NCBI GenBank assembly: GCA_029265905.1
Contig: JAJUGR010000011.1
Coordinates: 1 to 64,000, forward strand
Direction: 5' to 3'
DNA: 64,000 nt
DNA from: Sporomusaceae bacterium
GTDB taxonomy: Bacteria; Bacillota; Negativicutes; Acidaminococcales; JAJUGR01
The position numbers and the translations under genes were made by a program. The notes beneath the pieces are model-generated. The model was given only the letters and a program-made list of their open reading frames with translations. It ran no database searches and was not told the origin of the DNA. This document shows, piece after piece, positions 1 through 64,000 of the stretch (positions are counted from its first letter, which is position 1; every line of letters begins with the position of its first letter).

Positions 1-1
1 G

Positions 2-64
2 CTGAAGGGGCCGAAATCCTTCCTGTTCGAAGCGTTGCAGGGGCTTTCGAGTGCGCTGGCGTAG
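2..64 (+). CDS. possible C-terminal end of a gene entering from the left edge
   Basis: Frame 2 is open from the window edge to a TAG at 62-64 and would encode about 20 residues ending in SSALA. Nearly all third positions are G or C, matching neighbouring genes, whereas the competing frame (open to 110) has weaker third-position bias. The fragment is too short to identify, and a non-coding origin is possible. Confidence 0.3.
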   Translation: MKGPKSFLFEALQGLSSALA

Positions 65-157
65 CGGTACGGTACCTTTACTCGTTCTTTGGCGCGGTCG
101 CTTCTTCTTAAAAAAACCACAACAGTGCCTTGACACTATCTAATCGGACAAAACAAA

Positions 158-187
158 TTGACAAGCTTTTGCGACACACTCTATAAT
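158..187 (+). promoter_or_regulatory. sigma-A-type promoter of the small gene at 211
   Basis: TTGACA (158-163) and TATAAT (182-187) are both perfect consensus with an 18-bp spacer. Transcription would start near 194, giving a leader of under 20 nt that carries the GAGGTG ribosome site. A second TTGACA at 130-135 has no matching -10. Confidence 0.8.
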
Positions 188-210
188 AGGGGCAAGTGAG
201 GTGTTGACAC

Positions 211-606
211 ATGCAGGATAAAGACCTGAAGGATTTCCAGGAAACAGTCGACAAATACCTGATTCGCCATAGAAGCATTCTCGATGTCATGACGAAATAT
301 CAGGAAGCGAGCGCCCGTGTCAACCGCGCACTGGCCAAAGCCGTAACCGAATGCGGCTGCGTGAGCGTAACAGCATCCCATCAGCAGGTTCCGGAAGACA
401 TCGCCTACAGCGAAATCCGTCAATACATGCAGTCCCATTTAAACGGAGCGCTCTGCCCCCACTGCCAGGAAGTTATCGCCAAAGAAATGGGTCATGCCCT
501 CTTCTACTCGGCCGCCCTGTGCAGCCTGACCGGGCTCTCGCTCGAAAAAGTCATGCAGCGCGAAAACAGCGCCGTCTCCACACTTGGGTACTATTATTTG
601 AGCTGA
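211..606 (+). CDS. conserved small cysteine-containing protein of unknown function
   Basis: 131 residues, soluble, with no signal peptide or membrane segment. The N-terminal half is a charged helical stretch; a CGC motif lies near residue 48 and a CPHC motif near residue 88, a spacing that could bind zinc or an Fe-S cluster. It resembles short Clostridia/Negativicutes proteins that I believe are annotated DUF1573-like, but that label is from memory and uncertain. GAGGTG lies 7 nt before the ATG, and a perfect sigma-A promoter precedes it. The gene is monocistronic, closed by a strong palindromic terminator at 629-664. No function can be assigned. Confidence 0.75.
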   Translation: MQDKDLKDFQETVDKYLIRHRSILDVMTKYQEASARVNRALAKAVTECGCVSVTASHQQVPEDIAYSEIRQYMQSHLNGALCPHCQEVIAKEMGHALFYSAALCSLTGLSLEKVMQRENSAVSTLGYYYLS

Positions 607-628
607 GTCAAACCAACTTGACCGTACA

Positions 629-664
629 AAAGGGGTTGCCGCAATGCATTGCGGCAACCCCTTT
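629..664. terminator. bidirectional terminator between the gene at 211 and the PrpR-type regulator
   Basis: A perfect 36-bp palindrome (18-bp arms, centre 646/647) with T-rich sequence on the right and A-rich sequence on the left. It can end both the plus-strand gene and the minus-strand regulator, whose stop codon is 5 bp away. Confidence 0.85.
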
Positions 665-668
665 CTTT

Positions 669-2534
669 TTATCGGCTGATATTGAGCTTCTTCATCTTGC
701 GCCAAAGCGTGACGCGCGCCATTCCCAGGCGCTCAGCAGTCTCGGAGACCCGGCCTCCGCAATCGTCGAGCGCTTTTCGAATCACCGCCGCTTCGCCGCC
801 CTGCCCCTCCTCAGCGGCCGTAACATCGTCATAGGCAAGGATCTGTTCCATGAAGGCCGCGCTGATCACGTTGCGCCGGCCAATCGCCATAGCGCGCTCC
901 ATGACATTGCGCAGTTCGCGGATGTTGCCCGGCCAGCCATAGCGCTCCAACACTTTCGCCGCACCGGCGCTCAGGCGAACCTTTCTCCCTGTGTCCGCCC
1001 CGATTTGCTCCAAAATCTTCTTCGCATAGGGAAGAATGTCTTTTTTGCGCTGGCGCAGCGGCAAGAGCTGCAGCTTCAGCACGTTCAAACGATAATACAG
1101 GTCCTCACGAAACCTCCCCTGGGCGATCAATTCGCTCAGGTTTTTATTGGTGGCGGCAATAACCCGCACGTCAACCGGAATGATCCGGTCGCTGCCCAGG
1201 CGCATGATCGCGCGCTCCTGGAGCACCCTAAGGAGTCGTCCCTGATTGACATAGTCCATTTCGCCAATTTCATCAAGGAAAATCGTGCCCGCATGAGCCA
1301 CCTCAAACAAGCCCGGCTTGCCTTCCTTATTGGCGCCGGTAAACGCACCGCCAACATAGCCGAACAGCTCGCTTTCCAGCAGTTGCGCCGGCAATGCCGC
1401 ACAATTGACCGCCACAAACGGGCCTTTCGCCCGGCGACCCGCATTGTGGATGCTCTGGGCAAACACCTCCTTGCCAACCCCCGTCTCACCGTTGATCAGC
1501 ACGTTGGCGTCGGTTTCAGCATAGCTTCTAGCCGCCTCCAGCACGTTTTTCGTCGCATTGTCATAAGCAAGGATGTCGGCGAACCGGTAATGCGCCACGT
1601 GCCCCTTGGCATAAAACTCCTTGCGGATACGCGATTCCATCTTTTGAATCTTGGTCGTTTCCTGAAAAGTGGCCACCGCTCCGATCACACGGCCGGCCAG
1701 ATCTTTGATCGGCACCTTGTTGCACAACAGTTGCGCGCCGCGGACCTTGAAGAACTGATTATGCGAAGCGGCCCCGGTCCGCAGCACGTGCTCGAGCCCC
1801 AGCTCCGGCCATACCTGACGGATAGACAGACCAACAGGCTCACCCGCCAGGTGCAAAACCCGCTGCGCAACAGGATTGATGCTGTGGATCATCCCGTTCT
1901 CATCTATGGATAAAATGCCTTCGTAGGCATTGTCCAACACCGCTTTGATCACGCCGGTTTTGCGCCGTTCAAACTCAATCGTTTTCAGCAGGCTCCTGGC
2001 TGAATAAAAGGTTTCCACATACGCCTGGTCGCCAGTGTAAATTTCCACCGCCGGAATCGACTTCTTCGCCACCGCCCTGCAGGTGCTGTAGCCGCCCATG
2101 ATGACATTCGCGCCTTCGCGCACCGCTTGGTCGATCACGTCATCCACTTCATCCCGGGAGCGCAGATAGTACTTTTTGATCTGCACGCCGAGCGCCGACT
2201 CAAGGCATTCCACTTGCCGAATCATGGAGGCAAACGAAACAACCGCGATCTTATCACCATACTCCCGCGCTTTTTCCAAGGCCAGAGCCAGGTCAAAGCC
2301 GGAAATCGGCACATCCACCACGGCGATTTCCGGGTAAGTGTCGCGAATGTTGTAGGCCGTCTCGCCGCGCGCGATGATGATTTCAATTCCTTGCTTGATC
2401 AGGTCCTTAGCTTTGGCCACTCCATCAGCCAGCGAGCCTGTCTCAAACACGATTTCATCGTTATAAGCTTGCAGCAAGTTTTTAATCCGATTCAATTTTT
2501 CTTCGTTTGGCGCAAGAAACGCTATTTTCTTCAT
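669..2534 (-). CDS. sigma-54-dependent activator, PrpR type
   Basis: 621 residues. The order is a PrpR_N ligand-sensing domain (about 1-175), a PAS domain (about 190-300), a sigma-54 AAA+ domain (about 320-560) and a Fis-type HTH (about 590-618). Walker A is GETGVGKE (349-356), the sigma-54 contact loop GAFTGA is intact (396-401), and Walker B is TIFLDE (417-422). There is no receiver domain, so activity should depend on a bound ligand; in E. coli PrpR that is 2-methylcitrate. It follows the DASS transporter gene on the same strand and very likely activates the -24/-12 promoter at 6997-7012 driving aconitase, hydrolase and transporter. The ligand here is unknown; an organic acid is inferred. 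Confidence 0.9.
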   Translation of the reverse strand: MKKIAFLAPNEEKLNRIKNLLQAYNDEIVFETGSLADGVAKAKDLIKQGIEIIIARGETAYNIRDTYPEIAVVDVPISGFDLALALEKAREYGDKIAVVSFASMIRQVECLESALGVQIKKYYLRSRDEVDDVIDQAVREGANVIMGGYSTCRAVAKKSIPAVEIYTGDQAYVETFYSARSLLKTIEFERRKTGVIKAVLDNAYEGILSIDENGMIHSINPVAQRVLHLAGEPVGLSIRQVWPELGLEHVLRTGAASHNQFFKVRGAQLLCNKVPIKDLAGRVIGAVATFQETTKIQKMESRIRKEFYAKGHVAHYRFADILAYDNATKNVLEAARSYAETDANVLINGETGVGKEVFAQSIHNAGRRAKGPFVAVNCAALPAQLLESELFGYVGGAFTGANKEGKPGLFEVAHAGTIFLDEIGEMDYVNQGRLLRVLQERAIMRLGSDRIIPVDVRVIAATNKNLSELIAQGRFREDLYYRLNVLKLQLLPLRQRKKDILPYAKKILEQIGADTGRKVRLSAGAAKVLERYGWPGNIRELRNVMERAMAIGRRNVISAAFMEQILAYDDVTAAEEGQGGEAAVIRKALDDCGGRVSETAERLGMARVTLWRKMKKLNISR

Positions 2535-2618
2535 CCTGTCCGCCCAACTTTACTTATTTTTGTAAAACGAACTTACGCCTCGCCGTTTCGCAGGCGAAAA
2601 CAGCAATGATTTTATATC

Positions 2619-2627
2619 ATTATAGCA
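2619..2627 (-). promoter_or_regulatory. candidate extended -10 promoter of the PrpR-type regulator
   Basis: On the minus strand TGCTATAAT gives a consensus extended -10 about 85 bp upstream of the start codon. No good -35 is present, which is normal for extended -10 promoters. It would let the regulator be made independently of the operon upstream. Confidence 0.45.
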
Positions 2628-2680
2628 CAAATCAAAACGCACAGCGTCCCGCTGCTCCGGCAGCGCAAACCTTCAAATGC

Positions 2681-2713
2681 GGCAAAGCCACCCGCATCCG
2701 GGGTGGCTTTGCC
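2681..2713 (-). terminator. hairpin after the DASS transporter gene
   Basis: A 13-bp perfect stem with a 7-nt loop lies 25 bp after the stop at 2739. The minus-strand sequence that follows has only short T tracts, so it may be a weak terminator or an mRNA-stabilising hairpin separating the operon from the regulator gene. Confidence 0.55.
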
Positions 2714-2738
2714 TGTCAGAGATACGCCGCGGCGCTAC

Positions 2739-4148
2739 TCAGTAAAACCCGAGCAACTTCCAGTACGGAAAGCCGATCAGCATCGTCACCACGTAATGCA
2801 GCGCCACCATGATCGTGCCGACCTTCCACCAAGTTACCTGATCGACGTAGCCGACGCCAAACAGAACCGGCCCGCAGGCGCCGCCGTAATGCGTCACCAG
2901 GGCTCCCCAGGTAAGGGATATTCCGAGCAAGAGCGTCAGGGGCATCGCCGGCAGATTCGCTGCCAGGCCGATCGTGAAGAGCACCGGCACAAAGGACGTC
3001 GCATAGGCCGCCGTGGAGGCGAACACGTAGCGGACGGCAATCGAAACAAAGAGGATGATCGCAAAGGCCGGGAACTGCCCCACCGTCGTCAAGTCGACGT
3101 TGTTGCCGATCACCTTGGCAAGGGCGACGAAGAATTTCGCCTGGCTCAAGGCGGTCGCCAGACCGATGATGCCGCCGTACCAAATCAGCGTGCTCCAGGC
3201 CCCGGAAGTCTTCAAGATATCATCCCAGGTCAGCACCTTCGTCACCAGCGCCGCCGCAACAAAGGCGATCGCGATCGCCGTAGCATTGAAACCGGTCAGG
3301 CTGGTCGTCGCCCAGCCGACAACTGCCAGCACGAACAGCACGGCTAGGGTTTTCTCCCGCTTGGAAATCGCTCCCAGCTTGGCGAGCCCTTCGGCGGAAA
3401 TTTCCTTGTAGTTCTCGATGTGCTTGATTTCCGGCGGATAAAGCTTGTAGGTCGCGTAAGGAATGATGGCCAGCACCAGCGCCACCGGGACAAAGGCCGC
3501 CGCCGCCCAGGTCATCCAGGAGACTTCTACCTTCAGGATGTCTTTGGCGAAGTGCAGCACGATTACGTTCGAGGCAGTCGCCGTGATAAACAGGCAGGAG
3601 GTCGTCATGCTCACCTGATAAGCCAGCAGGTTCAAATAGCTGCCGATTTTTCGCCCCGTCTCGCCCGGCGCAGAACCGAGCGCGCGGGACAGGCTTTCAA
3701 AAATCGGATAAACGATGCCGCCGGTGCGGGCTGTGTTGGACGGCGTCGCCGGACTGATGATCGTGTCCGTGATCGTGAGCGCATAGCCAAGACCCAGCGC
3801 CGAGCGGCCGATTTTACCAATCAGCAGATAAGCGATCCGCTGGCCCAGGCCGGTGCCGGAAAAGGCCTTGCTCAGCGAAAAGGCCGTAAAGACAAGCCAG
3901 GCCGTACCGTTGCTGTAGCCGCCCAACACGGCATTCATCTTGTTGAGCCACAAGCTGACGATCGTAATCGCAATCAGCATGATCGCCGGCTCCGGCAGCG
4001 GCCGCAGCATAATGCCCAAAATAGCGCCCACGTAAACAGCGAACAAGCGCCAGGCCTCCAGGGTAAAGCCGCCGGGAACGGGCGCGGCCAAAATCAGCAA
4101 GGGCATGCCGATAACAGTCGCCCATTTAACTGCAGTTTTCTCTCTCAT
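2739..4148 (-). CDS. DASS-family anion (di/tricarboxylate) transporter
   Basis: 469 residues, with about 12 hydrophobic segments. It carries the SPATPSNTAR signature (around 130-140) and a second conserved region with SxTxxY/THYGG elements typical of the CitT/SodiT branch of the divalent anion:sodium symporters. Length is normal for the family. It is the last gene of a three-gene operon, 28 bp after the hydrolase gene, with aconitase first. The substrate cannot be read from sequence; linkage to aconitase suggests citrate, isocitrate, aconitate or a related acid. CitT-type members can act as exchangers with succinate. Inner-membrane location. Confidence 0.88.
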   Translation of the reverse strand: MREKTAVKWATVIGMPLLILAAPVPGGFTLEAWRLFAVYVGAILGIMLRPLPEPAIMLIAITIVSLWLNKMNAVLGGYSNGTAWLVFTAFSLSKAFSGTGLGQRIAYLLIGKIGRSALGLGYALTITDTIISPATPSNTARTGGIVYPIFESLSRALGSAPGETGRKIGSYLNLLAYQVSMTTSCLFITATASNVIVLHFAKDILKVEVSWMTWAAAAFVPVALVLAIIPYATYKLYPPEIKHIENYKEISAEGLAKLGAISKREKTLAVLFVLAVVGWATTSLTGFNATAIAIAFVAAALVTKVLTWDDILKTSGAWSTLIWYGGIIGLATALSQAKFFVALAKVIGNNVDLTTVGQFPAFAIILFVSIAVRYVFASTAAYATSFVPVLFTIGLAANLPAMPLTLLLGISLTWGALVTHYGGACGPVLFGVGYVDQVTWWKVGTIMVALHYVVTMLIGFPYWKLLGFY

Positions 4149-4176
4149 CTTTCTTCCCTCACCTTACATTATTAAA

Positions 4177-4929
4177 TCAATACTGCCGCTTGCGGCTTGT
4201 TTTGCCGACGAGCAGTTCCAGGCGCAACGCCTCATCGCCACCCACACCGGCCGGAACAATAACCGTTTCACGCGCCTCGCTCTGGGCGATGATTTCCGTT
4301 TTCGTCACCTGCAGCACGCGGTCATGACCGGTTACAACCACTTCCGCAATGTCCAAGACCCGGCGGATGCTGTCGGCGCTCGCCGCCTCGTCATGGGAAC
4401 CCGGAACTTGCGCTTCGGCCAGTTCCGCCATGTTTTTGATCGCATCGCCCGCCAACACCGTAACCGGGCGGTTCGAATCGCGCACAACAACCGCCATGCA
4501 CCCCGGTGTGTGGCCGGGAACCAGCATCGTCGAGATACCCGGCACAATCTCTTCATCCTTTTTGACCAGCGTCAAACGGCCGCTGCCCTTGACCTCTTTG
4601 TAGTAAGGCGCGGGGAAGGCAAAATCCCCCACCGGATTCGTGTCGGCCCAAGCCGCCTCCATTTCATGCAGCAGGATTTCGGCATTCGGAAAATAATCGT
4701 AATTGCGCACATGGTCGTCATGAAAATGACTGAGGATCAGCGTGTCGATCTCCGTCGCCTCAACACCGAAACGGCGCAGGTGTTCGCGAATGGAACGCCG
4801 CTTGCTGGGGCCACCCGTGTCGAACAAAATTTTGCGGTTGCCGCTTTCCAGATATACGACCGAGCTCCAGCTCAGCGACCCTTGCGCCGTCTTGCCTGGA
4901 AAACCATTGATCACCATTTCCATTCTCAT
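4177..4929 (-). CDS. metallo-beta-lactamase-fold hydrolase, lactonase-like
   Basis: 250 residues, cytoplasmic. The zinc motif HxHxDH is complete (H68, H70, D72, H73), and further ligands are plausible in PGHTPGC (around 145) and the LAGDA segment. Overall layout resembles the N-acyl-homoserine lactonase / AttM branch of the superfamily. A GAGGAGG site 8 nt before the ATG supports this start. It lies between aconitase and the transporter, 40 bp downstream of aconitase, so it probably acts on the transported compound or an intermediate, for example opening a lactone of a hydroxy-tricarboxylate. That role is inference; the fold and metal site are clear. Confidence 0.85.
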   Translation of the reverse strand: MRMEMVINGFPGKTAQGSLSWSSVVYLESGNRKILFDTGGPSKRRSIREHLRRFGVEATEIDTLILSHFHDDHVRNYDYFPNAEILLHEMEAAWADTNPVGDFAFPAPYYKEVKGSGRLTLVKKDEEIVPGISTMLVPGHTPGCMAVVVRDSNRPVTVLAGDAIKNMAELAEAQVPGSHDEAASADSIRRVLDIAEVVVTGHDRVLQVTKTEIIAQSEARETVIVPAGVGGDEALRLELLVGKTSRKRQY

Positions 4930-4969
4930 GCAAAACCCCTCCTCAAATCCTCTTGCCGGCTAACCGTCA

Positions 4970-6904
4970 CTATTTGGCGCTTTGCCGCGCCTTGATCCAA
5001 TTCAGCCGTCCGCCGCCCCTGATGATTTCAATTTCTTCTTGGAACAGCGGCGTCGTGACCAGCATCGTTTGTCCGGTCGTCTCGTTGACAAGCGTAGCCG
5101 TCCCTTGTTCCTTGACCGCCGCCAGTTCCAGGCGCAAGCGGTCGCCTTGGCTGACCTTGTCATAATCGGCGGGATCGACAAACACAAGCGGCATAATGCC
5201 GAAGTTGACCAAGTTAGCCAGATGAATGCGGGCGAAGCCCTTGGCCACAATCGCCTGCACGCCAAGAAAGCGCGGCGCAAGGGCCGCCTGCTCGCGGCTG
5301 GAGCCTTGACCGTAGTTGACGCCGGCAACAACAAATCCGCCGCCGGATGCCTTGGCCCGTTCAGCGAACGCAGCATCCAGCACATGGAACACGTACTTGG
5401 AGATTTCCGGCGTGTTGTTGCGAATCGGCAGGAAGTTCGCGCCGGCCGGCACGATGTGGTCGGTCGTGATGTCTTCGCCCACCTTGATCAGCGTCTCGCC
5501 GGCCAACACCGCCGGCAGCGCGCCGAGATCCGGAATCGGGCTGATGTTCGGTCCGCGGCGAACGACAAAATCATCCCCTACCGCTTCCGGCGGATAGACA
5601 AACATGCTGTCCTCAACGATCAGCGCCGCCGGCAGCGCAAAGGCTGGATACGGATTGCTCAGCGTGCGCGGATCGGTTATCACGCCGGTGATCGCCGCCG
5701 CGACTGCCGCTTCCGGAGCGACCAGGTGCACGCCGGCCGAGGCCGTTCCGCTGCGGCCCAGGAAATTGCGCGTCGTCGTGCGGAGCGAAACGCCGTTCGT
5801 GGGGGGCGCAAAACCGGAGCCGTTGCAGGCGCCGCAGCCGGATTCCAGGATGCGGATGCCGGCTTCCGCCAGCGTGCCCAGCACGCCGCGCGCGGCGCAT
5901 TCTAGATAGACTTGCTTGGAGCCGATATAGACGCCGGCGTCAACGCGCTTGTGGACCTTGTGCCCTTTGATCAGGGCGGCGAGCGTCACCATATCCTGTA
6001 GCGACGAATTGGCGCAGCTGCCGATGACGACCTGATCAACCGGCGTACCAGCCACCTCAGCGAGCGGAACGATCCGGTCCGGCTGATGCGGCAGGGCAAT
6101 CAGCGGCTCCAGCGCCGATAAATCAATGTCAATGACCGCGTCGTACACCGCATCTTCGTCTGCCGCCAGCGGCAGCCACTGTTCCGACCGCGCCTGGGCG
6201 ACATACCATTGGCGCGTAATTTCGTCGCTGGGGAACAAGGAGGTCGTGGCGCCGGTTTCCGTCCCCATATTTGTGATGATGGCGCGTTCGGGAACCGACA
6301 AGGTATTTACACCCTCGCCCACATACTCGAGTACCTTGTTGACTGCGCCTTTTACCGTCAGGCGGCGCAGCATTTCAAACGCCACGTTTTTCGCCGATAC
6401 GTAGGGCGGCAATTTCCCGCTCAGGTTGACCTTGATAATTTGGGGCATCGTGAAAAAGAACGCCTCGCCCGCCATCGCCAGCGCCACGTCCATGCCGCCC
6501 GCGCCGAGCCCCATCATGCCGACGCCGCCAGCCATCGGGGTGTGCGAATCGCTGCCCAGCAGTGTCTTTCCCGGACAGGAAAAACGCTCTAGGTGAACCT
6601 GGTGGCAAATGCCGTTGCCCGGCCGCGAGACGACAATGCCGTGCTTCTCGGCAATATCCAGCAAGTAGCGGTGGTCGTCAGGGTTTTTGTAGTCCGCCTG
6701 GATCAAGTTGTGATCGATGTAGCTTACCGACAGCTCCGACTTGGTTCTTGGAACGCCAGTCGCTTCAAACTCCAAATAAGCCGCGACGCCGTTGACGTCA
6801 TGCGTCAGCGTTTGATCAATCTTCACGCCGATGCGCGTGCCGCGCGCCATGCTGCCCGCCGTTAAATGCGCAGCAATAATTTTTTCCGTCATAGTCAAAC
6901 CCAT
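4970..6904 (-). CDS. acn: aconitate hydratase (aconitase), anaerobe-type
   Basis: 644 residues, the short monomeric type found in Clostridia and other anaerobes (bacterial AcnA/AcnB are near 890). The three [4Fe-4S] ligand cysteines are visible: C297 in GSCANSS, and C357 and C360 in GCGACNGSG. The C-terminal swivel domain follows. It interconverts citrate, cis-aconitate and isocitrate; members of the wider family act on homoaconitate or 2-methylcitrate derivatives, so the substrate here is not certain. AGAGGTG 6 nt before the ATG supports 6904. It is the first gene of a sigma-54-driven operon with a leader of about 80 nt. Control by a PrpR-type activator suggests a catabolic enzyme induced by substrate rather than a housekeeping TCA enzyme. 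Confidence 0.93.
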   Translation of the reverse strand: MGLTMTEKIIAAHLTAGSMARGTRIGVKIDQTLTHDVNGVAAYLEFEATGVPRTKSELSVSYIDHNLIQADYKNPDDHRYLLDIAEKHGIVVSRPGNGICHQVHLERFSCPGKTLLGSDSHTPMAGGVGMMGLGAGGMDVALAMAGEAFFFTMPQIIKVNLSGKLPPYVSAKNVAFEMLRRLTVKGAVNKVLEYVGEGVNTLSVPERAIITNMGTETGATTSLFPSDEITRQWYVAQARSEQWLPLAADEDAVYDAVIDIDLSALEPLIALPHQPDRIVPLAEVAGTPVDQVVIGSCANSSLQDMVTLAALIKGHKVHKRVDAGVYIGSKQVYLECAARGVLGTLAEAGIRILESGCGACNGSGFAPPTNGVSLRTTTRNFLGRSGTASAGVHLVAPEAAVAAAITGVITDPRTLSNPYPAFALPAALIVEDSMFVYPPEAVGDDFVVRRGPNISPIPDLGALPAVLAGETLIKVGEDITTDHIVPAGANFLPIRNNTPEISKYVFHVLDAAFAERAKASGGGFVVAGVNYGQGSSREQAALAPRFLGVQAIVAKGFARIHLANLVNFGIMPLVFVDPADYDKVSQGDRLRLELAAVKEQGTATLVNETTGQTMLVTTPLFQEEIEIIRGGGRLNWIKARQSAK

Positions 6905-6996
6905 GTTCTACACCTCTTCTTTTCATTGCGCCGCCGGCACCGGTTTGGTTTGTCCCCACAGCCGGAAGGCGAGCGTTCATTGCGGTCAGTCATCTA

Positions 6997-7012
6997 TGCA
7001 AAAACTGTGCCA
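6997..7012 (-). promoter_or_regulatory. sigma-54 promoter of the aconitase operon
   Basis: The minus strand reads TGGCACAGTTTTTGCA: -24 TGGCAC and -12 TTGCA with exactly 5 bp between, a perfect match to consensus. The expected start is near 6986, about 82 nt before the aconitase ATG. An activator of the right class is encoded three genes downstream. Confidence 0.9.
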
Positions 7013-7095
7013 ATATAGAGAAATTTTCTGAAAACCTCGACGGAGCGAGCGTTTCCTACCTTCCGACCGACGTTGCAGGGCAGCCAAACAAAAAA

Positions 7096-7128
7096 GGAGA
7101 GGCGCTCGTTTCACTCAAGCGTCTCTCC
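7096..7128 (-). terminator. terminator of the AsmA-like gene
   Basis: An 11-bp stem with one mismatch and an 11-nt loop, followed on the minus strand by TTTTTTGTTTG. It lies 110 bp after the AsmA-like stop codon and isolates that operon from the sigma-54 promoter below. Confidence 0.75.
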
Positions 7129-7144
7129 GGCATCATTCACTTAT

Positions 7145-7174
7145 GTTTGTTTCACGTTTTAATCAGTTTGTTTC
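7145..7174. promoter_or_regulatory. candidate upstream activator sites for the PrpR-type regulator
   Basis: Two exact copies of GTTTGTTTC (7145-7153 and 7166-7174) lie 21 bp apart, two helical turns, about 160-190 bp upstream of the expected sigma-54 start. In addition TTTCGCTAAA (7171-7180) recurs inverted at 7239-7248. The rest of the 335-bp gap 6905-7239 holds only the sigma-54 promoter and the terminator. Binding is inferred. Confidence 0.45.
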
Positions 7175-7239
7175 GCTAAAACATCCACCGTCAGCTGATC
7201 CTTGCATTTTAGAAACATTTTTTGCAACACGACGCATCT

Positions 7240-8862
7240 TTAGCGAAAGATTTTCTGCAACACCTTGTTCGTCACTGCTTCTTTGAGCGCCTCTTGCGTC
7301 ACCGGCAGTTTGCGCGTCTGAAGCTGTTCCAGCACGTCCTGGCTCAACTGCTCCGGATAAAAGAGTCCCAATTCCGTCTGTATGGCCAGGTTGCCTACCT
7401 CCGCCTCCGCCGCGCCGCGTTTCACAAAACTGCCGGACAGTGTCCGGAATGACACGCCGTACGCTTTCCCGTTGTTAATCTGAAAGCTGCCCTGCACCAG
7501 CGCGGCGGCGGCGTCGCCAACCGCCGTGCCAGTGAGCGAAAGCGGCCCTTGAGCGTCTTTTTTCGTCAAGCTGGCGCTATTGAGTTCCCGCCCGGATACA
7601 GCGAGCGTGTAGCTGCCCGTGTCAGGAAACAGATCGCCGGCGGCCGAAACAGCGCCGCCTGCCATGGCGCCAGTAGCCGACAGCAGCTTCAACGTCTGGC
7701 CGGCATAGGAAAAATCGCCGGTAATGCCGCCGACCGCCAACTCGCCGAACTGCAGGCCGGCAAGCGAGAACGCGCCGGTCAGCACCGGCGCAAGCACCGG
7801 TCCGGCAAGCGTCGCCCGCACCGCCAGCGGCCCGGTGGCCGGCGCGCCCGGCAGCAGCGCCGCCGGGTCGCCGGCAGGCAGGTCGAGCGCAAACTGCATC
7901 GTCTGCTGTCCAGCCTGCCCCGCCAACACCTGCCCGGCCGCACTCACCGCCTGCCCTTTGTAGCGGGCCTGCACATCCTTAAACAAAATCGCCTCACCTT
8001 GCTTGTCGAAGCGTCCGCCCCCCTGCGTCAGCACAACCGCCCCAGCCGTATCAACAGCCGAGAAACGGCCAGACAGAACTTGAACCGCCAGCGCGCCGGC
8101 CGGCTCTTTGCCAAGCCGCACTTCCAGTTCATCCAGCCTGCCCGCAGTAACTTGGAGCGGATCATCTGCCGCCGTCAGGCCAAGACGTGCCAGATCAAGT
8201 CCCGTCGCCGTCAGCGCCACCTGCGAAGCGCTCAGCGTCCCCCATTGGCCGCTCACTTCGACGGGGGCCTGCTCCAGCTTGCCATCAGCCGCTATGGCCG
8301 TCTGTCCGGCTTGGCTAAAGTCAAGCAACCCTTTCACCTGGGTCAGCGTTTTTGCAAAATATGGCGTCCGCACATGCAGTTGCCCCGCTTTCACTTCAAC
8401 GACCCCGCGGAAGTCAGGCCTCTCTCCCACCGGCGCCTTGAGCAACCCGTCCCAATTCAAGCGTTCCGGTTTATAGTCGAGCCAGATTTCCGGTTTTTCT
8501 ACCGTTACGCCCGTCACCAGTTGCGGCCCCAGCCGCCCGCTCAGCAAATCACGCCACCGATAGCTGATTAAGACGCGCTCGCTTTTGGCCAGTTGATTGC
8601 CCGCCGCATCAAGCACCTGCACTTCGCGCGCCTCCACCTCGCCAAAAAGCGATAAAGCAAGGCGCTCTGCCGTTACCCGGCCGTTGACGGCTTCGTTGGC
8701 CTTCGCCAGAAGCGACGCTTCGGCCGCCTGCCGCACTTTCCCGGAGGCAATCTGAAACAGCGCCCCCCCGAGCACAAGCACTGCTATAAGCACAGCCAGG
8801 CCGGCTCTTTTCCGACTCAACCGCGTTCCTTTATCCGGCAACGTTTTTCCGTCTTCGTTCAT
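7240..8862 (-). CDS. AsmA-family-like membrane-anchored protein
   Basis: 540 residues. One N-terminal membrane segment (about 23-41) precedes a long periplasmic region of beta-rich, low-complexity Ala/Gly/Leu sequence typical of AsmA/TamB/YdbH-like proteins, which bridge the two membranes and move phospholipids. The N-terminal region after the anchor (pattern ALSLFGEVEAREVQV) fits the AsmA start. Such proteins are expected only in diderms, so this gene supports an outer-membrane-bearing Firmicute. Its ATG overlaps the stop of the helicase gene by 4 bp, so translation is coupled. Family assignment is by overall character; exact subfamily uncertain. Confidence 0.75.
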   Translation of the reverse strand: MNEDGKTLPDKGTRLSRKRAGLAVLIAVLVLGGALFQIASGKVRQAAEASLLAKANEAVNGRVTAERLALSLFGEVEAREVQVLDAAGNQLAKSERVLISYRWRDLLSGRLGPQLVTGVTVEKPEIWLDYKPERLNWDGLLKAPVGERPDFRGVVEVKAGQLHVRTPYFAKTLTQVKGLLDFSQAGQTAIAADGKLEQAPVEVSGQWGTLSASQVALTATGLDLARLGLTAADDPLQVTAGRLDELEVRLGKEPAGALAVQVLSGRFSAVDTAGAVVLTQGGGRFDKQGEAILFKDVQARYKGQAVSAAGQVLAGQAGQQTMQFALDLPAGDPAALLPGAPATGPLAVRATLAGPVLAPVLTGAFSLAGLQFGELAVGGITGDFSYAGQTLKLLSATGAMAGGAVSAAGDLFPDTGSYTLAVSGRELNSASLTKKDAQGPLSLTGTAVGDAAAALVQGSFQINNGKAYGVSFRTLSGSFVKRGAAEAEVGNLAIQTELGLFYPEQLSQDVLEQLQTRKLPVTQEALKEAVTNKVLQKIFR

Positions 8863-10085
8863 GGCTTGCGCCTCCGCTCGCCCCCTTGGCCCTGATTTGG
8901 CTTGCCCGGCCCTTTTGGCGCCCGCTTGCCTGAGGAAGCGTTTTTACCCGCCGGACGCCGTTGGGACCGCGGCTCGCCGCCAAGCGGCTTCAAGCTGAGC
9001 TTGAGTTTTTTCGCCAGTTCCGCCAGCGTGGCCAGTTCGCCCTTGGTGGCGATCGAAACAACCGTTCCCCGCTTGCCCGCCCGTCCAGTCCGCCCCGCCC
9101 GATGGAGATACACTTCCGCCGACTCAGGGATGGACAGGTTAATCACATGGCTGATATCCGGAATATCAAGGCCGCGAGCCGCCAAGTCGGTCGCCACCAG
9201 CAAGCGCACCGTACCGCGCTTGAAATCCGCCAGCGCCTGCTGCCGCACTTCCTTGCGCGCGCCGCCGACTAGGCTGGCGGCCGGCAGCCCATGGAACAAC
9301 AAACGCTCCAAGACGCGTTCCGCATCGCCGCCATCGACAAATACCAGGGCGCGCTGCAGTTCCATGCGGTTGACCAGGCGGCGCAAGACATCGAATTTTT
9401 CTCGCAGTTCAGCCACAACCACCTCGTGATCAATGCCTTCCGGCACAGTCATGTTTGCTTCATCCGCCACGCGCACCGGCCCGTTCATAAAGGCTGCCGC
9501 TTTTTTCGCCACCGCCTCCGGCAGCGAGGCGGACAGCAGCACCACCTGCCGGTCCCGTTTCAAGGCCCGCACGACCCCTTCCACCGCCGGCGCGTTTTGT
9601 TCATCCAGCAGCCGGTCTGCTTCATCCAAGACCAGCACCTTCACCGTGTGCGCGGTGATTTTCTTCTTGCCGATCAGTTCCAGCACCCGGCCGGCGGAAC
9701 CGACAATCAGCTGCGGCTTGGCCTTCAAGCTGTCAATCTGCCGGGCAATGTTGACCTGTCCGATTATCGGCACGGACAAAAGCTCGATCCCCGACGTCTC
9801 CGCCAGCAGCGCCGCCTGGTGGTGGATTTGCATCGCCAATTCATGCGTCGGCGCCAAAATCAGCGCCTGCAGTTCCTTTTTCTCCGCATCAAGGCGCTGA
9901 AACAGCGGCAGCAGGTAGGCCAGGGTTTTGCCCGTCCCGGTCGGCGCCTGGCCCAAGAGGTCCTTGCCCGCCAAAACTTCCGGAATCGCAAGCGCCTGAA
10001 TCTTGGTCGGGCTGGTTATGTTGCCCGCCGCCAGCGCGGTGACCAACGCCGCACCAAGGCCTAATTCGCTAAAACTAGTCAACAC
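8859..10085 (-). CDS. DEAD-box ATP-dependent RNA helicase
   Basis: About 408 residues. Q motif, motif I APTGTGKT, motif II DEAD (LVLDEADRLL), motif III SAS and motif VI HRAGRTGRAGKRG are all present; a basic Arg/Lys/Gly-rich tail (about the last 40 residues) likely binds RNA. The open frame extends to a GTG at 10109, but AAGGAA at 10092-10097 points to GTG at 10085 or TTG at 10082. It follows the alcohol dehydrogenase by 45 bp and overlaps the AsmA-like gene by 4 bp. The role is probably ribosome assembly or mRNA remodelling; no specific substrate is indicated. Confidence 0.92.
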   Translation of the reverse strand: MLTSFSELGLGAALVTALAAGNITSPTKIQALAIPEVLAGKDLLGQAPTGTGKTLAYLLPLFQRLDAEKKELQALILAPTHELAMQIHHQAALLAETSGIELLSVPIIGQVNIARQIDSLKAKPQLIVGSAGRVLELIGKKKITAHTVKVLVLDEADRLLDEQNAPAVEGVVRALKRDRQVVLLSASLPEAVAKKAAAFMNGPVRVADEANMTVPEGIDHEVVVAELREKFDVLRRLVNRMELQRALVFVDGGDAERVLERLLFHGLPAASLVGGARKEVRQQALADFKRGTVRLLVATDLAARGLDIPDISHVINLSIPESAEVYLHRAGRTGRAGKRGTVVSIATKGELATLAELAKKLKLSLKPLGGEPRSQRRPAGKNASSGKRAPKGPGKPNQGQGGERRRKP

Positions 10086-10130
10086 ACACACTTCCTTCAC
10101 CGCCAGCACGCCCGGCCGGCAGTTTTATTT

Positions 10131-11255
10131 TTATTTGACTGCCGCTGCCGGCGCCACCGCAAGCGAGGCGCGCAGCCACGCCGCCAAATCCGCTTCCGTC
10201 AGATCCCGGGCGGTCCAAGCCACGCTGGCCGCCTGCGCCGCGATAGCAGCAAATTTGCCGACCTCTTCTTCGCCAAGCGTCGGCCCGGTGCCAATCAGTT
10301 CCGTCATCAGCCGGGCAAAGCCGTCCACATCCGGCAGCTTGAGGACCGACAGCAGCGCGGCGATTTTTTCTTCGCAGGCTGGCCAATTAAGCCGCAGATA
10401 CTCGCCCATCAGCAGGCCGTTGGCCTGCCCGTGCGGAATCTGGCGGAAATAGGTCAGGGAGTAGCCAAGCGCATGCACGGCCGTCGTTCCCGTTTGGGCA
10501 ATCACGACGCCGCCCAAGAGCGAAGCATACAACAGCTTTTCCCGGTCACTTGCCGAAAATTCGCCCGCCTTCAGCGCCGGGACGACCTCGGCAAGAGTGG
10601 CCATGCCCGTCAGCGCTAACGCGTCGGTCAACGCCGTCGCCCGCCGGGACAAGTAGCCCTCCAACAGGTGCGACAGCGCATCCACCGCCGTATGAACTGT
10701 CACCTGTGCCGGCAAGGACGCGGTATAGCGCGCATCCAAAAAAGCAACCTTCGGGAAATTCTCCGGCGTGGCGAAGCCGCGCTTTGTCTGCTTGGCGTCG
10801 TCAGTCAAAATGGCATACTGCGTCACCTCGCTGCCGGTTCCCGCGGTCAGCGGAATGGCCAGCACCGGCAAGGGCGCCTTGGCAAATCCGCCGCCGAACA
10901 GCGCGGCCGCCGGCATTTCATTCGTCGCCAGCATGGCGATCGCTTTCGCGGCATCAAGCGGCGAGCCGCCGCCGATGGCGACGACCATGTCCGGCCTGAA
11001 TTGCCGCGCAAGCGCCGCTCCGGCCTCCACTTGCGCAAAGGTGGGGTTTTCCCCGACGCCGTCAAACACGCGCCAAGCAATCTTCCGCTGCCCTAACGCC
11101 GTCTCCACGTCGGAGAGCGCGCCGCTGACCCTGGCCGAATGCTTGCCGGTCACCAGCAGCGCTTTTTTGCCGTACCGGGCAAACACATCGCCGTTTTGCA
11201 CTACGCACGCTGTTCCGAAGAATATTTCTGTTGGCATCGAAAAACGAAAGTCCAT
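10131..11255 (-). CDS. iron-containing (type III) alcohol dehydrogenase
   Basis: 374 residues, the usual family length. The NAD(P)-binding motif GGGSPLDAAKA is near 95-105, and the metal-ligand region DALSHLLEGYLS and HALGY...IPHGQANG supplies the Asp and three His iron ligands. It should reduce aldehydes or oxidise alcohols in the cytoplasm; substrate not predictable. It lies 19 bp downstream of the thioesterase gene and upstream of the helicase, in an apparent four-gene transcript of mixed function. Confidence 0.9.
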   Translation of the reverse strand: MDFRFSMPTEIFFGTACVVQNGDVFARYGKKALLVTGKHSARVSGALSDVETALGQRKIAWRVFDGVGENPTFAQVEAGAALARQFRPDMVVAIGGGSPLDAAKAIAMLATNEMPAAALFGGGFAKAPLPVLAIPLTAGTGSEVTQYAILTDDAKQTKRGFATPENFPKVAFLDARYTASLPAQVTVHTAVDALSHLLEGYLSRRATALTDALALTGMATLAEVVPALKAGEFSASDREKLLYASLLGGVVIAQTGTTAVHALGYSLTYFRQIPHGQANGLLMGEYLRLNWPACEEKIAALLSVLKLPDVDGFARLMTELIGTGPTLGEEEVGKFAAIAAQAASVAWTARDLTEADLAAWLRASLAVAPAAAVK

Positions 11256-11274
11256 TTTCCGTCCTCCCTCTTGC

Positions 11275-11760
11275 TTATTCCGTCAGTTTTTGCCGGGCCG
11301 CCTTCTTTTTTGCCTTGTAATTCTCATAACGGCGCTTGCCTTCAGCAAACATGGTTTCTTCCTCCGGCGTTTCCAGAATCAACTCCGGCACCGCAAACGG
11401 GCGGGCCTTCTTGTCCAGCGCCACCATGGTGAAAAAAGCCGACAAGGCCCGTTTTCGCCCTTCGTGCTCCAAATCCTCCACTTCAACGACGACCGCCACT
11501 TCCATGGACGACTTGCCGGCAAAGACAACCTGCCCCGTGCAGATGACCAGGTCGCCGATAAAGATCGGCAGGTGAAACTCCAGTTCATCGACGCGCGCCG
11601 TAACTACATTGGAACGGGCATAGCGCCGGGCGGTGGCATAGGCGGTCGAGTCCATCAGCTTCATAATCTCGCCGCCGTGGATATTGCCGGCTACGTTCGC
11701 CTGGCTCGGCATCATCACTTCACTAATAACCAGCTTGGATTCAGATGTTGTTCTCTTCAT
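11275..11760 (-). CDS. hot-dog-fold acyl-CoA thioesterase (YkhA/YciA type)
   Basis: 161 residues from the ATG at 11760. The open frame continues 29 codons upstream, but a G-rich ribosome site lies 7 nt before 11760 and relatives begin there (MKRTTSESK...). The hot-dog motif region GNIHGGEIMKLMD is near residues 25-37, with the conserved catalytic-type Asp. It hydrolyses acyl-CoA esters. First gene of the run thioesterase - alcohol dehydrogenase - helicase - AsmA-like. Confidence 0.88.
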   Translation of the reverse strand: MKRTTSESKLVISEVMMPSQANVAGNIHGGEIMKLMDSTAYATARRYARSNVVTARVDELEFHLPIFIGDLVICTGQVVFAGKSSMEVAVVVEVEDLEHEGRKRALSAFFTMVALDKKARPFAVPELILETPEEETMFAEGKRRYENYKAKKKAARQKLTE

Positions 11761-11858
11761 AAGCCGTCCCCCCGACGCAATTATTCTGCCTCTTAGCGAG
11801 GCCTTGTACTGATTCGCGCTCGAAGGCCAAGAATCCTTGACAGACAATTAGAACAACA

Positions 11859-11887
11859 GCCTCCCGGGCCGTTCAAACCCAAGAGGC
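11859..11887 (-). terminator. terminator of the M20 amidohydrolase gene
   Basis: A 10-bp stem with two G-U pairs and a 9-nt loop, 16 bp after the stop at 11903, followed on the minus strand by TGTTGTTCT. Moderate strength. Confidence 0.6.
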
Positions 11888-11902
11888 CGCTTTTTGTCTG
11901 CC

Positions 11903-13009
11903 TTAGCCAAGCAATTTGTTCACAATATAGCGAAGGATGTTCACGCCGTCCGGCAGGGCGGCGTGGTCGAACCGCATGGCCGGATGGTGCAGGCCCGGCG
12001 TCAGATCAGCGCCGAGGCCGATGTAGCCGACCTTCATCGCCGGCTTGTGTTTCACGTAGTAATGGAAATCTTCGCCGCCCGGAGTCGTAATCGGCGCCAG
12101 CAGCGCCTCTTTGCCCAGCGTCGCGACGATGGCCTCGCTCGCCAGCGCAACCATCTCCGGATCATATTCAGCCGCCGGACAGCCGCCCGACACGTCAATC
12201 GAACCAACCGCCCCAACACTCGCGGCGCCGCCTTCTACCGCCCGCTTGATCTTGGCGATCAATTCGTCCATAATCTCATTTTGCTGCGCCCGTGCGTCAA
12301 CGGCAATAATCGCTTTGTCAGGAATGGCGTTCAGGGCCGCGCCGCCCGCCTGCAGCTTCGTGACCTTCGCCGTTGCCGGCACCACGGGATTGACGTGAAT
12401 GGCATTAATCGCCTGCACAACGGCCGCCGCCGCGTCAATGGCGTTTACGCCCTGGTGCGGGCGGGCGCCATGGGCGGGCGCGCCGGTGACAACCCCTTCA
12501 AGAATATAGCTGGCACCATGGTACAAAGCCGGCGTCGCCTGGTGCAGTTTAGCCTCCTGTACGTGGCGCAGGTGAATGCCCAGCAGGTAGTCGACGTCAT
12601 CGATGGCGCCCGCTTCAATCATGCGCAGCGCTCCGAACAGTTTTTCCTCCGCCGGTTGGAAAATAATTTTCAGGCGGCCCTTGGCCAGCCCTGTTTTTGC
12701 CAGTTCCTCGGCTACCGCAAGCACCATTGCCGAATGGGCGTCATGCCCGCAGGAATGAATCGCACACTGCGCCCCGTCGACCTCATGCGCCAGCGCATCC
12801 ATGTCGGCCCGCAAGCCCAGCGTCGGCCCCGGCTTGCCGCTGTCCAGCAGGCCAACGACACCCGTGCCGCCCAACCCCGTCGTGACTTTGTAGCCCGCTT
12901 TTTCCAATGCGGCAGCCAAGAAAGCCGCCGTTTTCACTTCCTCAAAACCAACCTCCGGCATGGCGTGGAGGGACTCCCAAATTTGCTGTACGCGTTCTGT
13001 GCTATTCAT
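11903..13009 (-). CDS. M20-family amidohydrolase (N-acyl-amino-acid / hippurate hydrolase type)
   Basis: About 368 residues. The zinc-binding HSCGHDAHSAM motif, RADMDAL and the PAEE segment place it in the M20D group, which removes acyl groups from amino acids or indole conjugates. The C-terminal metal ligand is in the GGEDFHYY region. GAGAGG about 9 nt before the ATG at 13009 favours that start over one 27 bp upstream at 13036. It lies 33 bp after a small membrane-protein gene that may be its transporter partner. Confidence 0.88.
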   Translation of the reverse strand: MNSTERVQQIWESLHAMPEVGFEEVKTAAFLAAALEKAGYKVTTGLGGTGVVGLLDSGKPGPTLGLRADMDALAHEVDGAQCAIHSCGHDAHSAMVLAVAEELAKTGLAKGRLKIIFQPAEEKLFGALRMIEAGAIDDVDYLLGIHLRHVQEAKLHQATPALYHGASYILEGVVTGAPAHGARPHQGVNAIDAAAAVVQAINAIHVNPVVPATAKVTKLQAGGAALNAIPDKAIIAVDARAQQNEIMDELIAKIKRAVEGGAASVGAVGSIDVSGGCPAAEYDPEMVALASEAIVATLGKEALLAPITTPGGEDFHYYVKHKPAMKVGYIGLGADLTPGLHHPAMRFDHAALPDGVNILRYIVNKLLG

Positions 13010-13042
13010 CAACAACATCCTCTCAATCAGTTTCATCAGTAT

Positions 13043-13567
13043 TTACCCGCCAGTCTTCGTCAAGCCCGTCTTGCGCAGGCGTTCGACAATGACAAGGCAA
13101 AGCGCGCCGCCAAGCAGCCCCGTCACCAACTGCGGCCAGCTCAGCATCATCCTGAGCAGCGCGGCAATGCGCTCCGGCAAAGCAACGAACTGCAGCACCC
13201 AGTCAATCGCAACATACATGCCGGCCATCTTGACCAGCGCCGCGACAACCACCGCCAGATAAGGCCGCTTGCCATACAGCGCCGCAAACGCCAGAACGTA
13301 AACGGCGTTGGCCGCCGCGACAGGAACGATCAGAACCGGCACTGGCAGCATCTGCTGGAGGTAAGCCACCGTCGGGGCGACAACCGCCATCAAGAGCGCC
13401 GTACGGATTCCGACAAAAAGCGACGCGACCAGCAGGCAGGCGTTCACGGCGCTGCCGATGCCAAACATCGTGATAAACGGCGGCAAGGGAATCAACAGGC
13501 GCAGCGACTGCACCGCCAGCAGCAAGGCCAACAGCAGCCCCGCCCGGGTGATATGCGTCCGGTTCAT
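13043..13567 (-). CDS. small integral membrane protein, ECF S-component-like
   Basis: 174 residues, with five or six hydrophobic helices and a short basic tail. Size and a cluster of small residues in the first helices recall substrate-binding S components of ECF transporters, but no signature is decisive. GGAGGGG 5 nt before the ATG. It sits just upstream of the amidohydrolase, so it might import or export that enzyme's substrate or product. The function is not recognised. Confidence 0.65.
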   Translation of the reverse strand: MNRTHITRAGLLLALLLAVQSLRLLIPLPPFITMFGIGSAVNACLLVASLFVGIRTALLMAVVAPTVAYLQQMLPVPVLIVPVAAANAVYVLAFAALYGKRPYLAVVVAALVKMAGMYVAIDWVLQFVALPERIAALLRMMLSWPQLVTGLLGGALCLVIVERLRKTGLTKTGG

Positions 13568-13654
13568 GCAGTCCCCTCCTTTTCAAGCAGAATCGTCCCT
13601 ACCTTATTTTCGCCACACTCGTTCATAACCCTGCTTGTCCTTAGCCAAAGACAA

Positions 13655-13677
13655 ACGCGCCCCGTAAAGAGACGCGT
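13655..13677 (-). terminator. terminator after upp
   Basis: A 9-bp stem (with G-U pairs) and a 5-nt loop, 8 bp after the upp stop codon, followed on the minus strand by TTTGTCTTT. It closes the phosphatase-rpiB-ywlG-glyA-upp transcript. Confidence 0.65.
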
Positions 13678-13684
13678 CATTAGC

Positions 13685-15566
<1,882 letters not shown>

Positions 15567-15570
<4 letters not shown>

Positions 15571-16127
15571 TTCATCCCCTCACTTTTTTCATAGACAGCG
15601 CGTGGTCCGCCAATATACCGGGGCCGCGTCCTAGCGGCAACGACAGCGGCTTCACCGACGCGGTTCGCCTGCAGGCGGACCGGAACGGCAACCGCCTTCA
15701 AGTGCATGCCGATCATGGTCAAGCCGATATCAAGACCAAGGTCAGCCTGCACAGAGTCCACTACGACCGGATCGCAAAAAAGCTCCATGGCGCAAGCGGC
15801 CAGCGCACCGCCGGCAAAAGCCATCGGCCAGACAGCCACTTCCTCCAACCCCCGCGCAACGGCGACCTTGCGCTCCACGACCAACGCCCGGTTCAAATGC
15901 TCGCAGCACTGCACGGCAAGGTCAAGGTCGGCCTTGCCACAGCTCGCCAAAAGCCCGGACAAAATCGCTTTTGCCGCAACGGCCGAGCCGCTCGTGCCGA
16001 TTTTTTTCCCACGCACCTCACTCGTACTGCAGCCAACCACCAATAATGCGCCTGGCGGCGGGCAAGCCGCCTCGATCAGCTCCATTGCCGCCTTCGCTGC
16101 TTGCTGCCTGATGGCTTCCATCTCCAT
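15567..16127 (-). CDS. UPF0340 / TIGR01440 family protein (YwlG-like)
   Basis: 186 residues from the ATG at 16127; a TTG one codon earlier is possible. The conserved [17 protein letters not shown] segment near the N-terminus and the C-terminal [14 protein letters not shown] match B. subtilis YwlG. Function unknown in the family; it is persistently linked to rpiB and glyA, as here. Confidence 0.9.
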
Positions 16128-16169
16128 CAAATCATCCCGCTTTCAGCTTGATCTTTTGCCAATCGGTTC

Positions 16170-16610
16170 CTAACAGTCCAGCGCTTTCAGCTTTTCAACC
16201 CGGCGGGCATGACGTCCGCCGGCAAACGAGCCTTCCAGCCAGGTATCGACGATCAGGCAGGCCAAACCTGGCCCGATCACCCGTTCCCCCATCGCCAGAA
16301 CATTGGCGTCGTTGTGCTCGCGGCTCATCGCCGCTGAAAAAGTGTCATGACACAAGGCGGCGCGAATGCCGGGCACCTTGTTGGCTGCGATCGATACGCC
16401 GATGCCGGTGCCGCAGATAATGATGCCGCGGTCAAACCGGCCGTCCGCAACCGCCTCGGCCAGCTTGACTGCGATGTCGGGATAGTCAACCGAATCGGTC
16501 GAATGCGTTCCAATATCCGTCACCGCTACGCCGCGCGCCGCCAAATGGCTCTTGATCGTCTCCTTCAAGGCAAAGCCGCCGTGGTCGCTCCCGATAACCA
16601 ATTTACTCAT
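16170..16610 (-). CDS. rpiB: ribose-5-phosphate isomerase B
   Basis: 146 residues from the ATG at 16610. The frame stays open 29 codons upstream, but homology (MSKLVIGSDHGG) and GGGAGG before this ATG fix the start. GSDHGG, the anion-hole motif CGTGIG and the REHNDANVLAMG region are intact. It interconverts ribose-5-P and ribulose-5-P. It is 17 bp downstream of the phosphatase gene. Confidence 0.95.
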   Translation of the reverse strand: MSKLVIGSDHGGFALKETIKSHLAARGVAVTDIGTHSTDSVDYPDIAVKLAEAVADGRFDRGIIICGTGIGVSIAANKVPGIRAALCHDTFSAAMSREHNDANVLAMGERVIGPGLACLIVDTWLEGSFAGGRHARRVEKLKALDC

Positions 16611-16627
16611 GAAGACATGCCTCCCGT

Positions 16628-17089
16628 TTATAAAGCATACTGCGCTTTTATTTTGTCCCACGCTTTTGACAGCCAGCCGGCCAGCAAGGTCGCGCACGCT
16701 TCATACTCGGGCGCACCGCCGCCATAAGGGTCGACAACGTCACCTTGTTCGCCAATAAAAGCCGCCAGGCTGAAGATCTTGCCGCTCAGTTCCGGCATGC
16801 CACAGGCAAGCATTTCCTGCTGGCTGGCCGTCATGGTCAAGATGAGATCGCTTTGGGCCAAATCATCAAAACCGACCTGCTTGGCCTCATGGTAAGTCAG
16901 GGCCAATCCGCGCCTCAGCATCGCATCAGCGGCGGCCCTTGAAGCCGGACTGCCAATCGGAGCGGCGATGCCAGCCGTTGAAATATTCACAGCTTCTCCT
17001 AAAGAATCGCGCTCCGCCAATTGCTGCAGAATCGCGCCCGCCATGGGACTCCGACAAGTATTCCCGGTACAAACCAACAGAATCTTCAA
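16628..17089 (-). CDS. ywlE: low-molecular-weight protein-arginine phosphatase, YwlE-like
   Basis: 153 residues if initiated at TTG 17089, chosen because AAAGGAGG lies 8 nt before it and homologues start at this point. The active-site loop C(X)5R is CTGNTCR (C7-R13); Thr11, known in YwlE to select phospho-arginine over phospho-tyrosine, is present. The general-acid Asp lies in VVDPYGG. It counteracts McsB-type arginine kinase. First gene of the rpiB-glyA-upp operon. Confidence 0.9.
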   Translation of the reverse strand: MKILLVCTGNTCRSPMAGAILQQLAERDSLGEAVNISTAGIAAPIGSPASRAAADAMLRRGLALTYHEAKQVGFDDLAQSDLILTMTASQQEMLACGMPELSGKIFSLAAFIGEQGDVVDPYGGGAPEYEACATLLAGWLSKAWDKIKAQYAL

Positions 17090-17137
17090 CCCGCCCGCCT
17101 CCTTTTGGCACATCTGCACAAGCGTATTATCTTTTTT

Positions 17138-17146
17138 ATTGTAGCA
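17138..17146 (-). promoter_or_regulatory. candidate extended -10 promoter of the ywlE-rpiB-glyA-upp operon
   Basis: The minus strand reads TGCTACAAT about 50 bp before the TTG start. No good -35 is present. The same extended -10 style precedes the PrpR-type regulator. Confidence 0.4.
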
Positions 17147-17186
17147 CAATTCATCCGCCTCTGCACCAAAGCCGCGGCAACAAAAA

Positions 17187-17225
17187 GCGCCTTCCACCCC
17201 GCTTTTGCAACGCGACAGAAGGCGC
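17187..17225 (-). terminator. terminator of the surface-glycan gene cluster
   Basis: An 8-bp GC-rich stem with a long loop, followed on the minus strand by TTTTTGTT. It is 5 bp after the deacetylase stop. Confidence 0.7.
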
Positions 17226-17230
17226 CCGGC

Positions 17231-18061
17231 TTATGAAAGGGATTTTAAATGCTCGGCGATCGAGGTGAACGGAAAAGCGCGCAGCAGCGACGCCAGTTTT
17301 TCCTTATTTCCCGCTACGTGGTAGTAATGGATAAAGGCTTCCTTGCAGGGCAGCGACAGCCGTTGCTCCTCGGGATCCAGCTCGCGGGGATGCAGGTAGA
17401 CGATCGCCGGCTTTCCGGCCGCATTGGCTTGGCGAATGGCCCGCCGAATCAGCCAAGCGGGAAAGAACCGGAAATAGAAGCCGCCGGAATAGCCCATATT
17501 GCGGCCCAGCAGGCTGGTTACAGACATGGGCACCTCGTACAGGCTAAGTTGCCGGCCGTTGACCGTCGGCCGGTGGATGACCGTCGGCGCGTCAGGAATG
17601 CCATATAAAAACGTCTTGACCGGAAACACGCTGGCATCGTACTGCAACCCCAGCTCCTCGAGCGCCTCGAGGTAATGAAAATTCCGCTCGATGATTGACC
17701 AGGACGGAGCCCGGTAACCGAGCACCCGTTGTCCGGCAACCTGCTCCAAAATGTCGATCGACCGCCGCACATCCGCCTTAAACTCTTCCCGCGTCTGGCG
17801 GTAGGCCAATTGGTGGCCGTATCCGTGCGACGCGACGTCATGTCCGGCGGCGACGATTTTTTTCACCACGTCCGGGTAGTCTTCGCCGATGCAGCCGAGA
17901 ACAAAAAAAGTGGCCCGGCAATGATTATCGTTGCACAACTGCAGCAACGCCTCCATCTGCCGAACAAAGCGCGAGCCCTTGCCCCGATAAGCGGCGGGAT
18001 CGATATCGTCATAGTTGGCGTGATACCACTCTTCAATGTCAAACGTCAGCAGATTAACCAC
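17231..18061 (-). CDS. polysaccharide deacetylase of the exosortase/PEP-CTERM-associated type
   Basis: 276 residues from GTG 18061 (the frame opens at TTG 18085, but AAGGGG precedes the GTG, and family members begin with the LTFDIEEWY strand). NodB-type motifs are visible: TFDIEEW near residue 5, SHGYGH with the metal-binding His pair near 85, and RAPSWSI near 115. The C-terminal part matches the DUF3473-like extension of the TIGR03006 group. It should remove N-acetyl groups from a surface or lipid-linked glycan. Overlaps the methyltransferase gene by 8 bp; last gene of the cluster. Confidence 0.88.
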   Translation of the reverse strand: MVNLLTFDIEEWYHANYDDIDPAAYRGKGSRFVRQMEALLQLCNDNHCRATFFVLGCIGEDYPDVVKKIVAAGHDVASHGYGHQLAYRQTREEFKADVRRSIDILEQVAGQRVLGYRAPSWSIIERNFHYLEALEELGLQYDASVFPVKTFLYGIPDAPTVIHRPTVNGRQLSLYEVPMSVTSLLGRNMGYSGGFYFRFFPAWLIRRAIRQANAAGKPAIVYLHPRELDPEEQRLSLPCKEAFIHYYHVAGNKEKLASLLRAFPFTSIAEHLKSLS

Positions 18062-18716
18062 GCTTTTTGCGCCCCTTGATTGCAAACGACGTGCAGAATA
18101 AATCCGTCAAAGCGCCCTTGGCGCCGGTGGTGACAAAACGGAAGGGGTGGTAGAGCTTTTGGAAGGAGATATCCTCGAAGCCGCATTCGGCAAAAACCTG
18201 CTCCAGTTCAGCCATCGAATAGAGCTTGTCGAATTTTTTCTGCGTTTCCACCAATTTTAGCAGCTTGCGCTGGATCGACCCCCTGTGCAGCGTCTGAATC
18301 AGCAGCGTGCCGCCGGGCTTTGTCACCCGCGCCAACTCCTGCAAAACCGGCCGGTAGTTTTCAATCAGCTGAATAACGCCGATGCACAACACGACATCAA
18401 ACTTGCCGTCGGCAAACGGCAAAGCCGCCAAATCCCCGGTCTGCGTCACCAAGCCGCGCTCGGCCGCAAACGCCAGGCTTTTTTCCGAAAAATCAACGCC
18501 ATAAACGGTATTGTCCTTCACTAACGGCTCGCTGAACGCCCCGACTCCGCAGCCGGCGTCAAGAATTTCTTTGCCGGACTGGGCGCCGAGCCACCGCAAC
18601 GTGTTGTCGCGCTGCATAAAAAAGCTGGCGTCGTCAAAATAATCGGAAGCTTTGACCGATGCGCCATGCCGCTCTGCTTTTTGGTCAAAATAATTTTTCC
18701 AGGCGTCGTTACTCAT
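18054..18716 (-). CDS. class I SAM-dependent methyltransferase
   Basis: 220 residues. SAM-binding motif I is ILDAGCGVGAFSE (near 50-62), followed by an acidic post-I residue (GVDFSEKS) and a VLCIGVIQLI motif. GGAGG before the ATG. Within a glycan cluster it may methylate a sugar or a lipid carrier intermediate; substrate unknown. Confidence 0.85.
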   Translation of the reverse strand: MSNDAWKNYFDQKAERHGASVKASDYFDDASFFMQRDNTLRWLGAQSGKEILDAGCGVGAFSEPLVKDNTVYGVDFSEKSLAFAAERGLVTQTGDLAALPFADGKFDVVLCIGVIQLIENYRPVLQELARVTKPGGTLLIQTLHRGSIQRKLLKLVETQKKFDKLYSMAELEQVFAECGFEDISFQKLYHPFRFVTTGAKGALTDLFCTSFAIKGRKKRG

Positions 18717-18755
18717 AAAGTTTCCTCCAAACCGGACCTAATTTCCCCGCCGCCA

Positions 18756-19814
18756 TTATGGCAGCACGTATTTAATCAGCCGCGGACCAACAAAGTCAGT
18801 CAAAAGGCGCGGCGTTTTCTTCCACAGCTCAACCAGCGCCTGCAGCTTTTCTTTATCCGCCGGGCTGACCGAACCTTGCCCCCCGTCATAAAGAAGGTAG
18901 GTCAGTTGCCGGGGCTCGGCGCCCCACTGGGCTTTGTAGCGGTATGTACCGGATCCCGCCTGGGAACGGCCCAAATCAAGCCATTGCAAGCCCTGGCGGA
19001 TGCCAAAGCGCACGGCTTCCCAATACATGAAGCTGTTGAGGTACTGGTGGTTGTAGGCGGTCAAATTGGCGCCATAAGGATAGTACAGCGTGTTGTTGGC
19101 CGGACTCGTTACGAGCAGCATGCCGCCGACGACGTCCCCCGTTTTTTTCTCCAGCACTGTCAAGAGGTGCGCGTTGTTTGGCAGGTACTGGAAAAAGCGC
19201 TTGAAAAAAGCAAGCGACGGCGCGGGCGAACCAAGTTCATGCATGCGCCGGCAGTAAACTCGGTAAAAAGCCGCCAGATTGGCCGCATCAAACGAAACGT
19301 CAAACCAGCCGTTCTTATACACCTTGCGCACATGATTGCGGTTGCTGCCGGTCGACAAGGCCAGCACCCGTTCTTCGTCCGCCGCCAGCGGCAGCACAAA
19401 GGTAAAGTGCTGCCGCATGGCGCGCCAGCCAGGTTGCACAAAGGGCTGTGCCAGAAAGGGCTGTGCCAGAAAGCGCAGTTCCAGATAAGCGAGGTTCAAT
19501 TGCGCTTTCAGCTGCGGCAAAGCGGCCACCGCAGCTACCCGCGCTTCGTCGCTGTCGGCGCAAATGTCCAGGTAATTGATAAAGGGCAGAGCAACGCCGA
19601 CGCGTTTAAAACCGATATTTCTCCCGACCACCAGCGGAAGCAGCGCCCGCAAGCCCCCTGACTCGTCCATTATTGCATGATAGGCGCATTCATAGTCGAA
19701 CGATTCCAGCAGCACGGCCCGAAAGGCCGTTGTATGAAAGACGCAGCCCCGCGCCTCGGCCAATTCATCCCAAGCCGGCTGCAGGGCCGCTGAATAAGGC
19801 ACACATTGAAACAT
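18756..19814 (-). CDS. FemAB-family (GNAT-fold) peptidyl/aminoacyl transferase-like protein
   Basis: 352 residues. The FemAB/GNAT pattern includes a central STGSNRNHVRKVYKNGW segment and a C-terminal YLNSFMYWEAVRFGIRQGLQWLDLGRS region, similar to the FemAB-like proteins of PEP-CTERM/exosortase loci (TIGR03019). It probably adds an aminoacyl group to a surface glycan or peptidoglycan precursor. A 15-bp exact tandem duplication (19440-19469) repeats five residues (FLAQP/LAQPF). Lies 39 bp upstream of the methyltransferase. Confidence 0.8.
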   Translation of the reverse strand: MFQCVPYSAALQPAWDELAEARGCVFHTTAFRAVLLESFDYECAYHAIMDESGGLRALLPLVVGRNIGFKRVGVALPFINYLDICADSDEARVAAVAALPQLKAQLNLAYLELRFLAQPFLAQPFVQPGWRAMRQHFTFVLPLAADEERVLALSTGSNRNHVRKVYKNGWFDVSFDAANLAAFYRVYCRRMHELGSPAPSLAFFKRFFQYLPNNAHLLTVLEKKTGDVVGGMLLVTSPANNTLYYPYGANLTAYNHQYLNSFMYWEAVRFGIRQGLQWLDLGRSQAGSGTYRYKAQWGAEPRQLTYLLYDGGQGSVSPADKEKLQALVELWKKTPRLLTDFVGPRLIKYVLP

Positions 19815-19818
19815 CCCA

Positions 19819-20172
19819 TTATCCCCTCAGCCAAAAAAATACCCCAATCATAATAAAAGCGCAGCCAGCCCATTTCGTCAGACTGATCTGCTCGTGAAAA
19901 ACGAAAATCGAGACCAAAATCAAAAGCACATATTGAATGCTGGAGACAAACGTCACATAGCTCAGATCAAACTTGGCCAGGCAGTACACCCACAGAACCG
20001 CCGCCACCGCATACGTGGCGAAGCCGGCCACAATCGTCGCCGAAGTCAGGTAGGCCAGCAAAATGCTGACGATCCCGCCTTCGAAATTCACAGCCCGTCC
20101 GCCAAGCTTGAGCAGCGTGCTGGCCAGAACAGTCATGCTGACGCTGCCTAACAACAACGCGTATTTTATCAT
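19819..20172 (-). CDS. small DMT/EamA-type four-helix membrane protein
   Basis: 117 residues with four hydrophobic helices, the size of SMR and ArnE/ArnF proteins. In clusters with a GT2 enzyme such proteins are proposed to flip lipid-linked sugars across the membrane (established for ArnE/F with undecaprenyl-aminoarabinose). It overlaps the DUF2304 gene by 4 bp and ends 4 bp before the FemAB-like gene. Confidence 0.75.
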   Translation of the reverse strand: MIKYALLLGSVSMTVLASTLLKLGGRAVNFEGGIVSILLAYLTSATIVAGFATYAVAAVLWVYCLAKFDLSYVTFVSSIQYVLLILVSIFVFHEQISLTKWAGCAFIMIGVFFWLRG

Positions 20173-20555
20173 CGTTCCAACCTACTTATCCTTTGTTCCA
20201 ATTCTTCCACGCGCAGCCGCGTCAGGCCCAGTTCCTGGGCCAGCGCCTTGTTCTGCGACTTCAGATGCGAAATGCTGACGCTCATATTCAGCAAGAGCAG
20301 ATACGCGCAGGCAATCAGCATGGCAAAAAACGCTGAAGGCGCATATTCAACGCCGATCAGGCCGGCAAAGGTATCCATCAGTTCGCGCTCCAGCGACATG
20401 ACCAAGATAAAGCCGCCGATGAAAAACCAAACGAGCCCGTATTTTTCTTTCATCACCCTGGCTCTTACCATCAAAAAAACCGTCAACAAAATCAGAACGC
20501 TGAAAACAACGCCGATCAGGTGTATGCGGTCAATAGAACTCGCGCTTGCTATCAC
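20169..20555 (-). CDS. DUF2304 membrane protein
   Basis: 128 residues. Three hydrophobic segments (about 10-30, 43-60, 72-92) precede a C-terminal coiled coil of heptad-like Leu residues. DUF2304 proteins commonly follow dolichyl-phosphate-mannose-synthase-like GT2 genes, as here (4-bp gap). Start is GTG with GGTGG upstream. Function unknown; probably a partner of the GT2 enzyme at the membrane. Confidence 0.8.
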   Translation of the reverse strand: MIASASSIDRIHLIGVVFSVLILLTVFLMVRARVMKEKYGLVWFFIGGFILVMSLERELMDTFAGLIGVEYAPSAFFAMLIACAYLLLLNMSVSISHLKSQNKALAQELGLTRLRVEELEQRISRLER

Positions 20556-20559
20556 CGTG

Positions 20560-21267
20560 TCACCACCTGGTCCTAGTGTAGGAAAAAAAGATCGAGAGCA
20601 TCACCTTCGCCATGTAGTAGGGGCTCTTAATCGGGGTGATGGAGGACGCGCCGTGTTCCCGCGCCCGCATGGCGACGCCGACTTCGCAAATGCGCAAGCC
20701 GTGCTTTTTCAGCATAATAATGGCGTCCGGTTCCGGATAGTCATCCGGATAATAGCGCGCCAAGAGCTCAATGCTCCGCCGGTTGTACAGACGAAAACCG
20801 GAAGTGCTGTCCGTCACCCGCATGCCGATCAGCATGCGGAACAAATAGTAGAAGACCTTGATGCCCATGCGCCTGGCCCAAGACGTGCGAAAAGAGTCGA
20901 CGTCTAAAAAGCGCGACCCGATAACCATGTCGCAATCGGATTGCTCCATGGTCTGCATCAATTTGTCTATTTCCGCCGGAATATGTTGTCCGTCACCGTC
21001 GACCTGCACCATGCAGTGATACCCCTGTTCCCGGGCGTATTTGAAGCCAGTCTGCACAGCCCCGCCAATTCCCAGGTTGCAGGGGAGGTCGACCACCCGC
21101 ACATCGCCCGCTTGCCGGGCGCGCAGGGACGTATTGTCAACCGAGCAGTCGTTGATGACCAAAACATCGCCATTCGGGATGCTGTCCTGGGCATCCCGGA
21201 TCACCTGCATAATATTTTGCTGTTCATTGAAGGCCGGAATGACAATCAGTATTCTCCCTTTTCTCAT
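20560..21267 (-). CDS. GT2 glycosyltransferase (polyprenyl-phosphate sugar synthase type)
   Basis: 235 residues, with no membrane segment. The N-terminal ILIVIPAFNE, the nucleotide/metal motif QVDGDGQH (DxD-like, near 90) and SRFLD region match DPM1-like enzymes that load a sugar onto polyprenyl phosphate. It starts inside the 3' end of the upstream GT39-like gene (44-bp overlap), supported by GAGGGTG before the ATG. It would supply the donor used by the neighbouring membrane glycosyltransferase. Confidence 0.9.
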   Translation of the reverse strand: MRKGRILIVIPAFNEQQNIMQVIRDAQDSIPNGDVLVINDCSVDNTSLRARQAGDVRVVDLPCNLGIGGAVQTGFKYAREQGYHCMVQVDGDGQHIPAEIDKLMQTMEQSDCDMVIGSRFLDVDSFRTSWARRMGIKVFYYLFRMLIGMRVTDSTSGFRLYNRRSIELLARYYPDDYPEPDAIIMLKKHGLRICEVGVAMRAREHGASSITPIKSPYYMAKVMLSIFFSYTRTRW

Positions 21268-22534
21268 ACACCAGCACCCTCACGTAAGATTTTCCCCAGG
21301 ACAACACGCTGTTTAACACCCGTTCGCCACCGTAGGCGGCAATCATGCAAATAAACGGCACAGCCGGCGCCTTATAGCGGTACATGGCGTCAATGAACAA
21401 CACTGTGCAAAACAGGGCAACCGCTGCCACAATCAGCCACAACACCGCCGCCCGCCGGAACAGTTTGTTTCGCACCGCCGCAATCGTGCCGATCAGACAA
21501 AGCACCGGCAACTGCAGATACCAAAGCAGCTTGCCGATACCGGCGTAAGTGCGCAAATCGATCTCCCACACCCATTTGCCCCAAAAGGAAAGGGCCCGCT
21601 TTCCGTACAGGGTTATAACATTATCCCAGTTGTTGACAATAAAGCTGACAACCAGGCTGCTGCCTTCGTTAATCTGGTAGTTCGGCTTGAAGCGGAGGTC
21701 ATAAGGGGTCGGCACGTCGTATATCCAGCCTTTTGCATATACGTTATACAGCACCAGCTTGGCATTATACTCCAGCGACTGAGTAAACGGCGCGAATTTG
21801 CCCGCCGCATAGCCATAAACGCCGCCCGCAACCGACAGCAGCACCAAGGCGCCCAGCGGCAGCCGATAGCGATGCAAATAATAGCGCAGCGTCGCGCGCG
21901 GCATGCGAATCAAAATATAGAGGAAGATAAAAGCCAGGGACAAAACGCCGGTCGGCCGGAATACGGCCATATACAGCGCGCAAGCACCGAACAAGACCCG
22001 GTCCTTCGTCCGCCGCGTTTCCAGCGCCACCAGCAGCAAATAGACGCACAGCAGCTGCAAGCTGATAAAAAAGCTGTCCGACAGGATATAAAGCGTCCAC
22101 TGCGTTATTTCCCACATGCTAAAGTACATGACGCCGGCAATGACCGCCGCCATTTTGTTGAACAGCAGCTTGGTGATTTTGTAGACTAAGATCACGCTGA
22201 AGCTCGCCACAACCGCCTGCACAAACATCACGGCAATCGGCTCTTTGAAAATCGCCAGCAACAAGGCCAGCAGACTGTTGTAGCCAAAGTAGAGCACGTC
22301 GTTGATGTGCAGGCCGATTCGAAAGTCGGCAATCAACGCCCGGGCATAATCCAAATACCATTGGCTGTCGGCCGCCGGCGGAAAAGGCACCTGATCAGTC
22401 CAGCGCCAGTAAAGATGCCCGACAATCTTATTTAGCGCCAATAGCACGAGCGGAATCGTAACCACCCAGTCTTCATCTTTATAAGCACAATAAAGCTGCC
22501 GCAACCATTCCCTACCGGCCTCATAACGCTGCAC
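21224..22534 (-). CDS. polytopic GT39-like (ArnT/PMT-type) membrane glycosyltransferase
   Basis: 436 residues, about 10-11 hydrophobic helices. An acidic residue in the first periplasmic loop (PPAADSQWYLDYARAL, near 52-67) fits the catalytic Asp of GT-C enzymes, which use polyprenyl-linked sugars. Start is GTG 22534, preceded by a G-rich site; other nearby starts are possible. It likely transfers the sugar made by the downstream GT2 enzyme onto a surface acceptor. Confidence 0.8.
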   Translation of the reverse strand: MQRYEAGREWLRQLYCAYKDEDWVVTIPLVLLALNKIVGHLYWRWTDQVPFPPAADSQWYLDYARALIADFRIGLHINDVLYFGYNSLLALLLAIFKEPIAVMFVQAVVASFSVILVYKITKLLFNKMAAVIAGVMYFSMWEITQWTLYILSDSFFISLQLLCVYLLLVALETRRTKDRVLFGACALYMAVFRPTGVLSLAFIFLYILIRMPRATLRYYLHRYRLPLGALVLLSVAGGVYGYAAGKFAPFTQSLEYNAKLVLYNVYAKGWIYDVPTPYDLRFKPNYQINEGSSLVVSFIVNNWDNVITLYGKRALSFWGKWVWEIDLRTYAGIGKLLWYLQLPVLCLIGTIAAVRNKLFRRAAVLWLIVAAVALFCTVLFIDAMYRYKAPAVPFICMIAAYGGERVLNSVLSWGKSYVRVLVYEKRENTDCHSGLQ

Positions 22535-22565
22535 GGCTTCGCCATCTCCCCCGCCTTAAAATTGT

Positions 22566-23021
22566 TCAGGACCCTTGAATCACCGGCGCAGCATCGCGCA
22601 CAACAAGCGTCCCGGCCAGCCGGTCATGCAGGCAGCGGTTGCGCGGACTAAAAATAAAGAGGATGTCAATTATGCCGTAAAACGGAAAAAACCTGAGCGC
22701 CTGGTTCATAACACACCGCAGCATCACATTGGTCATAAACCCGCCGTTTTGGCCGTCAAGTTGGCGAACAATACGGATGTCACGCACCTTCTTGCCAACC
22801 GTTTGTCCGTACCTAACCAGTAAAACTGCCTGGATCGTTAAGACGGCCAGACAGTACCCGCCCATCATCGCCATGATGATCAAGGAAGGCTTCTCGCCGG
22901 CCTGAATCGACTTGGACAAAAAGAAATACAAGATGGCCTCCGGCCCCCATAACAGCACCATATCAATTACTTCCGCAATCAACCGATCGGTTTTCTTCGC
23001 CAATGGATATTGTTCTTCCAT
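22566..23021 (-). CDS. RDD-family membrane protein
   Basis: 151 residues with three or four hydrophobic helices. The family pattern is visible: an Arg in TDRLIAEVIDMVLLW near the N-terminus and Asp residues in the conserved helix and the RCLHDRLAGTLVV end. Function of the family is unclear (some act in ion transport). 31 bp upstream of the GT39-like gene, so probably the same transcript. Confidence 0.85.
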   Translation of the reverse strand: MEEQYPLAKKTDRLIAEVIDMVLLWGPEAILYFFLSKSIQAGEKPSLIIMAMMGGYCLAVLTIQAVLLVRYGQTVGKKVRDIRIVRQLDGQNGGFMTNVMLRCVMNQALRFFPFYGIIDILFIFSPRNRCLHDRLAGTLVVRDAAPVIQGS

Positions 23022-23089
23022 CTCTTCCCCGCACTTTCTCGCCTTATTTCGGAGCGTACCGAGTCGCCGTTAACCGGGCAGTCCATCTT

Positions 23090-23440
23090 TCAAGCAGGCT
23101 GATGAACGCGTTGCTTGTGCAGTTCGGCCAAGTACGCCTGGTATTTATCCACCACGATGCGCAACGAAGTCACAATCGCTTTTTTCGCCGCGCCTTGATA
23201 GACATCGTTGATCGCTTCAATTAAGTCAGCCGGATCGCTTGTCAACCGCTTGCCAACCAAAATTGAGGCAATGAATTTTTCCGCCAGCCGCGTTGACAAG
23301 GTGCACTCGACATCCACAATCGCACCGTCTTTGATGTCAACCAGAATCACCAGCCCCATAATGCCATGCAGTTCGGCGGCCACCGTTCCAGACGGCAATC
23401 TGGCGTAGCCGGAAAACAACACTATTTTGCTATCCATCAT
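23090..23440 (-). CDS. DUF3870 protein
   Basis: 116 residues, soluble. Layout (ILFSGYARLPSGT start, conserved LVGKRLTSDPADLIEAI) matches DUF3870, a Firmicutes family of unknown function. Two adjacent ATGs at 23440 and 23437 compete; GGGGCAGG precedes both. It may head the surface-glycan transcript, since RDD starts 68 bp later with no terminator seen between. Confidence 0.8.
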   Translation of the reverse strand: MMDSKIVLFSGYARLPSGTVAAELHGIMGLVILVDIKDGAIVDVECTLSTRLAEKFIASILVGKRLTSDPADLIEAINDVYQGAAKKAIVTSLRIVVDKYQAYLAELHKQRVHQPA

Positions 23441-23658
23441 CCTGCCCCTTTTCGCATTTCAATCAACAGCGCTTTCATTGCCCACCGTATCTATATTACA
23501 ACTTCTGTGCAGAAAAGAAAGAGGCAAGCCGAATCCCGCACACTTTCTCAACTTGTTTCGCCACGCTTAGCGTCGGCGGTTCCGTCATTATAACGTTGTT
23601 AATAAATTCTAACATTTCCCGAATTTGCGGTCAAGCGCTCCGCGCTCAGGCATGGCAA

Positions 23659-23687
23659 AAGGCCGCCGGTGTTGTGCCGGCGGCCTT
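23659..23687 (-). terminator. terminator of the dicarboxylate symporter gene
   Basis: An 11-bp GC-rich perfect stem with a 7-nt loop and TTTTGCC after it on the minus strand, about 20 bp after the stop. No gene is seen in 23441-23658. Confidence 0.85.
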
Positions 23688-23708
23688 CTTAACCCTACCT
23701 ACATGCAA

Positions 23709-25007
23709 TTAGCTTCTTGCGGCTTCTTCCGCATCCATTTCCGCATCCGTCACAGTGACGGTCGAACTGACCAATTTAGCAATAACCAAGTCGCCGGATA
23801 CGTTCAGGGTCGTTCTGCACATATCCAGGAAGCGGTCAACACCAAGGATCAGGCCGATACCTTCGGGCGGAATGCCGACCTGGTTCAGCAAGATAACGAT
23901 CAGGGGCAGCGAACCGCCCGGCACGCCGGCCGTACCGACGCCGGCCAGCACCGCCATCAACACGACGAGAAGCTGGCTTTCCAAGGACAGGTTGACGCCA
24001 TATACCTGGGCCAGGAAGAGCACGACGACGCCTTCGAAAAGAGCCGTGCCGTTTTGGTTGGCGGACGCGCCAATCGTCAGGACAAAGCGGGAAATGCGGG
24101 GCGGCAGTTTCAAGACATTCTCAGCGCAATTGAGCGCAACCGGCAGCGTCGCATTCGAGGAGGCGGTCGAGAAGGCGTACACGTAGACTTCCTTGCATTG
24201 TTTGAAGAATTCAAACGGGGACGTGCGGGCGATAAGCTTGAGGCAAGCACCATACACGACGAACTGCTGGATCAGCAGGCCCAAGACGACGACGCCGGCG
24301 AAGGCCGCCACGTTCGCCAGGAAGCCGGCGCCCAGACGGTACGTCGTGTTGAACACCAGGGAGAAAATAGCATACGGCGCCAGTTTCATCGCCCCGGCAA
24401 TAACCTTCAAAGAAGCTTCGAAAATCGCATTGAGGACTTTGAGCATCGGATGATCTTCATCTTGAATGACCAGGCTAAGAGCGTAGCCGAAGATCAAGGC
24501 GAACACCATCAGCGCAATGATTTCGCCGCCGAAGGCGCGGGCGGCGGAGTCGATCGGGTTTTGCGGAACCAAGTCGACAAAATATTGATACCACGGTTTA
24601 TTCGCGGCCGCAGCAACATTCTTTTGAATCGCGATAACGGAGGCGTTTTCCGCTAATTTACTCAAGTCAAAATTCGAGCCAACACCCGGTTTGAGCAAGT
24701 TGGTCAGCCCGACGGAAACAAAAACGGCCAAGGAACTCAACAGCAGGGTGAACGACATGGATTTGCCCGCTACCTTGCCGAGGCCGCGGCCGGCGCCCAG
24801 TTCATAAACGCCCATCATCAAGGCCGTGACCAAGAGCGGCACGACGACCATGAAGATGATGCGAAGCCAGAACGCGCCAACAAAGGAGCATACTTCCGTA
24901 ACAAATTTCATGAACGGGAAAGAGGCCTGTGGTAAGTTATAATAGCCAAAAAGACCGAGGGCAACGCCCAGAACAAAGCCAAGCAATAATTTGTTGTGTT
25001 GCTTCAT
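23709..25007 (-). CDS. dicarboxylate/amino acid:cation symporter (DAACS family)
   Basis: 432 residues with eight membrane helices and two re-entrant loops expected. Signature elements: serine-rich STASSNATLPVAL (HP1, near 265), NQNGTALFEG (near 305) and GTAGVPGGSLPL (HP2, near 345). It imports C4-dicarboxylates, glutamate or aspartate with sodium or protons. AGGAGG precedes the ATG. Single-gene unit whose upstream region carries a 17-bp tandem repeat array. Confidence 0.93.
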   Translation of the reverse strand: MKQHNKLLLGFVLGVALGLFGYYNLPQASFPFMKFVTEVCSFVGAFWLRIIFMVVVPLLVTALMMGVYELGAGRGLGKVAGKSMSFTLLLSSLAVFVSVGLTNLLKPGVGSNFDLSKLAENASVIAIQKNVAAAANKPWYQYFVDLVPQNPIDSAARAFGGEIIALMVFALIFGYALSLVIQDEDHPMLKVLNAIFEASLKVIAGAMKLAPYAIFSLVFNTTYRLGAGFLANVAAFAGVVVLGLLIQQFVVYGACLKLIARTSPFEFFKQCKEVYVYAFSTASSNATLPVALNCAENVLKLPPRISRFVLTIGASANQNGTALFEGVVVLFLAQVYGVNLSLESQLLVVLMAVLAGVGTAGVPGGSLPLIVILLNQVGIPPEGIGLILGVDRFLDMCRTTLNVSGDLVIAKLVSSTVTVTDAEMDAEEAARS

Positions 25008-25034
25008 GTTATTCCTCCTAATAAACTATTTGAT

Positions 25035-25102
25035 CAACCACCGTGCAAAGACACCCCTTGTGCATAAGCAACCACCGTGCAAAGGCAACCACCATGCAAA
25101 GA
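25035..25102. repeat. four tandem 17-bp repeats upstream of the symporter gene
   Basis: Units begin at 25035, 25052, 25069 and 25086 with consensus CAACCACCGTGCAAAGA. Copies 1, 3 and 4 differ at no more than two positions; copy 2 is degenerate but keeps GTGCA. The array starts 28 bp before the symporter ATG and may be a regulator-binding array or simple expansion. Confidence 0.8.
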
Positions 25103-25409
25103 CAACAAAACCTTCCCTAATCCATTGACGTCCTCGTTGCCGCTATCTCCTCCCATCTATACAATATTCTTACAAGAGGATAATCCATTTTGGTCATAAT
25201 GTCCAGCCCAAGCATGAACATCATCCTATGAATTCATTATACTACCTCCGTCTGATTTTTTGCAATTTTTCGACAGTGTAGCTTCCGGTATGTTTCTGTA
25301 CTTTTCAGTATTTTTGTTCAATAACGCCACGTTTTGTTTCAAGAAAATAGACAAAAGAGACAAAATGTTTCTTATTACCCGGCTTTGTATTATCCTGAAT
25401 AGCGAAGAG

Positions 25410-25435
25410 GACAGGTCAGATTATTCTAACCTGTC
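25410..25435. promoter_or_regulatory. palindrome in the leader of the CitM-type transporter gene
   Basis: GACAGGTCAGA and TCTAACCTGTC form an 11-bp inverted repeat (one mismatch) around TTAT, 17 bp downstream of a candidate -10 (TATTAT, 25388-25393). There is no T run, so an operator is more likely than a terminator. Confidence 0.5.
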
Positions 25436-25543
25436 AGATATTTCAACTTCATTACACCGTGAAGGGAGGCAGCGGTTTCCCCAAGCAATCCTGGTCTTCA
25501 TTTTAAAAGCTACGCAAAAAATCAACTTTAAGGAGGCGTTCCA

Positions 25544-26860
25544 ATGCTTTCAACCTCAACGATTGCCCTTGCTGGGTTTGTGATGATCATGGTGTTCATG
25601 GTCCTCATCATGACCAAACGCATGTCCGCGATGGTCGCTCTTATTCTTGTTCCGCTTGCATTCGCGCTTATTATGGGTTACAACAAAGGCCTTGGCAAAA
25701 TGATGATGGATGGCGTTAAAAAAGTTGCTCCGACCGGTATCATGATCTGCTTTGCTATCCTCTTCTTTGGCATCATGATCGATGCCGGCCTGTTTGATCC
25801 GCTGATCGAAAAAATCCTCAAAGCCGTTAAAGGCGACCCGGTTAAAATCACTGTCGGCACCGCGCTCTTGGCAGCGCTCGTTTCGCTCGACGGCGACGGT
25901 TCCACGACTTACCTTGTTACCACGACGGCGATGATTGCCGTTCACAGACGCGTCGGCATGAACCCGATGATCCTGCCGGCCATCACCTTGATGATGAACA
26001 GCGTTATGAACATCCTACCTTGGGGCGGCCCGACCGGCCGCGTACTGAGCGCCCTGCACCTGGAAGTCGGCGAAGTCTTCACCCCGTTCATTCCGGCCAT
26101 GGTCCTCGGCACTGTTTGGGTCATGTTCCTGGCTTGGAGATGGGGCACCGCTGAGCGCAACCGCCTCGGCGTCGTCAACCTCGAGGCCATTGCCGACGAA
26201 GCCGGCTCTGTTTCTGAAGTTGATCCGGAAGTGGAAAAACTCAAACGCCCGCACCTCTTCAAAGTTAACCTGTTCCTGACGGTCGCCCTGTTGGTGGCCC
26301 TTGTTGTCGAAGTCTTCCCGCTGGCGATCCTGTTCATGATCGGCACCGCAATTGCCCTGATGGTCAACTACAAGAGCCTTAAAGAGCAAGGCGAGCGCGT
26401 CACGGCCAACGGCGCCAACGCCATGTCTGTTGTCGGCCTGATCTTTGCCGCCGGCATCTTCATGGGCATCATGGACGGTACGAAAATGGGCGCCGCGATG
26501 GCCAAAACGATCATCGAGTCCATCCCGGCTTCCATGGGACCGCATTTCGGCTCCATCTGCGCTGTCTTGAGCTTGCCTGGCACGTTCTTCATGACTAACG
26601 ACGCTTTCTACTTCGGCGTACTGCCGGTCTTGGCCAAAGCAGCAGCCGCTTACGGCATCTCCGCTGCTGAAATGGGCCGCGCCGCCTTGGTCGGCCAGGG
26701 TGCCCACTTGCTCAGCCCGCTGGTTGCTTCCACCTACCTCTTGGTCGGCATTAACAATGTCGAGTTCGGCGATCTGCAAAAGTTTGCTTTGCTGCCGGCT
26801 GTCAGCATCTCTGTCATCTGGTTCATTTACTTCATATCGGTTGGTCTGATCCACCTGTAA
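25544..26860 (+). CDS. CitMHS-family citrate:cation symporter-like transporter
   Basis: 438 residues, about 12 helices. The family signature SLDGDGSTTYLVTTTAM lies near 125-142, and a second conserved block LPGTFFMTNDAFYFGVLP near 348. CitM-type proteins import metal-citrate complexes with protons. Members near this group may take other hydroxy acids. AGGAGG precedes the ATG. Codon choice is AT-tolerant and highly regular, suggesting good expression. Separate unit closed by a strong terminator. Confidence 0.9.
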   Translation: MLSTSTIALAGFVMIMVFMVLIMTKRMSAMVALILVPLAFALIMGYNKGLGKMMMDGVKKVAPTGIMICFAILFFGIMIDAGLFDPLIEKILKAVKGDPVKITVGTALLAALVSLDGDGSTTYLVTTTAMIAVHRRVGMNPMILPAITLMMNSVMNILPWGGPTGRVLSALHLEVGEVFTPFIPAMVLGTVWVMFLAWRWGTAERNRLGVVNLEAIADEAGSVSEVDPEVEKLKRPHLFKVNLFLTVALLVALVVEVFPLAILFMIGTAIALMVNYKSLKEQGERVTANGANAMSVVGLIFAAGIFMGIMDGTKMGAAMAKTIIESIPASMGPHFGSICAVLSLPGTFFMTNDAFYFGVLPVLAKAAAAYGISAAEMGRAALVGQGAHLLSPLVASTYLLVGINNVEFGDLQKFALLPAVSISVIWFIYFISVGLIHL

Positions 26861-26869
26861 GAAGTGCAA

Positions 26870-26909
26870 AAAAAAGACGCTTGTCGCAATTGCGACAAGC
26901 GTCTTTTTT
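26870..26909. terminator. bidirectional terminator between the CitM-type gene and the ato operon
   Basis: A perfect 40-bp palindrome (20-bp arms) flanked by A6 and T6. It can end the plus-strand transporter and the minus-strand ato operon. Confidence 0.92.
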
Positions 26910-26913
26910 CCCT

Positions 26914-28122
26914 TCAGCACTCCCTGGACCACAAGGAGGCCATTGCCGGCCCGCCCCCGACGCACAGCGAGGCGCCGCCGAGCGTCAAATTCAAGCGTTC
27001 CATCTCATGCAGCAGCGACACGACAATCCGCAAGCCGGTCGAGCCGACCGGATGGCCAAGGGCGATGCCGGAGCCGTTGTGGTTCACCTTGTCCAGATCA
27101 ATTTCAATGCCGCGTTCTTGTTTCAGCGCCCGGCCCACGCCCAGCCACTGGGCGGCAAATGCCTCGTTGATTTCCCAGTAGTCAATATCGCCGAACTGCA
27201 ATTGCGCGGCCTGCAGCGCCTTGGGAATGGCAACGGCCGGGCCGATCCCCATAAGCTTCGGCTCCACGCCTTCGCTTACAATGCTGACCAGCTTGCCCAA
27301 CGGCTTCAAACCTAACTCCCGCGCTTTATCCCGCGACATGACGATCACGGCGGAGGCGCCGTCGTTGATGCCGGACGCATTAGCCGCCGTCACGACGCCG
27401 TCTTTTTTAAACACCGGCGCCAGTTTGCCGAGCGACTCCAGCGTGCAGCCGCGGATTAAATGTTCGTCGGTGTCGAAGAAAGACGTTCCTTTTTTCGCCC
27501 GGATTTCAACCGGCACAATTTCCTTTTTGAAGCGCCCCGCGTCGATTGCCTGCGCGGCGCGTGAATGGCTCAATACCGCCAGTTCATCACATTCCTGCCG
27601 GGTAATGCCATACAACTCCGCCACATTTTCCGCCGTCATGCCCATGTGTCCTGGCACAAGCTCGTCATGCAAGCCGTCATGCAGCATGGAATCTTCGATC
27701 GTGCCCGCCGCCATCCGATAGCCGCGGCGCGCTTTTGGCAACATGTAGGGCGCATTCGTCATGCTTTCCACCCCGACAACCAGACCGACCTCCGTTTTGC
27801 CCAGCATGATGTTGTTGGCGGCAATCTCCAGCGCCCGCATGCCAGAAGCGCAATTTTGATTGACGCTGACCGCTGAGCTCCGGTACGGCAGCCCGATCCG
27901 CATCGCCACCTGCCGCGCGGGCAAAGAGCCCTGCATGCCGGCATAAAGCTGCCCCATGACAATTTCGTCGACCATGTCCGGCTCGATGCCGGCCCGTTCA
28001 ACCGCCGCCTTGCCGACCGTCATCGCCAGTTCCCGGGCGGAGACGTCAGCCAATGAACCCATAAACTTGCCGATCGCGGTCCGGCAGGCACTAACAACGA
28101 CAACCTCTTTCGTATTCATCAT
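26914..28122 (-). CDS. thiolase (acetyl-CoA acyltransferase)
   Basis: 402 residues. The catalytic triad is visible: nucleophile C91 (NQNCASG), His near 357 (GHPVGSTG) and Cys near 387 (CVGGGPAMASL). It cleaves or forms 3-ketoacyl-CoA. It is the last gene of the ato operon, separated from the first thiolase gene by a hairpin. The C-terminal GGGPAMA differs from the GGGQGIA of its neighbour, so the two may prefer different chain lengths or branched substrates. Confidence 0.92.
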   Translation of the reverse strand: MMNTKEVVVVSACRTAIGKFMGSLADVSARELAMTVGKAAVERAGIEPDMVDEIVMGQLYAGMQGSLPARQVAMRIGLPYRSSAVSVNQNCASGMRALEIAANNIMLGKTEVGLVVGVESMTNAPYMLPKARRGYRMAAGTIEDSMLHDGLHDELVPGHMGMTAENVAELYGITRQECDELAVLSHSRAAQAIDAGRFKKEIVPVEIRAKKGTSFFDTDEHLIRGCTLESLGKLAPVFKKDGVVTAANASGINDGASAVIVMSRDKARELGLKPLGKLVSIVSEGVEPKLMGIGPAVAIPKALQAAQLQFGDIDYWEINEAFAAQWLGVGRALKQERGIEIDLDKVNHNGSGIALGHPVGSTGLRIVVSLLHEMERLNLTLGGASLCVGGGPAMASLWSREC

Positions 28123-28167
28123 TTCCCTCCATTCAGGATAGCTTATCGCTAGTCAAGCTGATTGAAA

Positions 28168-28206
28168 GACAGGCGCGTTAGGAAGTTTCCTTCTTAACGC
28201 GCCTGT
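28168..28206 (-). terminator. hairpin between the two thiolase genes
   Basis: A 13-bp perfect stem with a 13-nt loop, 5 bp after the upstream thiolase stop; the minus strand continues TTTCAATC. It may terminate part of the transcription, lowering expression of the last thiolase. Confidence 0.65.
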
Positions 28207-28210
28207 CTTG

Positions 28211-29389
28211 TCACAGCGCTTCTACAACAGCGGCAATCCCTTGTCCGCCGCCGATGCAAAGCGTAGCCAAGCCGCGTTTTGCATTGCGTTGTTTCATGGA
28301 ATGCAGCAGCGATACCAAGATGCGCGCCCCGCTGGCGCCGATCGGATGCCCGAGCGCAATCGCGCCGCCGTTGACATTCACTTTTTCCTGAGGGAAAGCA
28401 AGTTCTTTTCCTACCGCCAAAAATTGCGCGGCAAAAGCTTCGTTGGCTTCGATCAAATCAAGGTCGTTGACGGTCAGGCCGGCTTTCGCCAAGGCTTTTT
28501 GCGTCGCCGGGATCGGACCGATACCCATCACGCGCGGTTCCACGCCGCCGGCCGCACAGGCGACCAGTTTGGCGATCGGCTTTACGCCCAGTTCTTTCAC
28601 CTTTTCCCCGGACAAGACCAACATGGCGGCCGCCCCGTCATTAATGCCGGAGGCGTTGCCCGCGGTTACCGTGCCGTCCTTTTTAAAGGCGGTTCGCAAA
28701 CCGGCCAGCGCTTCCAGGGATGCGTCGCCCTTGACGAACTCGTCTGTGTCGAATATCTTTTCGCCTTTTTTGCTTTTGAGAACAACCGGCACGATTTCAT
28801 CCTTGAAGGCGCCGGCAGCGATAGCAGCCGCCGCTTTTTTCTGTGATTCGTACGCCAATTGATCCTGAGCTTCGCGGGTGATGCCAAATTCCGCCGCCAC
28901 ATTTTCCGCCGTAATGCCCATGTGATAGTCTTCAAACGCGCACCACAGCCCATCTTGAATCATGATGTCCATGATCTTGTCATGCCCCATGCGGTGGCCC
29001 CAGCGCGCCTTGTTCAAAACATACGGGGCGTTTGACATGCTTTCCATGCCACCGGCAACCACCAAGTCCGCGTCGCCGCTGATGATCGCCTGCGCCGCCA
29101 GCATAACTGATTTCAAGCCGGATCCGCACACTTTATTAACGGTGTAAGAGGACACCCCTGCCGGAATCCCTGCTTTTATCGCTGCCTGTCGGGCCGGATT
29201 TTGCCCTAAGCCTGCCTGCAGCACGTTGCCCAAAATCACTTCATCGACCGCTTCCGGCGCAACTTGCGCCCGCTTGAGCGTTTCTTTGACAACGATTGCG
29301 CCTAAATCCACCGCTTGCATTGAAGCTAGCGAGCCATTGAAGGAACCGATCGCGGTGCGCACTGGACTGGCAATATATACCTCTTTCAT
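28211..29389 (-). CDS. atoB: acetyl-CoA C-acetyltransferase (AtoB-like)
   Basis: 392 residues, the standard biosynthetic/AtoB length. C88 (NKVCGSG), His near 348 (GHPIGASG) and Cys near 378 (LCIGGGQG) form the active site. It splits acetoacetyl-CoA to two acetyl-CoA after CoA transfer. 39 bp downstream of the AtoE permease gene. Confidence 0.95.
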
Positions 29390-29428
29390 TAGTGGAACCC
29401 CCTTGTGTATTTTTACTATGCCGCCTTG

Positions 29429-30853
29429 TTACTGCATGATGGGCGGTACATAGTCCAGCGTCAATCCCAGAACATACAGCATAATCAAAACGACTGGGAC
29501 ATGGATGAAGAATTGCAGCATCGCAAAACCGGCCAGGTCACGCGCCTTGATCCCCGACACGCCGAGAAGCGGCAGCATCCAAAACGGATTGATAAAGTTA
29601 GGCAGCGCTTCCGCCGCATTGTACACCTGGACAATCCAGGCCAAGTTGCATTTGAGCTGGTTAGCAGCTTCCAAAACATACGGCGCTTCAACAACCCACT
29701 TGCCGCCGCCCGAAGGAAGCAGCAGGCCAGCCACCGCAGAATAGATGCCGACCGTAACCGGAAGGGTTTCTTTCGTTGAAATCGATACGAAGAAGTGCGC
29801 CAAGATTTCGTTCAGGCCAGACCCCATCAGCATGCCGAAAATACCGGCGTAAAGCGGGAACTGGATGAAAACGCCTGCCGACATCGGAATCGCTTTGCCG
29901 CAAGCCTTCAGGAAATTCCTCGGGGTCCAGTGGAAAAGCATGCCGATGATCAAGAGTCCAAAGGTATAGTTGTTCAAGTCGAGCGCCGCAAGGCCACCCT
30001 TCGTGCTCAGCACGGTATAGAGGTACCCCAAGCCAAGCGCCACAACCACGAGCGTCAAAATCGGGCTGTATTCCAGGTATTCGCCCGGCGTTTTAGGTTT
30101 GGCGTCGACTTCTTCTTCCTCATCTTTATATTGCAGACCGGCCATTTCCGCCGTCTTAGCATGTTCAGCCGAAGGAGCGGATGCATAGGCAATCCAGAAA
30201 GAAACGCCTACCAGTATGATAATCATGACTAAATTCTGCCAGGTGAAAAGCGTCATATCCAAGCCAATCGTACCGCTGATTTTATAGAGCGCGGGCGGAA
30301 TGGAACTTTTCGTCGCCATCATCAAGGCAGCCGAGGAAGATAACCCAAGTGCCCAGACGCTGCACAGACCGAGGTAGCCAGCCGCGCCAATCGCACGGTA
30401 ATCAACGCCCTTGACCCGTTTGGAAATTTCCCGGCTTAAGAATGCCGCCAGCACCAGGCTGAACCCCCAGCAAATCAGAGATGACAACATGGCGATCAGG
30501 CCGACATAAGCAACCGCAAACCGCGGCGTCTTCGGCACGGAAGCGAGATGCACGAGCAATTTTTTGATCGGTTTAGAAACGGCAACAACATAGCCGGTTA
30601 TGATAACAAATGCCATCTGCATTGTGAAAGGCACCAGGCTCCAGAACGATTTGCCAAAATCATTGGCAACCTGCATCGGGGTTCTCCCCAAGAACAACGC
30701 GATTGCGCCAACCAACGCGACAGCAATAGCCGCGAAAACGTAGGCATCTGGAAACCATTTTTCGCTCCAATCCGCCAGCGCCATGCCGACGCGGGCCATG
30801 AAACCTTGTTCGCTGGACTTAGCGGGACATTTTTCGGTGTACTCTTGATTCAT
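29429..30853 (-). CDS. atoE: short-chain fatty acid transporter AtoE
   Basis: 474 residues, about 12 helices. Family features (TIGR00366 type) include WALGLSSSAALMMA near 170 and the conserved LLPSGGGKWVVEAPY near 388. It imports short-chain fatty acids such as butyrate or acetoacetate. AAGGGG precedes the ATG. Placed between CoA-transferase and thiolase genes as in atoDAEB of E. coli. Confidence 0.93.
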   Translation of the reverse strand: MNQEYTEKCPAKSSEQGFMARVGMALADWSEKWFPDAYVFAAIAVALVGAIALFLGRTPMQVANDFGKSFWSLVPFTMQMAFVIITGYVVAVSKPIKKLLVHLASVPKTPRFAVAYVGLIAMLSSLICWGFSLVLAAFLSREISKRVKGVDYRAIGAAGYLGLCSVWALGLSSSAALMMATKSSIPPALYKISGTIGLDMTLFTWQNLVMIIILVGVSFWIAYASAPSAEHAKTAEMAGLQYKDEEEEVDAKPKTPGEYLEYSPILTLVVVALGLGYLYTVLSTKGGLAALDLNNYTFGLLIIGMLFHWTPRNFLKACGKAIPMSAGVFIQFPLYAGIFGMLMGSGLNEILAHFFVSISTKETLPVTVGIYSAVAGLLLPSGGGKWVVEAPYVLEAANQLKCNLAWIVQVYNAAEALPNFINPFWMLPLLGVSGIKARDLAGFAMLQFFIHVPVVLIMLYVLGLTLDYVPPIMQ

Positions 30854-30887
30854 GATTTTTCCCCTTTCTTACCTTTCCATGCGTTCC

Positions 30888-31544
30888 TTATTCGAATCCC
30901 GGCATTGTTTTGAGTCCGTTGCTGATGATCAGCGAGGCCTCCGTCTTGGCCTGAACTTCTTCCAAGGTCACGCCAGGAGCCAATTCCTCCAGCACCAGGC
31001 CGTCTTGTGTCATGCGAATTAATGCCAATTCCGTGACAATGACTGAAACGACGCCTTTGCCGGTAAGCGGCAGGGTGCATTGCTTCAAAATTTTTGCGCC
31101 GCCGTCTTTTGCCGTATGCTCCATGGCAACAACCACTTTTTTCGCCCCGACAACCAGATCCATGGCCCCGCCCATACCCGGCACCATTTTGCCCGGCACC
31201 ATGTAATTTGCCAGGTTGCCTTGTTCATCCACCTGCAACCCGCCCAAAACGGTAACATCCAGATGCCCGCCCCGAACCAGCTCAAATGATTTCAAGCTGT
31301 CGAACATAGCGGCCCCGGGAATAATGCCGGCCGGTTGGCCGCCCGCGTTCACCAGGTCAGCATCCACCTCTTGCAGCGGCCCCAGGCCGACAAAGCCATT
31401 TTCCGAATGCAGGGTAACCCGGACATCTGCCGGTAGAAAATCCGGCACCAGGGTCGGCAGACCAATGCCCAAATTGACAATGTCGCCGTCCTTCATCTCA
31501 AGCGCGACGCGTTTGGCGATAATCTCCTTGCTGCTTAAAGCCAT
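30888..31544 (-). CDS. atoA: CoA-transferase subunit B (AtoA-like)
   Basis: 218 residues. The catalytic glutamate is E48 in SENGFVGLG, followed by the conserved [11 protein letters not shown] region. With AtoD it moves CoA from acetyl-CoA (or a similar donor) to acetoacetate or a short-chain acid. Starts 3 bp after the atoD-like stop. Confidence 0.95.
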
Positions 31545-31547
31545 ACC

Positions 31548-32204
31548 TTACACCCCTTTCCCCAGAACAAGCCAGTCAACGACAATACCCGGCACCATGA
31601 CTTCGTCCGGATCAATCTCGCCAACCTCTACAATCTCGCCAACTTCAGCAATAACGCACTCAGCCGCCATCGCCATCGGCGCATTGAAGTTGCGCGCACT
31701 GCGGCGGAAAACCAGATTCCCAGCCTTATCGGCTTTGGCCGCATAGACTAGAGCCACATCCGCACGCAGCGGCAGTTCCAATAAGTATTCCTTGCCCGCC
31801 ACGGTCAACTTTTGTTTTCCTTCTTCAACCGCCGTGCCAACGCCGGTCGGCGTCAGAATGCCGCCCAGCCCGCTGCCGCCGGCCCGGATCCGCTCCGCCA
31901 GCGTACCTTGCGGCGTTAAATCGACCTGCATCTCACCGGCGATCATTTGCCGGCCCGTTTCGGGATTGGTGCCGACGTGAGAAACGATCGCCCGCTTAAC
32001 CTGGCGGTTCACCACCCATTTGCCGACGCCAAGATCCGGCCGTGCCGTATCGTTGCAAATTAGCGTCAAATCCTGGATCCCCTTCGCCGCGATCGCTTCT
32101 GTCAAGCCATGCGGGGTGCCGACACCAAGAAAGCCGCCCACCATCACCGTCATCCCGTCCTGCACACGTGTGACGGCCTCTTCAAGCGTTGTTACCTTTC
32201 TCAA
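31548..32204 (-). CDS. atoD: CoA-transferase subunit A (AtoD-like)
   Basis: 218 residues from TTG 32204, chosen because AAGGAGGT lies 7 nt before it and homologues start at this residue; the longer open frame to 32264 would run into the promoter. The glycine-rich [10 protein letters not shown] motif is near residue 20. First gene of the operon, with a leader of about 33 nt from the sigma-54 promoter. Confidence 0.95.
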
Positions 32205-32247
32205 TTCGCCTACCTCCTTTTTTCTGAATACTACGACAGTACGCTTA

Positions 32248-32263
32248 TGCAAAAAGCGTGCCA
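32248..32263 (-). promoter_or_regulatory. sigma-54 promoter of the ato operon
   Basis: The minus strand reads TGGCACGCTTTTTGCA, a perfect -24/-12 element with 5-bp spacing, 44 bp before the atoD-like start. The AtoC-like activator gene lies directly upstream. Confidence 0.92.
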
Positions 32264-32271
32264 AAACAAAA

Positions 32272-32301
32272 CCCCCTTGGAAAGCAAGCTTTCCAAGGGG
32301 G
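32272..32301 (-). terminator. terminator of the AtoS/AtoC-like genes
   Basis: A 13-bp perfect stem with a CAAG loop, followed on the minus strand by TTTTGTTTTGG. It lies between the activator gene and the sigma-54 promoter, so ato expression depends on the latter. Confidence 0.9.
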
Positions 32302-32329
32302 TGAGAAAATATTTCATCAATTCTGACGT

Positions 32330-32363
32330 CTACTTTTTACGCAGTGCGGCTACTTTTTGCGCA
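32330..32363. promoter_or_regulatory. candidate AtoC-like activator sites
   Basis: CTACTTTTTACGCA (32330-32343) and CTACTTTTTGCGCA (32350-32363) are 14-bp direct repeats with one mismatch, offset 20 bp, about 95-125 bp upstream of the expected sigma-54 start. Position and phasing fit enhancer sites. Confidence 0.55.
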
Positions 32364-32372
32364 CTATTTTGT

Positions 32373-33758
32373 CTATTCTTCGTCAAGTCCATATTCCTCA
32401 ATTTTATATTGCAAAGCCCGGCGGCTCATTTCCAAATCACGCGCGGTCTTCATGCGATTGCCACCGTTGCAGCGCAGGACGCGGGCAATCGCAGTGCGCT
32501 CCGTCTCCTTCAAAATGTCGCGCAATTTTTTCCCTTCCCAGCAGGCCGTCCCGTCCTGCTCATCCGGGTCATTCGCCTTTGTCACGTTTGCGATATGCGG
32601 CGGCAAATCCTCGGCAAAAATGATTCGGCCACTGCCCATGACAACCGCCCGTTCAACCACGTTGGACAGTTCCCTTATATTGCCCGGCCAGCGATAGGCT
32701 TCCAGCAAGGCCAGGGCCTCCGAATCAAAGTCATCCACTTCCCGGCCCATCTCATGCGCGTATTTTTGCAAAAACAGCCTGGCCAAAAGAGCAATGTCTT
32801 CCCGCCGCTCCCGAAGCGAAGGCATGTGAATATTGACGACAGCAAGCCGGTAATACAAATCTTCCCGGAAAGCCCCCTTCGCCACCATGTCGGGAAGCGA
32901 GCGGTTGGTCGCGGCCACAATGCGGATATCCGTCTTCACTGTCTGGCTGCCGCCGACGCGTTCAAACTCGTGCTCCTGCAGCACCCTGAGCAGCTTAACC
33001 TGCACAGACAACGGCATTTCGCCGATTTCGTCCAGGAAAATCGTTCCCTTGTCCGCCAGCTCAAAACGACCGAGCCGGCGGCTGGCGGCATTCGTAAACG
33101 CACCTTTTTCATGCCCGAACAATTCACTTTCCAGCAGCGTTTCCGGCAAGGCGCTGCAGTTCACTTTGATCAGCGGTCCGCCCGCTCTGGCGCTGTTGTA
33201 GTGGATCAGGTTGACCATCACTTCCTTGCCGGTTCCGCTTTCTCCGGTGATCAGCACCGTCGCCGGCGTCATGGCGACACGCGCCGCCGCCTCATAAATG
33301 CGCTTCATCTTGGGCGAGTTGGTCAGCACTTTGTCAAAGCCATAGGCCGAAGACAGCTCCTGGCGCAGCAGCTTAGCCTCCGCGGCCAATTGCCGGGAAG
33401 TTACGGCCCGATTGATCAACAGTTTTATTTCATCAAGGTTAAACGGCTTGATGACGTAGTCAAAAGCGCCCAGTTTCATCGCTTCGACGGCCGAATTCAC
33501 TTCAGCAAAGGCGGTCATCAGGATAACGGCCGCCGAAACCTGCTCCTGCCTGAACGTGCGAAACGCAGCCAAACCATCCAACCTCGGCATCCGGACGTCC
33601 ATAATGACGACCTCCGGCGCCTCCCGTTTGGCGACTTCGAGCGCCATCAAGCCGTCGGACGCTTCCACGACTTCATAGCCCTCCCTGCGCAGGACCAGGC
33701 AGAGCAACGCCCGCACGCTGTCTTCGTCGTCTACCACCAAAATCTTATTGTTGAGCAT
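32373..33758 (-). CDS. atoC: sigma-54-dependent response regulator, AtoC-like
   Basis: 461 residues: receiver (1-120; phosphorylated D54, K104), AAA+ (about 140-375; Walker A GESGTGKE 172-179; Walker B FLDE 241-244) and a C-terminal Fis-type HTH. The sigma-54 contact loop reads GAFTNA (219-224) instead of GAFTGA, an unusual Gly-to-Asn change in the most conserved loop of the class. It overlaps the kinase gene by 14 bp and sits directly upstream of the ato operon, its expected target. Confidence 0.93.
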   Translation of the reverse strand: MLNNKILVVDDEDSVRALLCLVLRREGYEVVEASDGLMALEVAKREAPEVVIMDVRMPRLDGLAAFRTFRQEQVSAAVILMTAFAEVNSAVEAMKLGAFDYVIKPFNLDEIKLLINRAVTSRQLAAEAKLLRQELSSAYGFDKVLTNSPKMKRIYEAAARVAMTPATVLITGESGTGKEVMVNLIHYNSARAGGPLIKVNCSALPETLLESELFGHEKGAFTNAASRRLGRFELADKGTIFLDEIGEMPLSVQVKLLRVLQEHEFERVGGSQTVKTDIRIVAATNRSLPDMVAKGAFREDLYYRLAVVNIHMPSLRERREDIALLARLFLQKYAHEMGREVDDFDSEALALLEAYRWPGNIRELSNVVERAVVMGSGRIIFAEDLPPHIANVTKANDPDEQDGTACWEGKKLRDILKETERTAIARVLRCNGGNRMKTARDLEMSRRALQYKIEEYGLDEE

Positions 33759-35607
33759 ACATCTGCACCCCGACCTTCCGTACTCTGGGAATAAACAGGC
33801 GGATCAACAGCCCCCCGCCCGGATTGTCCTCCAGATAAATTTGCCCACCCTGGGCGAGAACAATTCGCTGCACAACCGACATGCCCAGGCCTGTGCCGGC
33901 GCGTTTTGTCGTGAAAAAGGGATCGAACACTTTTTCGCGTTTCTCCGCCGGTATCCCCGGGCCGCTGTCGGCAATGACCACTTCCGCCTCATCACGTTCA
34001 GGCAAGAAGTGAGCGCGCACCGAAATTCTCCCCCCCTGCTCCAACGCTTGCACCGCATTGATCAGTAGGTTCAAGAAAACCTGTTTAAATTGCTCTTCGT
34101 CCAACTCCAACAAGGGCAGCTTTTCATTTAAATCAAGATGAAACACGATGTTTTGTTTGGCCGCCCGGTTCTGAATCAGCATCACCACTTCTTCAAGCAC
34201 CCGGCAAATATTCGTGGGCGAAATTGTTGCTTCGCAAGGGCGGGCAAAATAAAGCAGCGATTCGATAATGTGGTTCATCCGATTCGCCTCTCTGAGCATA
34301 AGCGGAATATACGTCGCTCGCTCCTCATCCGTCCCTGCTTGTTGAAAATACTGCAAAAACCCCTGGATGCTTGTCAGAGGGTTGCGGATTTCATGCGCGA
34401 CGCCGGCCATCAGCTCTCCCAGCGTCGCCAGCCGGTCAGCCCGGCTGACCTGGGCTTCCAGCCGTTTTTTTTCGCTCAGATCCTTAAACACGACAACCGC
34501 GCCGATGCTGTCGCCTTTGAGATTTTTTAGCAGCGAAGTGGAAATGCTTATCCAGATCGTGCCGCGTTTGACCGGATAGTCGATTTCACCGCCGATATAG
34601 GACGCCCCGGTGCTCAGCGTGTCCAGCAGCAAACTATGGAACCACTCGTGCTGGCAAAAGACTTCCTTATATGACCTGCCGATCAGTTCCTGCGCCGTAA
34701 ACCCGGTCAAGGCTTCGGCCGCATGATTGACGGCGGTAATTTTCGCCTCCGTATCTACGGAAATGATGCCGTCCGCCATGCTGTCCATGATGTTTTCCCG
34801 CAGCGAGCGCGCGTCGCCCAAGTCTTCGGCCAGGTTGTTGATCGTTGCGGCAATTTCTCCCATTTCGCCGCGCATGCCAACTATGCGGGTGGACAAATCA
34901 AAGCGTATTTTGCGCAAGCCCTCCACGATGCACTGTACGTCGCCGACAACGCTGTCGGTGAAAGCCAGAATCAGCACCAGGCTGAGCAGGAGGCCAAACC
35001 CGATAGCAAAAAACACGCTGCGGTCCATCGCTACCAGTTGCGCATCGACATCGTTCGTCAGCTCATTCGCCCAAATATAGCCGATGACCTGTCCGTTCCG
35101 TTCAATCGGACGCATGGCATTCATGATGTCGCCGCGGACCAGCGACCCGAACTCAACCTTGTACACGTTGCCCGCCATGACCTGCCGCCCTGGGTGATCC
35201 TCCTGTATCGACCAGCCGATCGTGTGGCCAAACTTCTCTGATGGCCCATAGGCGACGATCGCATCAAGCTCCCGCGAATAAAAACCAACGCCCAAGCCCG
35301 GACTTGAACGGGCCAGTTCATCTGCCACACCGGCCAGTTCCGCGTTCAAGGCGCGGATCTTTTCTTCCCGTGACAGTCCTTGCACGTCAGCGCGGCGCAA
35401 AATAGCTTCATATCCGCCCGCATCCAGCTTTGAATCCAGCAGGATTGTAAACGCCGCCAATTTGCTTTTCTTCTCTTCCAGCAGGTAAAACTCCGCGCTT
35501 TGTTTCATCGCATAACCGGCAACAAGAATCGGCACGCTGATCAAAATGAAGGACAGCAGCATTACCCGCCCGCGCAGCGTTTGCGTCCAATAATTAAGCA
35601 TAGGCAT
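33745..35607 (-). CDS. atoS: membrane sensor histidine kinase, AtoS-like
   Basis: 620 residues. TM1 (about 15-33), a Cache-like extracellular domain (34-197), TM2 (about 198-219), HAMP (220-265), PAS (270-375), HisKA with H405 in AGVAHEIRNPL, and HATPase with NLLINAVQAL, ADSGPGIP and GTGLGMSVV. It should sense a small ligand outside the membrane and phosphorylate the AtoC-like regulator encoded by the overlapping gene. The Met at residue 3 is an alternative start. Confidence 0.92.
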   Translation of the reverse strand: MPMLNYWTQTLRGRVMLLSFILISVPILVAGYAMKQSAEFYLLEEKKSKLAAFTILLDSKLDAGGYEAILRRADVQGLSREEKIRALNAELAGVADELARSSPGLGVGFYSRELDAIVAYGPSEKFGHTIGWSIQEDHPGRQVMAGNVYKVEFGSLVRGDIMNAMRPIERNGQVIGYIWANELTNDVDAQLVAMDRSVFFAIGFGLLLSLVLILAFTDSVVGDVQCIVEGLRKIRFDLSTRIVGMRGEMGEIAATINNLAEDLGDARSLRENIMDSMADGIISVDTEAKITAVNHAAEALTGFTAQELIGRSYKEVFCQHEWFHSLLLDTLSTGASYIGGEIDYPVKRGTIWISISTSLLKNLKGDSIGAVVVFKDLSEKKRLEAQVSRADRLATLGELMAGVAHEIRNPLTSIQGFLQYFQQAGTDEERATYIPLMLREANRMNHIIESLLYFARPCEATISPTNICRVLEEVVMLIQNRAAKQNIVFHLDLNEKLPLLELDEEQFKQVFLNLLINAVQALEQGGRISVRAHFLPERDEAEVVIADSGPGIPAEKREKVFDPFFTTKRAGTGLGMSVVQRIVLAQGGQIYLEDNPGGGLLIRLFIPRVRKVGVQMYAQQ

Positions 35608-35889
35608 CCCTTTCCGAACATTTATTTCCTTTCCGCTTACGGTATAAGTATACGCACTTTTTTGAAAAATTCATAGCATTTGAAACACTATATTATAAAC
35701 ATGCAGTTTTTGCAAGATAAAATGGCCAAAATGAACAAAAAGAGCATAATTAACGCCTTTTCTCTTTTTAATATTCAGCGTATATCTTTTTCTCTATAGT
35801 GTATACATTTTCGAAACACTTTACTTCCTTTTCGGAATAATGTAATGTTGTTTTGTATATTTCACAATCACTATCAAGGGGGAGAGACG

Positions 35890-38800
35890 ATGAATCGCAT
35901 TCATACCGTGTTGGTGGCAAACCGGGGAGAAATTGCCATCCGCGTTTTCCGCGCCTGCAACGAGTTGGGGATACGGACGGTCGCTATTTTTTCCAACGAG
36001 GACATGTTTTCCCTGCACCGCTTCAAAGCGGACGAAGCTTATCTGGTTGGCGAGGGAAAAAGCCCGGTCGGCGCCTACCTGGACATCGAGTCCATCATCC
36101 GGGTCGCAAAAAAACACGACGTCGATGCCATTCATCCCGGTTACGGATTCTTAGCTGAAAACATGGATCTTGCCAAGCGGTGCCAGGAAGAGGGAATCCT
36201 CTTCATCGGCCCGGAAATCAGGCACCTGGATATGTTCGGCGACAAGGTAAAAGCGCGCAAGCAGGCGCAAGCCGCCGGCATTCCGACCGTTCCCGGCACG
36301 ACCGAGCCGGTCAGAAGCTTCGAGGAGTTGCAGAAAATCGCTGCCGATTATGGTTTCCCGATCATCATTAAAGCCTCGTCAGGCGGCGGCGGCCGCGGCA
36401 TGCGCATCGTTCGCAGCGCCGACTCCCTGAAGGAGGCGTATCAGCGCGCCAAATCCGAAGCCCTCGCCTCCTTTGGCAATGATGAGATCTACGTCGAGAA
36501 GCTGCTGGAAAACATCAAGCATGTCGAAGTGCAGATTCTCGGCGATACGCATGGCAACCTGATCCATCTTTATGACCGCGACTGCTCCGTACAGCGCCGC
36601 CATCAAAAGGTGGTTGAAATCGCCCCGAGCGTGGGGCTAAGCGAAGAATTCCGTTTGCGCATCTGCGACGCGGCAGTGAAATTAATGAAGCATGTCGGCT
36701 ACGTCAGCGCCGGCACCGTGGAGTTTTTAACAACGCCGGATGAAAAGTTCTACTTTATCGAGGTCAATCCCCGCATCCAGGTTGAGCACACGATCACCGA
36801 AATGATCACCGGCGTCGACATCGTCCAGTCGCAATTGCTGGTTGCCGACGGCTACAGCCTGCACGGCAAGGAAGCGGGCATTCCGCAGCAGGCGGCGATT
36901 CCTTGCCACGGCCATGCGCTGCAATGCCGCGTCACCACTGAAGATCCCGCCAACAACTTTATGCCGGACACGGGCAAAATCACGGTTTACCGCAGCCCCG
37001 GCGGCTTCGGCCTGCGCCTTGACGGCAGCAATGCCTATGCGGGCTCCACGATTACGCCCTATTACGACTCCCTCTTGGTCAAGGTGTCCAGCTGGAACAC
37101 CACCTACGCCGGCGCGATCCGCCGCATGCGGCGCGCGCTGAGCGAATTTAGGATTCGCGGCTTGAAAACCAACATCGCCTTTTTGGAAAACGTCATGAAG
37201 CACCCGCAATTCGTCGCCGGCACCTGCACCACCGCCTTCATCGACGAATCGCCGGAATTGTTCGTCATGCCGGAGCGCAAGGACCGCGCCACCAAACTGC
37301 TGAACTATCTGGGCGATGTCGTCGTCAACGGCACACCAGGTCTGCCGAAAGCGGAAAAGCCGATCACCATCCCGCCGCGCATCCCGACCTATCCCGCCAC
37401 GGCGGTGCCGCAAAGCGGCACAAAGCAAATCCTGGACGCGCACGGCCCCGCTGGCCTGGTCAAATGGATCAAGGCCCAGCCGGAAGTGCTGCTCACGGAC
37501 ACGACGCTGCGCGACGCCCATCAGTCGCTGCTGGCCACCCGGCTGCGCACCTACGACATGCTGAAAATCATGGAGCCGACCGCGCACCTGCTGCCCAACC
37601 TGTTTTCGTTCGAAATGTGGGGCGGGGCGACCTTCGACGTGGCCTACCGCTTTTTAAAGGAAGATCCCTGGGAACGGCTTGCCAAACTGCGCCAAATGGC
37701 GCCCAACATTCTCTTTCAGATGCTGTTCCGCGGCTCCAACGCCGTCGGCTACACCAACTACCCGGACAATGTCATCCGCGGCTTCATCGATCAAGCCGCC
37801 AAAGCCGGCATGGATGTATTCCGCATTTTCGACAGCTTGAACTGGATTGAAAACATGCGCGTGGCGATTGAAGCGGTACGCGAAGCCGACAAGGTCGCCG
37901 AAGCGGCGATCTGCTACACCGGCGATATCCTCGATGCGCGCCGCACCAAGTACAACTTGGCCTATTACGTCAACATGGCCAAGGAGCTCGAGCAAGCGGG
38001 CAGCCATATCCTGGCCATTAAGGACATGGCTGGCGTGCTCAAGCCGGAAGCGGCCTATCAACTGGTGTCGGCGTTAAAAGACGCGGTCGATATTCCGATT
38101 CACCTGCACACGCACGATTGCACCGGCAACGGCATTTATCTCTACACGCGGGCGATTGAAGCGGGCGTCGACATCGTGGATGTCGCGATGTCTGGTTTGG
38201 GCGGCATGACCTCGCAGCCGAGCGCCAACACCTTGTATTACGCCCTGGAAGGCCATGCGCGCCAGCCAAAAATGGACAGCAAAGCGCTCACCGACATTTC
38301 CCGCTACTGGGAAGATGTGCGCACCTATTACAAGGGCTTCGAGGCCGGAGTCGCCTTCCCCAATCCGGAGGTTTACACCCACGCGATGCCGGGCGGCCAA
38401 TACAGCAACCTGCAGCAGCAGGCCAAGGCCCTGGGCCTCGAGGACCGGTGGCTTGAAGTCCAGAGCATGTACGGCAAAGTCAACGACATGTTCGGCGACA
38501 TCGTCAAAGTCACGCCTTCCTCCAAGGTCGTCGGCGACATGGCCCTGTACATGGTGCAAAACAACCTGACCGAAGACGACATTTACGAGCGCGGCGAATT
38601 CCTTGACTTCCCGAACTCAGTCGTCGAGTTTTTCCGCGGCCAAATCGGCCAGCCTTATCAAGGCTTCCCGAAAGAGCTGCAACGCATCATCCTGAAAGGC
38701 CAACAACCGCTCACCCAGCGGGCCGGCGCCTTGCTCGAGCCGCTCAATGTCGAAGAGGTCCGCGAGACGCTGCGGGAAGTGCTTACGCATCCGGCTACCA

Positions 38801-39342
38801 AGCATGACGTGCTGTCTTATGCCTTGTATCCGCAGGTTTTCTTGGATTGGGTCCAGTTTACCCGCACCTACGGCGACGTTTCCGTGCTCGACACGCCGAC
38901 CTTCCTCTCCGGACTGCGCATCGGCGAAGAAATTCAGGTCGAGATCGAAAAGGGCAAGACCCTGATCATCAAACTGCTGGGTATTGGCGAACCAAACGCA
39001 GACGGCACGCGCACCGTCACCTTCGAGCTGAACGGTTTAGCACGGGAGGTGACCATCCGCGATAAGAGTCTGAAAACCCTGGTAATCGCCCGCCCCAAAG
39101 CGGACAAGGACGACCCGCGCCAGATCGGCTCCACCATGGCCGGCACCGTCTTGAAAGTGCTGGTTGAAAAGGGCGGCCAAGTGAAAAAAGGCGACCACCT
39201 GCTGGTAACGGAGGCGATGAAGATGCAAACGACCGTTCAAGCTCCGTTCAACGGCACGGTGAAGGAAATCCATGTAAAAGCCGGCGATGCCATCTATCCG
39301 GAGGATCTGCTGCTGGAATTAACCAAGCAGACCGGCCACTAA
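35890..39342 (+). CDS. pyc: pyruvate carboxylase
   Basis: 1150 residues from the ATG at 35890 (GGGGGAG lies 6 nt upstream; the frame opens 45 bp earlier). Order: biotin carboxylase (ATP-grasp, KASSGGGGRGMR near 165), carboxyltransferase (LTDTTLRDAHQS near 535), and biotin carrier with EAMKM, the biotinylated lysine near 1111. It makes oxaloacetate from pyruvate and bicarbonate. Single-gene unit. The 282-bp gap upstream is AT-rich and carries two TTYGAAACACT elements (35679-35689 and 35810-35820), the second about 70 bp before the start. Confidence 0.97.
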   Translation: MNRIHTVLVANRGEIAIRVFRACNELGIRTVAIFSNEDMFSLHRFKADEAYLVGEGKSPVGAYLDIESIIRVAKKHDVDAIHPGYGFLAENMDLAKRCQEEGILFIGPEIRHLDMFGDKVKARKQAQAAGIPTVPGTTEPVRSFEELQKIAADYGFPIIIKASSGGGGRGMRIVRSADSLKEAYQRAKSEALASFGNDEIYVEKLLENIKHVEVQILGDTHGNLIHLYDRDCSVQRRHQKVVEIAPSVGLSEEFRLRICDAAVKLMKHVGYVSAGTVEFLTTPDEKFYFIEVNPRIQVEHTITEMITGVDIVQSQLLVADGYSLHGKEAGIPQQAAIPCHGHALQCRVTTEDPANNFMPDTGKITVYRSPGGFGLRLDGSNAYAGSTITPYYDSLLVKVSSWNTTYAGAIRRMRRALSEFRIRGLKTNIAFLENVMKHPQFVAGTCTTAFIDESPELFVMPERKDRATKLLNYLGDVVVNGTPGLPKAEKPITIPPRIPTYPATAVPQSGTKQILDAHGPAGLVKWIKAQPEVLLTDTTLRDAHQSLLATRLRTYDMLKIMEPTAHLLPNLFSFEMWGGATFDVAYRFLKEDPWERLAKLRQMAPNILFQMLFRGSNAVGYTNYPDNVIRGFIDQAAKAGMDVFRIFDSLNWIENMRVAIEAVREADKVAEAAICYTGDILDARRTKYNLAYYVNMAKELEQAGSHILAIKDMAGVLKPEAAYQLVSALKDAVDIPIHLHTHDCTGNGIYLYTRAIEAGVDIVDVAMSGLGGMTSQPSANTLYYALEGHARQPKMDSKALTDISRYWEDVRTYYKGFEAGVAFPNPEVYTHAMPGGQYSNLQQQAKALGLEDRWLEVQSMYGKVNDMFGDIVKVTPSSKVVGDMALYMVQNNLTEDDIYERGEFLDFPNSVVEFFRGQIGQPYQGFPKELQRIILKGQQPLTQRAGALLEPLNVEEVRETLREVLTHPATKHDVLSYALYPQVFLDWVQFTRTYGDVSVLDTPTFLSGLRIGEEIQVEIEKGKTLIIKLLGIGEPNADGTRTVTFELNGLAREVTIRDKSLKTLVIARPKADKDDPRQIGSTMAGTVLKVLVEKGGQVKKGDHLLVTEAMKMQTTVQAPFNGTVKEIHVKAGDAIYPEDLLLELTKQTGH

Positions 39343-39363
39343 GACTGCCGCCAGCTGGCAAGG

Positions 39364-39407
39364 CATAAAAACAGACGGGAAGCGATTGCTTCCCGTCTGT
39401 TTTTATG
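39364..39407. terminator. bidirectional terminator between pyc and kimA
   Basis: A 20-bp perfect stem with a 4-nt loop, flanked by A and T runs, serving both converging genes. Confidence 0.92.
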
Positions 39408-39416
39408 TCGCCGCGC

Positions 39417-41255
39417 TTATTTCTTTAAATGGTAGGGCAGCGTCGCCACAACAACGTCTTTTTCCTTGAGCAGCATGGCGTGGAGCATCCAGCCAGTTTG
39501 GTTGTGCAGCAGGCGGTGCCACCAGCGATTCGTTTCAAATTCCGGGATGACAATCGTAATATAGTCATCCGGCCCCTTTTGCTTAATCAGCATCCGCACG
39601 TAGCTGACGACCCGGTGCAGCACCATGCGGTAAGGGGAATACACCGTGACCAGTTCGACGCCCGGCCCCCATTCCAGCCACTTCTTTTCCACCCGCTCCT
39701 TCGTCGCTTCGTCCGGTGCCACATGCAGCGCCACGACTTCGTCGCCGATTTTGCGGGCATAGCGGAGCGACTCGGCCACCGCGCGCGTCGGGGACGCCAC
39801 CGTTACGATGACGATATTCTTGCCGGTCATTTTCTCCCGGTACTCCGCCCGCTCAATCGGCAGGTGCAGCTGTTCGGCCATGTCGGCATAATGCCCATGG
39901 ATGCGTTTAAAGACGTACACCATCGCCGGGATGAAAACCAAGACAATCCAGGCGCCATACATGAACTTCGTGACCGCTACAACCAGCACGACCACGCCGG
40001 TGACCAAAGCGCCGATGGCGTTCAAGACAGCGCGGCGCACCCAACCCTTGCCCTTTTCCTTGCGCCAATGAAGGACCATGCCGGCTTGTGCCAGCGTAAA
40101 GGACAGAAAGACACCCAAGGCATAAAGCGAAATCAGGTGCTCGACATTGCCTTCAAACGACACAATCAAGATGCCTGCAATGATGCTCAGCAGAATAATG
40201 CCGTTCGAATAGCTCAAGCGATCGCCCAGCGTATTCAAATAGCGCGGCATATAACCGTCACGAGCCAGCAGTGACAACAATGGTGGCAGGCCATTGAAAG
40301 CCGTGTTGGCGGCCAGGTACAAAATCAGCATCGTGGTCATTTGAATGTAATAGTAAAACCAGCCGCGCCCCACCGTCCGCTCGGCAAGCTGAGACAGCAT
40401 CGTCACGTTTTCCAGCGGCACAGTATGGTAATGCAGCATCAAAAAGCCCAACCCCGCCAGCATGATTCCCAGCATCCCGGACATGAGGTACGTTGTCTGA
40501 ACAGCGTTTTTCGCCTGTGGTTCTTTGAACATCGGCACGCCGTTTGAAATCGCCTCAACGCCAGTCATGGAACTGCAGCCGTTGGCGAAGGAGCGCAGCA
40601 GCACCACCAAAACAGTCAGGTCCATTTCCTTTCGGATCATCGATTCAGGGGGTATGGGCGGCTCTGATCCGGTCAGCGCATTGTATACGCCGACAATGAT
40701 TAAGGCAAAGATCCCAAACATAAACAGGTATGTTGGCCAGACAAACAGATTGGACGACTCCCGCGTCCCGCGCAAATTGACGAGCGTCAGGATGCCGAAT
40801 AAAACAGCAACGTCCAAAACAACACTGTACGGCAGCAACACTTGAAAAGCGGAAGTGAGCGCTTCTGTCCCGGAAGAAATGCTGACCGCTACCGTCAGAA
40901 CATAATCGGCAAACAAAGCCGCAGCGACAACCAACGAAGGATATTCACCCAGGTGCGTTTTCGCCACGGCATAGGAGCCGCCACCGCCGGCATTAGCCTT
41001 GGCCACTTGCGCATAGGACAGCGTGACAATCGCCAGCAGCGCCAAAATCGCCACCATCACATCGAGAAAATACCCGTACACCAGCATGCCGGAAGCGGCC
41101 AACGCCAGCACGGCTTGTTCCGGTCCGTATCCTACCGAAGACAAGGCGTCGGAAGAAAAAATCGGCAGCGCTTTCCATTTAGGCAGCCGTTCATGCGACG
41201 CCTGACGATTGTGCAGCGGCCGGCCAATCAAAAAATAACGCAAATCGCGAAGCAT
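39417..41255 (-). CDS. kimA: KimA-type potassium importer (APC superfamily)
   Basis: 612 residues, 12 helices followed by a cytoplasmic C-terminal domain of about 150 residues. N-terminal LKALPIFSSDALSSVGYG and the C-terminal end VATLPYHLKK closely match B. subtilis KimA (YdaO). It is a high-affinity proton/potassium symporter; in Bacillus it is controlled by a c-di-AMP riboswitch, which I could not recognise here in 41256-41494. Single-gene unit. Confidence 0.9.
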   Translation of the reverse strand: MLRDLRYFLIGRPLHNRQASHERLPKWKALPIFSSDALSSVGYGPEQAVLALAASGMLVYGYFLDVMVAILALLAIVTLSYAQVAKANAGGGGSYAVAKTHLGEYPSLVVAAALFADYVLTVAVSISSGTEALTSAFQVLLPYSVVLDVAVLFGILTLVNLRGTRESSNLFVWPTYLFMFGIFALIIVGVYNALTGSEPPIPPESMIRKEMDLTVLVVLLRSFANGCSSMTGVEAISNGVPMFKEPQAKNAVQTTYLMSGMLGIMLAGLGFLMLHYHTVPLENVTMLSQLAERTVGRGWFYYYIQMTTMLILYLAANTAFNGLPPLLSLLARDGYMPRYLNTLGDRLSYSNGIILLSIIAGILIVSFEGNVEHLISLYALGVFLSFTLAQAGMVLHWRKEKGKGWVRRAVLNAIGALVTGVVVLVVAVTKFMYGAWIVLVFIPAMVYVFKRIHGHYADMAEQLHLPIERAEYREKMTGKNIVIVTVASPTRAVAESLRYARKIGDEVVALHVAPDEATKERVEKKWLEWGPGVELVTVYSPYRMVLHRVVSYVRMLIKQKGPDDYITIVIPEFETNRWWHRLLHNQTGWMLHAMLLKEKDVVVATLPYHLKK

Positions 41256-41334
41256 AGAATAGCCCCCTTACAATCTCATTCTTCATTTAGAAGATGCAGA
41301 ATCTATCTTATGCCCGGTTTGCTGAATTGAAAAG

Positions 41335-41389
41335 AGCTGTTTTTCGCTTATATTATCATATTGCATTGAATCGAGCCCGAAAAACAGCT
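41335..41389. repeat. inverted repeat with a promoter-like loop between dbpA and kimA
   Basis: AGCTGTTTTTCG (41335-41346) and CGAAAAACAGCT (41378-41389) are perfect 12-bp arms. On the minus strand the distal arm is followed by CTTTTC, so it may terminate dbpA; the 31-nt AT-rich loop contains TATGATAATATAA, a possible kimA -10. Confidence 0.5.
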
Positions 41390-41450
41390 TTATCACCGTT
41401 GATCACACGTTTGACGAAGCGCAAGCGCCAACACGCGCGCACAGTCCATC

Positions 41451-41483
41451 TTTACGCATTCTTTACGCCGTTTTTACGCATTC
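41451..41483. repeat. three 11-bp tandem repeats after dbpA
   Basis: TTTACGCATTC, TTTACGCCGTT and TTTACGCATTC follow each other exactly; the first and third are identical. They lie 12 bp after the dbpA stop and about 195 bp upstream of kimA. Confidence 0.6.
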
Positions 41484-41494
41484 TTGATGCCCGT

Positions 41495-42904
41495 TCACAC
41501 CATTTTCACCTTATAAAGCCGGCCCTTGATCGGCTTTTCCGCCAGTCCGTCCAGCACTACTTGCCCCTTGCCGCCCAGTATCTCAACATAGGCGCAGGTT
41601 TCCTGCACGTCGATCAGGCCGATGTCAGCCGCAGCAACGCCCTCTAGGCTCGTGATTGCCCCGACGATATCGCCCGGCCGGATTTTCTTTTGTTTGCCGC
41701 CGTTGATGCGCAGCTTGCTGACCAGTTGCTCCCGCACCTCGCGGGCACCGGCGTCGCACGCTAGCAGTGCCCGGCCAGCTTCCACCGCGTCCGCCGCCGG
41801 CGGTTCTAGTCGGGGAATCGCGTAGCCCAGGTAAGCTTCCAGCCGTTCCAGAAGCGGCAATTCCTCCGGCGTCACCAACAGCAGCGCCCGGCCGCTTTTC
41901 CCGGCCCGGCCGGTGCGCCCGATGCGGTGGATATAATTCTCTTTTTCTTCCGGCACGTCGCAGCTGATCACCAGCTCCACATCGTCCGCGTGAATCCCTC
42001 TGCCCGCCACATCGGTGGCGACCAAGTGAGGAACGAGACCCCGCTTGAAGCGATCCAGCGTATCCAGCCGCAGGCGCTGCTCCATACCGCCGTGCAAAAC
42101 GGCGCAGGGATACCCTTTTTGCACTAGCGTCGCCGCCAGCGCCGCCGCGTGCTCGCGCGTATTGCAAAAGAGCAGGCTGCTCGCAGGATGGCAGGCGCAC
42201 AGCCAGTCTTCGACGAGGCGATCCTTTTGTTCCGCGGAAACAAGGCAGCACCCCTGCTCAATGACCGCAGCCGCCGGCCGCTCAGCCTCCACCTGCACCC
42301 AGGCGGGCTCAGCCATGAAGCGAGCGGCCAGTTCCCGGATCGACTCCGGCATCGTGGCTGAAAACAGCAGCGTCTGACGCACAGCCGGCAGTTGCTCCAA
42401 AATGGCGCCGACCTGTTCTAAAAACCCCATATCGAGCATCCGGTCGGCCTCGTCCAAGACCAGCATCCGAATGTCCCGCACCGTCAAATTGCCGCGCAGG
42501 ATATGGTCCAAAATGCGCCCCGGCGTGCCCACCACCACCTGCACTTTTTGTTTCAGCCGATCAGTCTGGCGCGCAACCGGTTGCCGTCCGTACAAGGCCA
42601 GCGTTCTAATCTGCTTAAAACGGCCGATTCCGGCGATTTCCTCTTGCACTTGGACGGCCAGTTCCCGGGTCGGCGTTAAAACGAGCGCCTGCGGGAGCGG
42701 CAAGTCCGGCTTAAGCCGTTCGCAAAGCGGGATGGCAAACGCCGCCGTCTTACCGCTCCCGGTGTCAGCCTGCACAATCACATCCCGCCCGGCCAAAGCA
42801 AGAGGGATTATTTGCGCCTGCACGAACGTCGGTTCTTTATATCCCAACGCGTCAAGCCCGGCTACAAGGGCCGGGCTTACTTGTAGCTGCAGCCAACTAT
42901 CCAT
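41495..42904 (-). CDS. dbpA: ATP-dependent RNA helicase DbpA
   Basis: 469 residues. Q motif, ADTGSGKT, DEAD (LVLDEADRML), SAT and HRIGRTGRAGKSG are all present; the last 75 residues form a DbpA-type RNA-binding domain (KIRPGDIVGAI...), which directs the enzyme to hairpin 92 of 23S rRNA during large-subunit assembly. Single-gene unit preceded by a promoter nested in the neighbouring terminator. Confidence 0.93.
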   Translation of the reverse strand: MDSWLQLQVSPALVAGLDALGYKEPTFVQAQIIPLALAGRDVIVQADTGSGKTAAFAIPLCERLKPDLPLPQALVLTPTRELAVQVQEEIAGIGRFKQIRTLALYGRQPVARQTDRLKQKVQVVVGTPGRILDHILRGNLTVRDIRMLVLDEADRMLDMGFLEQVGAILEQLPAVRQTLLFSATMPESIRELAARFMAEPAWVQVEAERPAAAVIEQGCCLVSAEQKDRLVEDWLCACHPASSLLFCNTREHAAALAATLVQKGYPCAVLHGGMEQRLRLDTLDRFKRGLVPHLVATDVAGRGIHADDVELVISCDVPEEKENYIHRIGRTGRAGKSGRALLLVTPEELPLLERLEAYLGYAIPRLEPPAADAVEAGRALLACDAGAREVREQLVSKLRINGGKQKKIRPGDIVGAITSLEGVAAADIGLIDVQETCAYVEILGGKGQVVLDGLAEKPIKGRLYKVKMV

Positions 42905-42940
42905 CGTTTTCTCCTCCCGCCACTTGTCCGCAAAAAATAT

Positions 42941-42975
42941 ACCGTTACCTTAATTATAAACCTTAAGGCAACGGT
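42941..42975 (-). terminator. terminator of the YitT-like gene
   Basis: A 13-bp stem with one mismatch and a 9-nt loop; the minus strand then reads ATATTTTTTGCGG. 41 bp after the stop at 43016. Confidence 0.8.
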
Positions 42976-42982
42976 ATTCCAA
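42953..42982 (-). promoter_or_regulatory. candidate dbpA promoter inside the upstream terminator
   Basis: On the minus strand TTGGAA (42982-42977) and TATAAT (42958-42953) are separated by 18 bp. The -10 lies in the loop of the YitT terminator, about 50 bp before the dbpA ATG. Confidence 0.5.
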
Positions 42983-43015
42983 ATAGAGCCATTAAAGAAA
43001 TTTCAGCCACTCCAG

Positions 43016-43615
43016 CTATTCGGCGACGACACTAGCCGGCGGCAGCCGGTTGGCGCGGTTGATCCGCTCCTTGAAAAAATTGATTACCGCCGCAATAACA
43101 ACAACGGACAAAACCGAGTAGCAGGCTTTCTCAAAGCCGACGGCGTACACGCCGGACAGAACAACCAAAAAGTCGATCGTAAAGGTGATTTTGCCAGGGT
43201 TCCAGCCGCACCGCTTGTTCAAATAGAGCGTCAGGATATTGGCCCCGCCCAGGGAAGCGCCGTTCCAAAACAGATAAGACAGACCCAAGCCAGCCAACCC
43301 GCCGCCGACAACCGCCCCCGCCAACCCCGGAACAACAAAGGCGCCTAAAAAGCGGTCAACTTCCGTCATCACCGCCAAGAGCGAAGCCGCCGCCAGCGTC
43401 GAAAGTGTGAACCGCCGGCCCATGCAGAACAGGGAAAGCAGGTAAAACGGCAGGTTGGCCAGCAGAAACATCTCGGAAAAAGGCACATCAAACACATAGG
43501 AAAGGCCAAGCGCCAGGCCGGGCGCCCCGCCCGTCACCAAATGGGCATGACGCAGAATGATAATACCCGCGGTACTAATCAAGCAACCAAGAATAACATG
43601 AACGCACTTGTTCAT
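43016..43615 (-). CDS. YitT-family membrane protein
   Basis: 199 residues from the ATG at 43615 (GGGGAG upstream; the open frame begins 45 bp earlier, inside the promoter). Five or six helices with the family's VTGGAPGLALGLSY start and NGASLGGANILTLYL motif. Function unknown in the family. It is preceded by a MerR-type promoter and is the likely target of the neighbouring MerR regulator, which suggests induction by a drug-like or other small effector. Confidence 0.82.
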   Translation of the reverse strand: MNKCVHVILGCLISTAGIIILRHAHLVTGGAPGLALGLSYVFDVPFSEMFLLANLPFYLLSLFCMGRRFTLSTLAAASLLAVMTEVDRFLGAFVVPGLAGAVVGGGLAGLGLSYLFWNGASLGGANILTLYLNKRCGWNPGKITFTIDFLVVLSGVYAVGFEKACYSVLSVVVIAAVINFFKERINRANRLPPASVVAE

Positions 43616-43655
43616 AGCGCCATCTCCCCTTTGCCGTAAATTTATGATGGGTATA

Positions 43656-43686
43656 ATCATAAACTATACAGTAACTATAGAGTCAA
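43656..43686 (-). promoter_or_regulatory. MerR-type promoter with 19-bp spacer
   Basis: The minus strand has TTGACT (43686-43681) and TATGAT (43661-43656) with a 19-bp spacer containing the dyad CTATA-N7-TATAG. Overlong spacers with central dyads are the hallmark of promoters activated by MerR-family untwisting. It lies 41 bp upstream of the YitT-like ATG. Confidence 0.85.
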
Positions 43687-43784
43687 TGGCGATCAGCGCA
43701 AACTTCCCGGCGCGGAGTAAGTATTCAATATGCACGTTCGCGAGGCCGCGTCCCCCTGCCCCGCCTCACTGGAAAGCCCAATGG

Positions 43785-44609
43785 TTACACGCCCTTCATC
43801 AGCGGCACCTGGATTTCCGTCAGGTACGCCTCCTGTTCCTTAGAAACATACTCATCAATGATCGTCCGTTCCACAGCGTCACCGCCAATTTCATAATGCT
43901 GCTCGGCGACGAACTGCAGCAGCCGCTCGTAATACGGACGTGATTGGCTGTGCCGGCCGCGAAAATAGATGCAGCCGTACGCTCCTTCCGACAAATAGCG
44001 TTCTTGCCCGGACGCCCCGCAGCTGTCTTCTTGCAAAATAAAGACGGAATTGTATTCGTCGTATTTTTGTTTCAGCAGGTTCTCCTTGGAAACGGTCAAT
44101 CCGACCATGCCGATAAACAACGGCAGCCGTTGGTCCAGGCGGCTTTGCAGCTTGCGCAGCGCCAGTTCGATTTCCGGTTCCGAACGAACTTGCTCGCTGA
44201 TGCTGACTACGCCGCGCGCCGGCATAAATTTGACAAACGGCGCGCCGGGCTCTTCGACCTGCAGTGCCCGCTCAATTTCCTGAATCCGCGTCTCAATCTG
44301 CTGGTTGATCAGCCCTAATTTGCGGATCGCCTCTTGCGTAATCTGCTGTTGTTGCCTCAGCAGCGTTAAAAAATGCGTTGCGTCGCGCGCCGCCAAGTGC
44401 TGCTGGATTTCCTTCAACGACAGCCCGAGAAACTTCAAATAGCAGATCGTATCGAGCTGCTCAAATTGCTCCAGCGAATAATAGCGGTAGCCGCTGTTTT
44501 CGTCCACCTCGGCCGGCCTAAACAAGCCGATGGCGTCATAATACCGCAATGTGCCGATGGGAATATGATGGAGTTTCGCCACCTCGCCGATCGCATAGCG
44601 CTTTTTCAA
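43785..44609 (-). CDS. MerR-family regulator with GyrI-like effector domain
   Basis: 274 residues. Winged HTH (YAIGEVAKLHHIPIGTLRYYDAIGL, 5-29), a dimerisation coiled coil (about 80-115) and a C-terminal GyrI-like ligand domain, as in BmrR/TipA-like activators of multidrug response. Start is TTG 44609 with AAGGGG upstream. It lies 31 bp after the P-type ATPase gene and upstream of the 19-bp-spacer promoter, its probable site. Confidence 0.9.
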   Translation of the reverse strand: MKKRYAIGEVAKLHHIPIGTLRYYDAIGLFRPAEVDENSGYRYYSLEQFEQLDTICYLKFLGLSLKEIQQHLAARDATHFLTLLRQQQQITQEAIRKLGLINQQIETRIQEIERALQVEEPGAPFVKFMPARGVVSISEQVRSEPEIELALRKLQSRLDQRLPLFIGMVGLTVSKENLLKQKYDEYNSVFILQEDSCGASGQERYLSEGAYGCIYFRGRHSQSRPYYERLLQFVAEQHYEIGGDAVERTIIDEYVSKEQEAYLTEIQVPLMKGV

Positions 44610-44640
44610 AAACCTTGTCCCCTTTCTCTTTAGCGCTGCT

Positions 44641-47184
44641 TCAGCACACCCGCCTGATTTTTTTCAGCAGCTCAAACCATACCATGGTGAATACCCACAC
44701 AACCAGACAAATCGCCACGTCCTCCAGGTGCAGTTCGGCAAAGCGAAACACCTCTCGTAAAAAGGGCACAGCTAAGATCACGCCGATAAAGACGACTGCG
44801 CCGCCCGCCACCCAGCCCAGGGCGGTGTTATGCGAGCGAAACACCGCCCAAAAAGATTCCGACCAGGAGCGGTTCGCGACAATAAGCGAGATATTGCCCA
44901 TCACCAGCGTCACGAAAGCAAACGCCCGCGCCTCGCCCTCGCCCCGCTCGAGCGTCAGTACCATCCAAAACATCGCCACCGTAATCACGAGGGCGCTGAT
45001 GCCCTGCGCCAGGCTGAGCGCCACGATGTCGCGGCTGAGCAAGGCCTCATCCGCCGGCCGCGGCGGGCAACGCATCGCATCCGCCTCCATTTGCTCCGCC
45101 TCAAACACAATCGCACAGGCCGGGTCAATCAGCATTTCCAGCAGCACTACATGGGCCGGAAACAACACCAGCGGCCACCCGAAAAACAGCGGCAAAATCG
45201 TCATGCCGATAATCGGTATGTGGATCGCCAAAATATAGGCGGTGGCCTTTCTCAGATTGGCATAAATCCGCCGCCCCATGGCCACAGCCTTGACAATGGA
45301 AGAAAAGTCATCGTCCAGCAGCACCAGGCCGGCCGCCTCCCGCGCGACATCCGTACCCCGCCCGCCCATGGCAATGCCGATATGGGCCGCCTTCAGCGCC
45401 GGCGCGTCATTCACGCCGTCGCCGGTCATGGCGACAACCTCCCCGTTTTCCTTCAGCGCCTTGACGATGCGCAGCTTGTGTTCCGGCACGGCCCGGGCAA
45501 AGACCTGGACATGGTTGATCCGCGCCCGCAGTTCGGTGTCGCTCAGCGCTTCAAGTTCCGGCCCGGTCAAGATGGCATCCCGGCAAACAAGCCCGATTTG
45601 GTCGGCAATGCTTTGCGCCGTGCCCGCATAGTCGCCCGTAATCATCACAACGCGCATCCCTGCCGCATAACAGTCCCGGATCGACTCCGCAGCACCGGGC
45701 CGCAGGGGATCCGCCAGGCCGGTCAGTCCGATCCACTCAAAAGCAAACTCGTGCTGGCCTTCCGGCAGCTGCGCCCCGCAGTATTCAGCCTTGGCAATCC
45801 CCAGCACCCGCATGCCGGCCAAGGCCATCGCTTCCACCTGCGCCATCTGGCGCCGGCGCTCCGCATCATCTACATGGCAAAGGTCCAGCACCGCTTCCGG
45901 CGCCCCTTTGGCGGCTACAACGCAACATTGACCGTGCGGCGCCCGCCAGATGTGGGAAAGCGCCAACAGGCCGGGCAGCAAGGGATACTCCCGCTCCATA
46001 ACCCAGTCGGAATGCAGGTGTTCAGTCTGCTGCAGGTACTTGTCGCCCAAGTGTTTAAACGCTTTTTCCATGGGATCGAGCGGATCGCGCTGGCTGGCCA
46101 GGATGCTGAATTCCACGATCTCGTGCAGGCTTTCCGGCAATTCCTGACCGCCCATCGCGCTGAGGTCATAGCCTTGTCCGTCGACAAAAAACGCTTTGAC
46201 CTCCATCTGATTTTGCGTCAGCGTGCCAGTCTTGTCAACGCACAACACCGTCGCCGCGCCAAGCGTTTCAATCACCGCCACCCGGCGCGTCAGCACCTGG
46301 TTTTTTGACAGGCGCCAAGCACCGAGCGCCATAAAGACAGTCAGCACAACCGGAAACTCTTCCGGCAAAATCGCCATCGCCAGCGTAATGCCGGCCAAAA
46401 CACCCTGCAGCCAGTCGCCGCGTTCCAGGCAAAAGACCAGCACCACTACGGCGCAAAAGCAAAACCCTGCTACGCTCAGCCGGAATACAAGCCGTTTTAT
46501 TTCGCGTTGCAGCGAGGTGTTTTCCGTCTGCAGCGTCTGCAGCGACAGACCGATCCGCCCCATGGCCGTGCGGCAGCCGGTGGCGGTAATTTCGGCAAAG
46601 CCTTGTCCGCGCACCACCAAGGTTCCGCTATACACAAACGGCTGATCATCGCCGCCGGGCGCGGCCGGCGCAGCCGGCAAATCGCCAGCCTGCTTGCGCA
46701 CCGGCGCCGATTCGCCGGTGAGCAGGCTCTCATCCACCAGCAGGTTTGTTTCCGCCAGCAGGCGTCCGTCCGCGGGAATGCGATCCCCTTCCGACAGAAT
46801 CACGACATCGCCCCGCACCACCTCACGCCCGGCGATACGCATGATCTGCCCGTCGCGGATGACAGCCGCCCGCGGGCTGGCCAAATCGCGCAGCCGCTCT
46901 AAGGCGCGCTCCGTTTTGCGCTCCTGGTGCAACGTGATGCCCATGACCAGGAAAACAAACATGAGCAGCAGCAGGGCTTCCTGAACGTCGCCCAGCAGCA
47001 GGTAAATGGCGCCGCCGCCCAACAGCATCAAGAACATCGGCTCCCGCACCACGGCAAGCGCAATGCGCCAGACCGGCCGATGCTGTTGGGCCGGCAATTC
47101 ATTTGCGCCTTCAACGGCCAGGCGCCTGGCCGCCTCGGCTTCCGGCAGCCCCATCAGCTTATCTTGTTCAAACAAGGCGGACAT
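44641..47184 (-). CDS. cation-transporting P-type ATPase, Ca2+/PMR1-like (P2)
   Basis: 847 residues from the ATG at 47184 (GGAGGTG upstream; the frame opens 48 codons earlier). N-terminal cation-ATPase domain, actuator TGES near 157-160, phosphorylated D317 in DKTGTLT, the M4 site PEEFP near 274-278, the hinge MTGDGVNDAPALK, and a C-terminal membrane domain. The M4 motif and overall layout fit P2 pumps; the cation is uncertain (Ca2+ or Mn2+ possible). It starts 34 bp after mgtA. Confidence 0.9.
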   Translation of the reverse strand: MSALFEQDKLMGLPEAEAARRLAVEGANELPAQQHRPVWRIALAVVREPMFLMLLGGGAIYLLLGDVQEALLLLMFVFLVMGITLHQERKTERALERLRDLASPRAAVIRDGQIMRIAGREVVRGDVVILSEGDRIPADGRLLAETNLLVDESLLTGESAPVRKQAGDLPAAPAAPGGDDQPFVYSGTLVVRGQGFAEITATGCRTAMGRIGLSLQTLQTENTSLQREIKRLVFRLSVAGFCFCAVVVLVFCLERGDWLQGVLAGITLAMAILPEEFPVVLTVFMALGAWRLSKNQVLTRRVAVIETLGAATVLCVDKTGTLTQNQMEVKAFFVDGQGYDLSAMGGQELPESLHEIVEFSILASQRDPLDPMEKAFKHLGDKYLQQTEHLHSDWVMEREYPLLPGLLALSHIWRAPHGQCCVVAAKGAPEAVLDLCHVDDAERRRQMAQVEAMALAGMRVLGIAKAEYCGAQLPEGQHEFAFEWIGLTGLADPLRPGAAESIRDCYAAGMRVVMITGDYAGTAQSIADQIGLVCRDAILTGPELEALSDTELRARINHVQVFARAVPEHKLRIVKALKENGEVVAMTGDGVNDAPALKAAHIGIAMGGRGTDVAREAAGLVLLDDDFSSIVKAVAMGRRIYANLRKATAYILAIHIPIIGMTILPLFFGWPLVLFPAHVVLLEMLIDPACAIVFEAEQMEADAMRCPPRPADEALLSRDIVALSLAQGISALVITVAMFWMVLTLERGEGEARAFAFVTLVMGNISLIVANRSWSESFWAVFRSHNTALGWVAGGAVVFIGVILAVPFLREVFRFAELHLEDVAICLVVWVFTMVWFELLKKIRRVC

Positions 47185-47218
47185 ACCGATCACCTCCGGT
47201 TTCATCGCGCTGCTTGCC

Positions 47219-49735
47219 CTACCAGCCATACCGCCGCCGGAAATACCCTTTAACCAGCTCCACCAGCAGCAAATACGCCGCCACCAGTCCGCCGATGGCG
47301 GCAAGATAAGCGCCCGCCAGCGGCACAAAGCCGAAGAACGACTGCGCCGGGCTGAATGGAATCATGATGCCAAACAGCACGCAAAACAGGGTGGTCGCCA
47401 ACAGCCACTTGCTGGGCCGGCTTTTCAGCAGGCTGTGCCGCGAGCGGATAACGTATATGACCAGCACTTGCGTGGCCAGCGATTCAATAAACCAGCCGGT
47501 TTGGAAAGCCGCCTCCCCGGCCTGAAAAACATGCAGCAGCACCAGAAAAGTCAGCACATCGAACAAAGAGCTGACCGGCCCGAATACCAGCATAAAGCGA
47601 CGGATGAATTTCACATTCCAGCGTCGCGGCCTGGCCACGGCCTCTTTGTCAACCGCATCGGCGGGAATCGCGATTTGCGACAAGTCATACAGCAGGTTGT
47701 TCAAGAGAATTTGCACCGGCAGCATGGGCAAGAACGGCACCATAACCGAGGCGAAGGACATGCTGAACATGTTGCCGAAGTTGGAGCTCGCCCCCATCAT
47801 GATGTATTTCATCGTGTTGGCAAATGTGCGGCGCCCCTCCAGCACGCCGTCTTTCAGCGCCCCCAAGCTCCGCTCCAGCAGGATGATTGACGCCGCTTCC
47901 TTGGCCACGTCAACCGCGTTATTGACGGAAATGCCAACGTCCGCCGCTCGCAGCGAAGGTGCGTCATTAATGCCGTCGCCAATATAGCCGACGACATGGC
48001 CCTTTCGTTTCAGCAAGTGGATGACCCGGTCTTTTTGCGCCGGGGTCAGGCGGGCAAAGAGCGAGACGTGGTCGACAGCGCGGGCCAGCGCCTCGTTCGT
48101 CATTTTATCCATTTCCGTCCCGACAAGAATCCGTTCAACGGGTATGCCGACCTCTTCGCAAACCTTTTTGCTGACCAAATCATTGTCGCCAGTCAGAATT
48201 TTTATTTTAATCCCCAGCGCTTCCAGGTCGGCAATGGTTTGCCCCACACCCTCCTTCGGCGGATCAAAGAAGGACAACATGCCTAAATAAACTAGGTCGG
48301 CTTCATCTTCCGCCGCAAAGCTGCTGCGCGCCTCTTCAACTTGTTTGTACGCCACAGCAATAACCTTGTTGCCCTTGGCGCTCTCCGCTGCAAAATGCGC
48401 CTGCGCTTGCTCGGCAACGTCCTTGTCAAATGGCTCGCTCGCGCCATCATGCCAATATTGCGTACAACAGGCGAAGATTGATTCCGGCGCCCCCTTGGCA
48501 ATCAGCAGTTGCTCCCCCTCGCCCTTGACAACGACGCTCAACCGCCGCCGGACAAAATCGAAGGGGACTTCGTCCACCTTGGTGAAAAGGCCTCCCGCCT
48601 CTGGCACAGGCACAGCCGTTATTGCCAAATCAAGCGGATTTTTCATTCCGCCCTGCAGGCTGCTGTTGAGGTAGGCATACAGCAATATCTGCCGCTGTGG
48701 ATTGCCGAACGCATCCTGATAGCCAACCAGTTTCAATTCGCCTTCGGTCAGGGTGCCGGTCTTGTCCGAGCACAACACATCCATGCTGCCGAAGTTCTGA
48801 ATGGAAGCCAGCCACTTGACGATGACACCCTTATGCGACATCGCCACCGCGCCGTTCGCCAAGTTCACCGTCATAATCATGGGCAGCAATTCCGGCGTTA
48901 ATCCGACCGATATCGCCACGGCAAACAGAAAGGATTCAAAAAACCCTTTATTCATCGTTGCGTTGAGCAAGAAAATGACCGAAACAAGAATAAAAATAAC
49001 CTTGACCAGCATCAGGCTGAACTCTTTGATTCCCCGCTCAAAATCAGTCGGCGGCGGCGCAATGGTCAGGGTATGGGCAAGCCGGCCGATTTCCGTATTC
49101 TTGCCAGTCGCCACAACCACCGCCCGGGCAATGCCGCTGACCACGCTTGAGCCCATGAACAGCGCATAATCCATGTCGGCAATCGGCGCCTCCGGCATCC
49201 GGCTTGTTTCCACGCGTTTTTCCACTGGAAACGACTCGCCGGTCAGGGACGCCTGATTGACGTACAAGTCTTTTTCACTCAGGATTCGGGCATCGCCAGG
49301 AATAATATCCCCCGCCGACAGCAGCACCACGTCGCCCGGCACCACCTGGCGCAATTCCACCTCCTGCTTCACGCCGTCGCGCAGAACCGCAGCGTGAATG
49401 GAAACGCGTTTATTCAACGCGGCCGCCGCTTTCATTGAGCGCCGCTCGTGGTAGAATTGCAGGCAGACACTAAATAAGACCAGCGTGCTGATGATGACGC
49501 TGCCGCGCACTTCGCCGAGAAAATAGGATAGCGCATCCGAAATCAGCAATACCAACACCAGGGGGTTCGCAAACTGGCGCAAAAAAGCTTCCACATCGCC
49601 AATGACGCGTTTTTCTTCCAAACTGTTTGGCCCGTATTGTTTCAACCGTCCGGCCGCCTCTGGCGAACTCAGGCCGTCAGCGCCAGTTTGCAATGTTTGC
49701 AGCAATTCGTCGATGGGCTTATTCAATATGGCCAT
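47219..49735 (-). CDS. mgtA: magnesium-translocating P-type ATPase
   Basis: 838 residues. TGES at 165-168, D324 in SDKTGTLTEGE, hinge GDGINDAPSLR, and the MgtA/B-specific M4 context (GLTPELLPMI, 278-287) are all present. It imports Mg2+. A short leader with an attenuator-like hairpin lies 26 bp upstream, suggesting control by premature termination; I could not match it to the M-box riboswitch. Confidence 0.94.
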   Translation of the reverse strand: MAILNKPIDELLQTLQTGADGLSSPEAAGRLKQYGPNSLEEKRVIGDVEAFLRQFANPLVLVLLISDALSYFLGEVRGSVIISTLVLFSVCLQFYHERRSMKAAAALNKRVSIHAAVLRDGVKQEVELRQVVPGDVVLLSAGDIIPGDARILSEKDLYVNQASLTGESFPVEKRVETSRMPEAPIADMDYALFMGSSVVSGIARAVVVATGKNTEIGRLAHTLTIAPPPTDFERGIKEFSLMLVKVIFILVSVIFLLNATMNKGFFESFLFAVAISVGLTPELLPMIMTVNLANGAVAMSHKGVIVKWLASIQNFGSMDVLCSDKTGTLTEGELKLVGYQDAFGNPQRQILLYAYLNSSLQGGMKNPLDLAITAVPVPEAGGLFTKVDEVPFDFVRRRLSVVVKGEGEQLLIAKGAPESIFACCTQYWHDGASEPFDKDVAEQAQAHFAAESAKGNKVIAVAYKQVEEARSSFAAEDEADLVYLGMLSFFDPPKEGVGQTIADLEALGIKIKILTGDNDLVSKKVCEEVGIPVERILVGTEMDKMTNEALARAVDHVSLFARLTPAQKDRVIHLLKRKGHVVGYIGDGINDAPSLRAADVGISVNNAVDVAKEAASIILLERSLGALKDGVLEGRRTFANTMKYIMMGASSNFGNMFSMSFASVMVPFLPMLPVQILLNNLLYDLSQIAIPADAVDKEAVARPRRWNVKFIRRFMLVFGPVSSLFDVLTFLVLLHVFQAGEAAFQTGWFIESLATQVLVIYVIRSRHSLLKSRPSKWLLATTLFCVLFGIMIPFSPAQSFFGFVPLAGAYLAAIGGLVAAYLLLVELVKGYFRRRYGW

Positions 49736-49760
49736 AGGAAAACCGCCCCCTTTGCGCCAT

Positions 49761-49801
49761 AAAAAATCCCGCTTTTGCTTAAGGTATTTCGCCTCAAGCG
49801 G
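49761..49801 (-). terminator. attenuator-like hairpin in the mgtA leader
   Basis: On the minus strand CCGCTT and AAGCGG enclose an inner 8-bp helix (GCTTGAGG with CCTTAAGC, one mismatch); a T6 run follows. No minus-strand gene lies upstream that would need a terminator, so premature termination of the mgtA leader is the simplest reading. Confidence 0.55.
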
Positions 49802-49847
49802 TCCTATCCCTGCCTACGGCATGACGGCGCACAAAGATTCTTGGCCG

Positions 49848-49877
49848 TTGACGGCGCGGCCGACCGGCTGTTATAAT
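49848..49877 (+). promoter_or_regulatory. sigma-A promoter of the riboswitch-cobT pair
   Basis: TTGACG (49848-49853) and TATAAT (49872-49877), 18-bp spacer, about 20 bp before the riboswitch. On the opposite strand the -10 region reads TATTAT and could serve mgtA. Confidence 0.8.
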
Positions 49878-49896
49878 AGGGCTCAAGCAAGATATA

Positions 49897-50062
49897 GGTT
49901 TAGGGTGCCACTTTGTGGAGAATAGGGAAGTCGGAGCATGCCAAGCGCATGCGTACGCGCGGGCCCGCCACTGTACCGCAGAGACCTTGCCGATGCCACT
50001 CGACTTGTCGGGGAAGGCGCAAGCCGTTGATGATGCGGGAGCCAGGAGACCTGCCCTGAACA
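49897..50062 (+). promoter_or_regulatory. cobalamin (B12) riboswitch
   Basis: The B12 box AGCCAGGAGACCTGCC is intact near 50040-50055. The preceding GGTGCC, AATAGGGAAGTCGG, GCCCGCCACTGT and GATGCCACT elements appear in canonical order; GTTTA (49898-49902) pairs with TGAAC (50057-50061) to close the domain. Bound cobalamin should favour the terminator at 50088-50120 and shut off the cobT pair. Confidence 0.96.
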
Positions 50063-50087
50063 GAAATTAAAATCCTTCATGGAAAAG

Positions 50088-50120
50088 AAGGCTTTTTGGC
50101 TGTGCATGCCAAGAAGCCTT
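50088..50120 (+). terminator. expression-platform terminator of the B12 riboswitch
   Basis: A 13-bp stem with one G-U pair and a 7-nt loop, followed by TTTCTTTTTC. It lies 34 bp before the first cobT start codon. Confidence 0.92.
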
Positions 50121-50154
50121 TTTCTTTTTCCAAATGAAAGCAATGGAGGTCGCG

Positions 50155-51213
50155 ATGAGTTTACTCGAAACAGCCAAAAAACGTATTCTCCCCTTAAATA
50201 CTTCGGCTATGGCGCAGGTAGCGCAGCAGGCAGCCAAACTGGAACCGTTCGGCCGCTTGTATGACATGATTTACCAGTACGCCGGCATCACCGGCACCTC
50301 GCCCCTGCCGTTGCCGCGCAACTGCATGGTCGTCGCCTGCGCCGACCACGGCGTCGCCAGGCACAACATCAGCGCCTACCCAATCGAAACGACGCTCCAC
50401 ATGACCGCCAACTACCTGATAGCCAAGGGCGCCAGCGCCAACGCCTTCGCCAATTTTTGCCGCGCCGACATGGCGGTCGTTGACGTGGGCGTCGCCGGCG
50501 ACCTTTCGCACGTCACGGGACTCTGGCACAAAAAAATCGCCTACGGCACCCAAGACTTTTCAGTGGGCCCGGCCATGACAAAAGAACAAGCGATCCAAGC
50601 GATTGAAACGGGGATTGAGATCGTCAACGACCGTGTCCGCCATGGCTACACCTGCTTTAGCCTGGGCGAAATGGGAATCGGCAACACCACGTCGAGCGCC
50701 GCCATCGTCGCCGCCTTCACCGGCCTGTCGCCCGACGTCGTCACGGGACGCGGCACGGGCATTTCCGACAGCCGGTTCCAGGTGAAGCTCGACATCGTCC
50801 GAAAAGCGCTAGCTATCAATCGGCCCGATCCGGCCGACGGACTGGACGTTTTGTCCAAGCTGGGCGGCTTTGAAACCGGCGCGCTAGCCGGGGTCATCCT
50901 CGGCGCCGCCGCCAACCGCTGCGGCGTCGTCATCGACGGACTCAACACGACCGCCGCCGCCCTGATCGCCAGCGCCATCCATCCGACCTGCCGGGAGTAT
51001 ATGTTCGCCTCGCACCTGTCCGGCGAACCGGCGCACATCATCGCCCTGCGGCATCTTGGGATGACCCCCTGCATCGACATGGGCGTCCGCCTGGGCGAAG
51101 CGATCGGCGCCTCGGTCGTCATGAACGTCCTGGAAGCGTCGATCAAGTTTTACAACAGCTTGTCCGATCAATCGTCATTACCCCGCCACAAGGAGGATAC
51201 GGCCCATGCTTGA
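50155..51213 (+). CDS. cobT: CobT-family lower-ligand phosphoribosyltransferase, catalytic-type subunit
   Basis: 352 residues from the ATG at 50155, chosen because GGAGGT lies 6 nt upstream. CobT moves ribose-5-phosphate from nicotinate mononucleotide to dimethylbenzimidazole or another base, making the alpha-ribotide for the cobamide lower ligand. GEMGIGNTTSSAA and the C-terminal RLGEAIGAS are present; the Glu in the latter aligns with the general-base Glu317 of Salmonella CobT. Overlaps by 8 bp a divergent CobT homologue, the gene arrangement of Sporomusa ovata arsA-arsB, whose products act as a heterodimer on phenol and p-cresol. Either plain CobT or an ArsA-like role is possible. Confidence 0.93.
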   Translation: MSLLETAKKRILPLNTSAMAQVAQQAAKLEPFGRLYDMIYQYAGITGTSPLPLPRNCMVVACADHGVARHNISAYPIETTLHMTANYLIAKGASANAFANFCRADMAVVDVGVAGDLSHVTGLWHKKIAYGTQDFSVGPAMTKEQAIQAIETGIEIVNDRVRHGYTCFSLGEMGIGNTTSSAAIVAAFTGLSPDVVTGRGTGISDSRFQVKLDIVRKALAINRPDPADGLDVLSKLGGFETGALAGVILGAAANRCGVVIDGLNTTAAALIASAIHPTCREYMFASHLSGEPAHIIALRHLGMTPCIDMGVRLGEAIGASVVMNVLEASIKFYNSLSDQSSLPRHKEDTAHA

Positions 51214-52108
51214 CGCAACGATTGCGGCGATTGCGCCGCTGGACGAGCAGGCGATGGCAGCCTGCCAAATACGCCTCGACAACCTGACCAAGCCGCTCAA
51301 CAGCCTGCTGTGTTTTGAACAGCTCGCCCGCCAGCTGGCCGGCATTACCGGCCGTCCCAAACCAAGCAAGGCGCTGAAAAAATCCCTCCTGCTCCTATCC
51401 GGCCCAACCGCCGATGAACTCGAAGCAAAAAAAACGGCGCACCTGCGCGCCGCGATTGCCGCAGGCCTCGCCCCCGTCAGCCTGTTTGCCGCCCACGTCG
51501 ACGCCCCGGTTGCCGTCGCCGACATAACGGCGCCGGCCGGCCCGCTGACGCGTGCGCAGGTGCTCGACAGCCTGGCGCAGGGCCTCTTGGCCGCCCGGCA
51601 TGAAGTCGAACAAGGCGCTCAGGTACTCGGCCTGGACGCCTTGACCAGCGGCAGCGACGAGGCGGGAGCCGCGCTGATCGCCTCCATGGGCGGCCAAACC
51701 GATCCCCTGCTGCTCTTAGAGCGGCAGGGCGATCCGGTGCTGTGCGGACTGACCGGCGCGATCCTGGGCGCGGCGGCCGCCGGCGCGGCCGTCGTGCTGG
51801 ACGGCGTAGCCGCCGATGCCGCCGCCCTCCTGGCCCTGCAGCTCGCGCCGCAGGTCAAGCCGTATTTGATCGGCTCGCACCTGTCCGCCCACCCGGCCCA
51901 CCAGACGGCGCTTGATCTGCTCGGCCTGCCCGGCCGCCTCGATCTGCAGCTGTCAGTCGGCCAGGGCGTCGGCGCCGCCTTGGGCATGATTTTCATCAAC
52001 GCCGCCCTGCATGTCATCAATGACATGCGGACGTTCGGCGAAGCCGGCGTGGCCGTGGCCCAGGACGGCCCTGGCGCCCTGAAGCAAAGCCAGTCCGTAA
52101 GAGAATAA
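51206..52108 (+). CDS. divergent CobT homologue, ArsB-like partner subunit
   Basis: 300 residues, shorter than CobT (about 350). The C-terminal half parallels the upstream protein (GAILGAAAAGAAVVLDGV with GVILGAAANRCGVVIDGL; IGSHLSAHPAH with FASHLSGEPAH), but the segment for the general-base Glu reads SVGQGVGAA, with Gln in its place, and the N-terminal GIGNTTSSAA loop is not recognisable. It therefore probably cannot act alone and may form a heterodimer with the upstream subunit, as ArsB does in S. ovata. The 8-bp overlap supports equal translation. Confidence 0.8.
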   Translation: MLDATIAAIAPLDEQAMAACQIRLDNLTKPLNSLLCFEQLARQLAGITGRPKPSKALKKSLLLLSGPTADELEAKKTAHLRAAIAAGLAPVSLFAAHVDAPVAVADITAPAGPLTRAQVLDSLAQGLLAARHEVEQGAQVLGLDALTSGSDEAGAALIASMGGQTDPLLLLERQGDPVLCGLTGAILGAAAAGAAVVLDGVAADAAALLALQLAPQVKPYLIGSHLSAHPAHQTALDLLGLPGRLDLQLSVGQGVGAALGMIFINAALHVINDMRTFGEAGVAVAQDGPGALKQSQSVRE

Positions 52109-52113
52109 TCAAC

Positions 52114-52154
52114 AAGGGGCCTTCGTTCGCGCCATTGCCGAACCGAGGCCCCTT
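52114..52154. terminator. bidirectional terminator after the cobT pair
   Basis: AAGGGGCCT (52114-52122) and AGGCCCCTT (52146-52154) form a perfect 9-bp stem, flanked by T-rich sequence rightward and TTGTTGATTATT on the minus strand. Confidence 0.7.
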
Positions 52155-52168
52155 GCCTTTTGCTTTGC

Positions 52169-53284
52169 TTATACGCTCCGTTTCGCCGCGCCGCCCCGCG
52201 CGTCGACGTTCAACACGTCTTCCACGTTGCCGTTTCGATGCGCAATCAGATAACTCGTCATATTGGCAGCCGCGCACGCGTGGTTGGGGATAATTTCAAT
52301 TTTATCACCGATGGCCAGGCTTGTTTGTCCGGTTGCGCGGATTTTGCCGACTTCCTCGGACAAGGATTCAACCACCAGTTCCGGATGACCTTTGACAATG
52401 CCGAAGCCGTTCAGCAACGCCACGCCATGGGCGCCCTTGTCAAGCCCAAAGCACTTGCTGCCGGCGTCCATAATAAAGAGATTTTCCTTTGGATTAGCGA
52501 CGACCGTCGCCAGCACGGTAAGCGCGCACCGCTCTTCAGGAATGACGCCCAGCGCCACCTGAATCGCGTCGTAGTACGCATAGTTGCCCGGCCGCACCGT
52601 CGTAACATTGTCGTCCCGAACGGCCATCGGCGCCGTCGGCGTGCTCCCCGTCGCAACAACCGCCACAGGGAAGCCGGCTACGCGCAGCGCATCGCTCGCT
52701 TGTTGCAGCGCCTTCATTTCCTCTTCGGCGACTAGCCCCACGCCGGCCAGATCGCTTTTGCCGTACACGTGCCCGGGATGCGTGGCGATGCCCTTAAAGC
52801 GCAACTGTGTCAGGCCGCTTAGCGCTTGCGCCAAGGCGACTACGCCGTCCGGCTCTACGCCAAAGCGGTGCAACCCGCAGTCAATAATCAGCAGGTAATC
52901 AATCGCGAGTCCGCGCTCAGCCAGCGCCGCATCAAACTGCCGGGCGACTTCGACGCCGTCAAAGCTAAGCGTGACATGCGCCTTGGCCGCCAGCGCCAGC
53001 ACCCGGGCGATATTTTCCGCCCCGGCAACAGGATAGGCCAGCACAATTTTTGCGTGTCCGTTTTCGATCAGCTTTTCCGCCTCATCCAGCGTCCCAGTCA
53101 AGAAACTGTCAACACCGTACTTTGACTGCAGCGCGGCGATCGCGGCGCTCTTGTGCGTCTTCACCATCGGGCACAACTTTTTTCCGTTCGCCCGGCAAAG
53201 CTCCGCCATTTCCTTTAAATTTTCTTCCAGCTTGTTCATTTCAACTAGAAAACTAGGGGTGATCAAGGTTTCGATTCGTTTCAT
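52169..53284 (-). CDS. fold-type III PLP enzyme, D-threonine aldolase / D-serine dehydratase-like
   Basis: 371 residues from the ATG at 53284 (GGAGG upstream; the frame opens 59 codons earlier). N-terminal alanine-racemase-like barrel: the PLP lysine is likely in CPMVKTHKS (near residue 40); the DSD1-type C-terminal domain contains the IPNHACAA motif with the metal-binding His/Cys pair near 345. It acts on D-hydroxy-amino acids. It is the only intact enzyme of an operon whose two upstream genes are broken. Confidence 0.88.
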   Translation of the reverse strand: MKRIETLITPSFLVEMNKLEENLKEMAELCRANGKKLCPMVKTHKSAAIAALQSKYGVDSFLTGTLDEAEKLIENGHAKIVLAYPVAGAENIARVLALAAKAHVTLSFDGVEVARQFDAALAERGLAIDYLLIIDCGLHRFGVEPDGVVALAQALSGLTQLRFKGIATHPGHVYGKSDLAGVGLVAEEEMKALQQASDALRVAGFPVAVVATGSTPTAPMAVRDDNVTTVRPGNYAYYDAIQVALGVIPEERCALTVLATVVANPKENLFIMDAGSKCFGLDKGAHGVALLNGFGIVKGHPELVVESLSEEVGKIRATGQTSLAIGDKIEIIPNHACAAANMTSYLIAHRNGNVEDVLNVDARGGAAKRSV

Positions 53285-53339
53285 CTTTGTTGGTTCCTCC
53301 AGTTTGGAAAATCTCTCGCGTCCGGGCGGAGCTGACGAT

Positions 53340-53495
53340 CTAGCGCCCCAGCGTCCGGCCGGAATAGGCCTCTTGGTGGACGAGGTTTTGCAAGGCCAGT
53401 TTCCCGTTGTCGCCGGCAATCCCCACGTCGCCGCAATAGGCCGCGTCCCCGCTGCCGTCAATAATCCGTCCGTTGATGATTTTTAGATCAAGCAT
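53340..53495 (-). pseudogene. N-acyl-D-amino-acid deacylase reduced to its two ends
   Basis: An open frame of 51 codons. Residues 1-29 (MLDLKIINGRIIDGSG...GDVGIAGD) match the start of D-aminoacylases; residues 30-51 (NGKLALQNLVHQEAYSGRTLGR) match their C-terminal tail. Full-length enzymes have about 530 residues, so roughly 480 codons including the metal site are missing in frame. AAAGGGGTG still precedes the ATG. A non-functional deletion remnant, though a small peptide could be translated. Confidence 0.75.
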
Positions 53496-53499
53496 GATG

Positions 53500-53895
53500 T
53501 CACCCCTTTTTCGCTTCCGCCAGGTACATCGCCCGGGCAACCAGGATGCCGCCGGCGATAATGGCGATGTTCAGCACCCAGCCCGGAATGCCGAGCGTTT
53601 TGGCCAGGAGGGTGAACGCGATCGCCAGCACGATCGTCGCCGTCCCCATTTTTAAATGCTTGCTGGCCAGTTCCACGTACACGGCCCCGAACACAGCCGG
53701 CAGAATCACTTTAAACGAGGCTTTGATAAACGGCGGCAGGACGTCGATGACGTTAGCGCCGACGACGGCGAAAACCGAGATCATGGCAACTGAGACAAGA
53801 ACCGATCCGGCAATGCCAATCGTCGAAATAACGTCGCCTTCCGGCGTCCCGGCTTCGTAGCCGTAGCGGTGAAATGCACCCTTTCTTTTTTGGTT
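53500..53895 (-). pseudogene. N-terminally truncated membrane protein, likely a transporter remnant
   Basis: The frame is open from a TAA at 53896-53898 to the TGA at 53500 (131 codons). It has a KGAFHRYGYEAGTPEGD stretch followed by four hydrophobic helices, giving the look of the C-terminal half of a larger membrane protein (perhaps DUF5058-like, not certain). No ATG, GTG or TTG occurs in the first 37 codons; the first ATG (53784) has no ribosome site and falls inside a helix. An AAGAAAGGG site survives near 53880, suggesting the start was deleted. Confidence 0.6.
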
Positions 53896-53922
53896 TTAGT
53901 TCATTATAATTAAATTAGTTCA
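53896..53922. promoter_or_regulatory. paired operator around the -10 of the broken operon
   Basis: TTAGTTCA occurs at 53896-53903 and 53915-53922, 19 bp apart, on either side of a minus-strand TATAAT (53908-53903). No good -35 is present. Likely site of the divergent XRE-cupin regulator. Confidence 0.5.
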
Positions 53923-54005
53923 GCAATACTGTTTTTCGCTACTTGTGCTTGCGGCTGTTGTGGCCATGAATCATACATTTCTTTTTGCATGGAGGCATTT
54001 TACCA

Positions 54006-54569
54006 ATGAATACCCTGAATGAAAACCTGGAATTAGGAAACCGCATCGCGAAAGCCCGCACCAGCCAGCGGCTGACCCTTCGTCAACTGTCCGAGCAAGT
54101 CGGCTTATCCGCGTCTTTATTAAGTCAGATTGAAAAAGGGCGCATCAGTCCTTCGCTGCCGACGCTTAGAGCGATCGCTCAAGCTTTGAATATCCCCTTG
54201 TTCACCTTCTTTCTTGAAGAAATTGCAACGGACGACTTGGTTGTGAGAGCGGGAACCGGCAAAAAAATCCTCTTTCCGGAAAGCAACCTGGAATATATGC
54301 TGCTAACTCCGGACCTAAGCGGCGCCCTGGAAATGGCGCTAATGAAAATCCCCCCGCACAGCCAGTCCTCGGAAGATCTGTTTTCCCATACAGGTGAAGA
54401 AGTCGCCTACGTTTCGTCAGGCGAGCTAATCTTGCACCTCGCCGACAAAGAAGTTGCCCTGAACACCGGCGACAGCGTCAAGCTTCCGCCCGGCACCCAC
54501 CACAAGTGGGACAACCAGACCGATAAGGAAGCCGTTCTGATCTTTGCCATCACGCCGCCGACCTTTTGA
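54006..54569 (+). CDS. XRE-family regulator with C-terminal cupin domain
   Basis: 187 residues from the ATG at 54006; GGAGG at 53990-53994 lies upstream, and the ORF-opening TTG at 53985 has no site. HTH (LRQLSEQVGLSASLLSQIEKGRISPSLPTLRAIA, about 25-58) and a cupin sensor (about 115-185; GEEVAYVSSGELIL, LPPGTHHKW). Such regulators often control amino-acid or polyamine catabolic genes. Divergent from the broken D-amino-acid operon, its expected target. Confidence 0.9.
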   Translation: MNTLNENLELGNRIAKARTSQRLTLRQLSEQVGLSASLLSQIEKGRISPSLPTLRAIAQALNIPLFTFFLEEIATDDLVVRAGTGKKILFPESNLEYMLLTPDLSGALEMALMKIPPHSQSSEDLFSHTGEEVAYVSSGELILHLADKEVALNTGDSVKLPPGTHHKWDNQTDKEAVLIFAITPPTF

Positions 54570-54594
54570 TTTTCCTGGTCGCGCGAAAACATTT

Positions 54595-54628
54595 AGTATA
54601 GTTTAACTAGTTAAGTATAGTTGAACTA
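54595..54628. repeat. 15-bp direct repeats with 19-bp offset after the XRE gene
   Basis: AGTATAGTTTAACTA (54595-54609) and AGTATAGTTGAACTA (54614-54628) differ at one base; the second is part of TATAGTTGAACTATA, a palindrome. They share TGAACTA and the 19-bp period with the operator pair at 53896-53922. Confidence 0.6.
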
Positions 54629-54694
54629 TACGCTGTTGCCGCACTTTTTGCAAGCACATTTTCGAAAATTTTCTGCATTTTCTCACTCTTTAGC

Positions 54695-54747
54695 CTGAAA
54701 AATGCGGGGCCGCTGAAGCTAATCTTCAGCGGCCCCGCATTTTTCAG
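54695..54747. terminator. bidirectional terminator between the XRE gene and ywbE
   Basis: A perfect 24-bp stem with a 5-nt loop, A-rich on the left and T-rich on the right. The last 4 bp overlap the ywbE stop codon. Confidence 0.92.
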
Positions 54748-54938
54748 TTGATTATTTCCTGCACCCGTCCGACAATGCCGGACGTCAGGCGTACTTTGAT
54801 CCCGCGGTGGTGAACGGCACTGTTTGTCAGCAGGTCCTTCACCACACCCTCCGTCAATTGTCCAGTGCGCTGGTGCAGTTTTTGCACCACCTTTACTTTC
54901 ACTCCGGGGATGATGTTCTTTCGTTGCGTATGCGGCAT
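54744..54938 (-). CDS. ywbE: YwbE-family protein (DUF2196)
   Basis: 64 residues from the ATG at 54938; the open frame runs further up but family members are about 65 residues and begin MPHTQRKNI-like. The conserved PGVKVKVVQKLHQRTGQLTEGVVKDLLTNS block is intact. Possibly a small RNA- or ribosome-associated basic protein; function unknown. Confidence 0.85.
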   Translation of the reverse strand: MPHTQRKNIIPGVKVKVVQKLHQRTGQLTEGVVKDLLTNSAVHHRGIKVRLTSGIVGRVQEIIN

Positions 54939-54966
54939 GAATCCGCCACCGCCTTTCCTGCTATAG

Positions 54967-55995
54967 TCATTGCGCCCGTTTGGGCAGGGCGGCGGCAAAA
55001 GCGGCCACGGCCGAATCACTGGTCGCCCAGGAGGTCACCAAGCGGACCGCCGTGTGGTTTTCGTCAACGCTTTCCCAGCGATAGAAGGCAAACTCTTTTT
55101 CCAACTGCTCGACGACCTGGTTGGGGAAAATCGGGAACAGCTGGTTGGTCGGCGAAGCGGTCAGGAAGCGATAGCCAGCCTGTCGGATCGCGTCGCCTAA
55201 CACGGCCGCCATTGCGTTGGCATGACGCGCCAAGTCAAAGTACAGCTCATCGGCAAACAGCGTTTTAAACTGGAGCCCCAGCAGGCGGCCCTTGGCCAGG
55301 AGCGCGCCTTTTTGCTTCATGTGGTACCGGAAGTCCGCCTGCAGCGCTTCCCGGCAGATGACAAGCGCTTCGCCGAGCAGAGCACCGTTTTTCGTCGCAC
55401 CGATGTAAAAAGCGTCAACCAGGCGACTGATCTCATGCAGCGTCAGGTCATTTTCAGCGGCGCAAAGCGCCGAACCAAGCCGCGCGCCGTCCAGATAGAG
55501 CAGCAGTCCGTTGCGGCGGCAGCAGGCGCTGATGGCGGCCAATTCATGTTTTAGATAAATCGAACCGATCTCGGTCGAGTTGGAAATATAGACAAGGCGC
55601 GGCTTAACCATATGCTCGTCCGTGTGGGCGTCGACAACCGCCTGGATCAGGGCCGGCGTCAGCTTGCCGTCCTCGCAGTTGGCGGCCAGCACCTTGTGGC
55701 CGGTCGCCTCGATCGCCCCCGTCTCGTGGACCAAAATATGGCCCGTATGCGCGGCGATCGCCGCCTCGTGCGGACGCATGAACGCCGCCAAAGCAGTCAG
55801 GTTGGTTTGCGTCCCGCCCGGCAGCAGGTGGATATCGACATCCTCGCGCCCGATATGTCTTTTCAACAATGCCACCGCTTCGGCCGTATACGGGTCATCG
55901 CCGTAGCCATCGGTCTGGATGAGGTTTGTTTCCATCAGACTCCGCAAAATGGCCGGATGGGCGCCCTCGCTGTAGTCGTTTTTAAAGCTGATCAC
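54967..55995 (-). CDS. low-specificity threonine aldolase-type PLP enzyme
   Basis: 342 residues from GTG 55995 (AAGGGGG lies 8 nt upstream; family members start at ISFKNDYSEG). Aspartate-aminotransferase fold with LYLDGARLGSAL (near 170) and the PLP lysine in YIGATKNGALLGEA (near 205). It cleaves threonine or related beta-hydroxy amino acids to glycine plus aldehyde. It is 14 bp after the DUF362 gene and 28 bp before ywbE. Confidence 0.9.
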   Translation of the reverse strand: MISFKNDYSEGAHPAILRSLMETNLIQTDGYGDDPYTAEAVALLKRHIGREDVDIHLLPGGTQTNLTALAAFMRPHEAAIAAHTGHILVHETGAIEATGHKVLAANCEDGKLTPALIQAVVDAHTDEHMVKPRLVYISNSTEIGSIYLKHELAAISACCRRNGLLLYLDGARLGSALCAAENDLTLHEISRLVDAFYIGATKNGALLGEALVICREALQADFRYHMKQKGALLAKGRLLGLQFKTLFADELYFDLARHANAMAAVLGDAIRQAGYRFLTASPTNQLFPIFPNQVVEQLEKEFAFYRWESVDENHTAVRLVTSWATSDSAVAAFAAALPKRAQ

Positions 55996-56009
55996 GCTGT
56001 CCGCCCCCT

Positions 56010-57116
56010 TCACACCTCAATCAATTCGTATGCCTTTTGGCCGAGGCCGATCTTTTCGGCATGGTCGAGGCAAGAACGCCAGTCGGTGTCCGGATGGGCA
56101 TGGCAAAAATGGTCGTCGCCCGCCCCGTCCTGCTCCGCCAGATGGCTGTTTGGCAACGCCGGCGCCGCGTTCGCCTTGTCAACGCAGGCCATGTCCAAGG
56201 CCACCGGGTCAAAGGAGGCAAACATGCCGATATCAGGAATGATCGGCACATCATTTTCCGCATGGCAGTCGCAGTTCGGCGCCACATCGATCACCAGGCT
56301 GATGTGGAAATGGGGCCGCCCGTCCACTACCGCCAGCGCATATTCCGCCATTTTTTTATTTAATACATCGTTCGACTCGTCCCACGCGGCGCCGATGGCG
56401 TTGAAACCGCACGTCCCGATGCAACGCCCGCAACCCACGCACTTGGCATGATTGATCGACGCTTTTTTATCCGTCAGCGTAATCGCCTGATGCGCGCAGA
56501 TTTTCAGGCAGGCGCCGCAACCCACGCACCGCTTCGCCGCTACCCGCGGCTTGCCTTCGCTGTGCATTTCCATTTTCCCGGCCCGCGAGCCGCAGCCCAT
56601 GCCGATGTTTTTCAGTGCGCCGCCAAAGCCGGTCAACTCGTGGCCTTTAAAATGGGAGAGACTGATGAAAACATCCGCGTCCATGATCGCCTGACCAATC
56701 TTCGCCTCTTTAACATACTCGCCGCCGCGCACCGGCACATAGGCTTCGTCCGTCCCCTTCAGACCGTCGCCGATCAGGACATGGCAGCCTGTGGAAAACG
56801 GGTTGTAGCCGTTCTCGTAAGCGGCCTCGAGGTGTTCGAGCGCATTTTTACGCCGTCCGACGTACAGGGTGTTGCAGTCCGTCAAAAACGGCTTGCCGCC
56901 CAAGGCTTTGACCACATCGGCAACCACCTTGGCATAATTCGGGCGCAGATAAGCCAAGTTGCCCGGTTCGCCGAAATGAATTTTGATCGCCGTCAGCTTG
57001 CCGTTAAAATCGATTTCTGCAATGCCGGCCTTTTTCATCAGCCGCTCGAGCTTTTGCAGCAGGTTCAAGCCTGGTTTTGCTCGCAGGTTGGTGAAATACA
57101 CCTTTGATTTAGCCAT
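56010..57116 (-). CDS. DUF362 iron-sulfur protein
   Basis: 368 residues from the ATG at 57116 (GAGGAG upstream). The N-terminal half is the DUF362 domain (FGEPGNLAYLRPNY, near 50-65); near residues 190-235 two 4Fe-4S motifs (CVGCGACLKIC and CVGCGRCIGTC) form a ferredoxin-like insert, with the DUF362 domain continuing after. Probably an electron-carrying or assembly protein; substrate unknown. Co-transcribed with the threonine aldolase. Confidence 0.9.
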   Translation of the reverse strand: MAKSKVYFTNLRAKPGLNLLQKLERLMKKAGIAEIDFNGKLTAIKIHFGEPGNLAYLRPNYAKVVADVVKALGGKPFLTDCNTLYVGRRKNALEHLEAAYENGYNPFSTGCHVLIGDGLKGTDEAYVPVRGGEYVKEAKIGQAIMDADVFISLSHFKGHELTGFGGALKNIGMGCGSRAGKMEMHSEGKPRVAAKRCVGCGACLKICAHQAITLTDKKASINHAKCVGCGRCIGTCGFNAIGAAWDESNDVLNKKMAEYALAVVDGRPHFHISLVIDVAPNCDCHAENDVPIIPDIGMFASFDPVALDMACVDKANAAPALPNSHLAEQDGAGDDHFCHAHPDTDWRSCLDHAEKIGLGQKAYELIEV

Positions 57117-57273
57117 AGAATCGCTCCTCTTCGTTCTTTTCGCAAACGCACCTCTCCGCTCTATTATACCATAGGCCGGCGCCTTCCCCACAGCTTTGCC
57201 GAGCGCTCCGGACGAGCAGGAATTTGCCCCGGCAAGCCGAATGATTTCAGCAAGAGGAAAGGAGGCGGCACCC

Positions 57274-57852
57274 ATGCTGATCAAGGCCTTATTCGGGCAA
57301 TCGGATATCGAGCAGTTCGTGGCCGGCCACAAGGGCCGTCTCGTCCGGCAGGCCAGCCTCTTTTTTTCCTGCGACCACCTGCCGTCCGCCCGCGACGTGG
57401 AAATCAAACGCCTGCACGAACTCGGGGAGGTCGCCGGCAAACCGGCGGCGCGGCTGAACATCGAGCAAGCTAAAATCTACCTGCTGCCGGACGTGATCTG
57501 CGAAAAAATCAACACCCTTTATAACCCGCATTTGCTCAGCAAGAGCACGGCCAAGCTTCAGCACTATTTTTACCTGTATATTGAGTTCGTCCTGCTGCAC
57601 GAATTGGCGCACGCCTGGCACGTGCACAAAGTCGGCAAGGCAACCTTCTGGGAGCTGATCGCCCAGGCGCGCCTGGCCGGCATCAAGTCGCCGAACCGCT
57701 CTTACGAAATTTTCGCCAACAACATGGCCAAAGCGATGCTGATCGACCAGTACGGCCTGACCGGCGAGCTGATGGCGACCGTCGCCATCTTGATGCACCA
57801 GGGCGCGCCCGCGGAACAGGAAATCAGCGAACTGATCGACCGGCTGGCGTAA
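57274..57852 (+). CDS. uncharacterised zincin-like protein with HELAH motif
   Basis: 192 residues from the ATG at 57274, fixed by AAAGGAGG 8 nt upstream. An HExxH motif (HELAH, 109-113) sits in a helix followed by AWHVHKVG, and a possible third ligand Glu lies near 145 (SYEIFANNMAKA). No signal peptide. Family not recognised; HELAH-type helices occur in metallopeptidases and in some phage/toxin-antitoxin ImmA/IrrE-like proteins, but no HTH partner is adjacent. Divergent from the DUF362 gene. Confidence 0.7.
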   Translation: MLIKALFGQSDIEQFVAGHKGRLVRQASLFFSCDHLPSARDVEIKRLHELGEVAGKPAARLNIEQAKIYLLPDVICEKINTLYNPHLLSKSTAKLQHYFYLYIEFVLLHELAHAWHVHKVGKATFWELIAQARLAGIKSPNRSYEIFANNMAKAMLIDQYGLTGELMATVAILMHQGAPAEQEISELIDRLA

Positions 57853-57855
57853 AAA

Positions 57856-57903
57856 GAAGAAGTGCCTGCCTCAATGAGATACTAGTGAGGCAGGCACTTC
57901 TTC
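57856..57903. terminator. bidirectional terminator after the zincin-like gene
   Basis: A perfect 18-bp stem with a 12-nt loop, followed by TTTT rightward; A-rich on the left. Confidence 0.9.
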
Positions 57904-58003
57904 TTTTAGCTTGCTGCGTAAAACAATCACGCTCCGCAAGCGCTTTCATAGGTTTCCTCTTCAAAACTAGTTTTTAGACACTCGCTTATTCTAGACGACT
58001 GCA

Positions 58004-59695
58004 TTACGCAATGCTAAATTTACGCACGGCTAACTGCAAGTCTTCCGCCATCCTCGCCAGCGCCTGGCTTGCGGCGGCGATTTCTTCCACCGTAGCCGAC
58101 TGCTCTTCGGTGGCGGCCGACACGTTCTGCGTCACTTCCACCGATTTTTTGCTCGAGTCATCGATATCCTTAACAGACAGAACAATCTGCTCGCTGCCGC
58201 TGGCCATCTGCTGCATCGCAGCCGAAATTTCCCGCACCTGGCCCGACACCTGCGTGATCAGATCAGCAATTTCCCGGAAGGCCACGCCGGCGGCATTGAC
58301 GACTTCCGTGCCGATCTTCACTTCACGCGTTCCCGCGTCCATCGCTAAAACAGCTTGATTCGTATCCTGCTGGATCACGCCGATCAAATCGGCGATCTGC
58401 TTGGCCGCCTCCTGCGACTGTTCGGCCAGCTTGCGCACTTCCTCGGCTACGACCGCAAAGCCGCGCCCCTGCTCGCCTGCCCGCGCCGCTTCGATGGCGG
58501 CGTTCAACGCCAGCAGGTTGGTCTGACCGGCAATGCCGCTGATCGTATCGACGATCTGGCCGATCTCCTGCGAGCGCTCGCCGAGCGTGCCGACCATTCC
58601 CGCCGAATTCCCGACGGCTTGTTCGATTTGCGACATTTGGCGAACCGCCTTTTGAATGGCAGCCCCGCCAGACGTAGCTGACTCGGCCGCCTTGTTCGAC
58701 AGCATAGCCACTTCATTGGCATTGGCCGAAACCTGCTGCACGCTGGCCGACATCTGCTCGACCACCGCCGACGTGGCGTCAATGGCCCCCATTTGCCGCT
58801 CGGCGCCTTGGGCGATGTGGCCGACCGCTTCGGCCACCTGGTTGGAGGCTAGGGCCGATTGGCTGGCGCTGGCCGTCAGTTCCTCGGAAGAGGCCCCGAC
58901 CTGTTCCGCCGCTTTGACAACCTGCTCGATCAGTTCGCGCAGGTTCGCCTTCATTTGGCTGAAGGCGACCGCCATCTGCCCCATTTCATCAGACGAGGTC
59001 GATTGCACATCTTCGCGCGTAATTTCGCCGGCGGCAATTTGGTGCGCCGCCGCAACTAGTTGCTGCGCAATGCTTGAAATGCCGCGGCTGATCACCAAAC
59101 TGGTGGCAACTGCCAACACCAACACGATTATATTCAGGATCAGCATCGTCCGCTGAATGCCGTCGACCTGCTGGCCGACCTTACCTTGCTCGTCTTTTAC
59201 GAACTTCTTGATCATGGCGACCAGTTCCTCGACGCCATTTTGCGTATTTTCATACGGTTTTGCGCCCTGCTGTATGTACAAAGCAACTTGCTCCATGTTG
59301 CCGGCCGTTTTCGCCTGCATGGCCTGTTCGGCCAGGCCTTCGTAAACCGCCTTATCCTGTTGGATCGCCCTGATTAATTTTTGCGCCCGCTCCGTGGTAA
59401 ACAGTTTTTCCATTGCAGCAATTTTAGCATTTGAGTCTTGGCGCACCTTGTTGAACTTGTCGCGCGCCGCCGGGTCGCCGGTCAGATTGAAGCGCCGCGT
59501 AGTTGCGACTTCTTCGGTAATATCCGTGGCCAGCTCTTCCGCCAATACGATTTTTTCCATATTGGCATCCATCATGGTTTGGTATTCGCGGTTGATATGG
59601 TCAATCTTTATGTACGTATAAGCGCTCATCGATGCCACGATCATGATGACAAACAAGAAACCGCCCATGATTTTTTTCCCAACTGTCATGTTCAT
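58004..59695 (-). CDS. methyl-accepting chemotaxis protein, 4HB type
   Basis: 563 residues. TM1 (about 8-28), a four-helix-bundle periplasmic domain, TM2 (about 184-203), HAMP-like region, and a full signalling domain with the hairpin [20 protein letters not shown] near 400. It should couple to CheW/CheA arrays. Single-gene unit; the adjacent CheW gene is separated by a terminator. Confidence 0.95.
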
Positions 59696-59711
59696 GCTTT
59701 TTCCTCACTTC

Positions 59712-59748
59712 GCAAATTAATCGTTTACGTAATCGTTTACAAATTTGC
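59712..59748. promoter_or_regulatory. nested repeats upstream of the methyl-accepting protein gene
   Basis: AATCGTTTAC occurs at 59719-59728 and 59731-59740 (12-bp period), framed by GCAAATT and AATTTGC arms. Located 17-53 bp before the start codon, so a likely operator or leader structure. No clean sigma-28 motility promoter was found. Confidence 0.5.
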
Positions 59749-59867
59749 ACCTGATTTAAACCATCTTTTAATAATTTAACCATTAATATCCTATTTTCGT
59801 CAACCATTTTTTACTATTGCAACCATATTTCTCGTGTTGCTGACAGCCCATGCCGGGCAAACCACAA

Positions 59868-59912
59868 AAGGGGTGACGCAAAACAGGTTTTCCCTGCTTT
59901 GCGTCACCCCTT
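59868..59912 (-). terminator. terminator of the PocR-receptor / CheW operon
   Basis: A 15-bp stem with an inner CAGG/CCTG helix, followed on the minus strand by TTTTGTGG; about 15 bp after the CheW stop. Confidence 0.85.
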
Positions 59913-59926
59913 GCTCTCATCGCCGG

Positions 59927-60379
59927 CTAGCCGGCGATCGCTTCATACTCTTCCGTCGACAGGATCATTTCCGGGTTCAAGATAATGATGAGTCGTTCGT
60001 CGATTTTCCCGATCCCCGTTATATAGCGGGCATTAAGCCCCACGACAAACGCCGGCGGCGGCTGGATATGCTCATCGGAGAGCGTCACGATATCCGTAAC
60101 CTCATCGACAATGCAGCCCGCGATGGAGTCGCGTACGTTCAGCATGATAAATTTGCTCTCCTCACCCATTTCGGTTTTTTTACCGCTGAACTTCACCCCC
60201 AGGTTGAAAATATAGTTGACGCGCCCCCGCAGGTCGATCATCCCCTCGATAACCTCCGGCAAGCCCGGCACCCGGTGAATTTTAAATTTCTGCGGCCGCA
60301 AAATGCCGTTGACCGCCAGGGCGTCAACGCCATACTCTTCTCCGTTTAGCTCAAATACGACAAGTTGAAGGTTTGCCAT
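59927..60379 (-). CDS. CheW-type chemotaxis coupling protein
   Basis: 150 residues from the ATG at 60379 (GGGAGGGG upstream). CheW fold with the GMIDLRGRV segment typical of coupling proteins. It would link a receptor to CheA. Last gene of the sigma-54-driven module receiver - PocR receptor - CheW, 30 bp after the receptor. Confidence 0.92.
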   Translation of the reverse strand: MANLQLVVFELNGEEYGVDALAVNGILRPQKFKIHRVPGLPEVIEGMIDLRGRVNYIFNLGVKFSGKKTEMGEESKFIMLNVRDSIAGCIVDEVTDIVTLSDEHIQPPPAFVVGLNARYITGIGKIDERLIIILNPEMILSTEEYEAIAG

Positions 60380-60409
60380 GCTTTCCCCTCCCATATTGCA
60401 TTGCTGTCA

Positions 60410-61456
60410 TCACTTCTCATTGGCCAGCGCGTTTAATTGTTCCGTGAGGCTGTGGATTTCTTCGACGCTCGCCGTTACTTCCTCAATTGCCGCCGCCTGC
60501 TGCTCAACGGTCGAAGCCGTCTCGTTGCCCATATTCACCGTTTTATCGACCGAGCTGCCAATCGCCAAGGTGAACTCCTGGATCTTGCCCACGGTCTGTT
60601 TCGAATCAGCCGAAAGCTTCCTGATCTCCTGCGCCACAACGCCAAAGCCCAGGCCGGCCTCCCCGGCCCGCGCCGCTTCGATGGCCGCATTGAGGCCGAG
60701 CAGTCGCGTTTCATCCGCAATATCCTTAATCAGCGCCGTAACCTGGTTGATTTCCCCGGTAACCGAGTTGACGTTTTTAATTTCAGCATTCAGCCGCGCC
60801 TGGTTTTCGCTAACCGAGCAGGCGGAGGCGGCGAGTTCCTCCATCGTAGCGGAAATTTGGGCAATGCCATCATTAAGCACGCCGGCAATCGCCCTTAGTT
60901 TTCTTTGCTGATAAGCGGTTTTCGACATGCTGTTGGCAACAATGAACAGCACGTTTGCCGCCGCTTCAATGCTCTCCCGCGAGAGCTTGCGGACCTCCTT
61001 GACAGCCTCAACATAATCATCTTCATTCACGCCAATTTCGCGGGCGATTTTGCGGTACTTGGCCTCGTCAGGCAGCTCAGTCAGCACCTGTCCGCCTAAT
61101 ATGGTGCCAATCTGATGCCCGTCAACAATAATCGGCGCGGCAAAATCGATCAATCCGGCATGGCACTCGTAAACGACCGGCCGCCCCAGGCGCGCCGCTT
61201 CCTCGCCGCCCTTGCGGTGCGATTCTGCGCAGCGCTTATCGCCGCACTCCGTCGAATGCGTATAATCCATGCAAAAGCGCGTATACCGGCTCGGCTTCGT
61301 GACGGGGTTGCCGGCAACGTCGACAGTCACGCTGGCCAGCCCGACACCGGTGGCAAAATCATCTTGAAACTGTTGCAGAAAATCCAGATCAATGACATCC
61401 GTCAGTTTCAGGTCTTTCAAATCACCTTGGGATTTTTGCTTAAAATCTTGTGCCAT
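60410..61456 (-). CDS. soluble methyl-accepting protein with PocR sensory domain
   Basis: 348 residues, no membrane segment. N-terminal PocR domain (about 15-175) with cysteines C62, C71, C76, C98 and neighbouring H80 and H99 ([16 protein letters not shown]...YECHAG), a pattern suitable for a metal or redox cluster. C-terminal short MCP signalling domain ([17 protein letters not shown] near 250). PocR domains bind small diols or related metabolites in known cases. Start supported by AAGAGGAG. It begins 3 bp after the receiver gene. Confidence 0.92.
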
Positions 61457-61459
61457 AAT

Positions 61460-61846
61460 TTAACGCTCCTCTTCTGTTTGTTTTTTACCTTTTGTTCCAA
61501 TTTCTTCAAGCACTTTTCGTAGCGTAGCAAAATCAATCGGCTTGCGCAAGGCGATCTTTACCGCATCGTCGAAGTGTTCATCAGCCCTTTGGGTTGCTTG
61601 GCCGGACATGAAAATGATTTTCGCCTCGGGGTTGATCGCGCGGAGTTCCGCCGCCAAGGCAAAGCCGCTCATGATCGGCATGCAAACATCCGTAATGACC
61701 AAATCATAAGCATGTTTTCGGTAGTGGTTGATTGCCTCTTGCGGGTCTTCCAAGGCGTCGCACGAGTGTTTTAACAGCCGTAGCGCGATCGCCATTGCCT
61801 TGAGCGAACCCGGGTCGTCGTCAATCAGTAGTACGTGCAATGCCAT
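61460..61846 (-). CDS. single-domain response regulator (CheY-like)
   Basis: 128 residues: D9/D10, phospho-acceptor D53 (VITDVCMP), S81, K102. No output domain apart from a basic tail. Either a CheY-type switch ligand or a phosphate sink for the neighbouring kinase. First gene of the module, about 46 nt from the sigma-54 start. Confidence 0.92.
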   Translation of the reverse strand: MALHVLLIDDDPGSLKAMAIALRLLKHSCDALEDPQEAINHYRKHAYDLVITDVCMPIMSGFALAAELRAINPEAKIIFMSGQATQRADEHFDDAVKIALRKPIDFATLRKVLEEIGTKGKKQTEEER

Positions 61847-61902
61847 GACCTGCCCTTCGCTTGTCCTCGTTGATTTTATGGTGCGAAACAGCTATGCATT
61901 AT

Positions 61903-61918
61903 TGCAAAAATCGTGCCA
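61903..61918 (-). promoter_or_regulatory. sigma-54 promoter of the chemotaxis-like module
   Basis: The minus strand reads TGGCACGATTTTTGCA: perfect -24/-12 with 5-bp spacing, 57 bp before the receiver start. An NtrC-family activator is encoded immediately upstream. Confidence 0.92.
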
Positions 61919-62019
61919 GCCTGATAAATGCCGCTATTTTTTTCGCAACCCGCCGGCAATGGCCGCTTGCGAGCCGCGGCCGCCCTGATCAAACTGGTTT
62001 GCGCCCCCCAAACAGCAAC

Positions 62020-62045
62020 AAAAACTTCCCATGTGGGAAGTTTTT
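62020..62045 (-). terminator. terminator of the NtrC-type regulator gene
   Basis: AAAAACTTCCC pairs with GGGAAGTTTTT around ATGT (12-bp arms at most), with a T run on the minus strand. A 13-bp copy GTGGGAAGTTTTT is duplicated (62033-62045 and 62046-62058). Confidence 0.8.
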
Positions 62046-62062
62046 GTGGGAAGTTTTTGTCT

Positions 62063-63526
62063 TTATTCGTTATCCCGCTTGCGCATCTCCTCGAGGCGAT
62101 ACGTCAACGCCCGGCGGGAAATGCCCAAATACGCCGCGGTCGCGGTCTGGTTGTTGTCGTGCGCCGCTAGCACCCGCAAAATCACCTCTTCCGTATAGCG
62201 CTTCAGCGGGTAGCCGGCGGCAGGAAACGGAAGTTCCAGTGTCCGCTCCCCTTGAGCGCCGGCAAGCGATCCGGCTTGCGCCGGCAAGAGGGCGCTGATG
62301 TGCGCAGGTTGCAATAGGCGCTCGTCACAGGCAAAAACAGCGTACTCGATTACGTTTTGCAATTCCCGCACGTTGCCGGGCCAACCATGCGTCTCCAGCA
62401 AACGCGCCGCCTCCGGGTCAATCCCGTCAAAGCGCTTTCCTTTTTGCCGCGCGAATTTGTCGAGGAACATCGCGGCCATGGGGAGGATGGCAGCCTTTCG
62501 CTCCCGCAACGGCGGGATGGCGATATGCGCCACCTTTAAGCGAAAATAGAGATCTTTGCGAAACGAGCCTTGCGCCACCCGCTCCTCCAAGGGAACGTTC
62601 GTAGCGCAGATAATGCGCACATCGGTTTTGATCTTCTTGAGACCGCCGACTCGGTAAAACTCCTTTTCTTGCAGCACGCGCAACAGCTTGCCTTGCAATT
62701 CAGTCGGAATTTCCCCGATCTCATCTAAGAACAGCGTGCCGCCCTGCGCCAGGTCGAACTTGCCCTTCGCGCCCTTGGCCAGACTGCCGGTGTAGGCCCC
62801 GGCCTCGTAGCCGAACAGCTCGCTTTCAAACAGGGAAGGCGCCAGCGCCGCACAGTTTATATCAACGAAAGGGGTCGTACTGGCAGAATCAACCTGAGCG
62901 CCGTAATGAATCATTTTTGCCACTACTTCCTTGCCGGTTCCCGTTTCCCCCTCAATCAAGACGGGAATCGAACGATCCGCATGCAACCGCTGTGCTTGCT
63001 GCGCAATCGTTTGCATGCAGCCGGAAAAGACGCCGACCGATCCGACAACCGAATCGGCAACGATTTTTTGCATGCGCGCCAGTTCACGCCGCGTTTCTTC
63101 CGTAGCCGCTTTGACCTCGCTTTGAAATTGCTCCGTCAGCAATTTGTTTTCACGCAACAGGACCTGATGCTCCGCGACTCGCTCGATTACACAAGCCAAC
63201 GCCTCGATATTGACCGGTTTTTCCAGGTAATCATAGACGCCCGCCCGCAAAGCGCTGACAGCCGATTTCAAGTCGGCATGGCCCGTGACCAAAACGACGT
63301 CCGTCCGCCAGCCATCCGGCCTTTTTTTAATGGCGTCCGCCAGCTCAAGGCCTGACATGCCGGGCATCTGGACGTCCGACAGCACGAGCGGGTACTCCCC
63401 CCGCGAATAAAGGCGCAGTGCCGTTTGCCCGTCCGCGCATTCGTCGACCTCGTGCTGCTGGCGCTTTAAAAACCACGCCAAAGCCTGCCGGCTAGACGGG
63501 TCATCGTCCACGAGCAAAATCCTCAT
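62063..63526 (-). CDS. sigma-54-dependent response regulator, NtrC family
   Basis: 487 residues from the ATG at 63526 (GAGGAGGAG upstream; the frame opens 33 codons earlier inside the kinase gene). Receiver (D51, K103), AAA+ (Walker A GETGTGKE 193-200; Walker B TLFLDE near 264-269) and C-terminal Fis-type HTH. The sigma-54 loop reads GAYTGS (243-248) in place of GAFTGA. It overlaps the kinase gene by 4 bp and is followed by the sigma-54-driven chemotaxis-like operon, its expected target. Confidence 0.93.
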   Translation of the reverse strand: MRILLVDDDPSSRQALAWFLKRQQHEVDECADGQTALRLYSRGEYPLVLSDVQMPGMSGLELADAIKKRPDGWRTDVVLVTGHADLKSAVSALRAGVYDYLEKPVNIEALACVIERVAEHQVLLRENKLLTEQFQSEVKAATEETRRELARMQKIVADSVVGSVGVFSGCMQTIAQQAQRLHADRSIPVLIEGETGTGKEVVAKMIHYGAQVDSASTTPFVDINCAALAPSLFESELFGYEAGAYTGSLAKGAKGKFDLAQGGTLFLDEIGEIPTELQGKLLRVLQEKEFYRVGGLKKIKTDVRIICATNVPLEERVAQGSFRKDLYFRLKVAHIAIPPLRERKAAILPMAAMFLDKFARQKGKRFDGIDPEAARLLETHGWPGNVRELQNVIEYAVFACDERLLQPAHISALLPAQAGSLAGAQGERTLELPFPAAGYPLKRYTEEVILRVLAAHDNNQTATAAYLGISRRALTYRLEEMRKRDNE

Positions 63527-64000
63527 TCGCGCTCCTCCTCGCTGCCTGCGGCGAGGCCAGGCAATTTTACGACAAACGTCGCTCCCGCCATTTCGTTTTT
63601 CTTCATTTCCACCGTTCCCCGGCAAGCGGCAACAATGGAACTGACTATCGCTAGTCCCAGCCCCATATTGTCCTCGCCCTTCTTGGTCGACACAAAAGAC
63701 TCAAAAATCGTATTCCCCAGTTTCGGATCGACGCCCGGCCCATTGTCGCTGACTTCCAGCACAACCCGCTCAGCAAAATAAGTCCGCACGACGATCTTTT
63801 TATCCGTTCTGTCGACGCCGTCTAAGGCCTGCATGGCATTAACCAAGAGATTGATGACAACCTCTTCAAGCCCGGTAGAAACCGCCAAAACAAGCGGCAA
63901 TCCCGCTTGAAGCTCCGTCTGCACCGACACGCCATGATCGGCAAGCCGTTTCCCCACCAGCTTAAGCGCCATTTCAACCGCCGCCGAAAGGTCGCACGGC
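63523..64000 (-). CDS. sensor histidine kinase, C-terminal part (cut by window edge)
   Basis: The frame is open to the edge (residues PCDLSAAVEMALKLV upstream of the first Met), so the gene continues beyond 64000. Visible part is the HATPase domain: N box NLLVNAMQAL, G1 DNGPGVDP, G2 GLGLAIVSS. The sensor half is not in the window. Forms a two-component pair with the overlapping NtrC-type regulator. Confidence 0.9.
   Translation of the reverse strand, partial: PCDLSAAVEMALKLVGKRLADHGVSVQTELQAGLPLVLAVSTGLEEVVINLLVNAMQALDGVDRTDKKIVVRTYFAERVVLEVSDNGPGVDPKLGNTIFESFVSTKKGEDNMGLGLAIVSSIVAACRGTVEMKKNEMAGATFVVKLPGLAAGSEEERE

Follow-up and report, generated by a model that had tools for sequence, protein, structure and literature searches.

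The overlapping genes arsA and arsB in the 64,000-nucleotide stretch of Sporomusaceae DNA analyzed here (the window) very probably constitute an arsAB operon, the products of which would form a heterodimer of ArsA and the pseudo-enzyme ArsB with a single active site that activates a phenolic base. The membership of the pair in ArsAB is a near certainty, and the pair is a further example of this already known two-part enzyme.

A first-pass annotation of the window had pointed to a resemblance to ArsAB, which is borne out by sequence matches, phylogeny, and diagnostic residues. The best PDB sequence match of ORF 1 (ArsA) is 4hdk_A, the ArsA chain of Sporomusa ovata (E=4.9e-151; next best CobT, 4e-60), and its identity to S. 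ovata ArsA is 68%. ORF 2 (ArsB) best matches the S. ovata ArsB chain 4hdk_B (E=3.1e-73; next 1.2e-24). At diagnostic alignment columns chosen with the window excluded, ORF 1 agrees with ArsA at 16/16 and ORF 2 with ArsB at 9/10. ArsA, ArsB, and CobT proteins for comparison were collected from 301 genomes of the class, from directed stretches, from named genomes (S. ovata DSM 2662 among them), and from E. coli K-12. Two trees were built. In the careful one, with 39 proteins, ORF 1 groups with S. ovata ArsA in an ArsA clade (support 100/100) and ORF 2 belongs to an ArsB clade (100/99), neither clade including the CobT of E. coli or the canonical CobT of Negativicutes; the quick one, with 80 proteins, yields the same placement. 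The tree, proposed as a check in the first-pass annotation, thus groups the pair neither with canonical CobT nor with unrelated proteins. Such clear clades also argue against an ordinary CobT function, in which the pair would act mainly on 5,6-dimethylbenzimidazole (DMB), a different benzimidazole, or a purine, and its use of phenolics would be incidental. We regard this alternative as improbable, even though ORF 1 exceeds the curated cobT equivalog cut-off.

Layout and control elements of the operon

The features of the locus are as follows, in window coordinates.

49848..49877, + strand: promoter, sigma-70-type, TTGACG-18 nt-TATAAT, 11/12 consensus matches, TG before the -10
49886..50072, + strand: cobalamin riboswitch aptamer RF00174, 87.9 bits, model positions 1-189/189
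50085..50130, + strand: intrinsic terminator (riboswitch expression platform), hairpin 50085-50123 with a 16-pair stem, followed by a T-run
50155..51213, + strand: arsA (ORF 1), predicted catalytic subunit of NaMN:phenol/p-cresol phosphoribosyltransferase, from ArsA sequence match and clade
51206..52108, + strand: arsB (ORF 2), shortened, catalytically degenerate partner, from ArsB sequence/fold match and clade
52019..52105, + strand: C-terminal tail characteristic of ArsB, NDMRTFGEAGVAVAQDGPGALKQSQSVRE, where conservation among ArsB proteins is highest
52113..52155, no strand given: operon-ending hairpin, located after arsB and before the start of the interval of the convergent gene (52169), MFE -30.5 kcal/mol, z -5.7

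Promoter, aptamer, and terminator provide the elements for riboswitch-controlled transcription of arsAB. The aptamer match begins 9 nt downstream of the promoter end and scores well above the gathering score of the RF00174 covariance model (31.5 bits). The terminator (MFE -27.9 kcal/mol, z = -5.2) lies directly before the coding region. The intact B12 riboswitch and terminator that had been read ahead of the pair are therefore both present. Judging from its riboswitch family, the aptamer presumably responds to cobamide, and low cobamide would let transcription pass the terminator.

The likely start of arsA is ATG 50155, preceded by GGAGG at 50145-50149 and specifying a 352-aa protein with the N-terminus MSLL, as in S. 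ovata ArsA; an in-frame upstream ATG at 50134 would extend it to 359 aa. ORF 2 (300 aa) has an intact frame, its own ribosome binding site (AAGGAGG at 51190-51196), and an 8-nt overlap with arsA. Both proteins exceed the PF02277 cut-off, in agreement with the earlier reading of two overlapping CobT homologues, and a PF02277 search of the whole genome returned arsA and arsB as its only CobT-family genes. Two adjacent P-type ATPase genes (44641-49735, - strand) are divergent from arsAB, the nearer being of the magnesium-translocating type and the other closest to calcium-type models, below the cut-off. The gene convergent with arsB, at 52169, is aldolase-like. Flanked by these opposite-strand and convergent genes, arsAB is a stand-alone two-gene operon.

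Cobalamin riboswitches also occur elsewhere in this genome. Two further ones (contig C11, locus L085:6011-10420, + strand) lie near genes for a CbiK-like protein with a signal peptide and a BtuB-like TonB-dependent receptor, after which come ABC transporter and ExbB/ExbD/TonB-like genes. A 60-bit match (contig C40:16564-16694, - strand, locus L087) is directly 5' of gltX, encoding glutamate--tRNA ligase. This is an unusual riboswitch target, through which the glutamyl-tRNA that serves tetrapyrrole synthesis could be linked to the level of cobamide.

Complementary conservation of ArsA and ArsB

In the first-pass annotation, the first protein was described as keeping GEMGIGNTTSSAA and RLGEAIGAS, and the second as about 50 residues shorter, with SVGQGVGAA at the catalytic-Glu site and hence no catalytic base of its own; ORF 1 and ORF 2 have exactly these traits. 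ORF 1 retains all catalytic motifs (GEMG Glu, LGE Glu, and RGTG), and both catalytic Glu residues are invariant in ArsA (44/44 sequences). ORF 2 has lost ADHG, GEMG, RGTG, and the Glu base, with Ala and Gln at the two catalytic Glu positions. It falls 52 residues short of ORF 1 and 50 short of the 350-aa S. ovata ArsB, relative to which it lacks parts of three stretches, 76-90, 121-135, and 196-225 (CobT numbering). Such loss is widespread: the LGE general-base Glu persists in 23 of 44 ArsB sequences, the GEMG Glu in 12 of the 44, and the RGTG loop is mostly deleted. Erosion of the ArsB catalytic machinery thus recurs across Negativicutes and is not peculiar to this genome.

Tandem arsA-arsB order and every ArsA catalytic motif are shared with S. 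ovata ArsAB (PDB 4hdk, 4hdm, 4hdn, 4hdr, and 4hds), but S. ovata ArsB keeps the GEMG and NLGEG Glu residues in its longer chain. Veillonella ArsAB likewise has tandem genes and members in the ArsA and ArsB clades, but its ArsB is longer and occupies a separate long branch.

Loss of about 50 residues and of all catalytic motifs, together with the long branch of this ArsB (0.73-0.74), might be taken to mean that arsB is decaying and non-functional, leaving ArsA to act alone as a homodimer. This is very unlikely given the intact frame, the dedicated ribosome binding site, and the 8-nt overlap, and since ArsA has lost the matching tail, such a homodimer would be without it. In addition, the N-terminal segment and the tail of ArsB are strongly conserved here and in relatives, the ORF 2 tail being nearly identical to that of S. 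ovata ArsB, and many families keep a short ArsB, also as fusions. The AF2 model of ORF 2 is a confident fold (pLDDT 94.7, pTM 0.93), with ArsB chains as its best PDB matches in Foldseek (TMq 0.86-0.87). ORF 2 is therefore a real gene, as its frame, ribosome binding site, conserved tail, and model attest; we rejected both a sequencing error and a dead gene in view of the intact frame, the conserved tail, and the class-wide parallels.

Conservation along the two proteins (E. coli CobT numbering) is complementary. In ArsA, conservation is strong throughout the active-site region (61-330), though not in the segments 16-30 and 331-359, whereas ArsB is conserved at 16-60 and 331-359 and weakly conserved or deleted at 76-90, 121-150, and 196-225. 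Mean conservation in ArsA/ArsB is 0.83/0.37 at positions 91-105 and 0.84/0.19 at 196-210, as opposed to 0.36/0.70 at 16-30 and 0.32/0.87 at 331-345. D27, K31, P32, E40, and the DGPG-bearing tail are invariant or near-invariant in ArsB; the tail is absent from ArsA, and its DGPG part is absent from CobT. Canonical CobT is conserved through both regions, the last residues excepted.

Canonical CobT is the homodimeric product of one gene, with site and cap in one chain. The fold and the catalytic Glu pair of ArsA are shared with the CobT of S. enterica and E. coli and with Negativicutes paralogues, but no single chain here combines the active-site loops with the C-terminal tail, ArsA being without the tail and ArsB without the loops, and the roles of site and cap are split between two proteins. 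In the CobT crystals of Cheong and co-workers from 1999, the N- and C-terminal parts reportedly form a small domain over the active site of the other subunit, and the S. ovata structural work of Newmister in 2012 is reported to have found transferase activity in ArsA only. Combined with the reciprocal conservation, this small-domain arrangement suggests one composite site, built from the ArsA large domain and an ArsB cap, which would agree with activity in ArsA only. The best reading of these sequences is that the pair would be an obligate heterodimer with one active site, located in ArsA and completed by ArsB. In this species, ArsA and ArsB made from the overlapping genes would associate around the single working site of the ArsA large domain, and ArsB would act as a pseudo-enzyme that supplies the N-terminal segment and the C-terminal tail lost by ArsA, thereby completing or capping that site.

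Natural ArsA-ArsB fusions occur in several families as open frames of ~580-845 aa with an eroded ArsB half. They are found in the Selenomonadaceae-like family f15, Propionispora, a Massilibacillus MAG, and others, and have both halves in the same order as the genes described here, albeit in one polypeptide rather than two. One of them was modeled as a single compact body (pTM 0.91), the ArsA half of which matches ArsA chains (TMt 0.94-0.96).

Lower ligand and cobamide metabolism

Sequence does not settle the ligand choice among phenol, p-cresol, and DMB. The ArsA pocket residues Y82/M90/M180 correspond to Y/M/M at CobT positions 80/88/175, and a CobT S80Y/Q88M/L175M mutant has been co-crystallized with p-cresol (titles of PDB 4kqj/4kqk). 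This signature was rejected as proof of phenol specificity and is not diagnostic of phenol use, since several canonical Negativicutes CobT proteins have F/Y-M-M, including the very residues of ArsA. V. parvula ArsAB prefers phenolic bases (PMC4657239), which speaks against an ordinary CobT function of the pair; in favor of it, DMB is bound by S. ovata ArsAB in PDB 4hdr and can also be activated by ArsAB (PMC8123684). With a non-diagnostic pocket and an enzyme family that accepts DMB, phenolic ligand use in vivo is roughly three in four likely, whereas ArsAB membership is near certain.

The genome (2.42 Mb, 98.8% complete) encodes the remaining de novo cobamide pathway in a separate operon with cbiD, cbiF, cbiG, cbiH, cbiC, cbiA, cobU, cbiP, cbiB, cobS, cobD, cbiK, and a gene for a CobC-like phosphatase; cobT was not found in this operon. 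V. parvula has an extra cobT (PMC8123684), whereas ArsAB is the only CobT-type enzyme here, as might be expected if the pair served an ordinary CobT function. The precursor side weighs against that function. The sole ThiC-family protein is ThiC and falls below the BzaB cut-off; the TIGR04386 match was discarded as a sign of benzimidazole synthesis, its score being below the cut-off and the protein being ThiC. ThiH is encoded in a thiS-thiG-thiH cluster (484 bits versus a 380 cut-off; contig C14, locus L154:6953-9148, - strand), and this enzyme cleaves tyrosine to dehydroglycine and p-cresol (PMC9046217), so that the cell has its own source of a phenolic ligand.

Among cobamide-dependent enzymes, the genome encodes a MetH-like methionine synthase, methylmalonyl-CoA mutase, glutamate mutase, and the class II ribonucleotide reductase NrdJ (444 bits; contig C34:43148-44719, + strand, locus L155). 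Diol dehydratase (PF02286) gave no match in the genome, but as the control genomes were silent too, this result carries no weight. Class II ribonucleotide reductases are usually thought to use a base-on cofactor, which phenolyl cobamides cannot supply. NrdJ, if base-on-dependent, fits uneasily with a pool made up of phenolyl cobamides alone; its presence favors an ordinary CobT function and is the main point against a simple phenolyl picture. According to PMC6759758, the binding of AdoCre- and AdoPhe-cobamides to a methylmalonyl-CoA mutase is similar in strength to that of cobalamin, and base-on enzymes show no activity with cobamides that lack the intramolecular bond.

Returning to the phenolic reading that we favor, the ArsA site would use NaMN as phosphoribose donor and a phenolic base, p-cresol or phenol being the likeliest, as acceptor, to yield an alpha-ribotide, from which CobS and CobC would then produce a phenolyl or cresolyl cobamide. 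ThiH would be the presumptive source of this ligand in vivo.

ArsAB across Negativicutes

A 37-residue profile of the ArsB tail matched 273/381 Negativicutes genomes. In 399 genomes across the phylum, full-length, high-scoring matches all fell within Negativicutes; the other matches scored 20-30 bits and covered the first ~20-27 residues only. The ArsAB-type pair is not rare in Negativicutes, and the ArsB tail alone is no proof of phenolyl-cobamide production. A published survey reported arsAB in 27 species by the rule of tandem cobT genes of 300-800 aa (PMC6461909). Several families have an ArsB of ~270-330 aa, and others have ArsA-ArsB fusions. Part of the gap between 27 species and 273 genomes is therefore probably explained by ArsB proteins of <300 aa that fail the size filter and by fused genes that are not tandem; another part is due to the larger genome set used here. 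With short and fused ArsB common in Negativicutes, the published rule should under-count arsAB.

Other gene arrangements were also observed. In the same order, relatives resembling Acidaminococcaceae (family name inferred) have arsA-cobS-arsB-cobC (L035, L036, L040, L045, and L072), where ArsB is without the DGPG tail and retains a CobT-like EMxTF end; these may have branched off early or belong to a different branch of the system. Locus L060 (genome G002) has two CobT-like ORFs in tandem (355 and 409 aa), of which one groups with the basal ArsA-like proteins and the other with the canonical CobT proteins. A tandem of cobT genes is thus by itself no marker of ArsAB.

A broader scenario, which we offer as tentative and rather short of even likelihood, is that a homodimeric enzyme was duplicated and its copies eroded reciprocally to give ArsAB, with ArsA keeping the site but not the cap and ArsB only the cap, and that the two were re-fused in several lineages; that p-cresol released by ThiH as a by-product of thiamine synthesis is the physiological ligand source; and that phenolyl-cobamide capacity, taken across the class, is much commoner than 27 species. 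If so, the structure of the product of one vitamin pathway would be determined by another such pathway, and this capacity would have been missed because short and fused ArsB escape the tandem-gene and size filters of the survey.

Whether a given bacterium or enzyme can use a cobamide depends on the lower ligand. Very few organisms have been shown to contain phenolyl cobamides; those named in PMC8123684 are S. ovata and V. parvula. Our findings place this organism among the likely phenolyl-cobamide producers, and it has no activating enzyme other than ArsAB. The reciprocal conservation of ArsA and ArsB provides a simple, testable account of why one reaction needs two CobT-like proteins.
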